A stretch of DNA of 44,612 nt from Actinomycetospora sp. (GTDB lineage Bacteria > Actinomycetota > Actinomycetes > Mycobacteriales > Pseudonocardiaceae): the NCBI GenBank assembly GCA_029266415.1, contig JAQSWW010000006.1, positions 1-44,612 of the forward strand. Direction: 5' to 3'. This document shows, piece after piece, positions 1 through 44,612 of the stretch. The position numbers and the translations under genes were made by a program. The notes under the pieces are model-generated. The model was not told where the DNA came from, made no database searches, and saw nothing but the letters and a program-made list of their open reading frames with translations. Each line of letters begins with the position of its first letter. Within the stretch, counting starts at the first letter, position 1.

Positions 1-1
1 G

Positions 2-421
2 CTCGCCGTCGTGCTCGTGGTGGTGCTCATCGCCGCCGGCGGCGACCGGTCGCGCCAGGGCCCGCGCGGGACCGGGGCGCTCGACGCGCTCGAGGCCGAC
101 GTCACCGCGGCGGGCCTCGCGGTCTGCTCGCGCGCCGACGTGCCCGATCCGCGCGCCACCGACGCGGTCGCCGCCCGCACGCTCGTGGTCGCGACCTCGC
201 CGGGCGCCTGCGGCGGGGACACCGTGCTGGTGCAGGTCGACGCGTTCGCCGACGACACCGACCGCGACGCCGCCGCCCGCAGCCTCGAGGGCCAGGTGCG
301 CCCGCGGGGCGCGGCGAGCGTGCGGACCTACGGCGACCTCGTCGTCGTCTCCCGGGGCGGCGGGGACGACGCCGCCGCGAACCGGCTGGAGGCCACCCTG
401 CTCGCGAAGGGCGCACGGTGA
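2..421 (+). CDS. Membrane-anchored hypothetical protein, 5' end cut by window edge
   Basis: The reading frame is open from the first bases of the window, so the true start may lie outside it; a GTG at 11 is the first visible possible start. The visible N-terminus is a run of Leu, Val, Ala and Ile that looks like the end of a membrane segment or uncleaved signal anchor. About 120 mostly polar, Asp/Ala/Arg-rich residues follow, with two cysteines (in CSR and ACGG) that could form a disulfide outside the membrane. I do not recognise the family. The stop overlaps the GTG of the permease gene by 4 nt (GTGA), so the two are probably translated together, and the protein may be an accessory of that operon. 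Confidence 0.6.
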   Translation, partial: LAVVLVVVLIAAGGDRSRQGPRGTGALDALEADVTAAGLAVCSRADVPDPRATDAVAARTLVVATSPGACGGDTVLVQVDAFADDTDRDAAARSLEGQVRPRGAASVRTYGDLVVVSRGGGDDAAANRLEATLLAKGAR

Positions 422-1844
422 ACGCCAAGCTCGGGGTGCTCGCGCTGGCGATGATCAACATCGCGGCGATCGTCAGCATCCGCAACCTGCCGGTGATGGC
501 CGAGTACGGCTGGGCGATGCTGGCGCTGTTCGCGCTGTCGATCGTGGTGTTCCTCGTGCCGATCGCGATGGTCGCGGCCGAGCTCGGCACCGGCTGGCCC
601 CGCGACGGCGGCGTGTACGCCTGGGTCAAGGAGGCGTTCGGCGAGCGCGCCGGCTTCCTGGCCGTGTGGTGCGACTACGCGGAGAACGTCGCCTGGTTCC
701 CCACGGTGCTCTCGTTCATGGCCGCGAGCCTCGCGTACGCGATCGACCCCTCGCTGGCCACCGACAAGGTCTTCCTCGTCGTGGTCATGCTCGCGTTCTT
801 CTGGGCCACGACGATCGTGAGCCTGCGCGGGGTGGGCACGTCGTCGTGGATCGGCTCGGTGGGCACCCTCGCCGGGTCGATCATCCCGGCGATCGGCCTG
901 GTCGTGCTCGCCGCGGCGTTCCTCGCGCAGGGCAACCCGACGCAGATCCCGTTCTCGGCGGGCGCGCTGGTCCCCGACGTGGAGATCAACAACCTGGCCT
1001 TCCTCGGCGGGATCATCCTGCTCTTCACCGGCATGGAGATGGCGGGCTTCCACGCCCGCGACACCCGCGACCCCGGCCGCACCGTGCCCCGCGCCATCGC
1101 CCTGTGCGTCGGGGTCGTGGTGGTGTTCTCGGTCGTCGGGTCGCTGTTCCTCGCCATGGTCGTGCCCGCGTCCGAGATCAGCCTGGTGTCCGGGACGATG
1201 GAGCTCTTCTCGCGGGTGCTCGAGCGCCTCGGCATCGGCTGGGCGGTCGCCCCGCTCGCGCTGGTCGTGGCCTTCGGCGGCGTCGCCCACCTCGCGCCCT
1301 GGATCCTCGGTCCCGCCAACGGCGTCGCCGCCGTCGCCGCGAAGGGCTCGGCGCCGCCGCGGCTGGGCCGCCTCAACGCGAACGGCGTCCCGGTGACGCT
1401 GCTGCTCCTACAGGGCGCCGCCGGCACGGTGTTCACGCTGCTCTTCCTGCTCGTGCCCAGCGTCAGCACGTCGTACTGGATGCTCTCGGCCGTCACCGCG
1501 CAGATCGTGATCATCATGTACGGGCTGATGTTCGCCGCCGTCGTGCGGCTGCGGCACACCCAGCCCGACGCCCCGCGGCCCTACCGCATCCCCGGCGGCC
1601 TGCCCGGGGTCTGGGCGGTCGGCGGGATCGGGCTCACCGGGTGCCTGTTCGCCTTCGTGCTCGGGTTCGTCCCGCCCGGCCAGCTGGCCACCGGGAACAC
1701 GGTCACCTACGTGCTGCTGCTCGCGTCCGCCGTGGTCGTGCTCTCCGCCCCGCCGTTCGTGTTCGCGGCCCTGGCGCGGCGACGGGCCCGTCGTGAGGGC
1801 ACCGGCGGCGAGGCCGGTGACGAGGCCGAGGCGGTGCCGGCCGG

Positions 1845-1848
<4 letters not shown>
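418..1848 (+). CDS. APC-superfamily amino acid permease (GadC/YjeM-like)
   Basis: This 476-residue protein is almost entirely hydrophobic segments, consistent with the 12 membrane helices of the amino acid-polyamine-organocation superfamily. The N-terminal region (ALAMINIAAIVSIRNLP) and the segment GTGWPRDGGVYAWVKEAFG around residues 58-76 match the conserved helix 1-3 region of glutamate:GABA antiporter-type permeases. A second landmark is FTGMEMAGFHARDTRDP near residues 202-218, and the C-terminal half carries the PDAPRPYRIPGG motif typical of the family. It likely exchanges or imports an amino acid at the cytoplasmic membrane; the substrate cannot be read from sequence. The start is GTG, overlapping the upstream stop by 4 nt, with AAGGG about 6 nt before it. 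The stop in turn overlaps the esterase start by 4 nt, so the three genes look like one operon. Confidence 0.85.
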
Positions 1849-4666
<2,818 letters not shown>

Positions 4667-4754
4667 TCGATCACCCGGTCGGCCGCTTCGGGGGGCGACG
4701 ACCGATGCGTAGCGTGACGACGCCCGTCGATCGTTTCCCTCCGGAGGTCTGGCC

Positions 4755-4991
4755 GTGCCCGTGTCCCGGATCCGTGCGGCGCGGGCCGCCGCGATGCTGT
4801 CCTGCGCCCTCGTGCTGACGCTCTCGGCCTGCAACACCAGTGGCTCGGCACCGGCCGGGGGCGCGGGCGGGGGTCACGAGGGCGGGCACCAGGCCCCGCA
4901 CAGCGGGTCCCACCCCACGTCGCACCACACCCCGGCGGCGCCGACCGGCGAGTTCGACCCGTCGCGGTGCCCCACCGGCCTCGTCTGCTGA
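4755..4991 (+). CDS. Small His-rich lipoprotein
   Basis: This is a 78-residue protein with an Arg-rich N-terminus, a hydrophobic stretch (MLSCALVLTLSAC) and a lipobox LSAC that places the lipidated cysteine at residue 26. The mature part of about 53 residues is low in complexity: Gly and His alternate (GGGHEGGHQ, HSGSHPTSHH), with seven histidines, and it ends in a two-cysteine tail (SRCPTGLVC). I do not recognise a family. The histidines could bind a metal on the outer face of the membrane, which is inference only. The start is GTG 4755 with GGAGG about 8 nt upstream, and a TAGCGT box about 40 nt upstream could be its -10. It sits between glf and glfT2 but has its own ribosome-binding site. 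Confidence 0.65.
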   Translation: MPVSRIRAARAAAMLSCALVLTLSACNTSGSAPAGGAGGGHEGGHQAPHSGSHPTSHHTPAAPTGEFDPSRCPTGLVC

Positions 4992-5228
4992 GACGGCACG
5001 CGCGGGCGGTCGCCGGAGTGGGCAGCACCTCCCGGTGATCGTCCCGGGCTCCCTCGCCATCGGTCGGTACGGGCGGGGTGCACGCCGTGCCGGAGGACTT
5101 CGAGGCCGGGCGCGCGGACACCTTCGTGGCCCACCGCGAGCCCCGGCGGTTCCGGGACGTGACCCCCGTCGGGGTGCCGGCCGCGCCGACCCGCCGGGGG
5201 GCTCCCGGTGACGCGGACTCCCCGCCGC

Positions 5229-5234
5229 TACCGT
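5229..5234 (+). promoter_or_regulatory. -10-like box TACCGT of a leaderless promoter for glfT2
   Basis: TACCGT with a 7-nt spacer precedes the GTG at 5242, the same arrangement as at glf. No Shine-Dalgarno sequence is present. The two galactan genes therefore look separately transcribed but controlled by the same kind of promoter. Confidence 0.55.
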
Positions 5235-5241
5235 CGTCGGT

Positions 5242-7290
5242 GTGACGAGCACGGTCGACGAGGGACGGCGCCGCGGCGCCGCCGGGACGGTGGAGACGAC
5301 GGTGCGCCCCGCAGGCTCGGGTCCGGCGCTGCTGCAGCGCGTCATCCTGCCGCGCCCGGCCGACCCCACCTCGGTGCGCGCGCTGTACCTCGACGAAGGC
5401 ACGGCGACGTCGGTGACCACCACGGCGCCGACCGCCCACCGACCGGGGACCTACGACGAGACCGCCGACGAGTACGTCATGCACGTGCGGCGCAGCGGGA
5501 CGCGCGTCGCCGAGGTGGCCTCGCGGACCTCGGTGCGCCTGCCCGAGCGCAGCGAGGTGTCGTTCGCCGCCTACTTCAACGCCTTCCCGGCGGCGTACTG
5601 GCGGCGGTGGTCGGTGCTCACCGAGGTCGTCCTGCGGCTGCGCGTGCGCGGCCGCGGGCGGGTCGACGTGTACCGCTCGACCGCGCGCGGTGTGGCCGTG
5701 CACCTGGCCGGCGAGCTCGTCGGGGAGGCCGGCGACGGCGCCGAGCAGGAGGTCGCCGTCCCGGTCGCGCTCACCCCGTTCGGCGACGGCGGCTGGATCT
5801 GGTTCGACCTCTCCAGCGAGGGCGGCTCCCTCGAGCTGCTCTCCGGCGGCTGGTACGCCGACCGCGCCGCCCCCGGGCGCGCGGCGGTCGCGGTCGGCAT
5901 GCCGACGTTCAACCGCCCGAGCGACTGCGTCGCGACGCTGGCCGCGCTCGGCGAGGACCCGCTGGTCCGCGAGACCCTCACCGCGGTCATCATCCCGGAC
6001 CAGGGCTCGTCCAAGGTCCGCGACCAGCCCGGCTTCGACGAGGCGGCCGCGGCGCTGGGCGACCGGTTGCGGGTCATCGACCAGCCCAACCTCGGCGGCT
6101 CCGGCGGCTACGCGCGGATCATGTACGAGGCGCTGGAGACCACCGACTGCGAGCAGATCCTGTTCATGGACGACGATGTCGTCCTCGAGCCGGACTCGGT
6201 GTTGCGGGCGCTCGCGTTCTCCCGGTTCGCCCGCGAGCCGATGCTCGTCGGCGGGCAGATGCTCTCGTTGCAGGCGCGCTCGCACCTGCACGCCATGGGC
6301 GAGGTCGTCGACCGTGGCACCTTCTTCTGGCAGATCGCCCCGCACACCACCGACGACCACGACTTCGCGGTCGACTCGCTGCGCGAGACGCTGTGGATGC
6401 ACCGCCGCGTCGACGTCGACTACAACGCCTGGTGGATGTGCCTGATCCCCCGCGTCGTGGCCGAGCGGATCGGGCTGCCGCTGCCGCTGTTCATCAAGTG
6501 GGACGACTGCGAGTACGGCCTGCGCGCGGGCAGCCACGGCGTCCCGACGGCCACCGTGCCCGGGGTCGCGATCTGGCACATGAGCTTCGTCGAGAAGGAC
6601 GACAGCTCCGACTGGCAGGCGTACTTCCACGTGCGCAACCGCCTCGTCGTGGCCGCCCTGCACGGCCCCGACAACCCGCGGCCGATGCTCGCGGACTCGC
6701 TCAAGCGCACGCTGCGACACCTGTTCCTGCTCGAGTACTCGACGATCGCGCTGCACCACATGGCGATGCGTGACTTCCTGTCCGGGCCGAAGGCGCTGTT
6801 CGGGGCGCTGCCGACCGCGCTGGGCGCGGTGCGGGCCACGCGGGCGGAGTTCCCGGACGGCACGGTGCACCGCGACGCCGGCGACCTGCCCCGCCCGGCG
6901 GTCGGCGCGCGGGAGTCCCAGCTGTGGCCGAAGCCCCCGGCGAGCCGGCTGTCGCAGGTCGCGGCCCTCGCGCGCGGGCTGGCGCACCAGGTGCGCCCCG
7001 TCGACCCCCACGCCCACGAGCGCCCGCAGCGCGACGTCCCCGCCGAGCACGGGCAGTGGTTCCTGCTCTCGCGCCTGGACGGGGCGACGGTGACGACGTC
7101 CGACGGCTCCGGGGTGACCTTCCGCAAGCGCGACCGCGAGATGTTCTGGTCGATGCTGCGCGAGTCGGTGGCGCTGCACGCCGAGATCGCCCGGGCCTGG
7201 GCGTCGACGCGCCGCCGCTACCAGGAGGACATGGGCGAGCTGGTCAGCCGCACCGCCTGGCGCCGGCAGGTCTTCGACCGCTTCCGCTGA
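5242..7290 (+). CDS. glfT2: Galactofuranosyltransferase GlfT2 (galactan polymerase)
   Basis: GlfT2 extends the arabinogalactan galactan by adding UDP-galactofuranose with alternating linkages, on the cytoplasmic face of the membrane. The 682 residues are somewhat longer than the mycobacterial enzyme (about 640). An N-terminal beta-rich domain (to about residue 215) contains AYFNAFPAAYWRRWS. The GT2 domain then begins with VGMPTFNRPSDCVATLAAL and has the metal-binding DDD at 310-312 (FMDDDVVLEP). The proposed catalytic WDDCE is at 420-424 and the metal-ligand His446 is in IWHMSFVEKDDSSDW. The C-terminal region is helical and Arg-rich, as in GlfT2. GTG 5242 is the start that follows the leaderless promoter. 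The downstream DinB gene has its own promoter-like TAGCTT near 7321. Confidence 0.96.
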   Translation: MTSTVDEGRRRGAAGTVETTVRPAGSGPALLQRVILPRPADPTSVRALYLDEGTATSVTTTAPTAHRPGTYDETADEYVMHVRRSGTRVAEVASRTSVRLPERSEVSFAAYFNAFPAAYWRRWSVLTEVVLRLRVRGRGRVDVYRSTARGVAVHLAGELVGEAGDGAEQEVAVPVALTPFGDGGWIWFDLSSEGGSLELLSGGWYADRAAPGRAAVAVGMPTFNRPSDCVATLAALGEDPLVRETLTAVIIPDQGSSKVRDQPGFDEAAAALGDRLRVIDQPNLGGSGGYARIMYEALETTDCEQILFMDDDVVLEPDSVLRALAFSRFAREPMLVGGQMLSLQARSHLHAMGEVVDRGTFFWQIAPHTTDDHDFAVDSLRETLWMHRRVDVDYNAWWMCLIPRVVAERIGLPLPLFIKWDDCEYGLRAGSHGVPTATVPGVAIWHMSFVEKDDSSDWQAYFHVRNRLVVAALHGPDNPRPMLADSLKRTLRHLFLLEYSTIALHHMAMRDFLSGPKALFGALPTALGAVRATRAEFPDGTVHRDAGDLPRPAVGARESQLWPKPPASRLSQVAALARGLAHQVRPVDPHAHERPQRDVPAEHGQWFLLSRLDGATVTTSDGSGVTFRKRDREMFWSMLRESVALHAEIARAWASTRRRYQEDMGELVSRTAWRRQVFDRFR

Positions 7291-7361
7291 AGGCGGACCG
7301 AAGCTGTCCTCCTCGCTCCGTAGCTTTCGTGTCATCAGGGACGACGATGAGAGGCCCCCCG

Positions 7362-7961
7362 ATGACCACGATCGCCGCGCAGGAGAACCCGATGACCGCC
7401 ACCGACACCGACGAGCGCGCCGACATCCTCGCCGAGCTGGCCCAGGCCCGGCACTGGCTCGTCTTCCCCACCCGCGACCTCACCGACGAGCAGGCGGCGT
7501 CCCGCCCGACGGCCTCGCAGCTCTGCCTCGGTGGCCTGATCAAGCACGTCACCAAGGTCGAGGAGGGCTGGATGCGCTTCGCGGTGCACGGCGCCTCGCC
7601 CGAGGAGGACTTCGAGCTGCCCGAGGGCATGACGATCGACGACTTCGAGGGCTGGATCGCGAGCCTCGACGAGAAGCCCGCCTGGCTCGTCGAGCGCGAG
7701 AACGAGTTCAGGCTCCTGCCCGACGAGACCCTCGCCGGGGTCGTCGCGGCGTACCACGAGACGGCGGCGCGCACCGAGGCGACGCTGGCGTCGATCCCCG
7801 ACCTCGACGCGCGCCACGCGCTGCCGAAGGCGCCGTGGCACGAGCCGGGCACCACCTGGTCGGTGCGCCGCGTGCTGCTGCACATCATCGCCGAGACCAC
7901 CCAGCACGCCGGCCACGCGGACATGCTGCGCGAGCACATCGACGGCGCCACGTCCATGTGA
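7362..7961 (+). CDS. DinB/DUF664 family protein (mycothiol-dependent-enzyme-like fold)
   Basis: The roughly 199-residue protein has the DinB four-helix layout. The first helix is TDERADILAELAQARHWLVFPTRDLTDEQAASRPTAS with LCLGGLIKHVTKVEEGWM, whose His is the first of the usual metal ligands. The middle helix contains VVAAYHETAARTEATL and the C-terminal helix RRVLLHIIAETTQHAGHADMLREHIDG, whose two His complete the triad. Many actinobacterial members use bacillithiol or mycothiol, or are of unknown function; none can be assigned here. ATG 7362 was preferred because GAGAGG lies 7 nt upstream and the sequence begins MTT as in many relatives. ATG 7347, with AGGG 6 nt upstream, is an equally possible start that adds five residues. 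Confidence 0.8.
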   Translation: MTTIAAQENPMTATDTDERADILAELAQARHWLVFPTRDLTDEQAASRPTASQLCLGGLIKHVTKVEEGWMRFAVHGASPEEDFELPEGMTIDDFEGWIASLDEKPAWLVERENEFRLLPDETLAGVVAAYHETAARTEATLASIPDLDARHALPKAPWHEPGTTWSVRRVLLHIIAETTQHAGHADMLREHIDGATSM

Positions 7962-8010
7962 TGACCGTCCCGGTCCGCTGGCTACCGGGCGGTAGTGCCA
8001 CACTGCCCGC

Positions 8011-8673
8011 GTGACGGAGCAGACCGGGCAGCGCGGCGAGGCGGAGACCGGGACCTACAGCACGGACACGCGGACCGAGACCAGTCAGGACGAGGCCGAC
8101 GAGATGGCCGGCCCGAACGAGCAGTCCGGGGACGAGGGTGACTCCGGGTCGTCGAACGGGTCGAGTGGCGACTCGGGGTCCACTTCGGGGTCCTCCTCGG
8201 GGTCGTCCCACTCGGCCTCGTCCGACTCGGGCTCGGACTCCGGGTCGTCGGACGCGCCGTCGTCGTCCCAGGAGACCGAGCAGCAGGTCCAGCAGCAGGA
8301 CCAGCAGCAGGGTGAGGACGAGGGCGAGGCGCCCCACGGTCGCGAACGGCGCTCGCCGCTCGACCTCGGCGAGACGGCGTGGAAGGTCGCGAACGTCCTC
8401 GCGACGGTCGTGCGGATCGTCGGCTACGCGTTCGCCGCGGTCCTGCTGGCCTACATCGTGCTGGCGCTCGTGGGCGTCAACACGTCCAACGGCGTCGCGC
8501 AGGTCATCGGCAGCATCGGCGACACGGTCGTGCTCGGCTTCCGCGATCTGTTCCTGATGGCCGACCCCATCACCACGATCATGGTCGGCTTCGGCCTGGC
8601 GGCGGTCTTCTGGGTGCTCGTCGCCGAGTTCGGCTCACGCCTGGTGCGCTGGCTGGGCGCCCGCCTGGCCTGA
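8011..8673 (+). CDS. Membrane protein with long Ser/Gly/Asp- and Gln-rich N-terminal tail
   Basis: The 220-residue protein has two very different halves. Residues 1-110 are disordered and acidic: a Ser/Gly/Asp run at about 40-85 (DSGSSNGSSGDSGSTSG and similar), then a Gln-rich stretch (QETEQQVQQQDQQQ). Residues 118-220 contain two clear membrane segments (about 128-155 and 188-206) joined by a segment with GSIGDTVVLGFRDLFLMADP, and the protein ends in a basic tail (RLVRWLGARLA). From memory the second half resembles a common short actinobacterial two-helix membrane protein of unknown function. GTG 8011 has no clear Shine-Dalgarno sequence; CACACT 6 nt before it could be a leaderless -10. The gene ends only 6 nt from the stop of the converging MFS gene. 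Confidence 0.7.
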   Translation: MTEQTGQRGEAETGTYSTDTRTETSQDEADEMAGPNEQSGDEGDSGSSNGSSGDSGSTSGSSSGSSHSASSDSGSDSGSSDAPSSSQETEQQVQQQDQQQGEDEGEAPHGRERRSPLDLGETAWKVANVLATVVRIVGYAFAAVLLAYIVLALVGVNTSNGVAQVIGSIGDTVVLGFRDLFLMADPITTIMVGFGLAAVFWVLVAEFGSRLVRWLGARLA

Positions 8674-8679
8674 CGGCGG

Positions 8680-10014
8680 TCAGACGGCGGCGGCACCGCC
8701 CGCCGGGGCGTTGCCGGGTACGGCGCGCACGGGGAGGAACGTCACGAGCCCGAGCAGCAGCACGAGCCCGATGCCGAGGATGCCCCAGCGCTGGGCGCCG
8801 AAGAGCGTGATGAACAGGGCGAACATGGCCGGTGCGAGGAAGCTGACCGCGCGCCCGGTGGTGGCGTAGAGCCCGAACAGCTCGCCCTCGCGCCCGGGCG
8901 GCACGACGCGCGCGAGGTAGCTGCGCGAGCACGCCTGCGCCGGTCCGACGAACAGCGCCAGGAACGTGCCACCGATCCAGAACGCGGTGGTCCCGGACGC
9001 GAAGAGCATGAACGCCGCGGTCATGACGAGCGCGGCGAGGCACACGACGATCACGACCTTCGGGCCGACGCGGTCGTCCAGCCGGCCACCCGCGACCGCG
9101 CCCACCGCGGACACCACGTTGGCCGCGATGGCGAAGATGATGACGTCGCCCGCGCTGAGCCCGAACGTGCCCGCCGCGAGCACCCCGCCGAAGGTGAAGA
9201 CCGCGGTGAGCCCGTCCCGGTAGATCGCGCTGGAGACGAGGAAGCCGAGCAGGTGGCGGTCGTCGCGGTAGAGGCGCACCAGTCGCCGGACCAGGAGGCG
9301 GTAGGAGCCGAGCACGCTCACCCGCGCGGCGTCCTCGTCGCCGGGCGGCGGCGGGTAGGGGAACCGCATGAACAGGACCGGGAGCCCGAAGACCGCGAGC
9401 CAGACCGCGCAGATCACCGCGATCACCCGCACGGACATGCCGGGCTCGGCGAACGTGAAGACCGGCGCGTCCGAGAGGAAGAGCACGAAACAGACGATCA
9501 GCAGGACGATCCCGCCCACGTAGCCCGCGGCCCAGCCGAAGCCGGAGACCCACCCGGTGCGCCCGGGCGGCGCCAGGCGGTAGATGAGCGCGTTGTACTC
9601 GACCTGGGCGAGCTCGTAGGTGACGGTGCCGGCGGCCAGCAGCACGAGGCCGAGCAGCAGCGACGACGGTACGGGCGTCACGAACGCCATGAGGACCGTC
9701 GCCAGCACCGTGAGGACGGTGAGGACACCGAGCCGACGCTGCCGTCCGTACTCCTTCCCGGCGGCGTCGCTGCGCTGCCCCCACACGGGTGCCACCAGCG
9801 CGACGAGGACGCCCGAGATCGCGATGGTGGTCGCGAGCGCCGAGGAGCCGCTCGCCTCGTCCGCCGCGACGGTCCCCGTCAGGTAGACGGTGAACACGAA
9901 CGTCGTGATCACGGCCTGGAAGGACGCGACGCCCCAGTCCCAGGAGGCCCAGGCGAGGAGGGGGCGCAGCAGGGAGGTCGCCGGCGGGGTGGACGGGGCG
10001 GTCGGTGACGACAC
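8680..10014 (-). CDS. MFS transporter, Atg22/UMF1-like
   Basis: This 444-residue integral membrane protein has about 12 hydrophobic segments. The opening LAWASWDWGVASFQAVITTFVFTVYLTG is the characteristic first helix of the Atg22-like (UMF1) branch of the major facilitator superfamily. GQRSDAAGKEYGRQRRLGV is the helix 2-3 loop signature, and VEYNALIYRLAPPGRTGWVSGFGWAAGYVGG is the strongly conserved central block of the family. Substrates are poorly known; yeast Atg22 exports amino acids from vacuoles. GTG 10014 was chosen because TACCGT lies 6 nt upstream, as at other leaderless genes in the window, and the protein begins just before the first helix. Confidence 0.88.
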   Translation of the reverse strand: MSSPTAPSTPPATSLLRPLLAWASWDWGVASFQAVITTFVFTVYLTGTVAADEASGSSALATTIAISGVLVALVAPVWGQRSDAAGKEYGRQRRLGVLTVLTVLATVLMAFVTPVPSSLLLGLVLLAAGTVTYELAQVEYNALIYRLAPPGRTGWVSGFGWAAGYVGGIVLLIVCFVLFLSDAPVFTFAEPGMSVRVIAVICAVWLAVFGLPVLFMRFPYPPPPGDEDAARVSVLGSYRLLVRRLVRLYRDDRHLLGFLVSSAIYRDGLTAVFTFGGVLAAGTFGLSAGDVIIFAIAANVVSAVGAVAGGRLDDRVGPKVVIVVCLAALVMTAAFMLFASGTTAFWIGGTFLALFVGPAQACSRSYLARVVPPGREGELFGLYATTGRAVSFLAPAMFALFITLFGAQRWGILGIGLVLLLGLVTFLPVRAVPGNAPAGGAAAV

Positions 10015-10020
10015 GGACGA

Positions 10021-10026
10021 ACGGTA
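10021..10026 (-). promoter_or_regulatory. -10-like box TACCGT of a leaderless promoter for the MFS gene
   Basis: Read on the minus strand, TACCGT ends 6 nt before the GTG at 10014. It is one of a set of TANNNT boxes found 6-8 nt before start codons in this window. Confidence 0.5.
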
Positions 10027-10080
10027 GCGAGTCGGGGTGACGCGGCGCCCGCCCCGGACGGGCGGGTGAACGGCCGCAGG

Positions 10081-10139
10081 CAGTGGCGACGCGACGCAAG
10101 GCTGCCACTGAGCGCCGCTCGAACGCCGCTCGGCGTTCG
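10081..10139. other. Two inverted repeats in the 408-nt intergenic region before the chaplin-like genes
   Basis: The space from 10015 to 10422 has no gene. It holds CAGTGGC (10081-10087) with its complement GCCACTG (10104-10110), and a tighter hairpin CGAACGCC (10120-10127), loop GCTC, GGCGTTCG (10132-10139). Neither is followed by a T run. They could be protein-binding sites or RNA hairpins on either strand. The rest of the region holds the GATCAC repeats and a promoter described separately. Confidence 0.45.
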
Positions 10140-10260
10140 CTCGGTCGGCCTCTTCCTGCTTCTTCCGTGACGGGATGTGTCACCGCGAGTCACCCGACCG
10201 TGGCAGGCCGGGGCGCAGAGTTCGATCTTGCCTCCGCGAAGGTACGGAAGTCTGTCTAAC

Positions 10261-10306
10261 GATCACCTCTCGAGCGCGATGATCACGGAGGAGTGATCAC
10301 CTTTCG
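10261..10306. repeat. Three GATCAC sites upstream of the chaplin-like promoter (possible operator)
   Basis: GATCAC occurs at 10261, 10281 and 10295. The outer two lie in a 12-nt direct repeat (GATCACCTCTCG at 10261 and GATCACCTTTCG at 10295), and the inner two contain the palindrome TGATCA. The cluster ends 14 nt before the proposed -35 box of the first chaplin-like gene, a usual place for an activator. No binding protein is identified. Confidence 0.35.
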
Positions 10307-10319
10307 GGGATGCTCCGTG

Positions 10320-10349
10320 TTCGAACTGCTGGCGCGTCCTCGCTACGTT
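10320..10349 (+). promoter_or_regulatory. Possible sigma-70-type promoter for the first chaplin-like gene
   Basis: A TTCGAA-like -35 at 10320-10325 and TACGTT at 10344-10349 are separated by 18 nt. The predicted transcript has a leader of about 65 nt before the GTG at 10423, unlike the leaderless genes of the window. Confidence 0.4.
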
Positions 10350-10422
10350 CCGGCACGCGGCATTCCGATGCCGAATCCCCGCCCACTTCGTGGTGGGGAA
10401 GACCCGACGGGAGGACAGCACT

Positions 10423-10731
10423 GTGGGAATTCTTCGTAAGTCCGTGCTCGCGACCACGCTGATCGGTGCGGGACTGGCGAGCACGACGGGCTCCGCCATC
10501 GCGCACGAGGACGGCGGCCAGTCGGGATTCGCGAACATCGACGACGTCCAGACGATCGTTCCGACGAACGCGTGCAACAACAACGTCCCGGTCAACGTTC
10601 TCGGGGTGCAGGTCCCGGTCCAGGACGTCGCCGGCACCATCCCGGTCCTCAGCCCGGCCGAGCACGGCAGCGAGCAGGCCGCGGGCGTCGCCAAGAACTG
10701 CGACAACGACGTCGCCGCGGACAACGACTGA
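10423..10731 (+). CDS. Chaplin-like small secreted protein, copy 1
   Basis: This 102-residue secreted protein has a signal peptide (MGILRKSVLATTLIGAGLAS...) with a likely cleavage after GSAIA, near residue 27. The mature part of about 75 residues contains NACNNNVPVNVLGVQVP, a hydrophobic beta-forming core like that of chaplins, then an acidic tail. It has two cysteines (51 and 93) that could pair. Chaplins coat aerial hyphae and spores in Streptomyces and assemble into amyloid-like films; the assignment here rests on motif resemblance only. GTG 10423 has GGGAGGA 7 nt upstream. A paralogue sharing a nearly identical core follows 169 nt downstream. Confidence 0.7.
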   Translation: MGILRKSVLATTLIGAGLASTTGSAIAHEDGGQSGFANIDDVQTIVPTNACNNNVPVNVLGVQVPVQDVAGTIPVLSPAEHGSEQAAGVAKNCDNDVAADND

Positions 10732-10900
10732 TCAGCGAGACCGCGCTCGTCCCCCGGCGCACCCCGACAGACCACCAGCACTCGGCGGCCCTGTGTCCGG
10801 AGAGCAGGCCAGCCCCTGCTCCCCTCACGGTCGGTCGCCCGGCTCCCCACGATCCCGTCGAGTTGAGGGGTCGACGACCTCGACCGAGGAGAACCCTGCT

Positions 10901-11221
10901 GTGAAGCTACTGCGTCGCTCCCTGACCGCCACCGCTCTCATCGGCGCCGGCCTGGCCTGCACCACCGGTGCGGCCTTCGCCGGGGAGGGACACCACGACG
11001 GCGGCACCGAGCAGAACGGCCTGGTCAACGTCAGCGACGTCCAGACCATCGTGCCGACCAACGTCTGCGGCAACAACGTCCCGGTCAACGTGCTCGGGGT
11101 CCAGGTCCCGGTCCAGGACGTCGCCGGCACCGTCCCGATCCTCAGCTCCGTCGAGAAGGGCAGCGAGCAGGAGGCGGGCATCAGCAAGGACTGCGGCAAC
11201 GCCGTCGGCGCCGACAACTAG
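10901..11221 (+). CDS. Chaplin-like small secreted protein, copy 2
   Basis: This 106-residue paralogue of the preceding gene has a signal peptide with a likely cleavage after GAAFA, near residue 31, followed by a His/Gly/Asp-rich start (GEGHHDGG). The core NVCGNNVPVNVLGVQVP is closer to the chaplin VPVNVCGN motif than copy 1, and the same VPVQDVAGT block follows. Two cysteines are conserved at equivalent places. The tail is acidic. GTG 10901 has GAGGAGAA about 8 nt upstream. The two mature proteins are almost identical in the central 30 residues but differ at both ends, which suggests tandem duplication under selection on the core. A terminator-like hairpin lies 69 nt after the stop. Confidence 0.7.
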   Translation: MKLLRRSLTATALIGAGLACTTGAAFAGEGHHDGGTEQNGLVNVSDVQTIVPTNVCGNNVPVNVLGVQVPVQDVAGTVPILSSVEKGSEQEAGISKDCGNAVGADN

Positions 11222-11290
11222 ACCGACCACCAGACCGAGCGGGCTCGTCGATCCCCGCATCGACATCTGTGGCCCGTGAGGGGCACGAGC

Positions 11291-11320
11291 CCCCTCGGTA
11301 CCGGTTGCGGTGCCGAGGGG
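11291..11320 (+). terminator. Hairpin terminator after chaplin-like copy 2
   Basis: CCCCTCGGTACC (11291-11302) and GGTGCCGAGGGG (11309-11320) form a 12-bp stem with one G-U pair and a 6-nt loop. TTGCTCGCTC follows, so there is no real U tract, as is usual in high-GC actinobacteria. Confidence 0.65.
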
Positions 11321-11600
11321 TTGCTCGCTCCCCCCGACCGAAGGATCCGCCCGACCGGCGCCGTCGCGACGCCGTCGTCGGTGCCGGGGCGCGGGCCGAT
11401 CCATGGCTGCCCGACCCGCTCCGGGAGTCCCGAGGGGTTCCCCTCTCCTCGGGGTGCGTTCGGGTAGAGGACCCGGTGCGAGGCCGCCCGTCGGGGGAGG
11501 GTCTCGCGCCGGGTCCTCCTCCGGCGCGGGACGGCGGACCGTCGACGCCCACCGCGAGGCCGTCACGGACCTACGGCGTGTGCGGTCGAGGGCCCGTCCG
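11321..11600. other. Intergenic region before mscL
   Basis: No gene is supported here. The only structure I see is a compact palindrome GAGGGG-TT-CCCCTC at 11432-11445, nested in CCCGAGG (11429-11435) paired with CCTCGGG (11447-11453). These two pairings compete. It could be a second terminator or a switch-like hairpin in a longer transcript. Confidence 0.35.
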
Positions 11601-11610
11601 CCGCTACCCC

Positions 11611-11616
11611 TATCCT
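11611..11616 (+). promoter_or_regulatory. -10-like box TATCCT for mscL
   Basis: TATCCT lies about 37 nt before the mscL GTG, giving a short leader with a ribosome-binding site (AAGGAA at 11643). There is no clear -35. Confidence 0.4.
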
Positions 11617-11653
11617 CGGCACGGCAAGTGTTCCGCAAGCCGAAGGAATACCC

Positions 11654-12103
11654 GTGCTCAAGGGATTCAAGGATTTCCTGCTCCGCGGGAACGTCGTCGA
11701 CCTCGCGGTCGCCGTCGTCGTCGGCGCGGCGTTCACGGCCGTCGTCTCCGCGTTCACGAATGCGTTCCTCAAGCCGCTGATCCAGCTGGTATCCGGCGGC
11801 GGCGAATTCGCCGGGTCGTTCCTGGTGCGCGGCGTGGTGTTCGACTACGCGAGTTTCATCAACGCGGTCATCACGTTCCTGCTGACCGCCCTGGTCATCT
11901 ACTTCCTCGTCGTGACGCCGTTGCGGATCGTCGAGGAGCGGCGCCGACGCGGCGAGGAGGCGGGCCCCGCCGACCCCACCGACGTCGAGCTCCTGGCCGA
12001 GATCCGCGACCTGCTGCGCAACCAGGCCGCCCGCTCCACGTCGAACGACGGCCGCGGCACCGCGGGCGGTGCCGGCGGACGCATCCCCTACCAGGACCGC
12101 TGA
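11654..12103 (+). CDS. mscL: Large-conductance mechanosensitive channel MscL
   Basis: MscL is a pentameric pore in the cytoplasmic membrane that opens under high tension to release solutes on osmotic downshock. The 149 residues fit the family (about 130-150). The N-terminal amphipathic helix LKGFKDFLLRGNVVDLAVAVVVGAAF leads into the pore-lining TM1 with the gate residues. A short periplasmic loop (about 47-62) follows, then TM2 with FINAVITFLLTALVIYFLVV, and the cytoplasmic helix with PADPTDVELLAEIRDLL. GTG 11654 has AAGGAA 5 nt upstream. It stands alone between the chaplin-like genes and a GNAT remnant on the other strand. Confidence 0.95.
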   Translation: MLKGFKDFLLRGNVVDLAVAVVVGAAFTAVVSAFTNAFLKPLIQLVSGGGEFAGSFLVRGVVFDYASFINAVITFLLTALVIYFLVVTPLRIVEERRRRGEEAGPADPTDVELLAEIRDLLRNQAARSTSNDGRGTAGGAGGRIPYQDR

Positions 12104-12125
12104 GGCCCACGGGCGCCCGGAAGGC

Positions 12126-12354
12126 TCAGTCCTCCAGCGCCACGACCGGCCCGGCGGGCCCGTCGGCCGGGCACACGAACAGCCGCGTGCCCGGTGTCGC
12201 GAGGTAGGTGCCTGCGAGGTCGTCGAGGTCGGCGTGCAGCCGGGGGTCGTACCCCCCGAGGTCGCGGGCGAGCACCGCACGCATGTGGACCGGCGGCCGG
12301 GAGGTCCTCGTGCCGCACCGGCCGGACGACGGGCGGCGCGAGGGCGACGGTCAT
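12126..12354 (-). pseudogene. GNAT acetyltransferase remnant, frameshifted and truncated
   Basis: The minus strand from ATG 12354 reads MTVALAPPVVRPVRHEDLPAA, a typical GNAT opening, then loses frame near 12290. A second frame beginning at 12284 continues sensibly as MRAVLARDLGGYDPRLHADLDDLAGTYLATPGTRLFVCPADGP and stops at 12126. Together they make about the first 75 residues of a GNAT domain. The acetyl-CoA binding motif and everything after it are missing. The overlap of the two frames (a 1-nt-type shift) and the missing C-terminal half argue for a decayed gene. A 52-residue protein from the second frame cannot be excluded. The 279 nt from 12355 to 12633 hold no gene I can support. Confidence 0.55.
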
Positions 12355-12633
12355 GGCGTCACTGTTGCACTTCACTGGCAACGGGAGGGTTCAACGGCCG
12401 TGATCTTGCCCCGGGTGCGCCAACCCTCGACCCGGTGTCATTGCCACCCGGGGGTGACTGCTCCGATCGGGGTGTGGTGACGGAGAGCGATGCTGCGCAC
12501 CGCTCACGCTCCCGGATCGAACGGCGGTCCACCCCTATCCACCGATCGGAGTATCAGGTGACGGCCACTCGGCGCCGTTGACCGGGTCGAGGGTCGGAAC
12601 ACCGGCCCGGAGGTGGACGTCGGGGGAGGCGCG

Positions 12634-14013
12634 GTGCGGACGGTGGTGCGGCAGGACCACGACATCCCGGCGCCGCGAGGCGCCGCCGCGTCCCGCCCGA
12701 CGTCCACCCGCACCCGCCCCGTCACCGTCGAGCTCCCGGCCCTGACCGGCCTGCGCGCGGTCGCCGCGGTCTGGGTGCTGCTGCACCACCTGAGCTTCCT
12801 GCCCGTCTCCGGCTACGCGGGCTGGTTCGCCCCCGTCGCGCCGTTGATCGGGGCGGGGACGCTGGGCGTCGACCTGTTCTTCGCCCTCTCCGGTTTCCTG
12901 CTCGCCCGCTCCTACCTCGACCGGTGGCGCGGTACCCCCGGCCCGCGGCAGGCGCTGGGCTTCGTCTGGGCCCGCGTGGCCCGTGTCTGGCCGCTGTACG
13001 CGGTCGTGGTGGTCCTGGCCGGGCTGTGGTGCGCCGCGCGCGCCGTCCTGGGGAGCGACGGCGTGATCACGTGGCAGGGCGCCCAGCCCGGCCTGGACCC
13101 CCTGAGCTGGCTGCGTCAGCTGACGATGACGCAGATGTGGGACTCCGGCGGCATCGACGGCGTCTCGTTCGTCCTGCCGGCGTGGTCGATCAGCGCCGAG
13201 TGGGCGGCCTACCTCGCGTTCCCGCTGCTCGCCGGTGCCGCCTGGCTGGTGCGCGGTTGGCCGCGCCCCCTGCTCGCCGTGCTCGCGGTCCTCGCCGCGT
13301 CACCGACCGCCCTCGTCGCGGTCCGCGGGGCCTTCGGCGGGTCGTTCGACGGGTTCTGGGCGGTCCGCCTCGTCGCCGGCTTCACCGCCGGGGTGCTGGC
13401 CTGGCTGGTCGTGCGGCGCGTGCCGCGGACGGCGACGGTCTCCCGCTGGGCCCACCGGGTGCTGCTGGTGGCGATCGCCGAGATCGTCCTGGTCGTCTAC
13501 TGGGCCGCCACCGCGCCGCCCTCCGCCGCGTTCGCCGCCGACGCCCGCGTCTTCCTCGCCGCGCCGCTGATGCCGGTGCTGCTGGGCGCGCTGTCGCTCA
13601 CCGACGGCCCCGTGGCCCGGGCGCTGGGCGGTGCGCGGCTGCGCCACGGCGGCCGCATCTCCTACGCGGTCTACCTCGTGCACTTCCCCCTGATCGAGAT
13701 GGCGCTCGTCGCCATGACTCGCATCCCTGCGCTCGCCCCGGACACGGCGGCGGCCGCCCTGCTCGTGCCCCACCTCGCGGTGGCGTCCCTGGTGCTCGCG
13801 CACCTGGCGTACCGCTGGGTGGAGGAGCCCGCGCAGGCCTGGATGCGGGACCGGGACCCGTCGCGGCGCCGGGGTGGCGCGCGCCGCGACGTCGCGGAGA
13901 CCCGGCGTCCGGAGGTCACCCCGCCCTCCGGTCACCGGGCGGCCGGGCGGCGGGGGGGCAGCCACGCCGTCCGGCCGGCGACGGGCAACACCCCGTCGCT
14001 GCACGCGGCCTGA
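12634..14013 (+). CDS. Acyltransferase 3 family membrane protein (OafA-like)
   Basis: This protein of about 459 residues has ten or so hydrophobic segments. After a basic N-terminal tail, ELPALTGLRAVAAVWVLLHHLSFLP carries the catalytic-type His pair (51-52), and GTLGVDLFFALSGFLLARSYLDRW is the second signature. LPAWSISAEWAAYLAFPLLA and, near the end, GGRISYAVYLVHFPLIEM complete the acyltransferase 3 pattern. These proteins transfer acyl groups to sugars of the cell envelope or antibiotics; the substrate is unknown. The Arg/Gly-rich C-terminal 50 residues are probably disordered. The start is uncertain: GTG 12634 has GGGGGAGG 4 nt upstream, GTG 12613 would add seven residues, and GTG 12643 would remove three. 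Confidence 0.85.
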   Translation: MRTVVRQDHDIPAPRGAAASRPTSTRTRPVTVELPALTGLRAVAAVWVLLHHLSFLPVSGYAGWFAPVAPLIGAGTLGVDLFFALSGFLLARSYLDRWRGTPGPRQALGFVWARVARVWPLYAVVVVLAGLWCAARAVLGSDGVITWQGAQPGLDPLSWLRQLTMTQMWDSGGIDGVSFVLPAWSISAEWAAYLAFPLLAGAAWLVRGWPRPLLAVLAVLAASPTALVAVRGAFGGSFDGFWAVRLVAGFTAGVLAWLVVRRVPRTATVSRWAHRVLLVAIAEIVLVVYWAATAPPSAAFAADARVFLAAPLMPVLLGALSLTDGPVARALGGARLRHGGRISYAVYLVHFPLIEMALVAMTRIPALAPDTAAAALLVPHLAVASLVLAHLAYRWVEEPAQAWMRDRDPSRRRGGARRDVAETRRPEVTPPSGHRAAGRRGGSHAVRPATGNTPSLHAA

Positions 14014-14022
14014 GCCGGGGGC

Positions 14023-14637
14023 TCACGAGCCCGGAGGGCCGAGGTCGTTGAGCCGCAGCAGTGCGGCGGGACCGTCGGCCGCGGGCCGGACGACGGTGCG
14101 CGCGCCGTTCTCCAGCCGCGGGAACACCGCGCGGTAGTGGTCGAGCGGGAGCCCCAGCATCGAGCACAGCAGCAGGCGCAGCAGCGTCTGGTGGGCGACG
14201 ACGAGCACCCGGCCGTCGGGGTGGGCGGCTACGGCCTCGGCGAGCACCGGGGCCGCGCGGGCGACGGCGTCGGCGCCGGGCTCGCCCCCGGGCAGCGGGG
14301 CGCTCGCGGGCCGGCGCAGGAACGCGGCGACCGCGTCGGGGTACTCCGCCGACGTCTCCTCACGGGTGTGCCCGTCGGCCTTGCCGAAGTCGACCTCGAC
14401 CAGGCGCCCGTCCACCCGGCACGCCAGGCCCGCGGCCTCGGCGGCCGCGGTGGCCGTCTCGCGGGCCCGCCGCAGCGGCGACGTCAGCACCGCGTCGAGG
14501 TCCGCCCGGGCCGCCCATCGGGCGAGCTCAGCCGCCTGCTCCCGCCCGCGCGGGGTGAGCGGGACGTCGGAGCGCCCCGCGTAGCGGTCGCTGTGCCACA
14601 CGGTCTCGCCGTGGCGCACCAGCACCAGCTCGGTCAC
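14023..14637 (-). CDS. Histidine phosphatase (phosphoglycerate mutase-like, acid-phosphatase type)
   Basis: The 204-residue protein begins VTELVLVRHGETVWHSDRYAGRSD, with the catalytic RHG (His9) of the histidine phosphatase superfamily. SPLRRARETA supplies the second phosphate-binding Arg, EVDFGKADG the Glu general acid (about residue 81), and VLVVAHQTLLRLLL the second His (149). Small members of this branch act on diverse phosphomonoesters; no substrate is evident. The start GTG 14637 overlaps the stop of a 36-codon ORF by 4 nt (GTGA), so translation is probably coupled to it. The gene ends 9 nt from the acyltransferase stop, tail to tail. Confidence 0.88.
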   Translation of the reverse strand: MTELVLVRHGETVWHSDRYAGRSDVPLTPRGREQAAELARWAARADLDAVLTSPLRRARETATAAAEAAGLACRVDGRLVEVDFGKADGHTREETSAEYPDAVAAFLRRPASAPLPGGEPGADAVARAAPVLAEAVAAHPDGRVLVVAHQTLLRLLLCSMLGLPLDHYRAVFPRLENGARTVVRPAADGPAALLRLNDLGPPGS

Positions 14638-14744
14638 GTGTCCTCCCCGGGCGGGCCGATCCCGCCGCGGTCGGCCAGCGTGGCCCGGAACGCCGCGTAG
14701 CGCTCGTCGATCGCGGAATCGTGGTCGCGGGCGTCGTCGTACAT
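14634..14744 (-). CDS. 36-residue small protein coupled to the histidine phosphatase
   Basis: ATG 14744 opens a short acidic protein (MYDDARDHDSAIDERYAAF and onward) that ends in the same GTGA at which the phosphatase starts. Its central segment SAIDERYAAFRATLADR could form one amphipathic helix. No family is recognised. Upstream, GACACTGGGTGTC is an inverted repeat (GACAC and GTGTC around TGG) touching the start codon, and its GACACT part could act as a leaderless -10. It may be a real small protein, a leader that sets phosphatase translation, or the true N-terminal extension of something degraded. Confidence 0.4.
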   Translation of the reverse strand: MYDDARDHDSAIDERYAAFRATLADRGGIGPPGEDT

Positions 14745-14924
14745 GACACCCAGTGTCAGTGGCCGTCGCTGGCCAGGACGACAGCGCGACGTGGTGTCCA
14801 CCGCGACACCGCCGACGCGCCGCGGGTCGGTGCCCCGCCGTCGATGACGCCCCGGAGGACCGTGCCCTCGCCGGACACGGCGCGAGCCGCCATGATCGCG
14901 GGGCCGGACGAGGGGAGGGTGCCC

Positions 14925-15572
14925 GTGACATCCCGCGAGCTCGCGTCCACCCGCGCCGCCGTCGTCGAGCACGCGCGGCGGCTGGTGGCCGACGGCCTGG
15001 TCGTGGGCACGGCCGGGAACCTCTCGGCGCGCGTGGGCGAGCTGATCGCGGTGACGCCCTCGGGTGTCGACTACGCGGTGATGACCCCCGAGGACGTCGT
15101 CCTCGTCGACCTCGACGGTGCCGTCGTCGACGGGCACCTGCGGCCCACCAGCGAGCTGCCGCTGCACCTGCTCTGCCACCGCCGCCACGACGCCCGGGCG
15201 GTGGTGCACACCCACTCGGCCGCAGCGGTGGCGCTGTCGTTGCTGCGCGACGACGTGCCGCTGGTGCACTACCAGACCGCGATCTTCGGCGGCCGGGTCG
15301 CCGTGGCCGACTACGCGCCGTTCGGCACCGACGAGCTGGCCGCCCACGTCTCCGCCGCCCTCACCGACCGCACCGCCGCGGTGATGCGCCACCACGGCAC
15401 GCTGGTCGTCGCGAACACCCTCGCCGGCGCCGACGTCGGGGCCCGGCACCTCGAGTGGCTGTGCGACGTGTGGCTGCGCGCGGCCGCGGTCGGGGTGCCG
15501 CGCGAGCTGTCCGACGAGCAGGTCGCGGACGTCGCCCGCCGCCTCGCCGGGTACGGGCAGACGACCCGTTAG
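14925..15572 (+). CDS. Class II aldolase (L-fuculose-phosphate aldolase family)
   Basis: This 215-residue cytosolic enzyme has the length of FucA/AraD-type aldolases. VVGTAGNLSARVGELIAVTPSGVDYAVM is the phosphate-binding N-terminal block. RPTSELPLH contains the catalytic Glu77. The Zn ligands are His95 and His97 in VVHTHSAAAVAL and His157 in MRHHGTLV. It would cleave a sugar phosphate to dihydroxyacetone phosphate or a related C3 unit plus an aldehyde; the exact substrate is unknown. GTG 14925 is preceded by GGGGAGG at a 6-nt spacing, and the protein then begins where relatives do. It converges on dprE2 with a 4-nt overlap of the two genes. Confidence 0.9.
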   Translation: MTSRELASTRAAVVEHARRLVADGLVVGTAGNLSARVGELIAVTPSGVDYAVMTPEDVVLVDLDGAVVDGHLRPTSELPLHLLCHRRHDARAVVHTHSAAAVALSLLRDDVPLVHYQTAIFGGRVAVADYAPFGTDELAAHVSAALTDRTAAVMRHHGTLVVANTLAGADVGARHLEWLCDVWLRAAAVGVPRELSDEQVADVARRLAGYGQTTR

Positions 15573-16324
15573 ACGGGCAGGCGGCGGAACACCGGGCGCG
15601 GGATGTGTCGCAGCACCGACATCACCGCGCGCAGCGGGGCCGGCGCCCAGACCAGCTCCCGGCCCTTCGTCACGGCGTCGACGACGATCTCGGCGACCTT
15701 CTCCGGAGTGGTGGACAGCGGCGCGGGGTCCATCCCGGCGGTCATCTTCGAGTGCACGAAGCCGGGGCGCACGATCGTCACGCCGATCCCGTCGGGGCGC
15801 AGGGCCTCGGTGAGCCCGGTGTAGAACGCGTCCATGCCGGCCTTGGTGGAGCCGTAGACGAAGTTCGAGCGGCGGGCGCGCTCCCCGGCCACGCTCGACA
15901 GGGCGACGATCCGCCCGTGGCCCTGGGCGCGGAACTCCGCGGCCAGCGCGACGCCGACCGACACCGTCGCCACGTAGTTGACCTCGGCGAGCTCGACCGC
16001 GACGTCGATGTCCTGCCAGGCCTTCTCCTGGTCACCGAGCAGCCCGAAGGCCACCACGGCGATGTCGATGTCGCCGCCGGCGAACGCCTTGCGCACGGCC
16101 TCGGTGTGCACCGCGGCGTCGCGCGCGTCGAACTCGACGGTCTCGACCGACGCGCCGGCGCGGGTGAGGCGGGCGGCGGCGTCGGCGAGCCGCGGCGACT
16201 GGCGACCGGCCAGCACCACGCGCACCGGGCCACCGGTGAGGTAGCGCTCGGCGATCGCGAGGCCGATCTCGGACGTGCCGCCCAGGAGCAGCAGGGACGT
16301 CGGGTGGCCGACGGCGTCGATCAT
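15569..16324 (-). CDS. dprE2: Decaprenylphosphoryl-2-keto-ribose reductase DprE2
   Basis: DprE2 reduces decaprenylphosphoryl-2-keto-erythro-pentose to decaprenylphosphoryl-D-arabinose, the donor for arabinan. The 251 residues are a classical short-chain dehydrogenase: a Rossmann start LLLLGGTSEIGLAIAERY (11-28), NAG replaced by VAFG, and the catalytic Ser in ALSSVAGERARR with Tyr157 and Lys161 in NFVYGSTKAGMDAFY. These blocks match mycobacterial DprE2. ATG 16324 has GAGGAGAA just upstream. dprE1 ends 8 nt before it, so the two subunits of the epimerase are transcribed together, as in mycobacteria. Confidence 0.95.
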   Translation of the reverse strand: MIDAVGHPTSLLLLGGTSEIGLAIAERYLTGGPVRVVLAGRQSPRLADAAARLTRAGASVETVEFDARDAAVHTEAVRKAFAGGDIDIAVVAFGLLGDQEKAWQDIDVAVELAEVNYVATVSVGVALAAEFRAQGHGRIVALSSVAGERARRSNFVYGSTKAGMDAFYTGLTEALRPDGIGVTIVRPGFVHSKMTAGMDPAPLSTTPEKVAEIVVDAVTKGRELVWAPAPLRAVMSVLRHIPRPVFRRLPV

Positions 16325-16332
16325 GGTTCTCC

Positions 16333-17703
16333 TCAGGGGGTGAGCCGGAGGCGGCGCGACATGTCCGACGCGAACACACCGTCGGGGTCGGCGGCGTCGC
16401 GGATCTTGCGCCACTCGTCCAGCCGCGGGTACATGGCGGCGAACGTGTCGTGGTCGGTGCGGGAGTCCTTGGCGGTGTAGAGACGCCCGCCCATGGCCAG
16501 CACGCGCTCGTCGAGGGAGCGGCAGAACGCGCCCAGGCCCTCGACGATCGGGAAGTCGACGCAGATGTTCCAGCCCGGCATCGGGAACGACAGCGGCGCC
16601 CGGTTGCCCTCGCCGAACTTCTTGAAGACGTTGAGGAACGAGACGTGCCCGGACTCGGCGATGTCGCGCACGATCGCCCGGAACTCGGCCTCGGCCGCCA
16701 GCGGGACGATGAACTGGTACTGCAGGAAGCCCTTCGAGCCGTAGGCCCGGTTCCAGTCCCCGAACAGGTCCAGCGGGTGGTAGAAGGCCGTCAGGTTCTG
16801 GATCTGGCCACGCTTGTTCTTCGTCTTGCGGTAGTACAGCTCTCCGATCGCCGAGAAGGTGAGCTTGTTCGCGAGCCCGTTCGGGAACACGTCGGGCAGG
16901 TCGACCAGCGTGGGCGCGTCGAACTTCAGCGGGTCGCGGCGCAGCGTCGCGGGCAGCTCGTCGAGCCGCGCCAGCGAGCCGCGGCCCAGCGCCGCGCGGC
17001 CCAGCTTCGATCCCGTCGAGATCGAGTCGAACCACGCCGACGAGTAGTCGTAGGCCTCGTCGGAGCCGTCGGAGAAGCGCTCGATGGTCTCGTCGAGGTC
17101 CGCCGTGCGCTCGGTGTCGGCGACGAAGTACGCGGTCTCGGTCTTCGTCATGCGGATGGTCGCCCGCAGGATGACGCCGGTCAGCCCGATGCCGCCGACC
17201 GTCGCCCAGAACAGCTCGGACTCCTGGCCGTCGGGCTCGAGGCGGCGGACCTCGCCCGAGGCGAGCATCAGGTCCATCGACACGACGTGGTCGCCGAAGC
17301 TGCCGGCCGTGTGGTGGTTCTTGCCGTGGATGTCGTTGGCGATCGCCCCGCCGATGGTCACCTGGCGGGTGCCCGGCAGCACCGGCACCCACAGGCCGAA
17401 CGGCAGCGCGACGCGCATGAGGCGGTCGAGCGAGACGCCCGCGTCGAGGTCGATCAGGCCGGTCTCGGCGTCGACGGCGTGGATGCGGTCCCGCGCGGTC
17501 ATGTCGAGGACGAGCCCGCCGGCGTTCTGGGCGGTGTCGCCGTAGGACCGCCCGAGGCCCCGCGCGATCACGCCGCGCGAGCCGGCCCCGGCGATCGCCT
17601 CCGCCAGCGCCGGGGTGGAGGCGACGTCGTCGCCGGTGAGCACGGTGGCCCGGCTCGGGGCCGTGCGGGCCCACCCGGCGAGCGTCTTCACGGAGCGTGG
17701 CAT
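16333..17703 (-). CDS. dprE1: Decaprenylphosphoryl-beta-D-ribose oxidase DprE1
   Basis: DprE1 is the FAD-dependent oxidase that makes the 2-keto intermediate in the epimerisation of decaprenylphosphoryl ribose; it acts on the periplasmic side or near the membrane. The 456 residues match the family (about 460). The FAD domain contains [15 protein letters not shown] and [17 protein letters not shown], with the His that holds the flavin, and later [17 protein letters not shown]. The substrate domain has [10 protein letters not shown] and [16 protein letters not shown], where Cys381 corresponds to the benzothiazinone-reactive Cys387 of M. tuberculosis. [20 protein letters not shown] follows, with the active-site Lys. 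It starts 11 nt after the upstream emb stop and runs into dprE2. Confidence 0.96.
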
Positions 17704-17714
17704 CCCGCGCGAGT

Positions 17715-20700
17715 CTAGGGGGTGTCCAGGACGGGGACTCCCGCGCGTCCCGTCCGGCGCCACCCGGCGACGGTCTCCTCGCCCACCTGCGGCGACAGCG
17801 CCCCGAGCGGCAGGCGCGGCACCCACCGCGCGAGCCCGACGGCGTCGCGGGTCGGGTCGCCGCCGAGGTACACCGGCAGGCGCACCTCCTCGACGAGCAG
17901 GCGCGGGGTGAGGAACGGGCCGCCGGTGGTGGGCGCGACGGCGATCTCGCCCGCGTCCGACAGCCCGGGCGGGGTGAGCCGCCACGGGGGCACCTCCGCC
18001 GTGCCGCCGGTGAGCGCCGGCGGGCGCAGGCACGGGAAGACGACGGCGACGGGCCAGTCGACGAGCGCGGTGCTGCCCGGGGCGACGACGTCGTCGAACG
18101 GCACGGTGCGCGGCACGCGGGGGACGCTGGCCGCGAGCGGGAGCTCCGGCGCCGCCCCGCTCGGGCTCGCGACCTGCGCGTCGGCGGCGTCGCGCGCCGC
18201 GCTCGTGGCCCGCACGCGCACGAGCGTGGTGCCCTCGGGGGCGAGCGCGCGCAGGTCGCGGGGCGCGACGCCCGCGGTCGGCCCGCCCGGGATCTCGGTG
18301 CGCGGGGTGTCGGTGGGCGACGCCGCGAACTCGAGCGCGACGGAACCCCGGGCGATGCTCCCGCTGACCGCGACGACCACGGGCGCGCGCCGCTCCCGCG
18401 CCTCGGGCGGCAGCACGAACCAGTCGGAGTGCAGCGTCGCGGGCCCCGTGGCGCCGGACGTCGGCGGCGCCGCCCACCCCGGCAGCTCCGTCCCCCCGAC
18501 CCGCAACGGCACCGCGGCGGGCGTCTGCTCGGTCGGCGTGAATGCCAGCGTGGGGGCCACGCTGGCGTTCAACGCCAGGAAATCCCCCAGCTCGCTCGAG
18601 GGCGGGCCGGCGGGGAGCAGTCCCGCGCGCGGATCGGTCTCGACGGCGAGGTCCGGCGCCAGCCCGCACGGGTCCCCGCGCAGCGCGGCGAGGGAGTCCG
18701 ACCCGTAGCTGAACGTGCCGATCCGGTCGGTGGTGACCTTGAGGAACGACCCGCCCTCGACCGCGACCACCGCGACGACGAGCACCAGCGCCAGCGCCCC
18801 CGGCGCCAGCACCCGGGCCGCGCGCCGCGGCAGCCGCCCGCGCGCCCCGACGACCAGCGCGAGCACGACCGTCCCGGCGATCGTCACCGGCAGCGTGATG
18901 TCCGCCAGCGGCACGCGCGCGATCTGCGGCGGGATGTCGTTCCAGAACACGCCCCACGCCGAGGCGTAGGCCCACTGGTTGTAGCCGGTGAGCACGAGCG
19001 TCGTGACCAGCCCGAACGCGCCGAGCACCGCGACCAGTGCGGGCCCGCGCAGCCGCGCCACGGCCGTCACGGCGCGGGGCGACCACAGCACCACGAGCAG
19101 CGTCAGCACGGCGGTCCCGACGCCCGCGAGCTCGCCGAAGTGCAGCGTCCACTTCGTCGGGCTGACGATCAGCGTCACCGGGCCGAGCGCCGTGACCGCG
19201 AGCAGGCGCCGCGCCGGCCCGACGGCCACCCCGGCGCGCACCCGGGCCGCGAGCAGCGCCCAGGCCACGGCGGGCAGCGCGAGCAGCGTCAGCAGCACGG
19301 CCAGCCGCGCCCCGAGCCCGCCCTGCACGTTGCCGGGCTCGACGAGCGAGACGTAGCGCGAGAGCTCCTGCCACCACGGCTGCCCGCCGCCGATGAGCTG
19401 GCGCACCCGGGTGGCCTCGAGCAGGCCCGCGAGCGACTGGTCCGCGGCCATCGGCAGGACCGCGACGGACAACCCGGCCACCACCACGAGCACGCGGGTC
19501 CACCCGTCCCGAGGACGTGCCCGCGCGAGCGCCGGCAGCGCCACCAGCAGCGGCGCGAGCCCCAGCAGCGCGCCGGGCGTCAGCGCCACCGTGAACCCCG
19601 CCAGCACCGCCGCGGCGAGCAGCGGCAGCAGCGCCCGCGTCGCGACGGCCCGCTCCGCGCACACCCAGACCGCCAGCACCCCCAGCGCCAGCCACGGCTC
19701 CGGGCGCAGCGAGAGCCCGAAGGGCGCCCACCACGCCGCGAACGCCGCCGCGGCCACCCACGTCGTGCCCGGCCGGCGCAGCGCCGGCCCGAGGCGGGGC
19801 AGCGCGTGGCGGCGCAGCAGGAACCACAGCAGGAGCCCGAGGACGGTCGCGGGCACGCGCAGCCAGAGCACCGACGCGCCCGGGCCCGGCGCCAGCGACG
19901 CCCACGCCCGCGTCACCTCGTAGAACCAGCTGAACGGCGCCTCGGGCGCGTTGAGCCAGCGGTACACGTTGCCCGTGAACCCGTTCTCGCCGCGCGAGCG
20001 CAGGATGCCGGCGATGTAGCCGTCGTCCACCGTGGCCGGCCCGACGACCGCCCAGCCGGCGAGCCCGAGCGCCACGACGCCGTCGACGACCCGGGGCCGC
20101 GGACGCCGCGGCGTGCGCCACGACCGCCCGCGGACCGCGGCGACGACCATTCCCGCCAGCCCCAGCAGCACGCCCAGCCCGAGCAGGAGCTTGAGCGCCG
20201 AGGGCGTCGTCTGGAACCGCGTGTCCGTGCGCAGGGCCAGGGACAGCCCCTCGGTGCCCTGCGCGCCCGTGATCACGGCCGCGACGACCGGGCGCACGTC
20301 GCCCTCGCGCGTCGCCACGACGCGGCCGTCGAGCGTGACGGTGCTCCGCTCCGGCGTCGACGCCACGGTCAGCGTGCACGGCCCCGGCGGCCGGGGGAGG
20401 GCGGCAAGCACCTCGCCGTCGCTGGTCACGAGCACGCCCCCGCCCACCGGGCGCACGGCCAGGCCGCCGACCGGGGCGGCCGGGGTGCCCGGCGGGGTCG
20501 TCGCCAGCGTCGCCGCGCCGGGCGGGGTCGCGGCCAGCGCCGCGCAGCTCACCGCGGCGTCGAGCGCGACGGGCTCGTAGGGCATCAGCGGCAGCGCCAC
20601 CGCCGTCTGCACCGGGGCCTGCGGCCACGCGAACGTCACCACCGGCTGGCTGACCGGCGCGAGCGGGAAGGCGATCGCGCACACGAGCGTGAGCACGGCG

Positions 20701-20747
20701 GACGCGAGCAGGAGCCCACATCCGCGTGCCTCACCCGATGTACTCAC
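17715..20747 (-). CDS. Emb-family arabinosyltransferase (paralogue 1)
   Basis: Emb proteins transfer arabinofuranose from decaprenylphosphoryl arabinose onto the growing arabinan outside the membrane. The 1010 residues fit the family (about 1050-1100), with an N-terminal extracytoplasmic domain ([33 protein letters not shown]). The catalytic GT-C loop [17 protein letters not shown] has Asp241 and Asp242, and [18 protein letters not shown] follows. About a dozen membrane segments and a C-terminal carbohydrate-binding-like domain come after. TPTKW-type TM signatures appear as [11 protein letters not shown]. The start GTG 20747 lies inside the end of the upstream emb, a 17-nt overlap. With emb 2, dprE1 and dprE2 it forms one operon. 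Whether it matches EmbA, B or C cannot be settled by eye. Confidence 0.9.
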
Positions 20748-23700
20748 GTCCCGTGTAGGCCTCCGAGGCCAGGGTCGCGAACTGCTCCAGGCCACCGCGG
20801 CTCACCTGGCCCACGGTGAGGTCGTAGCCGTCGGTGGGCTGGTCGTAGACGATCCGGTCGACGTTGCCCCAGGGCAGCGCCGGCACCCCACCCGGCGTGA
20901 TCGCCGAGAACGGGCGCACGGTGGCCCACGTCCGCTCCGACTGCACCATCGTGCCGCCCCACGACTCGGAGGTCGGGTTGGTGAGGATGAACTCCGGGGT
21001 GCCCTCGGCGGCGATCAACCGCAGCGTCGGGGTGGGCGCGATCCCGTGGCGCACCGCGACCTGGTCGACGCACGGCCAGAGCACGGCGGAGAGCTGATCG
21101 CCGAACACGCCACCGGCGACGCTCGCCGCGGGACGTGCCGCGGGCCCGGTCAGTGCCGACACCGGCTGCATCCGGGCGAGGTGCGGCGCGGCGACGGCGA
21201 GCGCGCTCTCCGGGCCGGCGACGCGGTCCTCGACCTGCAGGCGCACCGCGGTCGGCCGACTGCCGGGCAGCGGGACGGGGATCTCCTGCCACTGCCGCAC
21301 CGTGAACCCGGAGCCCGGCGTCACCGCGACCGACTCGGCCTCGACCGGCGCCGCCGGGTCGCCGGAGCCGAACTGGACCACGATCCGCTGCCGGTCGGGG
21401 TCGTTGCCGGCGACGGGGACGACCACGTGCGTCGGCGCGCCGGGGTTCTGCGGGTCGGCGGCCGGGAGCGGGTACCAACCGGTGGTCACGGTCCCGAGCC
21501 CCGTGACGCCGGCGGGCGGCGTCGTCGGGTCGGCGCCGGGCACGAGCTCGACCTGGTCGTGCCACACCGCGCCCGGACCGGGCGCCGGCACGGGCGCGGG
21601 GTCGTCGACGGCGACCGCGAAGTCGCCCGCGCGCTGGTCGGGGGTGGTGGGGGCGGCGACGTCGGCCGGGGTACGGGCCATGACGAACACCGCCTCGGAC
21701 AGCCCGCAGCCGCTCCCGGTGAGCGCCTGCAGCTGGCTGCCCGCCACCGTCCACCCCGGTGACTGCCGGATCGGCGCCAGCACCATCACCCAGACCATCA
21801 GCCCGACGAGCACGGCCGTCGCGGTGATGAGCACGGCGCGCTCCGGGGTCACCCCGTACGTCCGGCGCCGCGCGCGCCGGCGCCACGCCAGCCACAGGCC
21901 GGCGGCCGCGGCGACGAGCAGCCACCACCACACGTCGCGCAGGTAGAACTCGCCCCAGTGCGGGGCGAGCATCTCGAGGTCGAGCATCGAGATCTCGGGG
22001 TCGAGGTGGTCGCCGTAGAGCTGCCCGCGGTCGCTGTAGGGCTTCCAGACGTTGGGCGCGGCGAAGCCGAACACCGTCGCGCCGGCGATCAGGGCCACCG
22101 ACGCGCCGGTGACCAGCGCGCCCGGCCGGCGCGGCAGGGGCGAGCGCAGCAGCGTCAGTGCCAGCAGCACGGTGGCCGGCGCGGCGACGGCGCCGAAGTG
22201 GTTGACCCACTTCGTCGGGCCCAGCGCCAGGAGACCGAGCGCGACGGCCGTGGTCACCGCGGCGGCCAGCGTCGCGTCCCGCAGCCGCCCGCCGGCGGGA
22301 CCCTGCCGGCCGCTGCCGATGGACACGACGACCAGTAGCACCACGGTCAGCAGCACCGGGAGGCGCCGGCCCCAGGTCCCGGTCTCGATGAGGGTCCGGT
22401 AGTGGGCCCACTCCTCGTACCAGGGGAAGGTCAGGTAGTACCAGCTGTGCACGGCGGTGGCCTCGACGACGTCGCCGAGGGTGGCGTCGCCGAAGCCGAT
22501 CGGGATGGCGATCGTGCCGGCGGCGACCACCGCGCCCGCCGCGCCGAGGCGCGAGCGCCAGCCGTGCGCGACCAGCCAGCGCCACAACCAGGGCAGGGCG
22601 ACGACCACCGGCGCGGCGGCCACGAGCCCCGACGGCGAGACGGTGACCGCGAGCGCGGCCAGCGCGGTCGCCGGGACCAGCGGGCCGACCGCCTCGCGCC
22701 GGCGGGCGACCTCGGTGAGCACGAGCACTGCCGCGGCCAGCGGGACGATGACCACCTCGGGGCGCAGCGCCATCCCGTAGGGCAGCCACCACGCCAGGTG
22801 GGCGAGCAGCAGCGCCCACGCCACCCGGGGCAGGCGCCCGGCGCGCCCGAGCACCGCGACCAGCAGCATCCGCAGCAGCCACCACGTCGCCAGCCCGAGC
22901 ACCAGGGACAGCAGGCGCATCCACAGCAGACCCCACCCGGGCAGGCCGAGCGCCTCGCCGAGGTGCCCCCAGACGGCCATCAGGTACTGCGTCAGCACGA
23001 ACGGGTTCTCCGTCGTGTTGAACATGTAGATCTGGTTGCCGATGTAGCCGGTGGGCGTCGCGCCCCGCGCCATCAGCAGGTACCAGGAGTCGTCGTTCTG
23101 CAGCGGCCCGAGGATCACCCAGGCGGCGGACACCAGCAGCACGACGGCGTCGGCCGGGTGGAACCGCGGACGCTCCAGCCGCGGGCCGCGGCCGCGCCAG
23201 CGCCGGGTCGCGAGCCAGAGCGTGGCGCCGAGGGCCAGCGCGTGGAGCACGAGCAGGGTGAGCTTGAACGCGCTCGGCACCGAGGAGTAGCGGTCGTCGG
23301 TGTGGATCGTCGCGGCGAGGCCCGGCGTGCCCGGGGCGTCCGTGGCGAGCTCGGCGACCTGGGGGACGAGCGCGCCCGGCCGGTCGACGAGCAGCTGCCC
23401 GTCGCGCGACACCCGCGTCCCGGCCTGGTCGGCGACGACGCGGTACGTGCAGTCGCCGAGCGGGAGCAGCTCGTCGAGCACCGTGTCGCCGGAGCTGGTG
23501 ATGATCACCCGGCCGCCGCTGGTGACGAAGCTCAGACCCCGCCCCGGCGTGCCGGCGGAGACCGGCTGGGTGCGCAGCGCGTCGCCGCCCGGGCGCAGGG
23601 CCGCGCACGGCACGTCGGCGGTCAGCGACAGCGGGCGGTACGGGGTCAGCGGGATGCTCGTGGACGTCGCGGGCGCCCCGGCCTTCGGCCAGGTGATGAC

Positions 23701-23886
23701 GGGATCGTCGGCGAGCACCGGGGCCAGCGGGATCGCGAGCCCGAGCACGACGGTGAGCGCGGCCAGCGCCGCCAGCCACCACCCGCCGGCGCGCGGCCCC
23801 CGGCGCGGCGGCCCGGACGTCTCGTCGTGGGGTCCCGCGCCCGGAGCCGGGTCGGCCCGGTCCTCCTGCGCTGCCACCACGGCCAT
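20731..23886 (-). CDS. Emb-family arabinosyltransferase (paralogue 2, divergent active-site loop)
   Basis: This 1051-residue protein has the full Emb layout: N-terminal domain (VITWPKAGAPATSTSIPLTPYRPLSL, DVPCAAL), GT-C membrane domain with LGPTKWVNHFGAVAAPA, and a C-terminal beta domain ending TGREYIG. The catalytic loop keeps the two acidic residues (Asp265, Asp266) but reads NDDSWYLLMARGATPTGY instead of DDGYI. The next motif, normally NYxRWFxxPEAPFGWFY, is NQIYMFNTTENPFVLTQY, so several acceptor-side aromatic residues are changed. It may have a different acceptor or role. It is the first gene of the emb-emb-dprE1-dprE2 operon. ATG 23886 has TATCGT 8 nt upstream and is 74 nt from the divergent gtrA. 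Confidence 0.88.
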   Translation of the reverse strand: MAVVAAQEDRADPAPGAGPHDETSGPPRRGPRAGGWWLAALAALTVVLGLAIPLAPVLADDPVITWPKAGAPATSTSIPLTPYRPLSLTADVPCAALRPGGDALRTQPVSAGTPGRGLSFVTSGGRVIITSSGDTVLDELLPLGDCTYRVVADQAGTRVSRDGQLLVDRPGALVPQVAELATDAPGTPGLAATIHTDDRYSSVPSAFKLTLLVLHALALGATLWLATRRWRGRGPRLERPRFHPADAVVLLVSAAWVILGPLQNDDSWYLLMARGATPTGYIGNQIYMFNTTENPFVLTQYLMAVWGHLGEALGLPGWGLLWMRLLSLVLGLATWWLLRMLLVAVLGRAGRLPRVAWALLLAHLAWWLPYGMALRPEVVIVPLAAAVLVLTEVARRREAVGPLVPATALAALAVTVSPSGLVAAAPVVVALPWLWRWLVAHGWRSRLGAAGAVVAAGTIAIPIGFGDATLGDVVEATAVHSWYYLTFPWYEEWAHYRTLIETGTWGRRLPVLLTVVLLVVVSIGSGRQGPAGGRLRDATLAAAVTTAVALGLLALGPTKWVNHFGAVAAPATVLLALTLLRSPLPRRPGALVTGASVALIAGATVFGFAAPNVWKPYSDRGQLYGDHLDPEISMLDLEMLAPHWGEFYLRDVWWWLLVAAAAGLWLAWRRRARRRTYGVTPERAVLITATAVLVGLMVWVMVLAPIRQSPGWTVAGSQLQALTGSGCGLSEAVFVMARTPADVAAPTTPDQRAGDFAVAVDDPAPVPAPGPGAVWHDQVELVPGADPTTPPAGVTGLGTVTTGWYPLPAADPQNPGAPTHVVVPVAGNDPDRQRIVVQFGSGDPAAPVEAESVAVTPGSGFTVRQWQEIPVPLPGSRPTAVRLQVEDRVAGPESALAVAAPHLARMQPVSALTGPAARPAASVAGGVFGDQLSAVLWPCVDQVAVRHGIAPTPTLRLIAAEGTPEFILTNPTSESWGGTMVQSERTWATVRPFSAITPGGVPALPWGNVDRIVYDQPTDGYDLTVGQVSRGGLEQFATLASEAYTGREYIG

Positions 23887-23894
23887 GGGTCGCG

Positions 23895-23900
23895 ACGATA
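23895..23900 (-). promoter_or_regulatory. -10-like box TATCGT before the emb-emb-dprE1-dprE2 operon
   Basis: On the minus strand TATCGT ends 8 nt before the ATG at 23886, with no Shine-Dalgarno sequence. It would drive the whole downstream operon, back to back with the gtrA promoter. Confidence 0.45.
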
Positions 23901-23948
23901 TCGACGCGCCCGGGACGCACCCCGACGAGGTCGGCCCGCGGGGGCTCG

Positions 23949-23954
23949 TACCCT
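23949..23954 (+). promoter_or_regulatory. -10-like box TACCCT of a leaderless promoter for gtrA
   Basis: TACCCT ends 6 nt before the ATG at 23961. There is no ribosome-binding site, which fits a leaderless mRNA. Confidence 0.55.
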
Positions 23955-23960
23955 CGACCC

Positions 23961-24401
23961 ATGACCGCCACCGAACCGGACACCGGCGAGCGGCCCGCCC
24001 CGCTGGGGCTCGGGGCGCAGATCGTGCGGTTCGTGGCGATCGGCGCCGTCGCGGCGTCGGTCGACCTCGGCTTCTACGCGGGCCTGCTCGCGCTCGGCAC
24101 CTGGGCGCCGCTGGCCAAGGCGGTGTCGTTCATCCTCGGCACCACGACGGCCTACCTGCTCAACCGCCGCTTCACCTTCGCCTCGTCCTCCGGGGGCGCG
24201 GGCAGGTTCCTCGGGTTCCTCCTGCTCTACGGCTCGACCTTCGCCGTCAACGTCGGCGTCGCGAGCCTCGTCCTGTACCTCATGGCCGCGCCGTCGATCA
24301 ACCCCGGCGTGCTCGCGGGCTTCCTGTCGTGGTTCATCGCGCAGGCCTGCGCGACGACGATCAACTTCGTCGTCATGCGCACCGTGATCTTCCGCGACTG
24401 A
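23961..24401 (+). CDS. gtrA: GtrA-family membrane protein (Rv3789-like)
   Basis: The 146 residues form four membrane helices, with the GtrA signature QIVRFVAIGAVAASVDLGFY at the first helix, LGTTTAYLLNRRFTF at the second, and TTINFVVMRTVIFRD at the end. GtrA proteins act in lipid-linked sugar metabolism. The mycobacterial relative next to dprE1 was proposed to flip decaprenylphosphoryl arabinose or to anchor another galactan/arabinan enzyme. Here it stands divergently between two emb transcription units rather than in front of dprE1, but the company is the same. The stop is followed 21 nt later by one copy of the dispersed two-hairpin repeat. Confidence 0.9.
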   Translation: MTATEPDTGERPAPLGLGAQIVRFVAIGAVAASVDLGFYAGLLALGTWAPLAKAVSFILGTTTAYLLNRRFTFASSSGGAGRFLGFLLLYGSTFAVNVGVASLVLYLMAAPSINPGVLAGFLSWFIAQACATTINFVVMRTVIFRD

Positions 24402-24414
24402 GGACGCCGGCCAG

Positions 24415-24467
24415 GAAGCAGCGAACGCGCTGTTCGCTGCTTCTATGCGTGCGAACTCCCCGTTCGC
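24415..24467 (+). repeat. Dispersed two-hairpin 3' element, copy 1 (after gtrA)
   Basis: The 47-nt core at 24421-24467 is GCGAAC, loop GCGCT, GTTCGC, then TGCTTCTATGCGT, then GCGAAC, loop TCCCC, GTTCGC. Both hairpins have 6-bp stems and 5-nt loops. Here the first stem is extended to 12 perfect base pairs by GAAGCA (24415-24420) pairing with TGCTTC. The GAAC of the first hairpin begins 22 nt after the last base of the gtrA stop. Like the other copies it has the orientation of the gene it follows. The long stem could itself stop transcription. Confidence 0.7.
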
Positions 24468-24599
24468 GGCTGATGAGGCGCGACGATCGGGGGGCGGTTC
24501 CTCGGGGCGCGCCGCCTCCGCCCGATGATCACCAGGCCTGCGTGGTCGCCGACGGCTCCGCGCCCGCCCCCAGGGCCTGCTGATCATGCGGCCCCGCGA

Positions 24600-24650
24600 G
24601 CGAACGCGGCGTTCCGGCGCATAGAAGCAACGAACAGCGCGTTCGTCGCG
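24600..24650 (-). repeat. Dispersed two-hairpin 3' element, copy 2 (after the third emb)
   Basis: Read on the minus strand, the core runs from 24646 to 24600 and agrees with copy 1 at about 40 of 47 positions by eye, without gaps. The first hairpin is ACGAAC-GCGCT-GTTCGT: the outer G-C pair of copy 1 is an A-T pair here, so both partners changed and the pairing is kept. The second hairpin is weaker (GAAC/GTTC). It begins 19 nt after the stop of the emb gene that ends at 24664. Copies 1 and 2 face each other across about 130 nt. Confidence 0.7.
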
Positions 24651-24663
24651 ACGACCGCCGGCC

Positions 24664-27600
24664 TCAGCGCTCCGGTGACGGCGTGCCCGGGGGCGGGTTG
24701 CCGATGGGGCCGGGGGTGTAGGTCCCCCACACCTCGCGCTCCCCGCGCACGACGGTCGGCGAGGCCGCGTCGGGCGTGTAGGGGTCGAGGCGCTCGACGA
24801 CGCCCCAGTCGCGCTGGGGCTGGCCCTCGAGGTAGGTCGGCAGCTCGGTGCGCCGTTCGAGGACCTCGATCCATCCCAGCGGCCCGCCGGCGCTGGCCTG
24901 CGACCAGTTGACGCCGCCGGGGCGCAGCTGGCTGGCGTCGGCGATGAGGCGGTAGCGCGCGACCTCGGCGATGCCATCGCGCACGTCGAACGGGCGCAGG
25001 CACGGGCTGGCGAACTGCACGGGCCACTCGAGGTAGCCCGGGTTCACCGGCCCGAGGATCTCGGTCAGGGGCACGAGCTGCGGCGCGCGCATGGGCGCCA
25101 CCGCGAGCCAGCCGTCCGGTCCCAGCGCGCGGTCCTGCGCGATCAGGCGCACCTCGTCGGCCTGGGCGCCGGCCCCGGTGGCGAGGTTCAGGCGGATCTC
25201 GCGCCACGGCGGTTCGCCGAACGCCCCGTCGTCGATGCCGTCCTGCCCGAGGATCTGCACACGGCCGTCGGGCAGGCGGTCGGCGAACTGGATGGTGAGG
25301 AAGTTGCCGCCGTTGAGGCGCCCGGCGACCGAGAGCACCAGCGGCGTCGCGCCGCTGCGCAGGTCGTCGTCGAGCCGGTACCAGTCGGTGCGCAGCACCC
25401 CGGTACCGGAGCCGGGCGCGTACGAGCCCAGCGCCTGGTCGGCGAGCCCGTTGCGCAGCGAGTACTCGAAGCCCGACACCCCGGTGCCGCCCCCGACGGG
25501 CGGGTCGGCGCCGGCCGCGGAGAACCCGGAGTTACCGGGCTGCGGGTCGACCAGCTGCGCCTCGGGCGCCGACGCGGGCACGGAGCCGGGCGGCAGCGGC
25601 GCGGGGCTCGGGGTCGCCGCGGTGCCGGGCGCGGTCGTCGTCGTGGTGTCGGGGGGCGTGGTGGTCGTGGTCCCGCCGCCGTCGGTGTCCGCGGCGCCGG
25701 TGCTCCCGGACGCGGACGTGCCCGTCGCGGGGTCGGTCGTCGGCGCGGGGGTCGGCGGCGCGACGGTGGGCAGCACGCCCGGCGCGGACGGCGCCAGCCC
25801 GGTGGGCGCGGGGGCGGCGCCGAGGACGCCGGCGAGCGTCGAGCCCTCCACGCGCACCCGGTCGGCGAGGCCGCAGCTGCCGCCGAAGGGGTTCTCGAGG
25901 ACGTCGCCGCCCAGGGAGAAGCTGCCCTCCTGCGCCTCGATCCCGTCGGTCATCGAGACCATCTCGAACGCGAGCAGCGCCGCGCAGACCAGCGCGATCG
26001 GGGCCGAGCCGATGCGCAGCGCCCGTGCCCGGCGCTCGACGGTCGAGCCGCCGCGCGTGCGCCGCAGCCGGCCCAGCGCCTCGCGCGGGGGCTTGAGGAC
26101 GGCGTCGACCGCGGAGGAGGCGGCCGAGGGCTCGTCGCCCTCCTCGTCGCCGGTGACCGGTGCCCGCGGCGGCGCGCCCCGGATGTGCTCGATCCCGGCG
26201 AACACCAGCAGCAGGACCGCCACGAGGAGGCACAGCGTGTAGACCGGCCACGGGGCGGTGAGGCCGTAGCCGAACGGCCAGCCGTCCCAGAACACCGGGC
26301 CGCCGCTGAACGGCACGCTCCAGTTGTTCGTGTACCACCACGTGTTCGGGCCGGTGAACGCCAGCGCGAGCACCACGAACAGCGCCGCGAGGAACAGCAG
26401 CCGGTTGCGCCGGGAGCGCAGGACGTCCGACGACGTCGCCAGCGCCGTCAGCGCGGCCATGCCGGCGCCGAGGGCGGCGAACGCGCCGAAGTGGTGCGTC
26501 CACTTGGTCGGGGTCAGTGCGAGGACGGCGAAGGCGATGACCGACGAGCCGATCAGGCGCTGCGAGGGGCCGAGGGCGGCGCCGGCGATCTTGTCGCGGC
26601 GCAGCAGCACGACGATGCACACGGCGATGCCGAGCATCAGCAGCAGCACCGGGAAGCGCCGGGCCAGCGAGCCGTCGGCCGCGGTGCCGAACAGCGACTG
26701 GTAGCGCACGACCTCCTGGAACCAGCTCCAGTTCGGTCCCATCAGCGTCCGCAGGCGGGTCGCCTCCCACACCGCCGACCACGTCTGGTCGGCGAAGACG
26801 ACCACGAGCACGAGCAGCCCGGCCGCGAACACCGGCGCGAGCACCGGCAGCCACCCGCCGAAGCGCACGCGCTCCATCACCAGGCGCCACAGCGGGCGGG
26901 CGGAGGCGAGGAACGGGGCGACGGCGATGAAGCCGGTCGGGGTCGCCGCGACGGCGAACGCGGCCGCCATCAGCCCCAGCGCCACCGGCGCGAGCCGCCG
27001 CGTCGCCACCCCGCGCTCGACCGCGCAGAACGCGAGCAGCGCCGAGATGACGACGACGGGCTCGGGGCGCAGCCCGTTGTTGTAGGGCAGCCAGAACGCG
27101 AGGAACACCATCGCCGCGGCCCACGCCGCCGCCTTCGACCGCCGGACCTGCTGGCCCAGGCGCGGGAGCATCTCGCGGCTGATGAGGATCCAGGACACGA
27201 TCCCCATGAGCAACGACGGCACGCGCAGCCAGAGCACCGAGTCGTCGACGCGTATCCATAGCGCGTAGAGCTCGTAGAACCAGCCGAACGGCGCCTCGGG
27301 GACGTTGAACCACCGGTAGTAGTTGCCGATGAAGCCCGCCGACTCGCGGGCCCGGGCGATGCCGAGGATGTAGCCGTCGTCGGACGTCTGGCTGCCGATC
27401 ACGGCCCACACGGCGAGCACGGCGGTGACGACGAGGTCGCGGCTCGTGGGCCGCCACCAGCCCTTCGGCGCGAGACGCGGCGCCCGGCGCCCGGCGCGCA
27501 CGTCGAGCGCGTGCAGCGCCCACACCCCGCCCATCGCGGCCAGCACGGCGAAGAGCCCGGCCAGCACCTTCAGCGTGGTCGGGGTCGTCTCGAACCGCGT

Positions 27601-28236
27601 GTCGGGCGTGATCGACACCGCGACGCCGGCGACGTCGTCGCGCGAGTCGTCGAGGTCGGAGTAGACGCCGACCACCTGCGGACGCGCGTCGAACGGCAGC
27701 CGGATCTGCTGCCCGATGCCGAGGTCGACGAGCGTCGAGCCGGCGTCGGAGGTGATGCGCACCGTGCAGTCGCCGGTCGGCACCGTCGCGGTGGCCATCT
27801 GCTGGCCGAGGTCGTTGAGGACGAGCTGGCCGTTCTCGACGGTCAGGCGCATCCCGACCTGCGGCCCGTCGGGCGACAGCGGCGGGTAGGTCGAGACGAC
27901 GGTGGCCGCGGGTCCGGTGCGCGCGTCGAGGTCCTGGACCGCGCGGCAGGGCACCGTGATGCTCATCGTCTCGGGCCGGTAGACCACCAACGGGGCGTCG
28001 ACCGGACGGGTGCCCGTGGTGGCGCTCGGCCAGGTGATCGTCGAGGTCTCCTGCACGACGGGCAGGATCGGGAACAGCACCGCGAGGACCGTCCCGAGCA
28101 GGCCCAGCCCGACGGCGAGCAGACGTAGCCACCGTGGTCCGCGGGTGGGGCGACGACCGGGCGGGGTCTCGGCGGCGTCCCCGGAACCGTCACGGCCCGG
28201 GCGCGCCGGGCTGACGGCCTGTTCCGAGGTCAGCAC
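24664..28236 (-). CDS. Emb-family arabinosyltransferase (paralogue 3, with Pro/Thr/Gly-rich insert)
   Basis: At 1190 residues this is the longest of the three, and its catalytic part is the most like mycobacterial EmbB/EmbC: SDDGYILGIARARESAGFIGNYYRWF (Asp286, Asp287), then PEAPFGWFYELYALW and VLWLRVPSLLMG. ALTPTKWTHHFGAFAALG marks the later membrane domain. The extra length is a low-complexity stretch at about residues 805-920, rich in Pro, Thr, Gly and Ala (TTTTTPPDTTTTTAPG is typical), inserted in the extracytoplasmic C-terminal domain just after the SCGLADRVRVE block. That domain resumes at GFEYSLRNGLADQ and ends PPPGTPSPER. GTG 28236 has TAACCT 6 nt upstream. It has its own promoter and its own repeat-type 3' end. 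Confidence 0.92.
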   Translation of the reverse strand: MLTSEQAVSPARPGRDGSGDAAETPPGRRPTRGPRWLRLLAVGLGLLGTVLAVLFPILPVVQETSTITWPSATTGTRPVDAPLVVYRPETMSITVPCRAVQDLDARTGPAATVVSTYPPLSPDGPQVGMRLTVENGQLVLNDLGQQMATATVPTGDCTVRITSDAGSTLVDLGIGQQIRLPFDARPQVVGVYSDLDDSRDDVAGVAVSITPDTRFETTPTTLKVLAGLFAVLAAMGGVWALHALDVRAGRRAPRLAPKGWWRPTSRDLVVTAVLAVWAVIGSQTSDDGYILGIARARESAGFIGNYYRWFNVPEAPFGWFYELYALWIRVDDSVLWLRVPSLLMGIVSWILISREMLPRLGQQVRRSKAAAWAAAMVFLAFWLPYNNGLRPEPVVVISALLAFCAVERGVATRRLAPVALGLMAAAFAVAATPTGFIAVAPFLASARPLWRLVMERVRFGGWLPVLAPVFAAGLLVLVVVFADQTWSAVWEATRLRTLMGPNWSWFQEVVRYQSLFGTAADGSLARRFPVLLLMLGIAVCIVVLLRRDKIAGAALGPSQRLIGSSVIAFAVLALTPTKWTHHFGAFAALGAGMAALTALATSSDVLRSRRNRLLFLAALFVVLALAFTGPNTWWYTNNWSVPFSGGPVFWDGWPFGYGLTAPWPVYTLCLLVAVLLLVFAGIEHIRGAPPRAPVTGDEEGDEPSAASSAVDAVLKPPREALGRLRRTRGGSTVERRARALRIGSAPIALVCAALLAFEMVSMTDGIEAQEGSFSLGGDVLENPFGGSCGLADRVRVEGSTLAGVLGAAPAPTGLAPSAPGVLPTVAPPTPAPTTDPATGTSASGSTGAADTDGGGTTTTTPPDTTTTTAPGTAATPSPAPLPPGSVPASAPEAQLVDPQPGNSGFSAAGADPPVGGGTGVSGFEYSLRNGLADQALGSYAPGSGTGVLRTDWYRLDDDLRSGATPLVLSVAGRLNGGNFLTIQFADRLPDGRVQILGQDGIDDGAFGEPPWREIRLNLATGAGAQADEVRLIAQDRALGPDGWLAVAPMRAPQLVPLTEILGPVNPGYLEWPVQFASPCLRPFDVRDGIAEVARYRLIADASQLRPGGVNWSQASAGGPLGWIEVLERRTELPTYLEGQPQRDWGVVERLDPYTPDAASPTVVRGEREVWGTYTPGPIGNPPPGTPSPER

Positions 28237-28242
28237 GCTGCG

Positions 28243-28248
28243 AGGTTA
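28243..28248 (-). promoter_or_regulatory. -10-like box TAACCT of a leaderless promoter for the third emb
   Basis: On the minus strand TAACCT ends 6 nt before the GTG at 28236, in the 71-nt gap after glfT1. It suggests the third emb is transcribed separately from wzm-wzt-glfT1, though read-through from those genes is also possible. Confidence 0.5.
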
Positions 28249-28307
28249 GTCGGGGCCCCGGAGACGCCCGTGAGGTGTCCCGGTGTGGGTGACCGCGCCC
28301 ACTCCGT

Positions 28308-29210
28308 TCACCGACGGTGGAAGCGCTCCCGGCGCCCGAGACGCACCAGCCCGAGCCACTCGCGCAGGCCGGCCGGGTCGCGGCGCGAGACCAGGAAGTA
28401 CCACGCGAAGCGGAGGTGCTCGATCGCCCCGAAGCGGCGCAGACCCGGCTGCGCCAGCAGGTACCCGCGGTTGCGGTAGGTGTAGTACCGCTTGGTCGCG
28501 TCGCCCGGGTCCTGTGCGTGCAGCCGCCCGCCGAGCATCGGGCGGAACTCCGCCGAGCCGTCGGGGTGCACGTACGCCGTGGTCAGGCACGTCCCGTACG
28601 GCAGTCCCGAGCGTGCCAGGCGCCGGTGCAGCTCGACCTCGTCGCCGCGCACGAACAGCCGCAGGTCCGGGACGCCGACGACGTCGAGCGTCGAGGCCCG
28701 GAAGAGCGCGCCGTTGAACAGGTGCGCGATGCCGGGCATCAGCTCGCCGTCGGCGTAGCCGGCGAGCTCCGAGCGCCGCCGCATCCAGCGCAGGCCCCGG
28801 CGCAGCGGGAACGCGAGCCGCTCGGGGTCGGCCAGGTCGGCGATCACCGGCGACACCTCGGCGAGCCCGCGTCGGCGCGCGACGTCGAGCAGCGTGGCCA
28901 GCACGTGCTCGTCGGTGGGACGGCCGTCGTCGTCGGCGAGCCAGAGCCAGTCGGTGCCGCGGGCGAGCGCGGTGAGCATGCCCAGCGCGTAGCCGCCGGC
29001 GCCGCCGAGGTTGTGGTGCGAGGGCAGGTAGGTCGCGGGCAGCCCGCCGTTCTCCACGACCTCGCGCGTCGCGTCGTCGGGGCCGTTGTCGACGACGACG
29101 AGGTGGTCGGGCCGGCGGGTCTGCTCGGCGATCACCGCCAGGCCCTTGGCCAGCAGGTCGGCGCGGTGACGGGTGACGACGACGGCGGTGACCGTCTCGG
29201 GGTCCGTCAC
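28308..29210 (-). CDS. glfT1: Galactofuranosyltransferase GlfT1 (galactan initiation)
   Basis: GlfT1 adds the first galactofuranose residues to the rhamnosyl-GlcNAc lipid linker. The 300 residues match the mycobacterial protein (304) closely: VTAVVVTRHRADLLAKGLAVI at the start, NLGGAGGYALGMLTALARG, the DDD metal motif at 93-95 (LWLADDDGRP), and PGIAHLFNGALFRASTL. PDLRLFVRGDEVELHRRLARSGLP and YYTYRNRGYLLAQPGLR follow. GTG 29210 overlaps the wzt stop by 4 nt. With wzt and wzm it forms a translationally coupled operon, so initiation and export of the galactan are made together. Confidence 0.96.
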   Translation of the reverse strand: MTDPETVTAVVVTRHRADLLAKGLAVIAEQTRRPDHLVVVDNGPDDATREVVENGGLPATYLPSHHNLGGAGGYALGMLTALARGTDWLWLADDDGRPTDEHVLATLLDVARRRGLAEVSPVIADLADPERLAFPLRRGLRWMRRRSELAGYADGELMPGIAHLFNGALFRASTLDVVGVPDLRLFVRGDEVELHRRLARSGLPYGTCLTTAYVHPDGSAEFRPMLGGRLHAQDPGDATKRYYTYRNRGYLLAQPGLRRFGAIEHLRFAWYFLVSRRDPAGLREWLGLVRLGRRERFHRR

Positions 29211-30013
29211 GGGGTCGACTCCGCGCCGTCGAGGCGCCGCAGCGTCTCCGGGCTCAGACCCTCGAAGATGTCGCGGCCCTTGTAGTGGCTGACGACGTCG
29301 CGCAGCGGGCCCTGCTCGCGGATGATCCCGCCGTCCATCCAGATCGCGGTGTCGCAGAGCTCGACGAGGAACTCGTCGGAGTGCGAGGCGAACACGAGCA
29401 TCCCGGAGCGGCCGACGAGGTCGCGCAGCCGGTCGCGCGCCTTCTCCAGGAACGCCGCGTCCACCGCACCGATGCCCTCGTCGAGGATGAGGATCTCGGG
29501 GTCGATCGAGGTGACGACGCCCAGCGCGAGCCGCACGCGCATGCCGGTCGAGTAGGTCCGCAGCGGCATGTCGAGGTAGTCGCCGAGCTCGGTGAACTCG
29601 GCGATCTCGTCGACGCGCCGCTCCATCTCGCGGCGGTTCATGCCGAGGAAGAGCCCGCGGATGAGGATGTTCTCGTAGCCGGAGATCTCCGGGTCCATGC
29701 CGACGGCGAGGTCGAACACCGGCGCCACGCGGCCGTGGATCGCCGCCCGGCCGCGGGTCGGCTCGTAGATGCCCGCGAGCAGGCGCAGCAGCGTCGACTT
29801 GCCCGCGCCGTTGTGCCCGACGAGCCCGACCCGGTCGCCCTGGCCCAGCGTGAGGTCGATGTCGCGCAGCGCCTCGACCACCGGCACCTTCTGCGCGCTG
29901 ATCCGCCCGCCGGCGCGCCCGAGGACGGACTTCTTCAACGACCTGTTCTTGGCGTCGAAGATGGGGAACTCGACGGAGGCCCCGCGGACCTCGATGCTGA
30001 CCATGTTGCTCAC
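29207..30013 (-). CDS. wzt: ABC exporter ATPase Wzt (RfbE-like, Rv3781-type)
   Basis: This is the nucleotide-binding subunit of a polysaccharide exporter, expected to move lipid-linked galactan across the membrane. The 268 residues contain VEFPIFDAKNRSLKK at the start, Walker A GHNGAGKST (about 66-74), the Q-loop region, the signature YSTGMRVRLALG, Walker B EILILDEG and the switch His in FASHSDEF. There is no C-terminal carbohydrate-binding domain, as in the mycobacterial protein, so recognition of a modified chain end is not expected. The GTG at 30013 overlaps the wzm stop by 4 nt; ATG 30004 would be three codons shorter. Confidence 0.94.
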   Translation of the reverse strand: MSNMVSIEVRGASVEFPIFDAKNRSLKKSVLGRAGGRISAQKVPVVEALRDIDLTLGQGDRVGLVGHNGAGKSTLLRLLAGIYEPTRGRAAIHGRVAPVFDLAVGMDPEISGYENILIRGLFLGMNRREMERRVDEIAEFTELGDYLDMPLRTYSTGMRVRLALGVVTSIDPEILILDEGIGAVDAAFLEKARDRLRDLVGRSGMLVFASHSDEFLVELCDTAIWMDGGIIREQGPLRDVVSHYKGRDIFEGLSPETLRRLDGAESTP

Positions 30014-30963
30014 ACCCAGTAGGCGACGCGGGATCGGTAGTTGCGCAGCGCCACGAGCGCCAGTGTCCACCCGACCACGGTGATGCCGCCGACGACCGCC
30101 CAGTGCGTCCAGCTCTGGACCTGGCCCACGAGCGGAGCCCGGAAGATCTCGATGAAGTGGTAGAAGGGGTTCAGCTTCGCGAGCTGCTCGATGACCGCCT
30201 TGATGCTCCCGGGCGCGCCGCCGCTGAGCAGGTCGGTGGTCCAGATGATCGGCGTCATCGTGAAGAACAGCTGCATGAAGCTGGAGACCACCGGTGGGAT
30301 GTCGCGGAAGCGCGCCGAGATGATGCCGAACAGCAGCGTCACCCACAGCCCGTTGATCACGATCAGTACGAACGCGGGGATCGCGAGCAGCGCCCACCAG
30401 CTCAGGCCGGGGTGCAGGATCCCGGGCTCGCCGTTGGTGCCGGGGACGACGTCGATCATCCGGTAGGGCTCGTCGAGCTGGTTGAAGAAGATCGCCAGCA
30501 CGACCACGTACACCACGACGTTGTGGGCGAAGAAGAGGATCTGCCGCCACACCGTCCGGAAGACGTAGATCATCAGCGGCGCGGGCAGGAAGCGGATGAG
30601 GCCCTCGTTGGCGATGAAGGTCTCGGTGCCCTCCAGCACGCAGGCGCTGATGAAGTACCAGATCATGAAGCCGACGGTCACGTAGGGCATGAACGTGCCG
30701 ATGGGCTGGCCGAAGAGCTGGGAGTACAGCCCGCCGAGCGCCGCGGCCGTGACGGCCATGCTGATCGTGATCCACAGCGGGCCGATCACCGAGCGGCGGT
30801 ACCGCTGCTTGATGTCCTGCCAGCCCAGGTGACCCCACAGCTCGCGCTGGGCGAGGGCCTTGCGGATGTCCTCGAACGCACGTCCCCAGCTGCGCGGTGA
30901 GGGCGCGGATTCCAGGGGTGCCGGTTCGTCGGCGTCCTGGCGCGCGAGAGCGGGGACGGCCAC
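30010..30963 (-). CDS. wzm: ABC exporter permease Wzm (RfbD-like, Rv3783-type)
   Basis: The 317-residue protein has an N-terminal cytoplasmic tail (to about 65) with WGHLGWQDIKQRYRRSVIGPLWITI, the amphipathic segment found before helix 1 in ABC-2 polysaccharide permeases. About six membrane helices follow (PYVTVGFMIWYFISACV, FFTMTPIIWTTDLL and others), and LNPFYHFIEIFRAPLVGQ is near the end. It pairs with Wzt to export the galactan. I chose GTG 30963 because TACCCT lies 8 nt upstream, as at other leaderless genes, rather than the upstream ATG at 31008, which would add 15 residues and remove that promoter. Confidence 0.92.
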   Translation of the reverse strand: MAVPALARQDADEPAPLESAPSPRSWGRAFEDIRKALAQRELWGHLGWQDIKQRYRRSVIGPLWITISMAVTAAALGGLYSQLFGQPIGTFMPYVTVGFMIWYFISACVLEGTETFIANEGLIRFLPAPLMIYVFRTVWRQILFFAHNVVVYVVVLAIFFNQLDEPYRMIDVVPGTNGEPGILHPGLSWWALLAIPAFVLIVINGLWVTLLFGIISARFRDIPPVVSSFMQLFFTMTPIIWTTDLLSGGAPGSIKAVIEQLAKLNPFYHFIEIFRAPLVGQVQSWTHWAVVGGITVVGWTLALVALRNYRSRVAYWV

Positions 30964-30971
30964 GTCGTGTG

Positions 30972-30977
30972 AGGGTA
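30972..30977 (-). promoter_or_regulatory. -10-like box TACCCT of a leaderless promoter for wzm-wzt-glfT1
   Basis: On the minus strand TACCCT ends 8 nt before the GTG at 30963. No Shine-Dalgarno sequence is visible. It is the only promoter-like site before the three overlapping genes. Confidence 0.5.
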
Positions 30978-31037
30978 CCTGCGCACCGGGTGCGCGCCGG
31001 GAGCCCACGGGCCGGGCCTGTCGCGCCGGTCCCGCGC

Positions 31038-31619
31038 TCAGAGGTACTGGCCGGTCGTACCGCCGCCGGCGGACGCCGATGCGCCGCTCGGCAGACCGCG
31101 GCGCATCTGCTCGAGCTGCACCTTGGCGGCCATCTGCTGGGCCACCAGCGCGGTCTGGATGCCGTGGAACAGCCCCTCGAGCCAGCCGACGAGCTGGGCC
31201 TGCGCGATCCGCAGCTCGCCCGCCGACGGGGGCTCCTCGGCGGCGAACGGCTCGACGAGCCGCTCGAGCTCCTCGCGCAGGTCGGGCGACAGCGCCGACT
31301 CGAGCTCACGCAGCGAGGAGGCGTGGATCTCGCGCAGCCGCCCGCGACTGGCGTCGTCGAGGTCGGTGCCGCGGACCTCCTCGAGCAGCTGCTTGATCAT
31401 CATGCCGATGCGCATGACCTTGGCGGGCTCCTCGACGGCCCCGTGCAGGTCCTCGCGCTCGGCGGGCGCGTCCTCGCCGGTGGCGCCGCCCGCGCCGTCG
31501 CCGGACCCGCCGTCCTCGCCGCCGGGGACACGCACCGTCCCCACGGGCTGGCCGTCGGGCCCCACGACCATCACCTGGTCGCCGGGCGTGGGGGTGCGGT
31601 CGCCGGTGGCCTCACTCAT
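31038..31619 (-). CDS. bpa: Bacterial proteasome activator Bpa (PafE)
   Basis: Bpa forms a dodecameric ring that opens the gate of the 20S proteasome without ATP, helping to degrade unfolded proteins. The 193 residues have a disordered Gly/Asp/Glu-rich N-terminus (to about 60), then the conserved helical core EEPAKVMRIGMMIKQLLEEVRG and LREIHASSLRELESALSPDLREELERL. LRIAQAQLVGWLEGLFHGIQ follows, with the C-terminal docking motif GQYL at the very end. All four blocks match mycobacterial Bpa (Rv3780). GGAGG-rich sequence precedes ATG 31619; another ATG at 31628 would add three residues. The proteasome genes themselves are not in this window. Confidence 0.96.
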   Translation of the reverse strand: MSEATGDRTPTPGDQVMVVGPDGQPVGTVRVPGGEDGGSGDGAGGATGEDAPAEREDLHGAVEEPAKVMRIGMMIKQLLEEVRGTDLDDASRGRLREIHASSLRELESALSPDLREELERLVEPFAAEEPPSAGELRIAQAQLVGWLEGLFHGIQTALVAQQMAAKVQLEQMRRGLPSGASASAGGGTTGQYL

Positions 31620-31714
31620 GTCCTCCATCCTCCACCCGTCGGCGAGCGGCGCCCGCCCGGCGCCCCGCGGCGTCACCTGAGCTGACCACCGTCGCCGCCC
31701 CGTGGGTCGCTCCG

Positions 31715-31720
31715 TACCCT
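31715..31720 (+). promoter_or_regulatory. -10-like box TACCCT before the desulfurase-fold gene
   Basis: TACCCT ends 8 nt before the GTG at 31729, with no ribosome-binding site between them. Confidence 0.5.
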
Positions 31721-31728
31721 CCGAAGGC

Positions 31729-32946
31729 GTGTCCTTCGACGTCGCCCGGGTCCGCGGCCTCGTGCCGGCCCTGGGCGACGGATGGGCGCACCTCGACGGA
31801 CCCACCGGCATGCAGGTCCCCGAGCAGGTCGCCACCGCCGTGTCCTCGGCGCTCCGGGCTCCCGTGTCGCGGCCGGGCGGCGTCTACCCGGCGTCCAAGC
31901 GCGGCGGTGCCATCGTCGAGGCGGCCCGCCGGGCGATCGCCGACCTCGTGGGCGCCGACCCCAAGGGCGTCGTCCTCGGCCCCGGCCCGGCGGCCCTGAT
32001 CGAGCGCCTCGCCGACGCCCTCGGCGCGGACTGGGCCCTCGGCGACGAGGTGGTGGTCTCCCGCCTCGACGACCTCGCCAACGTCGCCCCGTGGGAGCGC
32101 GCCGCGCACCGCAGCGGCGGGCGGCTGCGCACCGCCGAGATCGACGTCGAGACCTGCGAGCTGCCCAGCTGGCAGTTCGACGAGCTCCTGGACGAGCGCA
32201 CCCGCGTCGTCGCCGTCACCGCCGCGTGCCCGGCGATCGGCACACGCACCGAGGTGGCGGCCATCGCCCGCAAGGTCCACGCCCTGCCCCACCGGGGCGC
32301 CGTCATCGAGCCGCTGATCGTCGTCGACGCCACCGCCGCCGCCCCGTACCTGCCGCTGGACCTCGAGACGATGGGCGCCGACGTCATGGTGCTCTCGGCC
32401 GCGGCCTGGGGCGGGCCGCCCGTGGGCGCGCTGGTGTTCCGCACGCCCGACCTGCTCGACCGCCTGCCCGCCGCCTCGCTCGACGCCTCCGCCCGCGGGC
32501 CGGAGCGCCTCGAGGTGGGCGACGCCCCGTGGGCCCTGCTCGCCGGGCTCGTCGCGTCGGTGGACTACCTCGCCGACCTCGACGACACCGCCCACGGGTC
32601 GCGGCGCGACCGGGTGCTCACCTCGATGAGCTCGGTGCGCTCGCACCAGGACGACCTCACGGCCTACCTGGTCTCCGAGCTGCGCTATCTGCCCGGGGTC
32701 ATGGTCATCGGGGAGCCGCCCCGCCGGATCCCGGTCGTCGCCTTCACCGTCGCCGGCCGCACCGCGCGCGAGGTCGCCGAACGCGTCGCCGAGCACGGCG
32801 TCTGCGTCGTCACCGACACCGGCGACACCGGCGCGCTCGAGGTCCTCGGCGGCGCCGAGGTGGGCGGCGTCGTGCGCGTGGGGCTGGCGCACTACAGCAC
32901 CCGCCCCGAGATCGACACGCTCGTGAGCGCGCTCGCCCGGCTGTAG
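31729..32946 (+). CDS. Class V aminotransferase/cysteine desulfurase-fold protein lacking the PLP lysine (Rv3778c-like)
   Basis: The 405 residues have the fold-type I layout of cysteine desulfurase-like proteins: FDVARVRGLVPALGDGWAHLDGPTGMQ at the start, VLGPGPAALIERLADAL for the cofactor phosphate, and VVDATAAAPYLPLDLETMGADVMVLS before the usual lysine site. Where active desulfurases have SGHKxxGPxG, this protein has SAAAWGGPPVGALVF (Ser223 to Phe237), so the lysine that should hold PLP is Ala226. The C-terminal domain (PRRIPVVAFTVAGRTAREVAERVAEHGV, VRVGLAHYSTRPEID) is intact. Either PLP is bound non-covalently or the protein has another function. As I remember it, the mycobacterial neighbour of bpa has the same change. 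The start GTG 31729 follows a leaderless promoter. Confidence 0.82.
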   Translation: MSFDVARVRGLVPALGDGWAHLDGPTGMQVPEQVATAVSSALRAPVSRPGGVYPASKRGGAIVEAARRAIADLVGADPKGVVLGPGPAALIERLADALGADWALGDEVVVSRLDDLANVAPWERAAHRSGGRLRTAEIDVETCELPSWQFDELLDERTRVVAVTAACPAIGTRTEVAAIARKVHALPHRGAVIEPLIVVDATAAAPYLPLDLETMGADVMVLSAAAWGGPPVGALVFRTPDLLDRLPAASLDASARGPERLEVGDAPWALLAGLVASVDYLADLDDTAHGSRRDRVLTSMSSVRSHQDDLTAYLVSELRYLPGVMVIGEPPRRIPVVAFTVAGRTAREVAERVAEHGVCVVTDTGDTGALEVLGGAEVGGVVRVGLAHYSTRPEIDTLVSALARL

Positions 32947-32977
32947 GGCTCGCGCGCTCCGCCGGCGGCGTCGACGC

Positions 32978-33988
32978 TCAGCCGCCCAGCACGCCGTCCT
33001 CGTCGCGCACCACGAGCACGAGCTTGCCGACAACGCCGCCCGCGTCGAGCGCCGCATGGGCGCGCGAGGCCTCGGCGACCGGGACGTACTCGTGGATCAC
33101 GGGGCGGACGCGGCCCTGGCCGATGAGCGGCCACACCTGGTCGCGCGTGGCGGCGACGATCGCGCCCTTGCCGTCGGGGCCCTCGACCTCGCGCCCCCGC
33201 AGCGTGGTGGCGCTGATCGACAGGCGTCGGCCGAGCATCGACGCGAGGTTGATCTCGGTCTTCGCCCCGCCCATCAGCCCGATGATCACCAGGCGCCCGC
33301 CGACCGCGAGCGCGGTGAGGTTCGCCGTGAGGTTCGAGGCGCCCATGTTGTCGAGGATGACGTCGACGCCGCGGTCGTCCGTGGCGCTCGCGACCTCGCT
33401 GGGCAGGTCGTCGTGGTAGTCGATGGCGACGTCGGCGCCCAGGTCGAGGCAGGTCCGCAGGCGCTCGGGGGAGCCGGCGGTGGCCAGGACCCGCGCGCCG
33501 AGGGCCTTGCCGACCTGGATCGCGTGCGTCCCGATGCCGCCGGTCCCGCCGTGCACGAGCAGCGTCTCGCCGGCCTGCAGGCGCCCCGCCATCGTGAGGT
33601 TCGACCACACCGTGCACGCGACCTCGGGCAGCCCGCCCGCGTCGGTGAGCGACACGCCGTCGGGGACGGGCATCACCTGCGCGGCGGGCACCGCGACCTT
33701 CTCGGCGTAGCCGCCGCCGGCGAGCAGCGCGCAGACCTCGTCGCCGACCGACCAGCCCTGCACGCCCTCGCCGAGGGCCGCGATCCGTCCCGCGCACTCC
33801 AGCCCCGGGACCTCCGAGGCGCCGGCGGGCGGGGGGTAGTTGCCCTGGCGCTGCATGACGTCGGCGCGGTTGACCGCCGAGGCGACGATGTCGACGACGA
33901 CCTCGCCCGGACCGGGTTCCGGGTCGGGGTGCTCGGTCCACTCGAGGACGTCGGGGCCACCGGGCTCGTGGATGCTGATCGCGTACAC
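32978..33988 (-). CDS. NAD(P)H:quinone oxidoreductase, zinc-free MDR family (Rv3777-like)
   Basis: The 336 residues are a medium-chain dehydrogenase/reductase without zinc ligands, of the quinone oxidoreductase/PIG3 type: SAVNRADVMQRQGNYPPPAGASEVPGLE at the substrate side, VHGGTGGIGTHAIQVGKALGARV as the NADPH-binding Rossmann motif, and VDVILDNMGASNLTANL. It probably reduces quinones or enones with NADPH in the cytosol. GTG 33988 has TAGCGT 8 nt upstream. It is divergent from the MarR gene across 77 nt, and MarR regulators often control such neighbours. It also follows the desulfurase-fold gene tail to tail. Confidence 0.92.
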   Translation of the reverse strand: MYAISIHEPGGPDVLEWTEHPDPEPGPGEVVVDIVASAVNRADVMQRQGNYPPPAGASEVPGLECAGRIAALGEGVQGWSVGDEVCALLAGGGYAEKVAVPAAQVMPVPDGVSLTDAGGLPEVACTVWSNLTMAGRLQAGETLLVHGGTGGIGTHAIQVGKALGARVLATAGSPERLRTCLDLGADVAIDYHDDLPSEVASATDDRGVDVILDNMGASNLTANLTALAVGGRLVIIGLMGGAKTEINLASMLGRRLSISATTLRGREVEGPDGKGAIVAATRDQVWPLIGQGRVRPVIHEYVPVAEASRAHAALDAGGVVGKLVLVVRDEDGVLGG

Positions 33989-33996
33989 GGCGCGCG

Positions 33997-34002
33997 ACGC
34001 TA
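33997..34002 (-). promoter_or_regulatory. -10-like box TAGCGT of a leaderless promoter for the quinone oxidoreductase
   Basis: On the minus strand TAGCGT ends 8 nt before the GTG at 33988. It lies within the 77-nt space shared with the MarR gene. Confidence 0.45.
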
Positions 34003-34053
34003 GCGCCGACCGGCGCCCGCCGCGTCCCGTACCGCGAGTAGGTCCTTCCGCAG

Positions 34054-34059
34054 TACCCT
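34054..34059 (+). promoter_or_regulatory. -10-like box TACCCT of a leaderless promoter for the MarR gene
   Basis: TACCCT ends 6 nt before the ATG at 34066, the same spacing as at gtrA. Confidence 0.55.
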
Positions 34060-34065
34060 CGTGCG

Positions 34066-34536
34066 ATGGCCACCGAGCAGGAGCCGCGCTGGCTCGACCC
34101 CGCCGAGTGGCACGCGTGGCGCAACTACATCGCGGGCCAGGCGCTGCTGGCCGGGCGCCTCAACCGCGAGCTCTCCGACGCCCACGGCCTCTCGCTCGCC
34201 GACTACGAGATCCTCGTGCGCCTCTCCGAGCAGCAGGACCACCGGATGCGGATGAGCCTGCTCGCCGACGAGGTCGTCGCGTCGAAGTCCCGGCTGTCCC
34301 ACCAGGTGTCGCGGCTCGAGGCCGACGGATTGGTGCGCCGCGAGCTCTGCCCGTCCGACGGCCGCGGGGTGTTCGCCGTCCTCACGGACAAGGGCTTCGA
34401 CCTGCTCCAGCGCGCCGCGCCCGACCACCTCGAGGGCGTGCGCGCCCACTTCGTCGACCTGCTCGACGACCACGAGCGCAAGGTCATCGGCGACGTCTTC
34501 GAGCGCGTCCAGACCAAGCTGCGCGGCGACTCCTGA
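34066..34536 (+). CDS. MarR-family transcriptional regulator
   Basis: The 156-residue protein has the winged-helix layout of MarR regulators: a dimerising N-terminal helix (AEWHAWRNYIAGQALLAGRLNREL), GLSLADYEILVRLSEQQDHRMRMSLLADEVVASKSRLSHQVSRLEADGLVRRE as the helix-turn-helix, and the wing PSDGRGVFAVLTDKG. C-terminal helices follow for the dimer. It likely binds the short region between itself and the quinone oxidoreductase, repressing one or both and releasing on a phenolic or oxidised ligand; this is inference from position. A tRNA-Ser follows 20 nt downstream with its own TACCCT box. Confidence 0.92.
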   Translation: MATEQEPRWLDPAEWHAWRNYIAGQALLAGRLNRELSDAHGLSLADYEILVRLSEQQDHRMRMSLLADEVVASKSRLSHQVSRLEADGLVRRELCPSDGRGVFAVLTDKGFDLLQRAAPDHLEGVRAHFVDLLDDHERKVIGDVFERVQTKLRGDS

Positions 34537-34543
34537 CCCGCCC

Positions 34544-34549
34544 TACCCT
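34544..34549 (+). promoter_or_regulatory. -10-like box TACCCT for tRNA-Ser(UGA)
   Basis: TACCCT ends 7 nt before the first base of the mature tRNA. Because a tRNA has no start codon, this site shows the box is a transcription signal. The distance equals that seen before the protein genes. Confidence 0.55.
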
Positions 34550-34556
34550 GGCCCGC

Positions 34557-34641
34557 GGAAGCGTGGCAGAGCGGCCGATTGCATCCGCCTTGAAAGCGGA
34601 CGTCACGAGAGTGACCGGGGGTTCGAATCCCCCCGCTTCCG
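34557..34641 (+). tRNA. tRNA-Ser (anticodon UGA)
   Basis: An 85-nt cloverleaf with a long variable arm, as in serine tRNAs. The acceptor GGAAGCG pairs with CGCTTCC, the anticodon loop is CTTGAAA with TGA, and the T arm is GGGGGTTCGAATCCCCC. The discriminator base is G, as expected for Ser. The genomic sequence after it is CAG, so CCA is not fully encoded. Confidence 0.95.
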
Positions 34642-34873
34642 CAGGTGCGAGCCGATGTGGATGATCTCCACGGTTCGTCGGTGACCCGGTGACACCGGTC
34701 GATGACAGCGACGGGTCCCTGGCGTGGTCCCCACCGCTCGGCGAAGCAGTGACCGCATCGCCGTGGCGCGCGCTGTCGTACACGTAACGTAGCCATCGGC
34801 CCAGCGTTCGTCCCAGCCCCCGGCGAGCCACGCGTTCGGGTTCCGTGCCGACTCCGGAGGGTGATAGCGCAGG

Positions 34874-35602
34874 ATGACAGTGAGCGACAACGACCAGCTG
34901 GTCACCGCCTTGCGGCGGTCGGTCGAGCGGATGGTCGAGCACGACGTCGAGCGCGACCAGGACGAGACCCTGACCCGGATCGTCGACGCCGCCATCGACA
35001 CCGTCCCCGGTGCCATCGGCGGGGGCATCACCCGCACCGAGGCCGGACGGGTGCGCTCGAGCCACTCGGTCGACGACCAGAGCCGCCGCGTCGACGAGCT
35101 CCAGGCCGAGCTGGGTGAGGGACCGTGCGTCAGCGCGGCCGAGGAGCCACCACCCAGCGGCGTCTTCGTGGCCCAGGACCTGGCCGGACCGGACGCCCAG
35201 CGCTGGCCGCGATTCGCCCCGCGCGCCCTCGAGCTCGGCGTGCAGGCGGTCATGTCGGTCTCGTTGTCGGTCACCCGCAACCGCCGGTCGTCGCTGAACT
35301 TCTACTCGGCGCGCCCCGACGTCTTCGACCAGCACGCTCGGCTGACCGCAGCGCTGTTCGGGCTCCAGGCGGCCACGTTGCTCTACGGCGCCGACCGTGC
35401 CGCCGGCCTCAACCAGGCCCTGAAGACCCGCGACGTGATCGGCCAGGCCAAGGGCATCCTCATGGAGCGCTTCGACATCACCGACGACGCCGCCTTCCAG
35501 ATGCTGGTCACCACGTCCCAGGAGACCAACATGAAGCTCCACGACGTCGCGGCCTGGCTGGTCGGAGAACGAGGCCGGAGCGACATCGACGCGCGCAGGT
35601 GA
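34874..35602 (+). CDS. GAF-ANTAR domain transcription antitermination regulator
   Basis: The 242-residue protein has a GAF sensor domain at about 30-165 (TRIVDAAIDTVPGAIGGGITRTEAGRV, LGEGPCVSAAEEPP, LNFYSARPDVFDQH) and an ANTAR domain at about 174-230. The latter is LNQALKTRDVIGQAKGILMERFDITDDAAFQMLVTTSQETNMKLHDVAAWLV, a standard RNA-binding three-helix unit. ANTAR proteins bind paired hairpins in nascent RNA and stop termination; the GAF domain would sense a small molecule or redox state. ATG 34874 has CAGG 2 nt upstream and GGAGGG further upstream, so its ribosome-binding site is not ideal. No partner histidine kinase is nearby, and its RNA targets are unknown. Confidence 0.93.
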   Translation: MTVSDNDQLVTALRRSVERMVEHDVERDQDETLTRIVDAAIDTVPGAIGGGITRTEAGRVRSSHSVDDQSRRVDELQAELGEGPCVSAAEEPPPSGVFVAQDLAGPDAQRWPRFAPRALELGVQAVMSVSLSVTRNRRSSLNFYSARPDVFDQHARLTAALFGLQAATLLYGADRAAGLNQALKTRDVIGQAKGILMERFDITDDAAFQMLVTTSQETNMKLHDVAAWLVGERGRSDIDARR

Positions 35603-35769
35603 CCGCGCGCTGCTCGTACACGTGTTCGATGGACAGCCGGGAACTCGCCGGGCAACCTCCCAGCGCATGCGGACGATCAGGACGTGGCTCGCCCTCCGTC
35701 GCGAGGGCCGCGGACTCAGCCTCTGGGCCGTGGCCCGGGGCTGGTCCTGAGTCGACCTGACAGCGCCGG

Positions 35770-36684
35770 GTGACAGCAGCCCCGCCGATGGGGGTCGCGA
35801 CAGCGGGGGTCCTCGCGATCACGTACCTCGAGGACGGGCGTGCCGACGGGTGGCCGGTGGTGCTCTCGCACGGCTTCCCCTACGACGTGCACGCCTACGA
35901 CGAGGTCGTCCCCCTGCTGGCGGCGCGGGGCGCGCGGATCGTGCGTCCGTACCTGCGCGGACACGGCCCGACGCGCTTCCTGTCCGACGCGACGCCGCGC
36001 AGCGGGCAGCAGGCCGCTCTCGGATCCGACCTGCTCGCCCTGCTCGACGCGCTGGGGCTCGACGCGGCGATCCTCGCCGGCTACGACTGGGGCGGTCTCT
36101 CGTCCTGCGTCGTCTCCGCGCTGTGGCCGCACCGCGTGACCGGACTCGTGTCGCTGGCGAGCTACGACGTCATCGACATCGCGGGTCAGCGACGCGCCCA
36201 CCCGCCGGCCGTCGAGCACGCCGTCTGGTACCAGCACCTGCTCCAGACCGAGCGTGGTCGCGCCGGGCTCGCGGCGCACCGTCGCGAGCTGTGCCGCCTG
36301 CTCTGGCAGCAGTGGTCGCCGCACTGGCGCTTCGACGACGCCACCTTCGAGCGCACCGCCGTGTCCTTCGACAACCCGGACTTCGTGGACGTCGTGGTCC
36401 ACGCCTACCGGCACGCCCTGGGCAACGCCGAGGGGGACCTCGCGTACGAGGCGCTCGAGCGGCGGCTGGCGCAGCGTCCCGCGATCACGGTGCCGGCGGT
36501 GACGCTCGACGGCGCGAGCGACACGCTGAAGCCCGGGGGGACCGCGGACCACGCCGCCATGTTCACAGCCCGCCACGAGCACCGCGTCGTCGACGCGGGC
36601 CACGCTCTGCCCCACGAAGCTCCGGAGGCCTTCGCCGACGGGGTGCTCACCGTCCACGACTGGACGGGTGGCACGTCCCCGTAG
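35770..36684 (+). CDS. Alpha/beta-hydrolase with Asp nucleophile (epoxide hydrolase/haloalkane dehalogenase-like)
   Basis: This protein of about 304 residues has the alpha/beta-hydrolase pattern VVLSHGFPYDVHAYDEVVPLLAARGARIVRPYLRGHG. The nucleophile elbow is AGYDWGG with Asp106 in place of Ser, as in epoxide hydrolases and haloalkane dehalogenases. The other triad members are His278 in DAGHALPHEAP and probably Asp251 in DGASDTLKP. The cap domain (residues about 140-215) has several Trp and Tyr that could activate an epoxide. The start is uncertain: GTG 35770 is the longest, and ATG 35788 lies six codons on. There is no obvious ribosome-binding site. Confidence 0.85.
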   Translation: MTAAPPMGVATAGVLAITYLEDGRADGWPVVLSHGFPYDVHAYDEVVPLLAARGARIVRPYLRGHGPTRFLSDATPRSGQQAALGSDLLALLDALGLDAAILAGYDWGGLSSCVVSALWPHRVTGLVSLASYDVIDIAGQRRAHPPAVEHAVWYQHLLQTERGRAGLAAHRRELCRLLWQQWSPHWRFDDATFERTAVSFDNPDFVDVVVHAYRHALGNAEGDLAYEALERRLAQRPAITVPAVTLDGASDTLKPGGTADHAAMFTARHEHRVVDAGHALPHEAPEAFADGVLTVHDWTGGTSP

Positions 36685-36846
36685 TCCGCGCCGCTGCTGG
36701 GACGCGAAGGCCGTCGCGCCGGCCGTCGCCCGCGAACGGCGCGAGGTGCTGCTGCCCTGGCCCCAGCGCCCGCCGCCCATACAAGTCGGCGGTTCACTCC
36801 CGACTGCTCGAGAAGATCGTCGCCGTCACCGGGCACCAGCGGTAGC

Positions 36847-37068
36847 TCACTCCGGCCGCTCGTCCCGCGCGTCCTTCCACCGCAGCTCGTCGAGGATCTC
36901 GTCCTGGCGCTCGCGCGGTGCCCGGATCTCGTCGTGCTGCATCGTCAGGCGCTGGAACCGCGGTGCCAGGGCCCGCCACACCTCGGGCTTCAGGGCCTCC
37001 TCGACGGCGCCCGCGATCTGCGACTCGTCGGCCTGTTCGTTCGGCTGGTCGCCCTCGTGTGCGGACAT
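36847..37068 (-). CDS. Small hypothetical protein, 73 residues
   Basis: ATG 37068 has GAGGGG about 6 nt upstream and opens a charged, soluble protein (MSAHEGDQPNEQADESQIAGAV...). It has a predicted long helix in the middle (EEALKPEVWRALAPRFQRLTMQHDEI) and an acidic/basic end (WKDARDERPE). No family is recognised. The good ribosome-binding site and sharp change from flanking non-coding sequence make it likely real. A DUF1990-like gene ends about 70 nt upstream on the same strand. The 162 nt between it and the epoxide-hydrolase-like gene show no other feature. Confidence 0.5.
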   Translation of the reverse strand: MSAHEGDQPNEQADESQIAGAVEEALKPEVWRALAPRFQRLTMQHDEIRAPRERQDEILDELRWKDARDERPE

Positions 37069-37137
37069 GGTCGGCCCCTCCCCGTCGGGTGCGGCGTGGA
37101 TGCCCGCTGCCCGGGATGGTGAAGCGGGTCACCCACG

Positions 37138-37815
37138 TCAGTCCGTGGGCGCCACCACCAGGTCGCCGGGGCCGATCCGTCGGGGGACGGGACGCTCGGC
37201 ACCGGCGTAGATCTCGGCGACCAGGCGCGCCAGGCGCCGGCCCGCGAGGCGGTAGAACCGCGTCTGCGTCATGCGCCCGAACACCCCGAAGCCGAGGGCG
37301 ACGATCGGGTTCGGGATGCGCGCCCGGCTCGAGACGCCGGTCATGACGAACTCGACACGTCCGGTGTCGAGGTTCTTGATCACCTCGTAGACGAGCCGGC
37401 CGCGCTCGAGGTGGTGCTCGAGGGTGCGGTAGCTCCAGCCCCACGAACGCTCGCGCGTGCCGTCGGCCCGCTGGCGGACCTCGTCGACCTCCGCGTCCAC
37501 CCGCACCCCCATCGGGAAGCGCAGGATCGCGAACCGGCCCTCGAGCAGCATGTTCCGCCCGAGGAGCGCGGCGTCGTGGTGGAAGTACGCCCGCATGATG
37601 GACGGCTCGGCGAACTCGTAGTCGTGCACCAGCCCGCACGCGATGGCGAACGGCCCGTCGGGGACGGGCTCGCCGGGAAGCTCGTCGCCGAGCAGGTGGC
37701 GCACCCGGTCGTGGTGCCAGCCGCGCCCCTCGGTGTCGGCCGGGTCGTAGTTGAGCTCGAAGCCGGCGATGGTGCGCAGGGCGCCGGCCGGGTCGGGGTG
37801 GGCGCCGAGCCTCAC
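37138..37815 (-). CDS. DUF1990 family protein (1 of 2)
   Basis: The 225-residue protein starts VRLGAHPDPAGALRTIAGFELNYDPADTEGRGWHHDR, with NYDP and GWHHDR as in DUF1990. The lipid-binding-like beta domain GRNMLLEGRFAILRFPMGVRVDAEVDEV follows, then GWSYRTLEHHLERGRLVYEVIKNLDTGRVEFVMTGVSSRA. The function is unknown; related proteins look like members of the SRPBCC fold. GTG 37815 has GAGGA 7 nt upstream. The second DUF1990-like gene is divergent, starting 129 nt away. Confidence 0.72.
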   Translation of the reverse strand: MRLGAHPDPAGALRTIAGFELNYDPADTEGRGWHHDRVRHLLGDELPGEPVPDGPFAIACGLVHDYEFAEPSIMRAYFHHDAALLGRNMLLEGRFAILRFPMGVRVDAEVDEVRQRADGTRERSWGWSYRTLEHHLERGRLVYEVIKNLDTGRVEFVMTGVSSRARIPNPIVALGFGVFGRMTQTRFYRLAGRRLARLVAEIYAGAERPVPRRIGPGDLVVAPTD

Positions 37816-37944
37816 GGATCGGTCCTCACGGCGGGTCTCACGCGGGTGGTCCCTCTCGACGGTGGGGCGGGCGGATCGCGGGTGATCGTCGCGGGCGGAC
37901 GGCCCGGCGCATGGTGTCACCGCCGGGCGGCTACCCGTTCCACC

Positions 37945-38664
37945 ATGTCGCTGCGACGCGCGTTCTCCCGGCGCCCTCCGCTCGGGCGCCTCCGGCGCGG
38001 CTGGGGTGCCCTGATTCTGGTGGGCCGGCACCTGCGGTCGCTGCCGATCACCCGGCGGCGCCGCGTGTCGGGCGACGTGACCGACCTGCCCGCGCCCTGG
38101 CCGCTCGCGCTCGTCGACGACCGCACCAAGACGGTGGCCGACGGGCACGGCGCGCTGTTCCACCGGACGTTCACGGTGCGGGTGGTCGACACCGAGCACG
38201 GCGCCGGCGACGTGATCGAGACGCTGTCGCGCGACCTCGACTGCGGCGCACCCCCGCACGTCGTCACGTTCGCCCGTGAGCGCGGCGAGCCCGGTCGGAT
38301 GCTGCTGGGTGACGAGTACCGCGTGTACATGCCGGCGCCGTGGGACGGGCCGGTGCGGGTGCTGGCGCGCACCGCCTACCTGTTCCGCTTCGGCACGCTC
38401 GCCGGGCACCTCGAGGCCGGGATGATCGAGTTCCGCGCGTCGGACGAGGGCCCCGGCGTCGTCGACTTCACCATCGAGGTGTGGTCGCGCGCCGGCGACC
38501 GGGCGGCCGAGTTCGTCTACGGCCGGCTCGGCGTGGGCCAGGAGATCCAGGCAGCGCTCTGGGTGCAGTTCTGCCTCGGTGCCGTGCGCCTCACGGGCGG
38601 GCGGCGGGACGGGCCGGTGCACGAGGTCACCCGCCGTGTCCCCGCTCACGAGCTCGGGGTGTGA
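37945..38664 (+). CDS. DUF1990-like family protein (2 of 2)
   Basis: The 239-residue protein has an Arg-rich N-terminus (RRAFSRRPPLGRLRRGW) that could touch the membrane or nucleic acid. A beta-rich domain follows, with GDEYRVYMPAPWDGPVRVLARTAYLFRFGTLAGHLEAG and VVDFTIEVWSRAGDRAAEF. The FGTLAGH and SRAGD positions correspond to the late DUF1990 motifs, but the early ones are not clear, so it may be a distant relative. TACCCG 7 nt before ATG 37945 resembles the leaderless promoters. Its stop overlaps the start of the acyltransferase remnant by 4 nt. Confidence 0.65.
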   Translation: MSLRRAFSRRPPLGRLRRGWGALILVGRHLRSLPITRRRRVSGDVTDLPAPWPLALVDDRTKTVADGHGALFHRTFTVRVVDTEHGAGDVIETLSRDLDCGAPPHVVTFARERGEPGRMLLGDEYRVYMPAPWDGPVRVLARTAYLFRFGTLAGHLEAGMIEFRASDEGPGVVDFTIEVWSRAGDRAAEFVYGRLGVGQEIQAALWVQFCLGAVRLTGGRRDGPVHEVTRRVPAHELGV

Positions 38665-38978
38665 CCTCAGGCGGGTCGTGGGTCCCTCTCAGGCCCGACC
38701 GGCTCGCGCGCCTGCTGGCTGGCCTACGCCGTCGCGGGATCGGGCGCGCGGGGCGGCTGCCGCGGCTGGTGACGTGGCTGGCCGGGCTCTCGTACGGCAT
38801 CTACCTGGTCAACCAGCAGATCGGCTCCTTCGTGGCCTGGGCTCGAGGCCCGCTTCGGCGTCCACGGGTGGCCGCGGTTCCTGGCGGTCGTGGCCGTGGT
38901 GCTCGGGTGGGCGCTGACGGTCGCCGTCGAGCGCCCCGTGCACCGTCGGCTGGGGCGGCGGCGGGGTCAGCGGGGGAA
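38661..38978 (+). pseudogene. Acyltransferase 3 C-terminal remnant, frameshifted
   Basis: From GTG 38661 one frame reads LVTWLAGLSYGIYLVNQQIGSFVAW, the last conserved block of acyltransferase 3 proteins (SYGIYLVH/NQ). Around 38840 the sense continues in another frame as LEARFGVHGWPRFLAVVAVVLGWALTVAVERPVHRRLGRRR, the final helix and typical VERPxxRRL end. The enzymatic N-terminal three quarters is absent. The remnant runs into the end of the HisC-type gene, whose reading frame is intact. Confidence 0.65.
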
Positions 38979-40019
38979 CGAGCCCGCGGCCGCGAGGAAC
39001 AGGTCGACCTCCTCGGCCGTGCCGGCGCTGACCCGCACGCCGTCGCCGGCGAACGCGCGCACGACCACCTTGTTCTCCAGCGCGTGCTCGGCGAACTCCG
39101 CGGCCCGCTCGCCCAGCGGGAGCCACACGAAGTTGGCCTGCGACGGGGGCACCTCGTACCCGAGCGAGCGCAGCTGCGCGGTCATCCGCTCCACCTCGGA
39201 CACCGCGCCCGCGCAGTCGGCGTGCAGCTCGTCGAGGTGGTCGAGCGCGGCCAGCGCCGCGGCCTGGGCCGGCGCGGACACCGCGAACGGCACCGAGACC
39301 CCGCGCAGTGCCGCCGCGAGCTCCGGCGGGGCCACGGCGTAGCCCACGCGCAGGCCGGCGAGACGGTGCGCCTTGGAGAACGTGCGCAGCACGCAGACGT
39401 TGTCGTGCTCGGCGGCCAGCGCCAGCCCGTCGGGGACGGCCGGGTCGCTGACGAACTCGCGGTAGGCCTCGTCGAGCACCACGAGCACGTCCGAGGGGAC
39501 CTGCGCGAGGAACCGCCGCAGCGCGTCCTCGCCGACCGCGGTGCCGGTGGGGTTGTTCGGGTTGCAGACGAACACGATCCGCGTGCGCGGGGTGATCGCC
39601 GCGGCCATGGCGTCGAGGTCGTGGACGTGGCCGTCGGTCAGCGGCACCCGCACCGCCCGCGCGTGGCCGGTGAGCGCCACGATGGGGTAGGCCTCGAACG
39701 ACCGCCACGCGAACACGACCTCGTCGCCCGGCGCGCACACGGCCTGCACGAGCTGCCCGCACAGCGCCACCGACCCGCAGCCCACGGCGATGCGGGCGGG
39801 GTCGAGACGGTGGTGCTCGGCGAGCCGGGCGGTCAGGGTGGTGACGGCGATGTCGGGGTAGCGGTTGCCGGCCTCCGCCGCCCGCCCGATCGCGGCGAGC
39901 ACGGCGGGCAGGGGCGGCAGCGGCATCTCGTTGCTCGCGAGCTTGACCGCCCCCGGCACGGTGCGGCCGGCGACGTAGGCGGGCAGGGCGGCGAGGTCGT
40001 CACGGAGTCGCACGGGCAC
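38967..40019 (-). CDS. hisC: HisC-type aminotransferase (histidinol-phosphate or aromatic)
   Basis: This 350-residue PLP enzyme belongs to the class I/II family. VKLASNEMPLPPLPAVLAAI binds the cofactor and substrate, VGCGSVALCGQLVQAV holds the PLP phosphate, and FVCNPNNPTGT and VVLDEAYREFV follow. The internal aldimine is Lys216 in RTFSKAHRLAGLRVGY, and ANFVWLPLG lies near the end. In mycobacteria a second HisC copy, HisC2, is annotated as an aromatic aminotransferase; the window alone cannot separate the two, and no other his gene is near. GTG 40019 has TACCGT exactly 7 nt upstream. GTG 40013 would remove two residues. Confidence 0.92.
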   Translation of the reverse strand: MPVRLRDDLAALPAYVAGRTVPGAVKLASNEMPLPPLPAVLAAIGRAAEAGNRYPDIAVTTLTARLAEHHRLDPARIAVGCGSVALCGQLVQAVCAPGDEVVFAWRSFEAYPIVALTGHARAVRVPLTDGHVHDLDAMAAAITPRTRIVFVCNPNNPTGTAVGEDALRRFLAQVPSDVLVVLDEAYREFVSDPAVPDGLALAAEHDNVCVLRTFSKAHRLAGLRVGYAVAPPELAAALRGVSVPFAVSAPAQAAALAALDHLDELHADCAGAVSEVERMTAQLRSLGYEVPPSQANFVWLPLGERAAEFAEHALENKVVVRAFAGDGVRVSAGTAEEVDLFLAAAGSFPR

Positions 40020-40026
40020 GGCGACC

Positions 40027-40032
40027 ACGGTA
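40027..40032 (-). promoter_or_regulatory. -10-like box TACCGT of a leaderless promoter for the HisC-type gene
   Basis: On the minus strand TACCGT ends 7 nt before the GTG at 40019, the arrangement seen at glf and glfT2. Confidence 0.55.
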
Positions 40033-40119
40033 GACGCCGGTCCCGCGAGGCCCGTGGTCGTCGCCGGTGATCGACCAGGTGCGCGGGACGCCGGCCCGCC
40101 GACGTGGAAGGCTGATCGC

Positions 40120-40872
40120 ATGGACGGCACCCGTACCGAGACCATCCCGCTGGTCGACGAGACGCAGCTGAGGGTGACCATCGGCGAGCCGGACGGGGCG
40201 GTCCGCGGCGGGGTCGTGGTGCTGCACGAGTCCCGCGGCGTGACGTCGCGGACGGAGGCCATCGTCGAGGCCCTCGCGGGCGAGGGCTGGCTGGCCGTCG
40301 CCCCGCACCTGTACCACCGCGACGACCCGGGCATCGACGAGAAGACCGGCGAGGACGAGGCCGCCGACCGCGCGGCCTCCGCCATCTCGGGCGAGTCGGT
40401 GCTCGCCGACTCCGACGCCGCCTTCGGCGTGCTCGCCGACCGCGGGGTCAGCTCCGACCGCATGGCCGTGCTCGGCTTCGACCTCGGCGCCACGGCGGCC
40501 CTCGTCGTCGCCGCCCAGCGCTCGCTGGGCGCGGTCGTCACCGTCGCCGCCGGCGGCGTCTCGTCGCCGCTCGCGGCCGGGCTCCCGGCGCTGGTCGACG
40601 TCGTCGGCGAGCTGACCTGCCCGTGGCTGGGGCTCTACGGCGAGCGCGGCGACCCCGTCGACCCCGCCGACGTCGACCGTCTCCGCGAGGCCGCGCACGC
40701 GTCCGGCCGTGTCGTCGACGTGGTCGTCTACCCCTCGCGCGAGCACCGCTTCGACGACGACGAGCGCGCCGGGGACCAGCCGGATCCCCTCGACGAGGGG
40801 AGCTCGGAGGAGGGCACCAAGATGGAGGCCCGCAGCCGGGTACTGAACTGGCTGGACGCACATTTGCGCTGA
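40120..40872 (+). CDS. Dienelactone hydrolase-family protein with Asp at the nucleophile site
   Basis: The 250 residues fit the dienelactone hydrolase family: VVVLHESRGVTSRTEAIVEALAGEGWLAVAPHLYHRD at the start, GLYGERGDPVDP with the triad Asp, and YPSREHRFDDD with the triad His. The elbow that normally reads GFCxGG is GFDLGA, so the nucleophile Cys is Asp121. Asp can act as nucleophile in other alpha/beta-hydrolases but not in known dienelactone hydrolases, so the activity may be altered or lost. ATG 40120 is the first Met after the preceding gene. A strong nested hairpin begins 8 nt after the stop. Confidence 0.82.
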   Translation: MDGTRTETIPLVDETQLRVTIGEPDGAVRGGVVVLHESRGVTSRTEAIVEALAGEGWLAVAPHLYHRDDPGIDEKTGEDEAADRAASAISGESVLADSDAAFGVLADRGVSSDRMAVLGFDLGATAALVVAAQRSLGAVVTVAAGGVSSPLAAGLPALVDVVGELTCPWLGLYGERGDPVDPADVDRLREAAHASGRVVDVVVYPSREHRFDDDERAGDQPDPLDEGSSEEGTKMEARSRVLNWLDAHLR

Positions 40873-40879
40873 CGCGCTC

Positions 40880-40919
40880 GTGAGCGCTTGCCCGTGCCAG
40901 GACACGGGAGAGCGCTCAC
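40880..40919 (+). terminator. Nested 9+6-bp hairpin between the hydrolase and the MprF-like gene
   Basis: GTGAGCGCT (40880-40888) pairs with AGCGCTCAC (40911-40919). Inside it, CCCGTG (40891-40896) pairs with CACGGG (40903-40908) around a 6-nt loop, with a 2 x 2 internal loop. It starts 8 nt after the hydrolase stop and ends 17 nt before the ATG of the next gene, close to that gene's GGAGG. It could stop transcription, separate the two genes at the RNA level, or control the downstream ribosome-binding site. There is no U tract. Confidence 0.6.
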
Positions 40920-40935
40920 ACCGACCGGAGGACAC

Positions 40936-42693
40936 ATGACGGCGGGGGTGCCGGCGGGGGTGCGGACGGACCGTCCGGGTGCGGTCGCCACCGCGGGCCG
41001 CGCCCGCTGGCGCGGTCGCCGCGTCGCGCGCGTCCTCACCTGGGCCGCGCGGGTCGCCGGGCTGCTGACGATCCTCTCGCTGGCCCTGCCCGTCCTGCGC
41101 CGGAACCTGCAGCCCGCGACGTGGTTCGGCTTCCCCGCACAGGCCTCGCTCGTCGGCACCGTCGTCGTCGCGACGCTCGGCCTCGGGCTGACGATGCTGG
41201 CGACGGGCCTGCGCCGCCGCAAGCGCCGGGCCTGGCAGCTCGCGGTGCTGGCGTGCGTGCTGCTCGTGGTCTCGCACGTGCTCGGGCGGCAGTCGATCGT
41301 CCCGGGCGTCGTGGTCCTGGTGCTGCTCGCGGGCCTGCTCCTGACCCGCCGCGAGTTCACCGCCCAGCCCGATCCCGTCGGACGGCTCGCCGCGGTGCGC
41401 GTCGTGGTGCAGATGCTGCTCGGCGGCTTCGTCGTGGTGCTCCTGCTGCTGGTCGCGCGGCCGTCGCTGATCGACGGCCGACCGGGGCTGGGGGAGAAGG
41501 CCGCGCAGGCGGCCCTGTCGCTGATCGGGGTGAGCGGGCCGCTGCGCTTCCGCGCCGAGTGGTTCGACGACCTGACCGCCGGCGTCGGGCTCGCCTTCGG
41601 CATCGCGGCGCTGGTGCTCGGCGGCTACTTCCTGCTGCGCTCGGCCGAGCCCCGCCCGTCGCTGACCGACGACGACTCCGAGCGCATCCGCGACCTGCTC
41701 GCCCGCCACGGGCGCACCGACTCGTTGGGCTACTTCGCCCTGCGCCGCGACAAGGCCGCCGTGTTCTCCCCGTCGGGCAAGGCCGCGGTCGTGTACCGGG
41801 TCGTCGCCGGCGTCGCGCTGGCGTCCGGTGACCCGCTCGGCGACCTCGAGGCCTGGCCGGGCGCGATCCAGGAGTTCCTCGCGACGTGCCGGCTCGCGGG
41901 CTGGGTGCCGGCGGTGCTCGGGTGCTCGGAGGCCGGCGCGCGGGTGTGGGTCCGCGAAGGCGGCCTCGACGCGCTCGAGCTCGGCGACGAGGCGGTGGTC
42001 GACGTCGCCACGTTCTCGCTGCAGGGGCGCGCGATGCGCACCGTGCGCCAGGCCGTGTCGCGCGTGCGGCGCGCCGGCTACGACACCAGGGTGCGCCGGC
42101 TGCGCGACGTGCCCGCCGACGAGCTGGAGACGCTGCGCGAGCTCGTCGCCCGCTGGCGCGGCGGTCCGGCGGAGCGCGGCTTCTCCATGGCGCTCTCCCG
42201 CGTCGCCGACGCCGAGGCCGACCCGGACGCCGTGCTCGTCGTCGCGACCTGCGAGGACGAGACGCGCGGCGTGCTGCAGTTCGTCCCGTGGGGCGTCGAC
42301 GGCCTGTCGCTCGACATCATGATCCGCGACCCCGCCGTGCCCGACAACGGCCTCAACGAGCTGCTCATCGCCGAACTGCTGGGCGCCTGCCGGGGGCTCG
42401 GCGTCGACCGGGTGTCGCTGAACTTCGCGGTGTTCCGGTCCGCGCTCGAGCGGGGCGAGAAGATCGGCGCGGGCCCGGTGGCGCGGCTCTGGGCGCGGGT
42501 GTTGCGCACGGCGTCGCGGTGGTGGCAGATCGAGACGCTCTACCGCTTCAACGCCCGCTTCGGCCCGGTGTGGGTGCCGCGGTACCTGGTGTTCGACGCC
42601 GTGCGCGACCTGCCCCGCATCGCCGTCGCGGCGTTCGAGGCCGAGGGCTACGGCGGGCGCCCGCCGGCCCTGCTGCGGCTGCTGCGCCGCTGA
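40936..42693 (+). CDS. MprF-like protein (DUF2156), possible lysyl-phosphatidylglycerol synthase without tRNA synthetase domain
   Basis: The 585-residue protein has about six membrane segments in its first 250 residues, fewer than full MprF. A cytoplasmic DUF2156 domain with two GNAT-like halves follows (FSPSGKAAVVYRVVAGVALASGDPLGD, MRTVRQAVSRVRRAGYDTRVRRLRDVP, LDIMIRDPAVPDNGLNELLIAELL). In MprF this domain takes Lys or Ala from tRNA onto phosphatidylglycerol, making the membrane more positive and more resistant to cationic peptides. LysX of mycobacteria fuses it to a lysyl-tRNA synthetase; no such domain is present here, so a separate synthetase or the ordinary charged tRNA would be used. 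ATG 40936 has GGAGG 4-5 nt upstream. The dispersed two-hairpin repeat follows its stop. Confidence 0.85.
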   Translation: MTAGVPAGVRTDRPGAVATAGRARWRGRRVARVLTWAARVAGLLTILSLALPVLRRNLQPATWFGFPAQASLVGTVVVATLGLGLTMLATGLRRRKRRAWQLAVLACVLLVVSHVLGRQSIVPGVVVLVLLAGLLLTRREFTAQPDPVGRLAAVRVVVQMLLGGFVVVLLLLVARPSLIDGRPGLGEKAAQAALSLIGVSGPLRFRAEWFDDLTAGVGLAFGIAALVLGGYFLLRSAEPRPSLTDDDSERIRDLLARHGRTDSLGYFALRRDKAAVFSPSGKAAVVYRVVAGVALASGDPLGDLEAWPGAIQEFLATCRLAGWVPAVLGCSEAGARVWVREGGLDALELGDEAVVDVATFSLQGRAMRTVRQAVSRVRRAGYDTRVRRLRDVPADELETLRELVARWRGGPAERGFSMALSRVADAEADPDAVLVVATCEDETRGVLQFVPWGVDGLSLDIMIRDPAVPDNGLNELLIAELLGACRGLGVDRVSLNFAVFRSALERGEKIGAGPVARLWARVLRTASRWWQIETLYRFNARFGPVWVPRYLVFDAVRDLPRIAVAAFEAEGYGGRPPALLRLLRR

Positions 42694-42711
42694 CCCGGGC
42701 GCCAGATCGCG

Positions 42712-42758
42712 ACGAACGGGTATCTCGCTGCTTCTACGCGCGCGAACTCCCCGTTCGC
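42712..42758 (+). repeat. Dispersed two-hairpin 3' element, copy 3 (after the MprF-like gene)
   Basis: The 47 nt agree with copy 1 at about 39 positions by eye, without gaps. The central TGCTTCTA and the second hairpin (GCGAAC, TCCCC, GTTCGC) are conserved; the first hairpin is degenerate (GAACGGGTATCTCG). The GAAC begins 20 nt after the stop codon, against 21 and 19 nt for the other copies. The sequence between the stop and the element is unrelated between copies. Confidence 0.65.
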
Positions 42759-42867
42759 TCGCCGGCGCGGACCAGGAGCGGGTCGAGGATCTGGTCGAGA
42801 ATCTGGTCCAGCACGGCCTCGAGGGAGCCGGGGCACCCGGGTCGCGTGACGGGTCGTGGACGCAGCA

Positions 42868-42907
42868 AAGGGCGCCTTCGCTGCCCCGGAGCTGCGAGGG
42901 CGCCCTT
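42868..42907. terminator. Bidirectional terminator between converging genes
   Basis: AAGGGCGCCTTCGC (42868-42881) pairs over 14 positions with GCGAGGGCGCCCTT (42894-42907), including one G-U pair, around a 12-nt loop. The MprF-like gene (plus) and the alcohol dehydrogenase (minus) converge here. On the minus strand the stem is followed by TGCTGCG, and on the plus strand by CGCACC. Confidence 0.75.
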
Positions 42908-42921
42908 CGCACCGTCGGGTG

Positions 42922-43953
42922 TCAGGGCTTGACGAGCACCTTGAGGGCCTCGCGGTCGTTCATCGCGCGGTAGCCGTCCGGGGTCTCGTCGAGGGGGATC
43001 GTCCGGTCGAACACCTTGCCCGGCTCGATCTTCCCGTCCATGACGTCGGGCAGCAGCTCGTGCATGTTCGCCTGGGTCGGGGCGATGCCGCCGGCGACCG
43101 TCACGTTCTTCATGAACTTCTGCGCCAGGTTGGGCAGCGAGCCGCTCTGCGGGACGCCGACGATGCCGACGTGGCCGCCCGGCTTGGTCAGGTTGATCGC
43201 CGAGGTCAGCGACTGCTCGTAGCCCACGGCCTCGATGGCGGAGTGGACGCCGTCGGTGCCGAGGATGTCGCGCACCTGCTGCTCGCCCTCCTCGCCGCGC
43301 TCGGAGACGACGTCGGTGGCGCCGAACTCGCTGCCGAGGTCGGTGCGGTCCTTGTGCCGGCCCATGAGCACGATGCGCTCGGCGCCGAGCCGCTTGGCGG
43401 CCAGCACCGCGAGCAGGCCGACGGCGCCGTCGCCGATCACCACAACGTCCTTACCCGGGCCGACCTGCGCCGACACCGCGGCGTGGTGGCCGGTGCCGAA
43501 GACGTCGGAGAGTGTCAGCAGGCTCGGCATCAGCGCCGAGTCCTGCGAGACGTCGAGCTTCATCAGCGACGCGTCGGCGAACGGGATGCGCGCTGCCTCG
43601 CCCTGGCCGCCGTCGGTCTCGGCGCCCCAGGCGTTCCCGTTGGGACACGCGCTGGTCAGGCCGGCCCGGCAGTACTCGCAGGTGCCGTCGGCGTAGAAGA
43701 ACGGGGCGACGACCACGTCGCCCTTCTGGACGCGGCTCACGTCCGCGCCGGTCTCCTCGACCACGCCGAGGAACTCGTGGCCGATGCGGTCGCCCTGCTC
43801 GGTCTGCTCGCGGCTCTTGTACGGCCACAGGTCGCTACCGCAGATGCACGCGTGCGTGATGCGCACGATCGCGTCGGTGGCGTTCTGCAGCGCCGGGTCG
43901 GGGACCTCCTCCACCCGGATGTCGCCTGCTCCGTAGATCAACGTCGCCTTCAC
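42922..43953 (-). CDS. Zinc-dependent alcohol dehydrogenase (MDR family)
   Basis: The 343-residue protein has the catalytic zinc ligands Cys38 (CICGSDLWPY) and His59-Glu60 (RIGHE), and a structural zinc site DGTCEYCRAGLTSAC with Cys92, Cys95, Cys103 and an Asp in place of the first Cys, as in one branch of the family. VVVIGDGAVGLLAVLAAKRLGAERIVLMGRHKDRTDLG is the NAD(P) Rossmann motif; the Arg pair after Gly suggests NADP is possible. The substrate is not evident; relatives act on glutathione- or mycothiol-linked aldehydes or on diols. GTG 43953 has GGAGGG about 7 nt upstream. Confidence 0.93.
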   Translation of the reverse strand: MKATLIYGAGDIRVEEVPDPALQNATDAIVRITHACICGSDLWPYKSREQTEQGDRIGHEFLGVVEETGADVSRVQKGDVVVAPFFYADGTCEYCRAGLTSACPNGNAWGAETDGGQGEAARIPFADASLMKLDVSQDSALMPSLLTLSDVFGTGHHAAVSAQVGPGKDVVVIGDGAVGLLAVLAAKRLGAERIVLMGRHKDRTDLGSEFGATDVVSERGEEGEQQVRDILGTDGVHSAIEAVGYEQSLTSAINLTKPGGHVGIVGVPQSGSLPNLAQKFMKNVTVAGGIAPTQANMHELLPDVMDGKIEPGKVFDRTIPLDETPDGYRAMNDREALKVLVKP

Positions 43954-44121
43954 GGCGTTCCCTCCTCGGGGTGGGTTCGGTTGCGGGCTACCCGTCGCCC
44001 CCGGGCCCATGCGGGGCCGTGCACACGTCACGTCCGGACGGGTCGCGGGGCGGGGGGTGGCGCCGAACCCGGTGGCCGGCGTTGTGTACTGTTTCCCGAC
44101 GGAGGCCCCAGGGGGACCTCG

Positions 44122-44211
44122 GGAGGCTTCGCCTAGTCTGGTCTATGGCGCCGCACTGCTAATGCGGTTGGGAGTTCGGCTCCCTCCCGGGTTCAAATCC
44201 CGGAGCCTCCG
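44122..44211 (+). tRNA. tRNA-Ser (anticodon GCU)
   Basis: A 90-nt serine tRNA with a long variable arm. The acceptor GGAGGCT pairs with AGCCTCC, the anticodon loop is CTGCTAA with GCT, and the T arm CCCGGGTTCAAATCCCGG is standard. The discriminator base is G. A tRNA-Arg follows 45 nt later, probably on the same transcript. Confidence 0.95.
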
Positions 44212-44256
44212 CGGCTGCGGATCGGACGGGTCCGGGGCTACGACAACCACAGACAT

Positions 44257-44329
44257 GCGCCCGTAGCTCAACGGATAGAGCATCTGACTACGGATCAGAA
44301 GGTTAGGGGTTCGAATCCCTTCGGGCGCG
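44257..44329 (+). tRNA. tRNA-Arg (anticodon ACG)
   Basis: A 73-nt tRNA with acceptor GCGCCCG paired to CGGGCGC, D arm TAGCTCAACGGATAGAGCA, anticodon loop CTACGGA with ACG, and T arm AGGGGTTCGAATCCCTT. The A of the anticodon is normally made into inosine by TadA, so it would read CGU, CGC and CGA. CCA is not encoded. Confidence 0.95.
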
Positions 44330-44349
44330 CGCCGGTCGAGGCAGCTCAG

Positions 44350-44383
44350 AGGGGTCGCAGCAGCGCTGCGGCCCCTTTGTTTT
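44350..44383 (+). terminator. Intrinsic terminator after the tRNA pair
   Basis: AGGGG-T-CGCAGC (44350-44361) pairs with GCTGCG-G-CCCCT (44365-44376) around a 3-nt loop, directly followed by TTTGTTTT. It is the only hairpin in the window with a real U-rich tail. Confidence 0.9.
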
Positions 44384-44486
44384 GCCGAGGAGTCGATCGC
44401 AAGCGCCCGGAACGTCGCGTTCGACCGCTTCCTCGCGAGATGTCCCGACGGCACGATGGGCACCCTGTTCACACTCAGGGGTGTTC

Positions 44487-44612
44487 ATGGACTCCGCGCT
44501 GACCACCGTCGGTCTGCCTGCCGCTCTCGCGGTCGTGATGCTGGGGCTCGGGCTGTCGCTGACCATCGGCGACTTCGGCCGCGTGGCGCGACGGCCGGTG
44601 GCGGTCGTGGCG
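44487..44612 (+). CDS. Bile acid:sodium symporter-family protein, N-terminal part (cut by window edge)
   Basis: ATG 44487 has AGGGG 6 nt upstream and opens a hydrophobic protein. The visible 42 residues include LAVVMLGLGLSLTIGDFGRVARRPVAV, which matches the first helix and loop of the BASS transporter family (the MLGLGLTxxxxDFxRVxRRP pattern). These carry organic anions with sodium. The rest lies outside the window. Confidence 0.75.
   Translation, partial: MDSALTTVGLPAALAVVMLGLGLSLTIGDFGRVARRPVAVVA

Follow-up and report, generated by a model that had tools for sequence, protein, structure and literature searches.

The window analyzed here, a 44,612-nt stretch of Actinomycetospora DNA, contains three copies of a 47-nt repeat made of two small palindromes, and each copy lies shortly behind the stop codon of a gene. 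This raises the question of whether the repeat is a 3' end used by these genes, a small element that disperses and lands behind genes, or both. An earlier note on this DNA had suggested that it looks like a portable 3' end, and two of the alternatives listed there, an element of gene 3' ends and a small element that disperses, apparently both hold true.

Three copies of the repeat in the window

Re-searching the window recovered the three copies at the positions and on the strands given in the earlier note, and the pattern was expected 0.00 times per window (100 shuffles of the window). The CGAAC of copy 1 (24421-24467, plus strand) lies 20 nt past the stop, at 24401, of gtrA (23961-24401, plus strand; Pfam PF04138). 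Copy 2 (24600-24646, minus strand) has its CGAAC 18 nt past the stop, at 24664, of the third of three emb arabinosyltransferase genes in the window (24664-28236, minus strand; PF04602, PF14896, PF17689) and runs in the same direction as that gene. In copy 3 (42712-42758, plus strand) the CGAAC lies 19 nt past the stop, at 42693, of an MprF-like gene with an LPG_synthase_C domain (40936-42693, plus strand; PF09924). Measured to GAAC, the distances were 21, 19 and 20 nt for gtrA, emb and the MprF-like gene, in agreement with the noted 19-21 nt, and the Pfam matches backed the three gene names. The convergent gtrA and emb genes are separated by a 262-nt intergenic region (24402-24663) with one repeat copy per gene.

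The first stem of copy 1 extends to 13 bp (24414-24426 paired with 24432-24444), followed by A and then TGCG, and the TTCTA of this copy lies partly within the longer stem. Two CGAAC/GTTCG-type hairpins had been described for all three copies; this needs correction for the first hairpin of copy 3, where CGAAC faces TCTCG, not GTTCG. Copy 3 carries the GGGTATCTCG allele in its first half, and its lowest-energy fold is a long hairpin. At gathering score, three tRNAs were the sole Rfam matches in the whole window and none lay on the repeat. Our literature search, with subscription papers mostly outside it, found no description of the repeat.

Spread through the genus

Actinomycetospora are soil bacteria that form a genus of the Pseudonocardiaceae. 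We built a covariance model (R1) from 30 copies and searched the source assembly (G000; 4.73 Mb, draft, 84.5% complete), which gave at least 120 matches at E ≤1 with both strands counted. Keeping the better strand per site at E ≤ ~5e-5 and discarding weaker matches left at least 61 distinct sites, a lower bound because 150 of 6442 candidates were scored. A 28-base pattern compared with named genomes found at least 106 stretches, all from Actinomycetospora among the matches listed. R1 identified 126 sites in 100 of the 106 named loci (L131-L136 were left out).

A similar pattern allowing at most one mismatch matched 6 of 200 genomes of the family, all six among the 10 Actinomycetospora sampled, and none of 190 genomes of 45 other genera. 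The counts were 37 in G000, 65 in G166, 58 in G178, 59 in G189, 2 in G135, 1 in G098 and 0 in four other genomes of the genus. At E ≤1e-5, R1 had matches in 18 of 18 genomes of the genus, from at least 1 (G151) to at least 118 (G206), with both strands counted and 150 candidates scored per genome. The R1 matches inspected in a second Actinomycetospora clade were of a looser form with different arm sequences. Across the family, the same threshold gave matches in 15 of 120 genomes and 9 of 46 genera including Actinomycetospora. The repeat is a dispersed double palindrome, and this sequence form is concentrated in one Actinomycetospora clade.

A related-looking family, a double palindrome with the same geometry, was found in G112 (genus g26) in 66 copies. 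It lies partly in head-to-tail arrays at ~86-90 nt spacing (C1:2243156-2243472, C1:3723394-3723698). In 29 of 30 loci inspected these copies were between genes (15 convergent, 3 divergent), 6-891 nt past the upstream same-strand stop with no fixed distance.

Placement behind stop codons

Gene calls came from a home-made codon-score caller and are approximate for starts and small genes. Among the 61 sites of the source assembly, 12 overlapped a called ORF, 5 lay at contig edges and 44 were intergenic with both neighbours; the 126 sites of the relatives comprised 22, 4 and 100, respectively. The intergenic copies were located in convergent (28 in the source assembly and 55 in the relatives), tandem (15 and 43) and divergent gaps (1 and 2). 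Among the gaps of at least 45 nt in the same loci, 65 of 205 and 106 of 372 were divergent.

As a check of its 3'-element reading, the earlier note had proposed to relate every genome copy to the nearest upstream stop codon by strand and distance, and the counts favour that reading. An own-strand stop lay 10-25 nt upstream of 22 of 44 intergenic copies in the source assembly and 56 of 100 in the relatives, compared with 7.2 and 13.9 for a random position in the same gap and a random strand; the observed values exceeded all 2000 simulations, and the counts are not fully independent because the lists contain orthologous sites. A facing stop 10-25 nt downstream occurred at chance level (8 vs 7.3 and 11 vs 13.7). 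The repeat therefore has a direction. The idea that copies share the orientation of the upstream gene holds as this overall bias and does not hold for tandem pairs of the source assembly: copies in tandem gaps ran along and against gene direction in 36 and 7 cases in the relatives and in 8 and 7 cases in the source assembly, the latter counting against strict polarity.

The supposed fixed distance past the stop stands as the 10-25 nt excess and falls as a rule. Among copies with a same-strand gene upstream, the repeat started 13-23 nt past the stop of that gene in 17/36 of the source assembly and 51/92 of the relatives, within 15 nt in 11/36 and 25/92, and more than 40 nt away in 7/36 and 22/92. 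The GCAG part of the stem lies 4 nt nearer the stop than the repeat start. Other hairpins behind genes in Actinomycetospora genomes started at a median of 16 nt past the stop, so the stop distance is not special to the present family. REPs of E. coli that lie at most 15 nt from a stop are described as able to stall ribosomes (PMC12306157), and the distance seen here may be set by the ribosome; given the copies at 15 nt or less, such a clearance rule would not be strict.

Of 150 convergent gene ends, 64.7% had a hairpin within the following 90 nt, compared with 24.7% in the coding control. Behind tandem ends the values were 40% vs 24% in the control for gaps of at least 100 nt (n=104) and 23% vs 35% for gaps of 40-100 nt (n=86). 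This shows that a hairpin is absent from some gene ends.

Folding, covariation and the U-rich stretch

The first stems of copies 1 and 2 differ by a paired change from G-C to A-T, from which the earlier note had concluded that the pairing is selected. The change is real between these two copies; selection for the pairing was not borne out across 158 distinct copies. The pair (model columns 10/26) was GC in 108, AC in 44, GU in 3, AU in 2 and other in 1, giving 110/158 Watson-Crick pairs vs 109.2 after shuffling, and a covarying short first stem was rejected. Among the 39 column pairs of this test, in which shuffling ignores relatedness, the outer arm pair 10/56 was Watson-Crick in 106 copies vs 89.3 shuffled (7/2000; p 0.02 in the source-assembly subset and 0.08 in the relatives), pair 18/48 in 142 vs 135.6 (8/2000) and pair 20/46 in 29 vs 17.0 (0/2000). 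The first loop was the reverse complement of the second in 16/107 copies vs 5.7 expected (0/5000). No arm covariation was found among the G112 copies, where the search pattern itself restricts the possible variation. These comparisons moderately support outer arms that covary, as in a long inverted repeat, which could therefore fold as two hairpins or as one long one. The lowest-energy fold was the long hairpin in 86 of 159 copies, two hairpins in 68 and another fold in 5.

Downstream of the first hairpin, UUCUA was present in 134/159 full-length copies and at least three U in 8 nt in 146/159. The latter is the criterion used for U-rich ends in Streptomyces (PMC8269248). At least three U in 8 nt followed the whole element in 7/159 copies; on the opposite strand this was found in 10/159 after the first hairpin and 3/159 after the second. 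This one-sided U-rich stretch provides a natural reason for the direction of the repeat.

The second half ended in GTTGATC or GTCGATC, not in a CGAAC/GTTCG hairpin, in 48/187 copies. These altered ends (L044, L045, L117, L128 and others) resemble CGAAGTCCCCGTTGATCAC, and TGATCA is itself palindromic. We rejected the explanation that the TTGATCAC end is the stop codon of the facing gene, as a facing stop lay within 30 nt in only 18 of the 50 copies flagged by a simple string match, a looser criterion than the one that gave 48/187. An allele of the first hairpin whose loop is longer (like CCTATCGGCGTGCTC) was seen repeatedly, at different sites and in several species (L178:3961-4039, L346:8644-8724, L344:4289-4352 and L347:2767-2847).

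Shared sites and sequence turnover

The flanks of 43 of the 61 sites in the source assembly could be aligned in loci of relatives with the element between them, which gives no sharing rate because most compared loci were chosen for containing the element. At orthologous sites, 42 pairs of copies were 88.3% alike over 47 columns, compared with 84.3% for permuted partners (maximum 86.4% in 2000 permutations) and 78.3% for copies within the source assembly. The loop allele was the same in 15/42 pairs (9.8 expected) and different in 27/42, drawn from a small pool (13 alleles in 50 copies and 19 in 109). Five pairs at four sites had GGGTATCTCG in one partner and GCGCTGTTCG in the other, and the class of the second half differed in 8/42 pairs. 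The sites are thus inherited, and the sequence moves through a common pool. Gene conversion and re-insertion at the same place would both explain the allele turnover.

Copies inside protein genes

According to the home-made caller, 34/187 copies overlapped called ORFs, lying mid-ORF in 14 cases, at the 3' end in 13 and at the 5' end in 7. Read backwards, the repeat encodes the NGEFAR...EAANSAF-like peptide that had been predicted from the window, and this peptide is in frame within some called genes. Five mid-ORF cases were compared with Pfam; four were found between or next to domains and one was doubtful. The element forms residues 354-374 of an FMN/FAD oxidoreductase, placed between Oxidored_FMN (6-320) and an FAD domain that starts at 373. 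It forms residues 446-467 of AtuA, between 2-430 and 472-568. Residues 239-259 of a BTAD/NB-ARC regulator, flanked by 86-228 and 276, and residues 747-767 of a NuoG-like protein, behind the molybdopterin stretch (563-693), are also formed by the element. For the fifth case (L151), the ORF itself probably results from a false merger.

G000, G178, G206, G204, G166 and A. callitridis L104 all have the oxidoreductase copy; the site holds a diverged stretch in G135, and a shorter linker was seen in G201, in G207 and in those rows of the other clade that could be read (6/34 rows of the alignment were in the wrong frame and were left out). This copy is the strongest sign that the element can enter DNA in which no terminator is needed. 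In L052:1903-5241, two elements lie in frame in one long ORF, before a membrane-protein-like stretch; they may link two halves of a fused transporter.

Other repeat families at the same gene ends

The MprF-like stop was reached in 18 genomes of the genus, 16 of which have sequence behind it (two contigs end). Reading by eye, we found an inverted repeat there in 16/16: the present family in 6, a GCGAGGG/CCCTCGC two-part repeat in 3 (G135, G207, G201) and other near-perfect inverted repeats in 7. The 80 nt behind the stop folded with z < -2 in 14/16, the exceptions being G201 (z -0.92), in which the hairpin begins 56 nt from the stop, and G075 (z -1.66). In G098 the lowest-energy fold differs from the hairpin that adjoins the stop.

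The ends of the other two genes were similarly exchanged. Behind the third emb gene, 15 genomes including the source assembly had the present family or a looser form in 8, with model scores of just 18 and 34 bits in G189 and G135, the GCGAGGG repeat in 2 and other repeats in 5. Behind gtrA a similar exchange of families was observed except in G201 and G207, where no repeat was recognised near the stop. G075, G118 and G151 have a CAAGATC/GATCTTG repeat within ~130 nt of both the emb and gtrA stops, preceded at the emb end by another hairpin; in G042 and G098 both genes end in GTGAGTA.../...TACTCAC-type repeats. These two kinds are the other clade's own repeats behind emb and gtrA (loci L243, L245, L246, L349, L351, L352).

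Regex counts over 16-80 kb per genome, with patterns written after those sequences had been seen, placed the present and GCGAGGG families in one clade and the CAAGATC and GTGAGTA families in the other; G204 and G200 deviated slightly. The clades follow the identity of the MprF-like protein (82-95% vs 73-75%). In 56 sources from the source assembly itself, the strict GCGAGGG pattern had 0 matches; a looser pattern had 1 match in the window. The window also has a weak R1 match at 42845-42915 (E 0.0003 on the minus strand, 0.0024 on the plus strand), a GCAGC.AAGG...CCTTCGCTGC hairpin that faces the dehydrogenase gene at 42922-43953 and is possibly a copy of a GCGAGGG-type family.

Comparison with known elements

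Two known sites with similar features were set aside. In the SOS/LexA box GAAC and GTTC are 4 nt apart, compared with 5 nt here. Integron attC resembles the repeat as a hairpin at a gene end and was set aside because the present copies sit behind core genes at shared sites.

Like the REPs (GTAG/CGTC) described in PMC3733652, the repeat is a short palindrome with many copies between genes, most of them following a gene. Those REPs likewise favour convergent and tandem gaps, occur in opposite-orientation pairs and have some copies within ORFs. The word Actinobacteria does not occur in the main text of that paper. Unlike REPs, the present repeat appears to have no constant tetranucleotide tag: a TAG commonly precedes the palindrome on the opposite strand (TTCTA in 134/159), and the preceding base is G in 79/159, limiting GTAG to at most 79/159. 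As in REPINs, which are described together with the RAYT transposases that mobilise them (PMC3116915), two inverted palindromic halves can form one hairpin; a clover fold is also described there. The present repeat is shorter than a REPIN. The Y1 transposase domain (PF01797), and hence RAYT, was found in 0/18 genomes of the genus, which are drafts (G000 84.5% complete), and in 5/14 control genomes. We therefore do not file the repeat as a REPIN. Rickettsia palindromic elements (RPE) are described as palindromic repeats in frame inside protein genes (PMC10969869, PMC3733652); by description rather than by sequence, the mid-ORF minority (14/187) is alike, while most present copies are intergenic behind stops. 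The first half resembles the intrinsic and U-poor (I-shaped) terminators described for GC-rich actinobacteria in PMC8269248 in having a stable stem-loop, followed behind the stop by a U-rich tract in a weak form, UUCUA. Unlike such terminators, this sequence is common to dozens of loci and concentrated in one clade.

A search for a precise empty site and a target duplication, as expected of a MITE, found no clean example of either, and mobility is therefore suggested by the spread and the in-frame copies. Supposed empty sites contained a copy, another repeat or diverged sequence: L134, L136, L131 and one of two L133 sites had a copy present, and the other L133 site could not be aligned.

Explanations of the repeat

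We consider it probable that the repeat is a dispersed inverted repeat of ~47 nt, of the REP/REPIN/RPE kind, which spreads by a non-RAYT route and at 3' ends acts as a terminator or as a hairpin that closes the mRNA. It has the look of an old mobile repeat, and its placement and anatomy suggest that it probably forms the mRNA end behind genes. Copies would spread within the genome, and one just behind a stop codon would provide the transcript of that gene with its 3' end. Transcription would reach the first half (GCAGCGAAC-loop-GTTCGCTGC, then UUCUA) before the second, and its hairpin may work like an intrinsic terminator or protect the 3' end; read-through would allow the complete repeat to refold into one long hairpin. 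Both the termination or 3' protection and the mobility are predicted in this scheme. The modest covariation, absent in G112, and the G112 family without a fixed stop distance count against it.

A bolder version, which we put forward tentatively, is that RAYT-less mobile palindromes install themselves as gene terminators, that lineages swap repeat families at orthologous 3' ends with the hairpin function kept, and that in-frame landings supply linker peptides.

We think it unlikely that the repeat is a family of non-mobile, GC-rich terminators whose similarity is maintained by gene conversion between copies or by selection for a single factor. The sites common to species with the element between aligned flanks, the differing loop alleles from a common pool and the hairpin followed by UUCUA would all be expected of such a family. 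The in-frame copies in protein genes, which need no terminator, and the similar G112 repeat with its tandem arrays and scattered distances argue against it. Quite unlikely is a purely selfish or neutral repeat that inserts anywhere, is merely tolerated behind genes and has no function: the small in-frame load in linkers, the lineage-specific families and the avoidance of divergent regions, where promoters would suffer damage, are consistent with it, but the short stop spacing with its direction bias and an inverted repeat behind the MprF-like stop in each of the 16 genomes with sequence there, whatever the family, are not. A DNA-level site for a nucleoid protein, gyrase or another factor acting as a double palindrome is very improbable. 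The two palindromic half sites do have a fixed 15-15-15 geometry, shown also by matches outside the genus, although the model is itself biased towards such a geometry. A symmetric site would, however, not be expected to show the strand bias and the stop spacing, and the second half is altered in about a quarter of copies.

As a palindromic intergenic repeat, the element is ordinary in kind. It is unusual in four respects: no RAYT was found, it has a direction and a short spacing behind stops, families are exchanged by clade at the same gene ends, and it has in-frame linker copies in an actinobacterium. An actinobacterial genus with REPIN-like repeats and no detectable Y1 transposase is therefore a suitable system for asking what else spreads such repeats. 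Because species differ in the repeat family, even an unrelated one, that they use at a given gene end, comparing such ends offers a test of whether repeats turn into genuine transcript ends.
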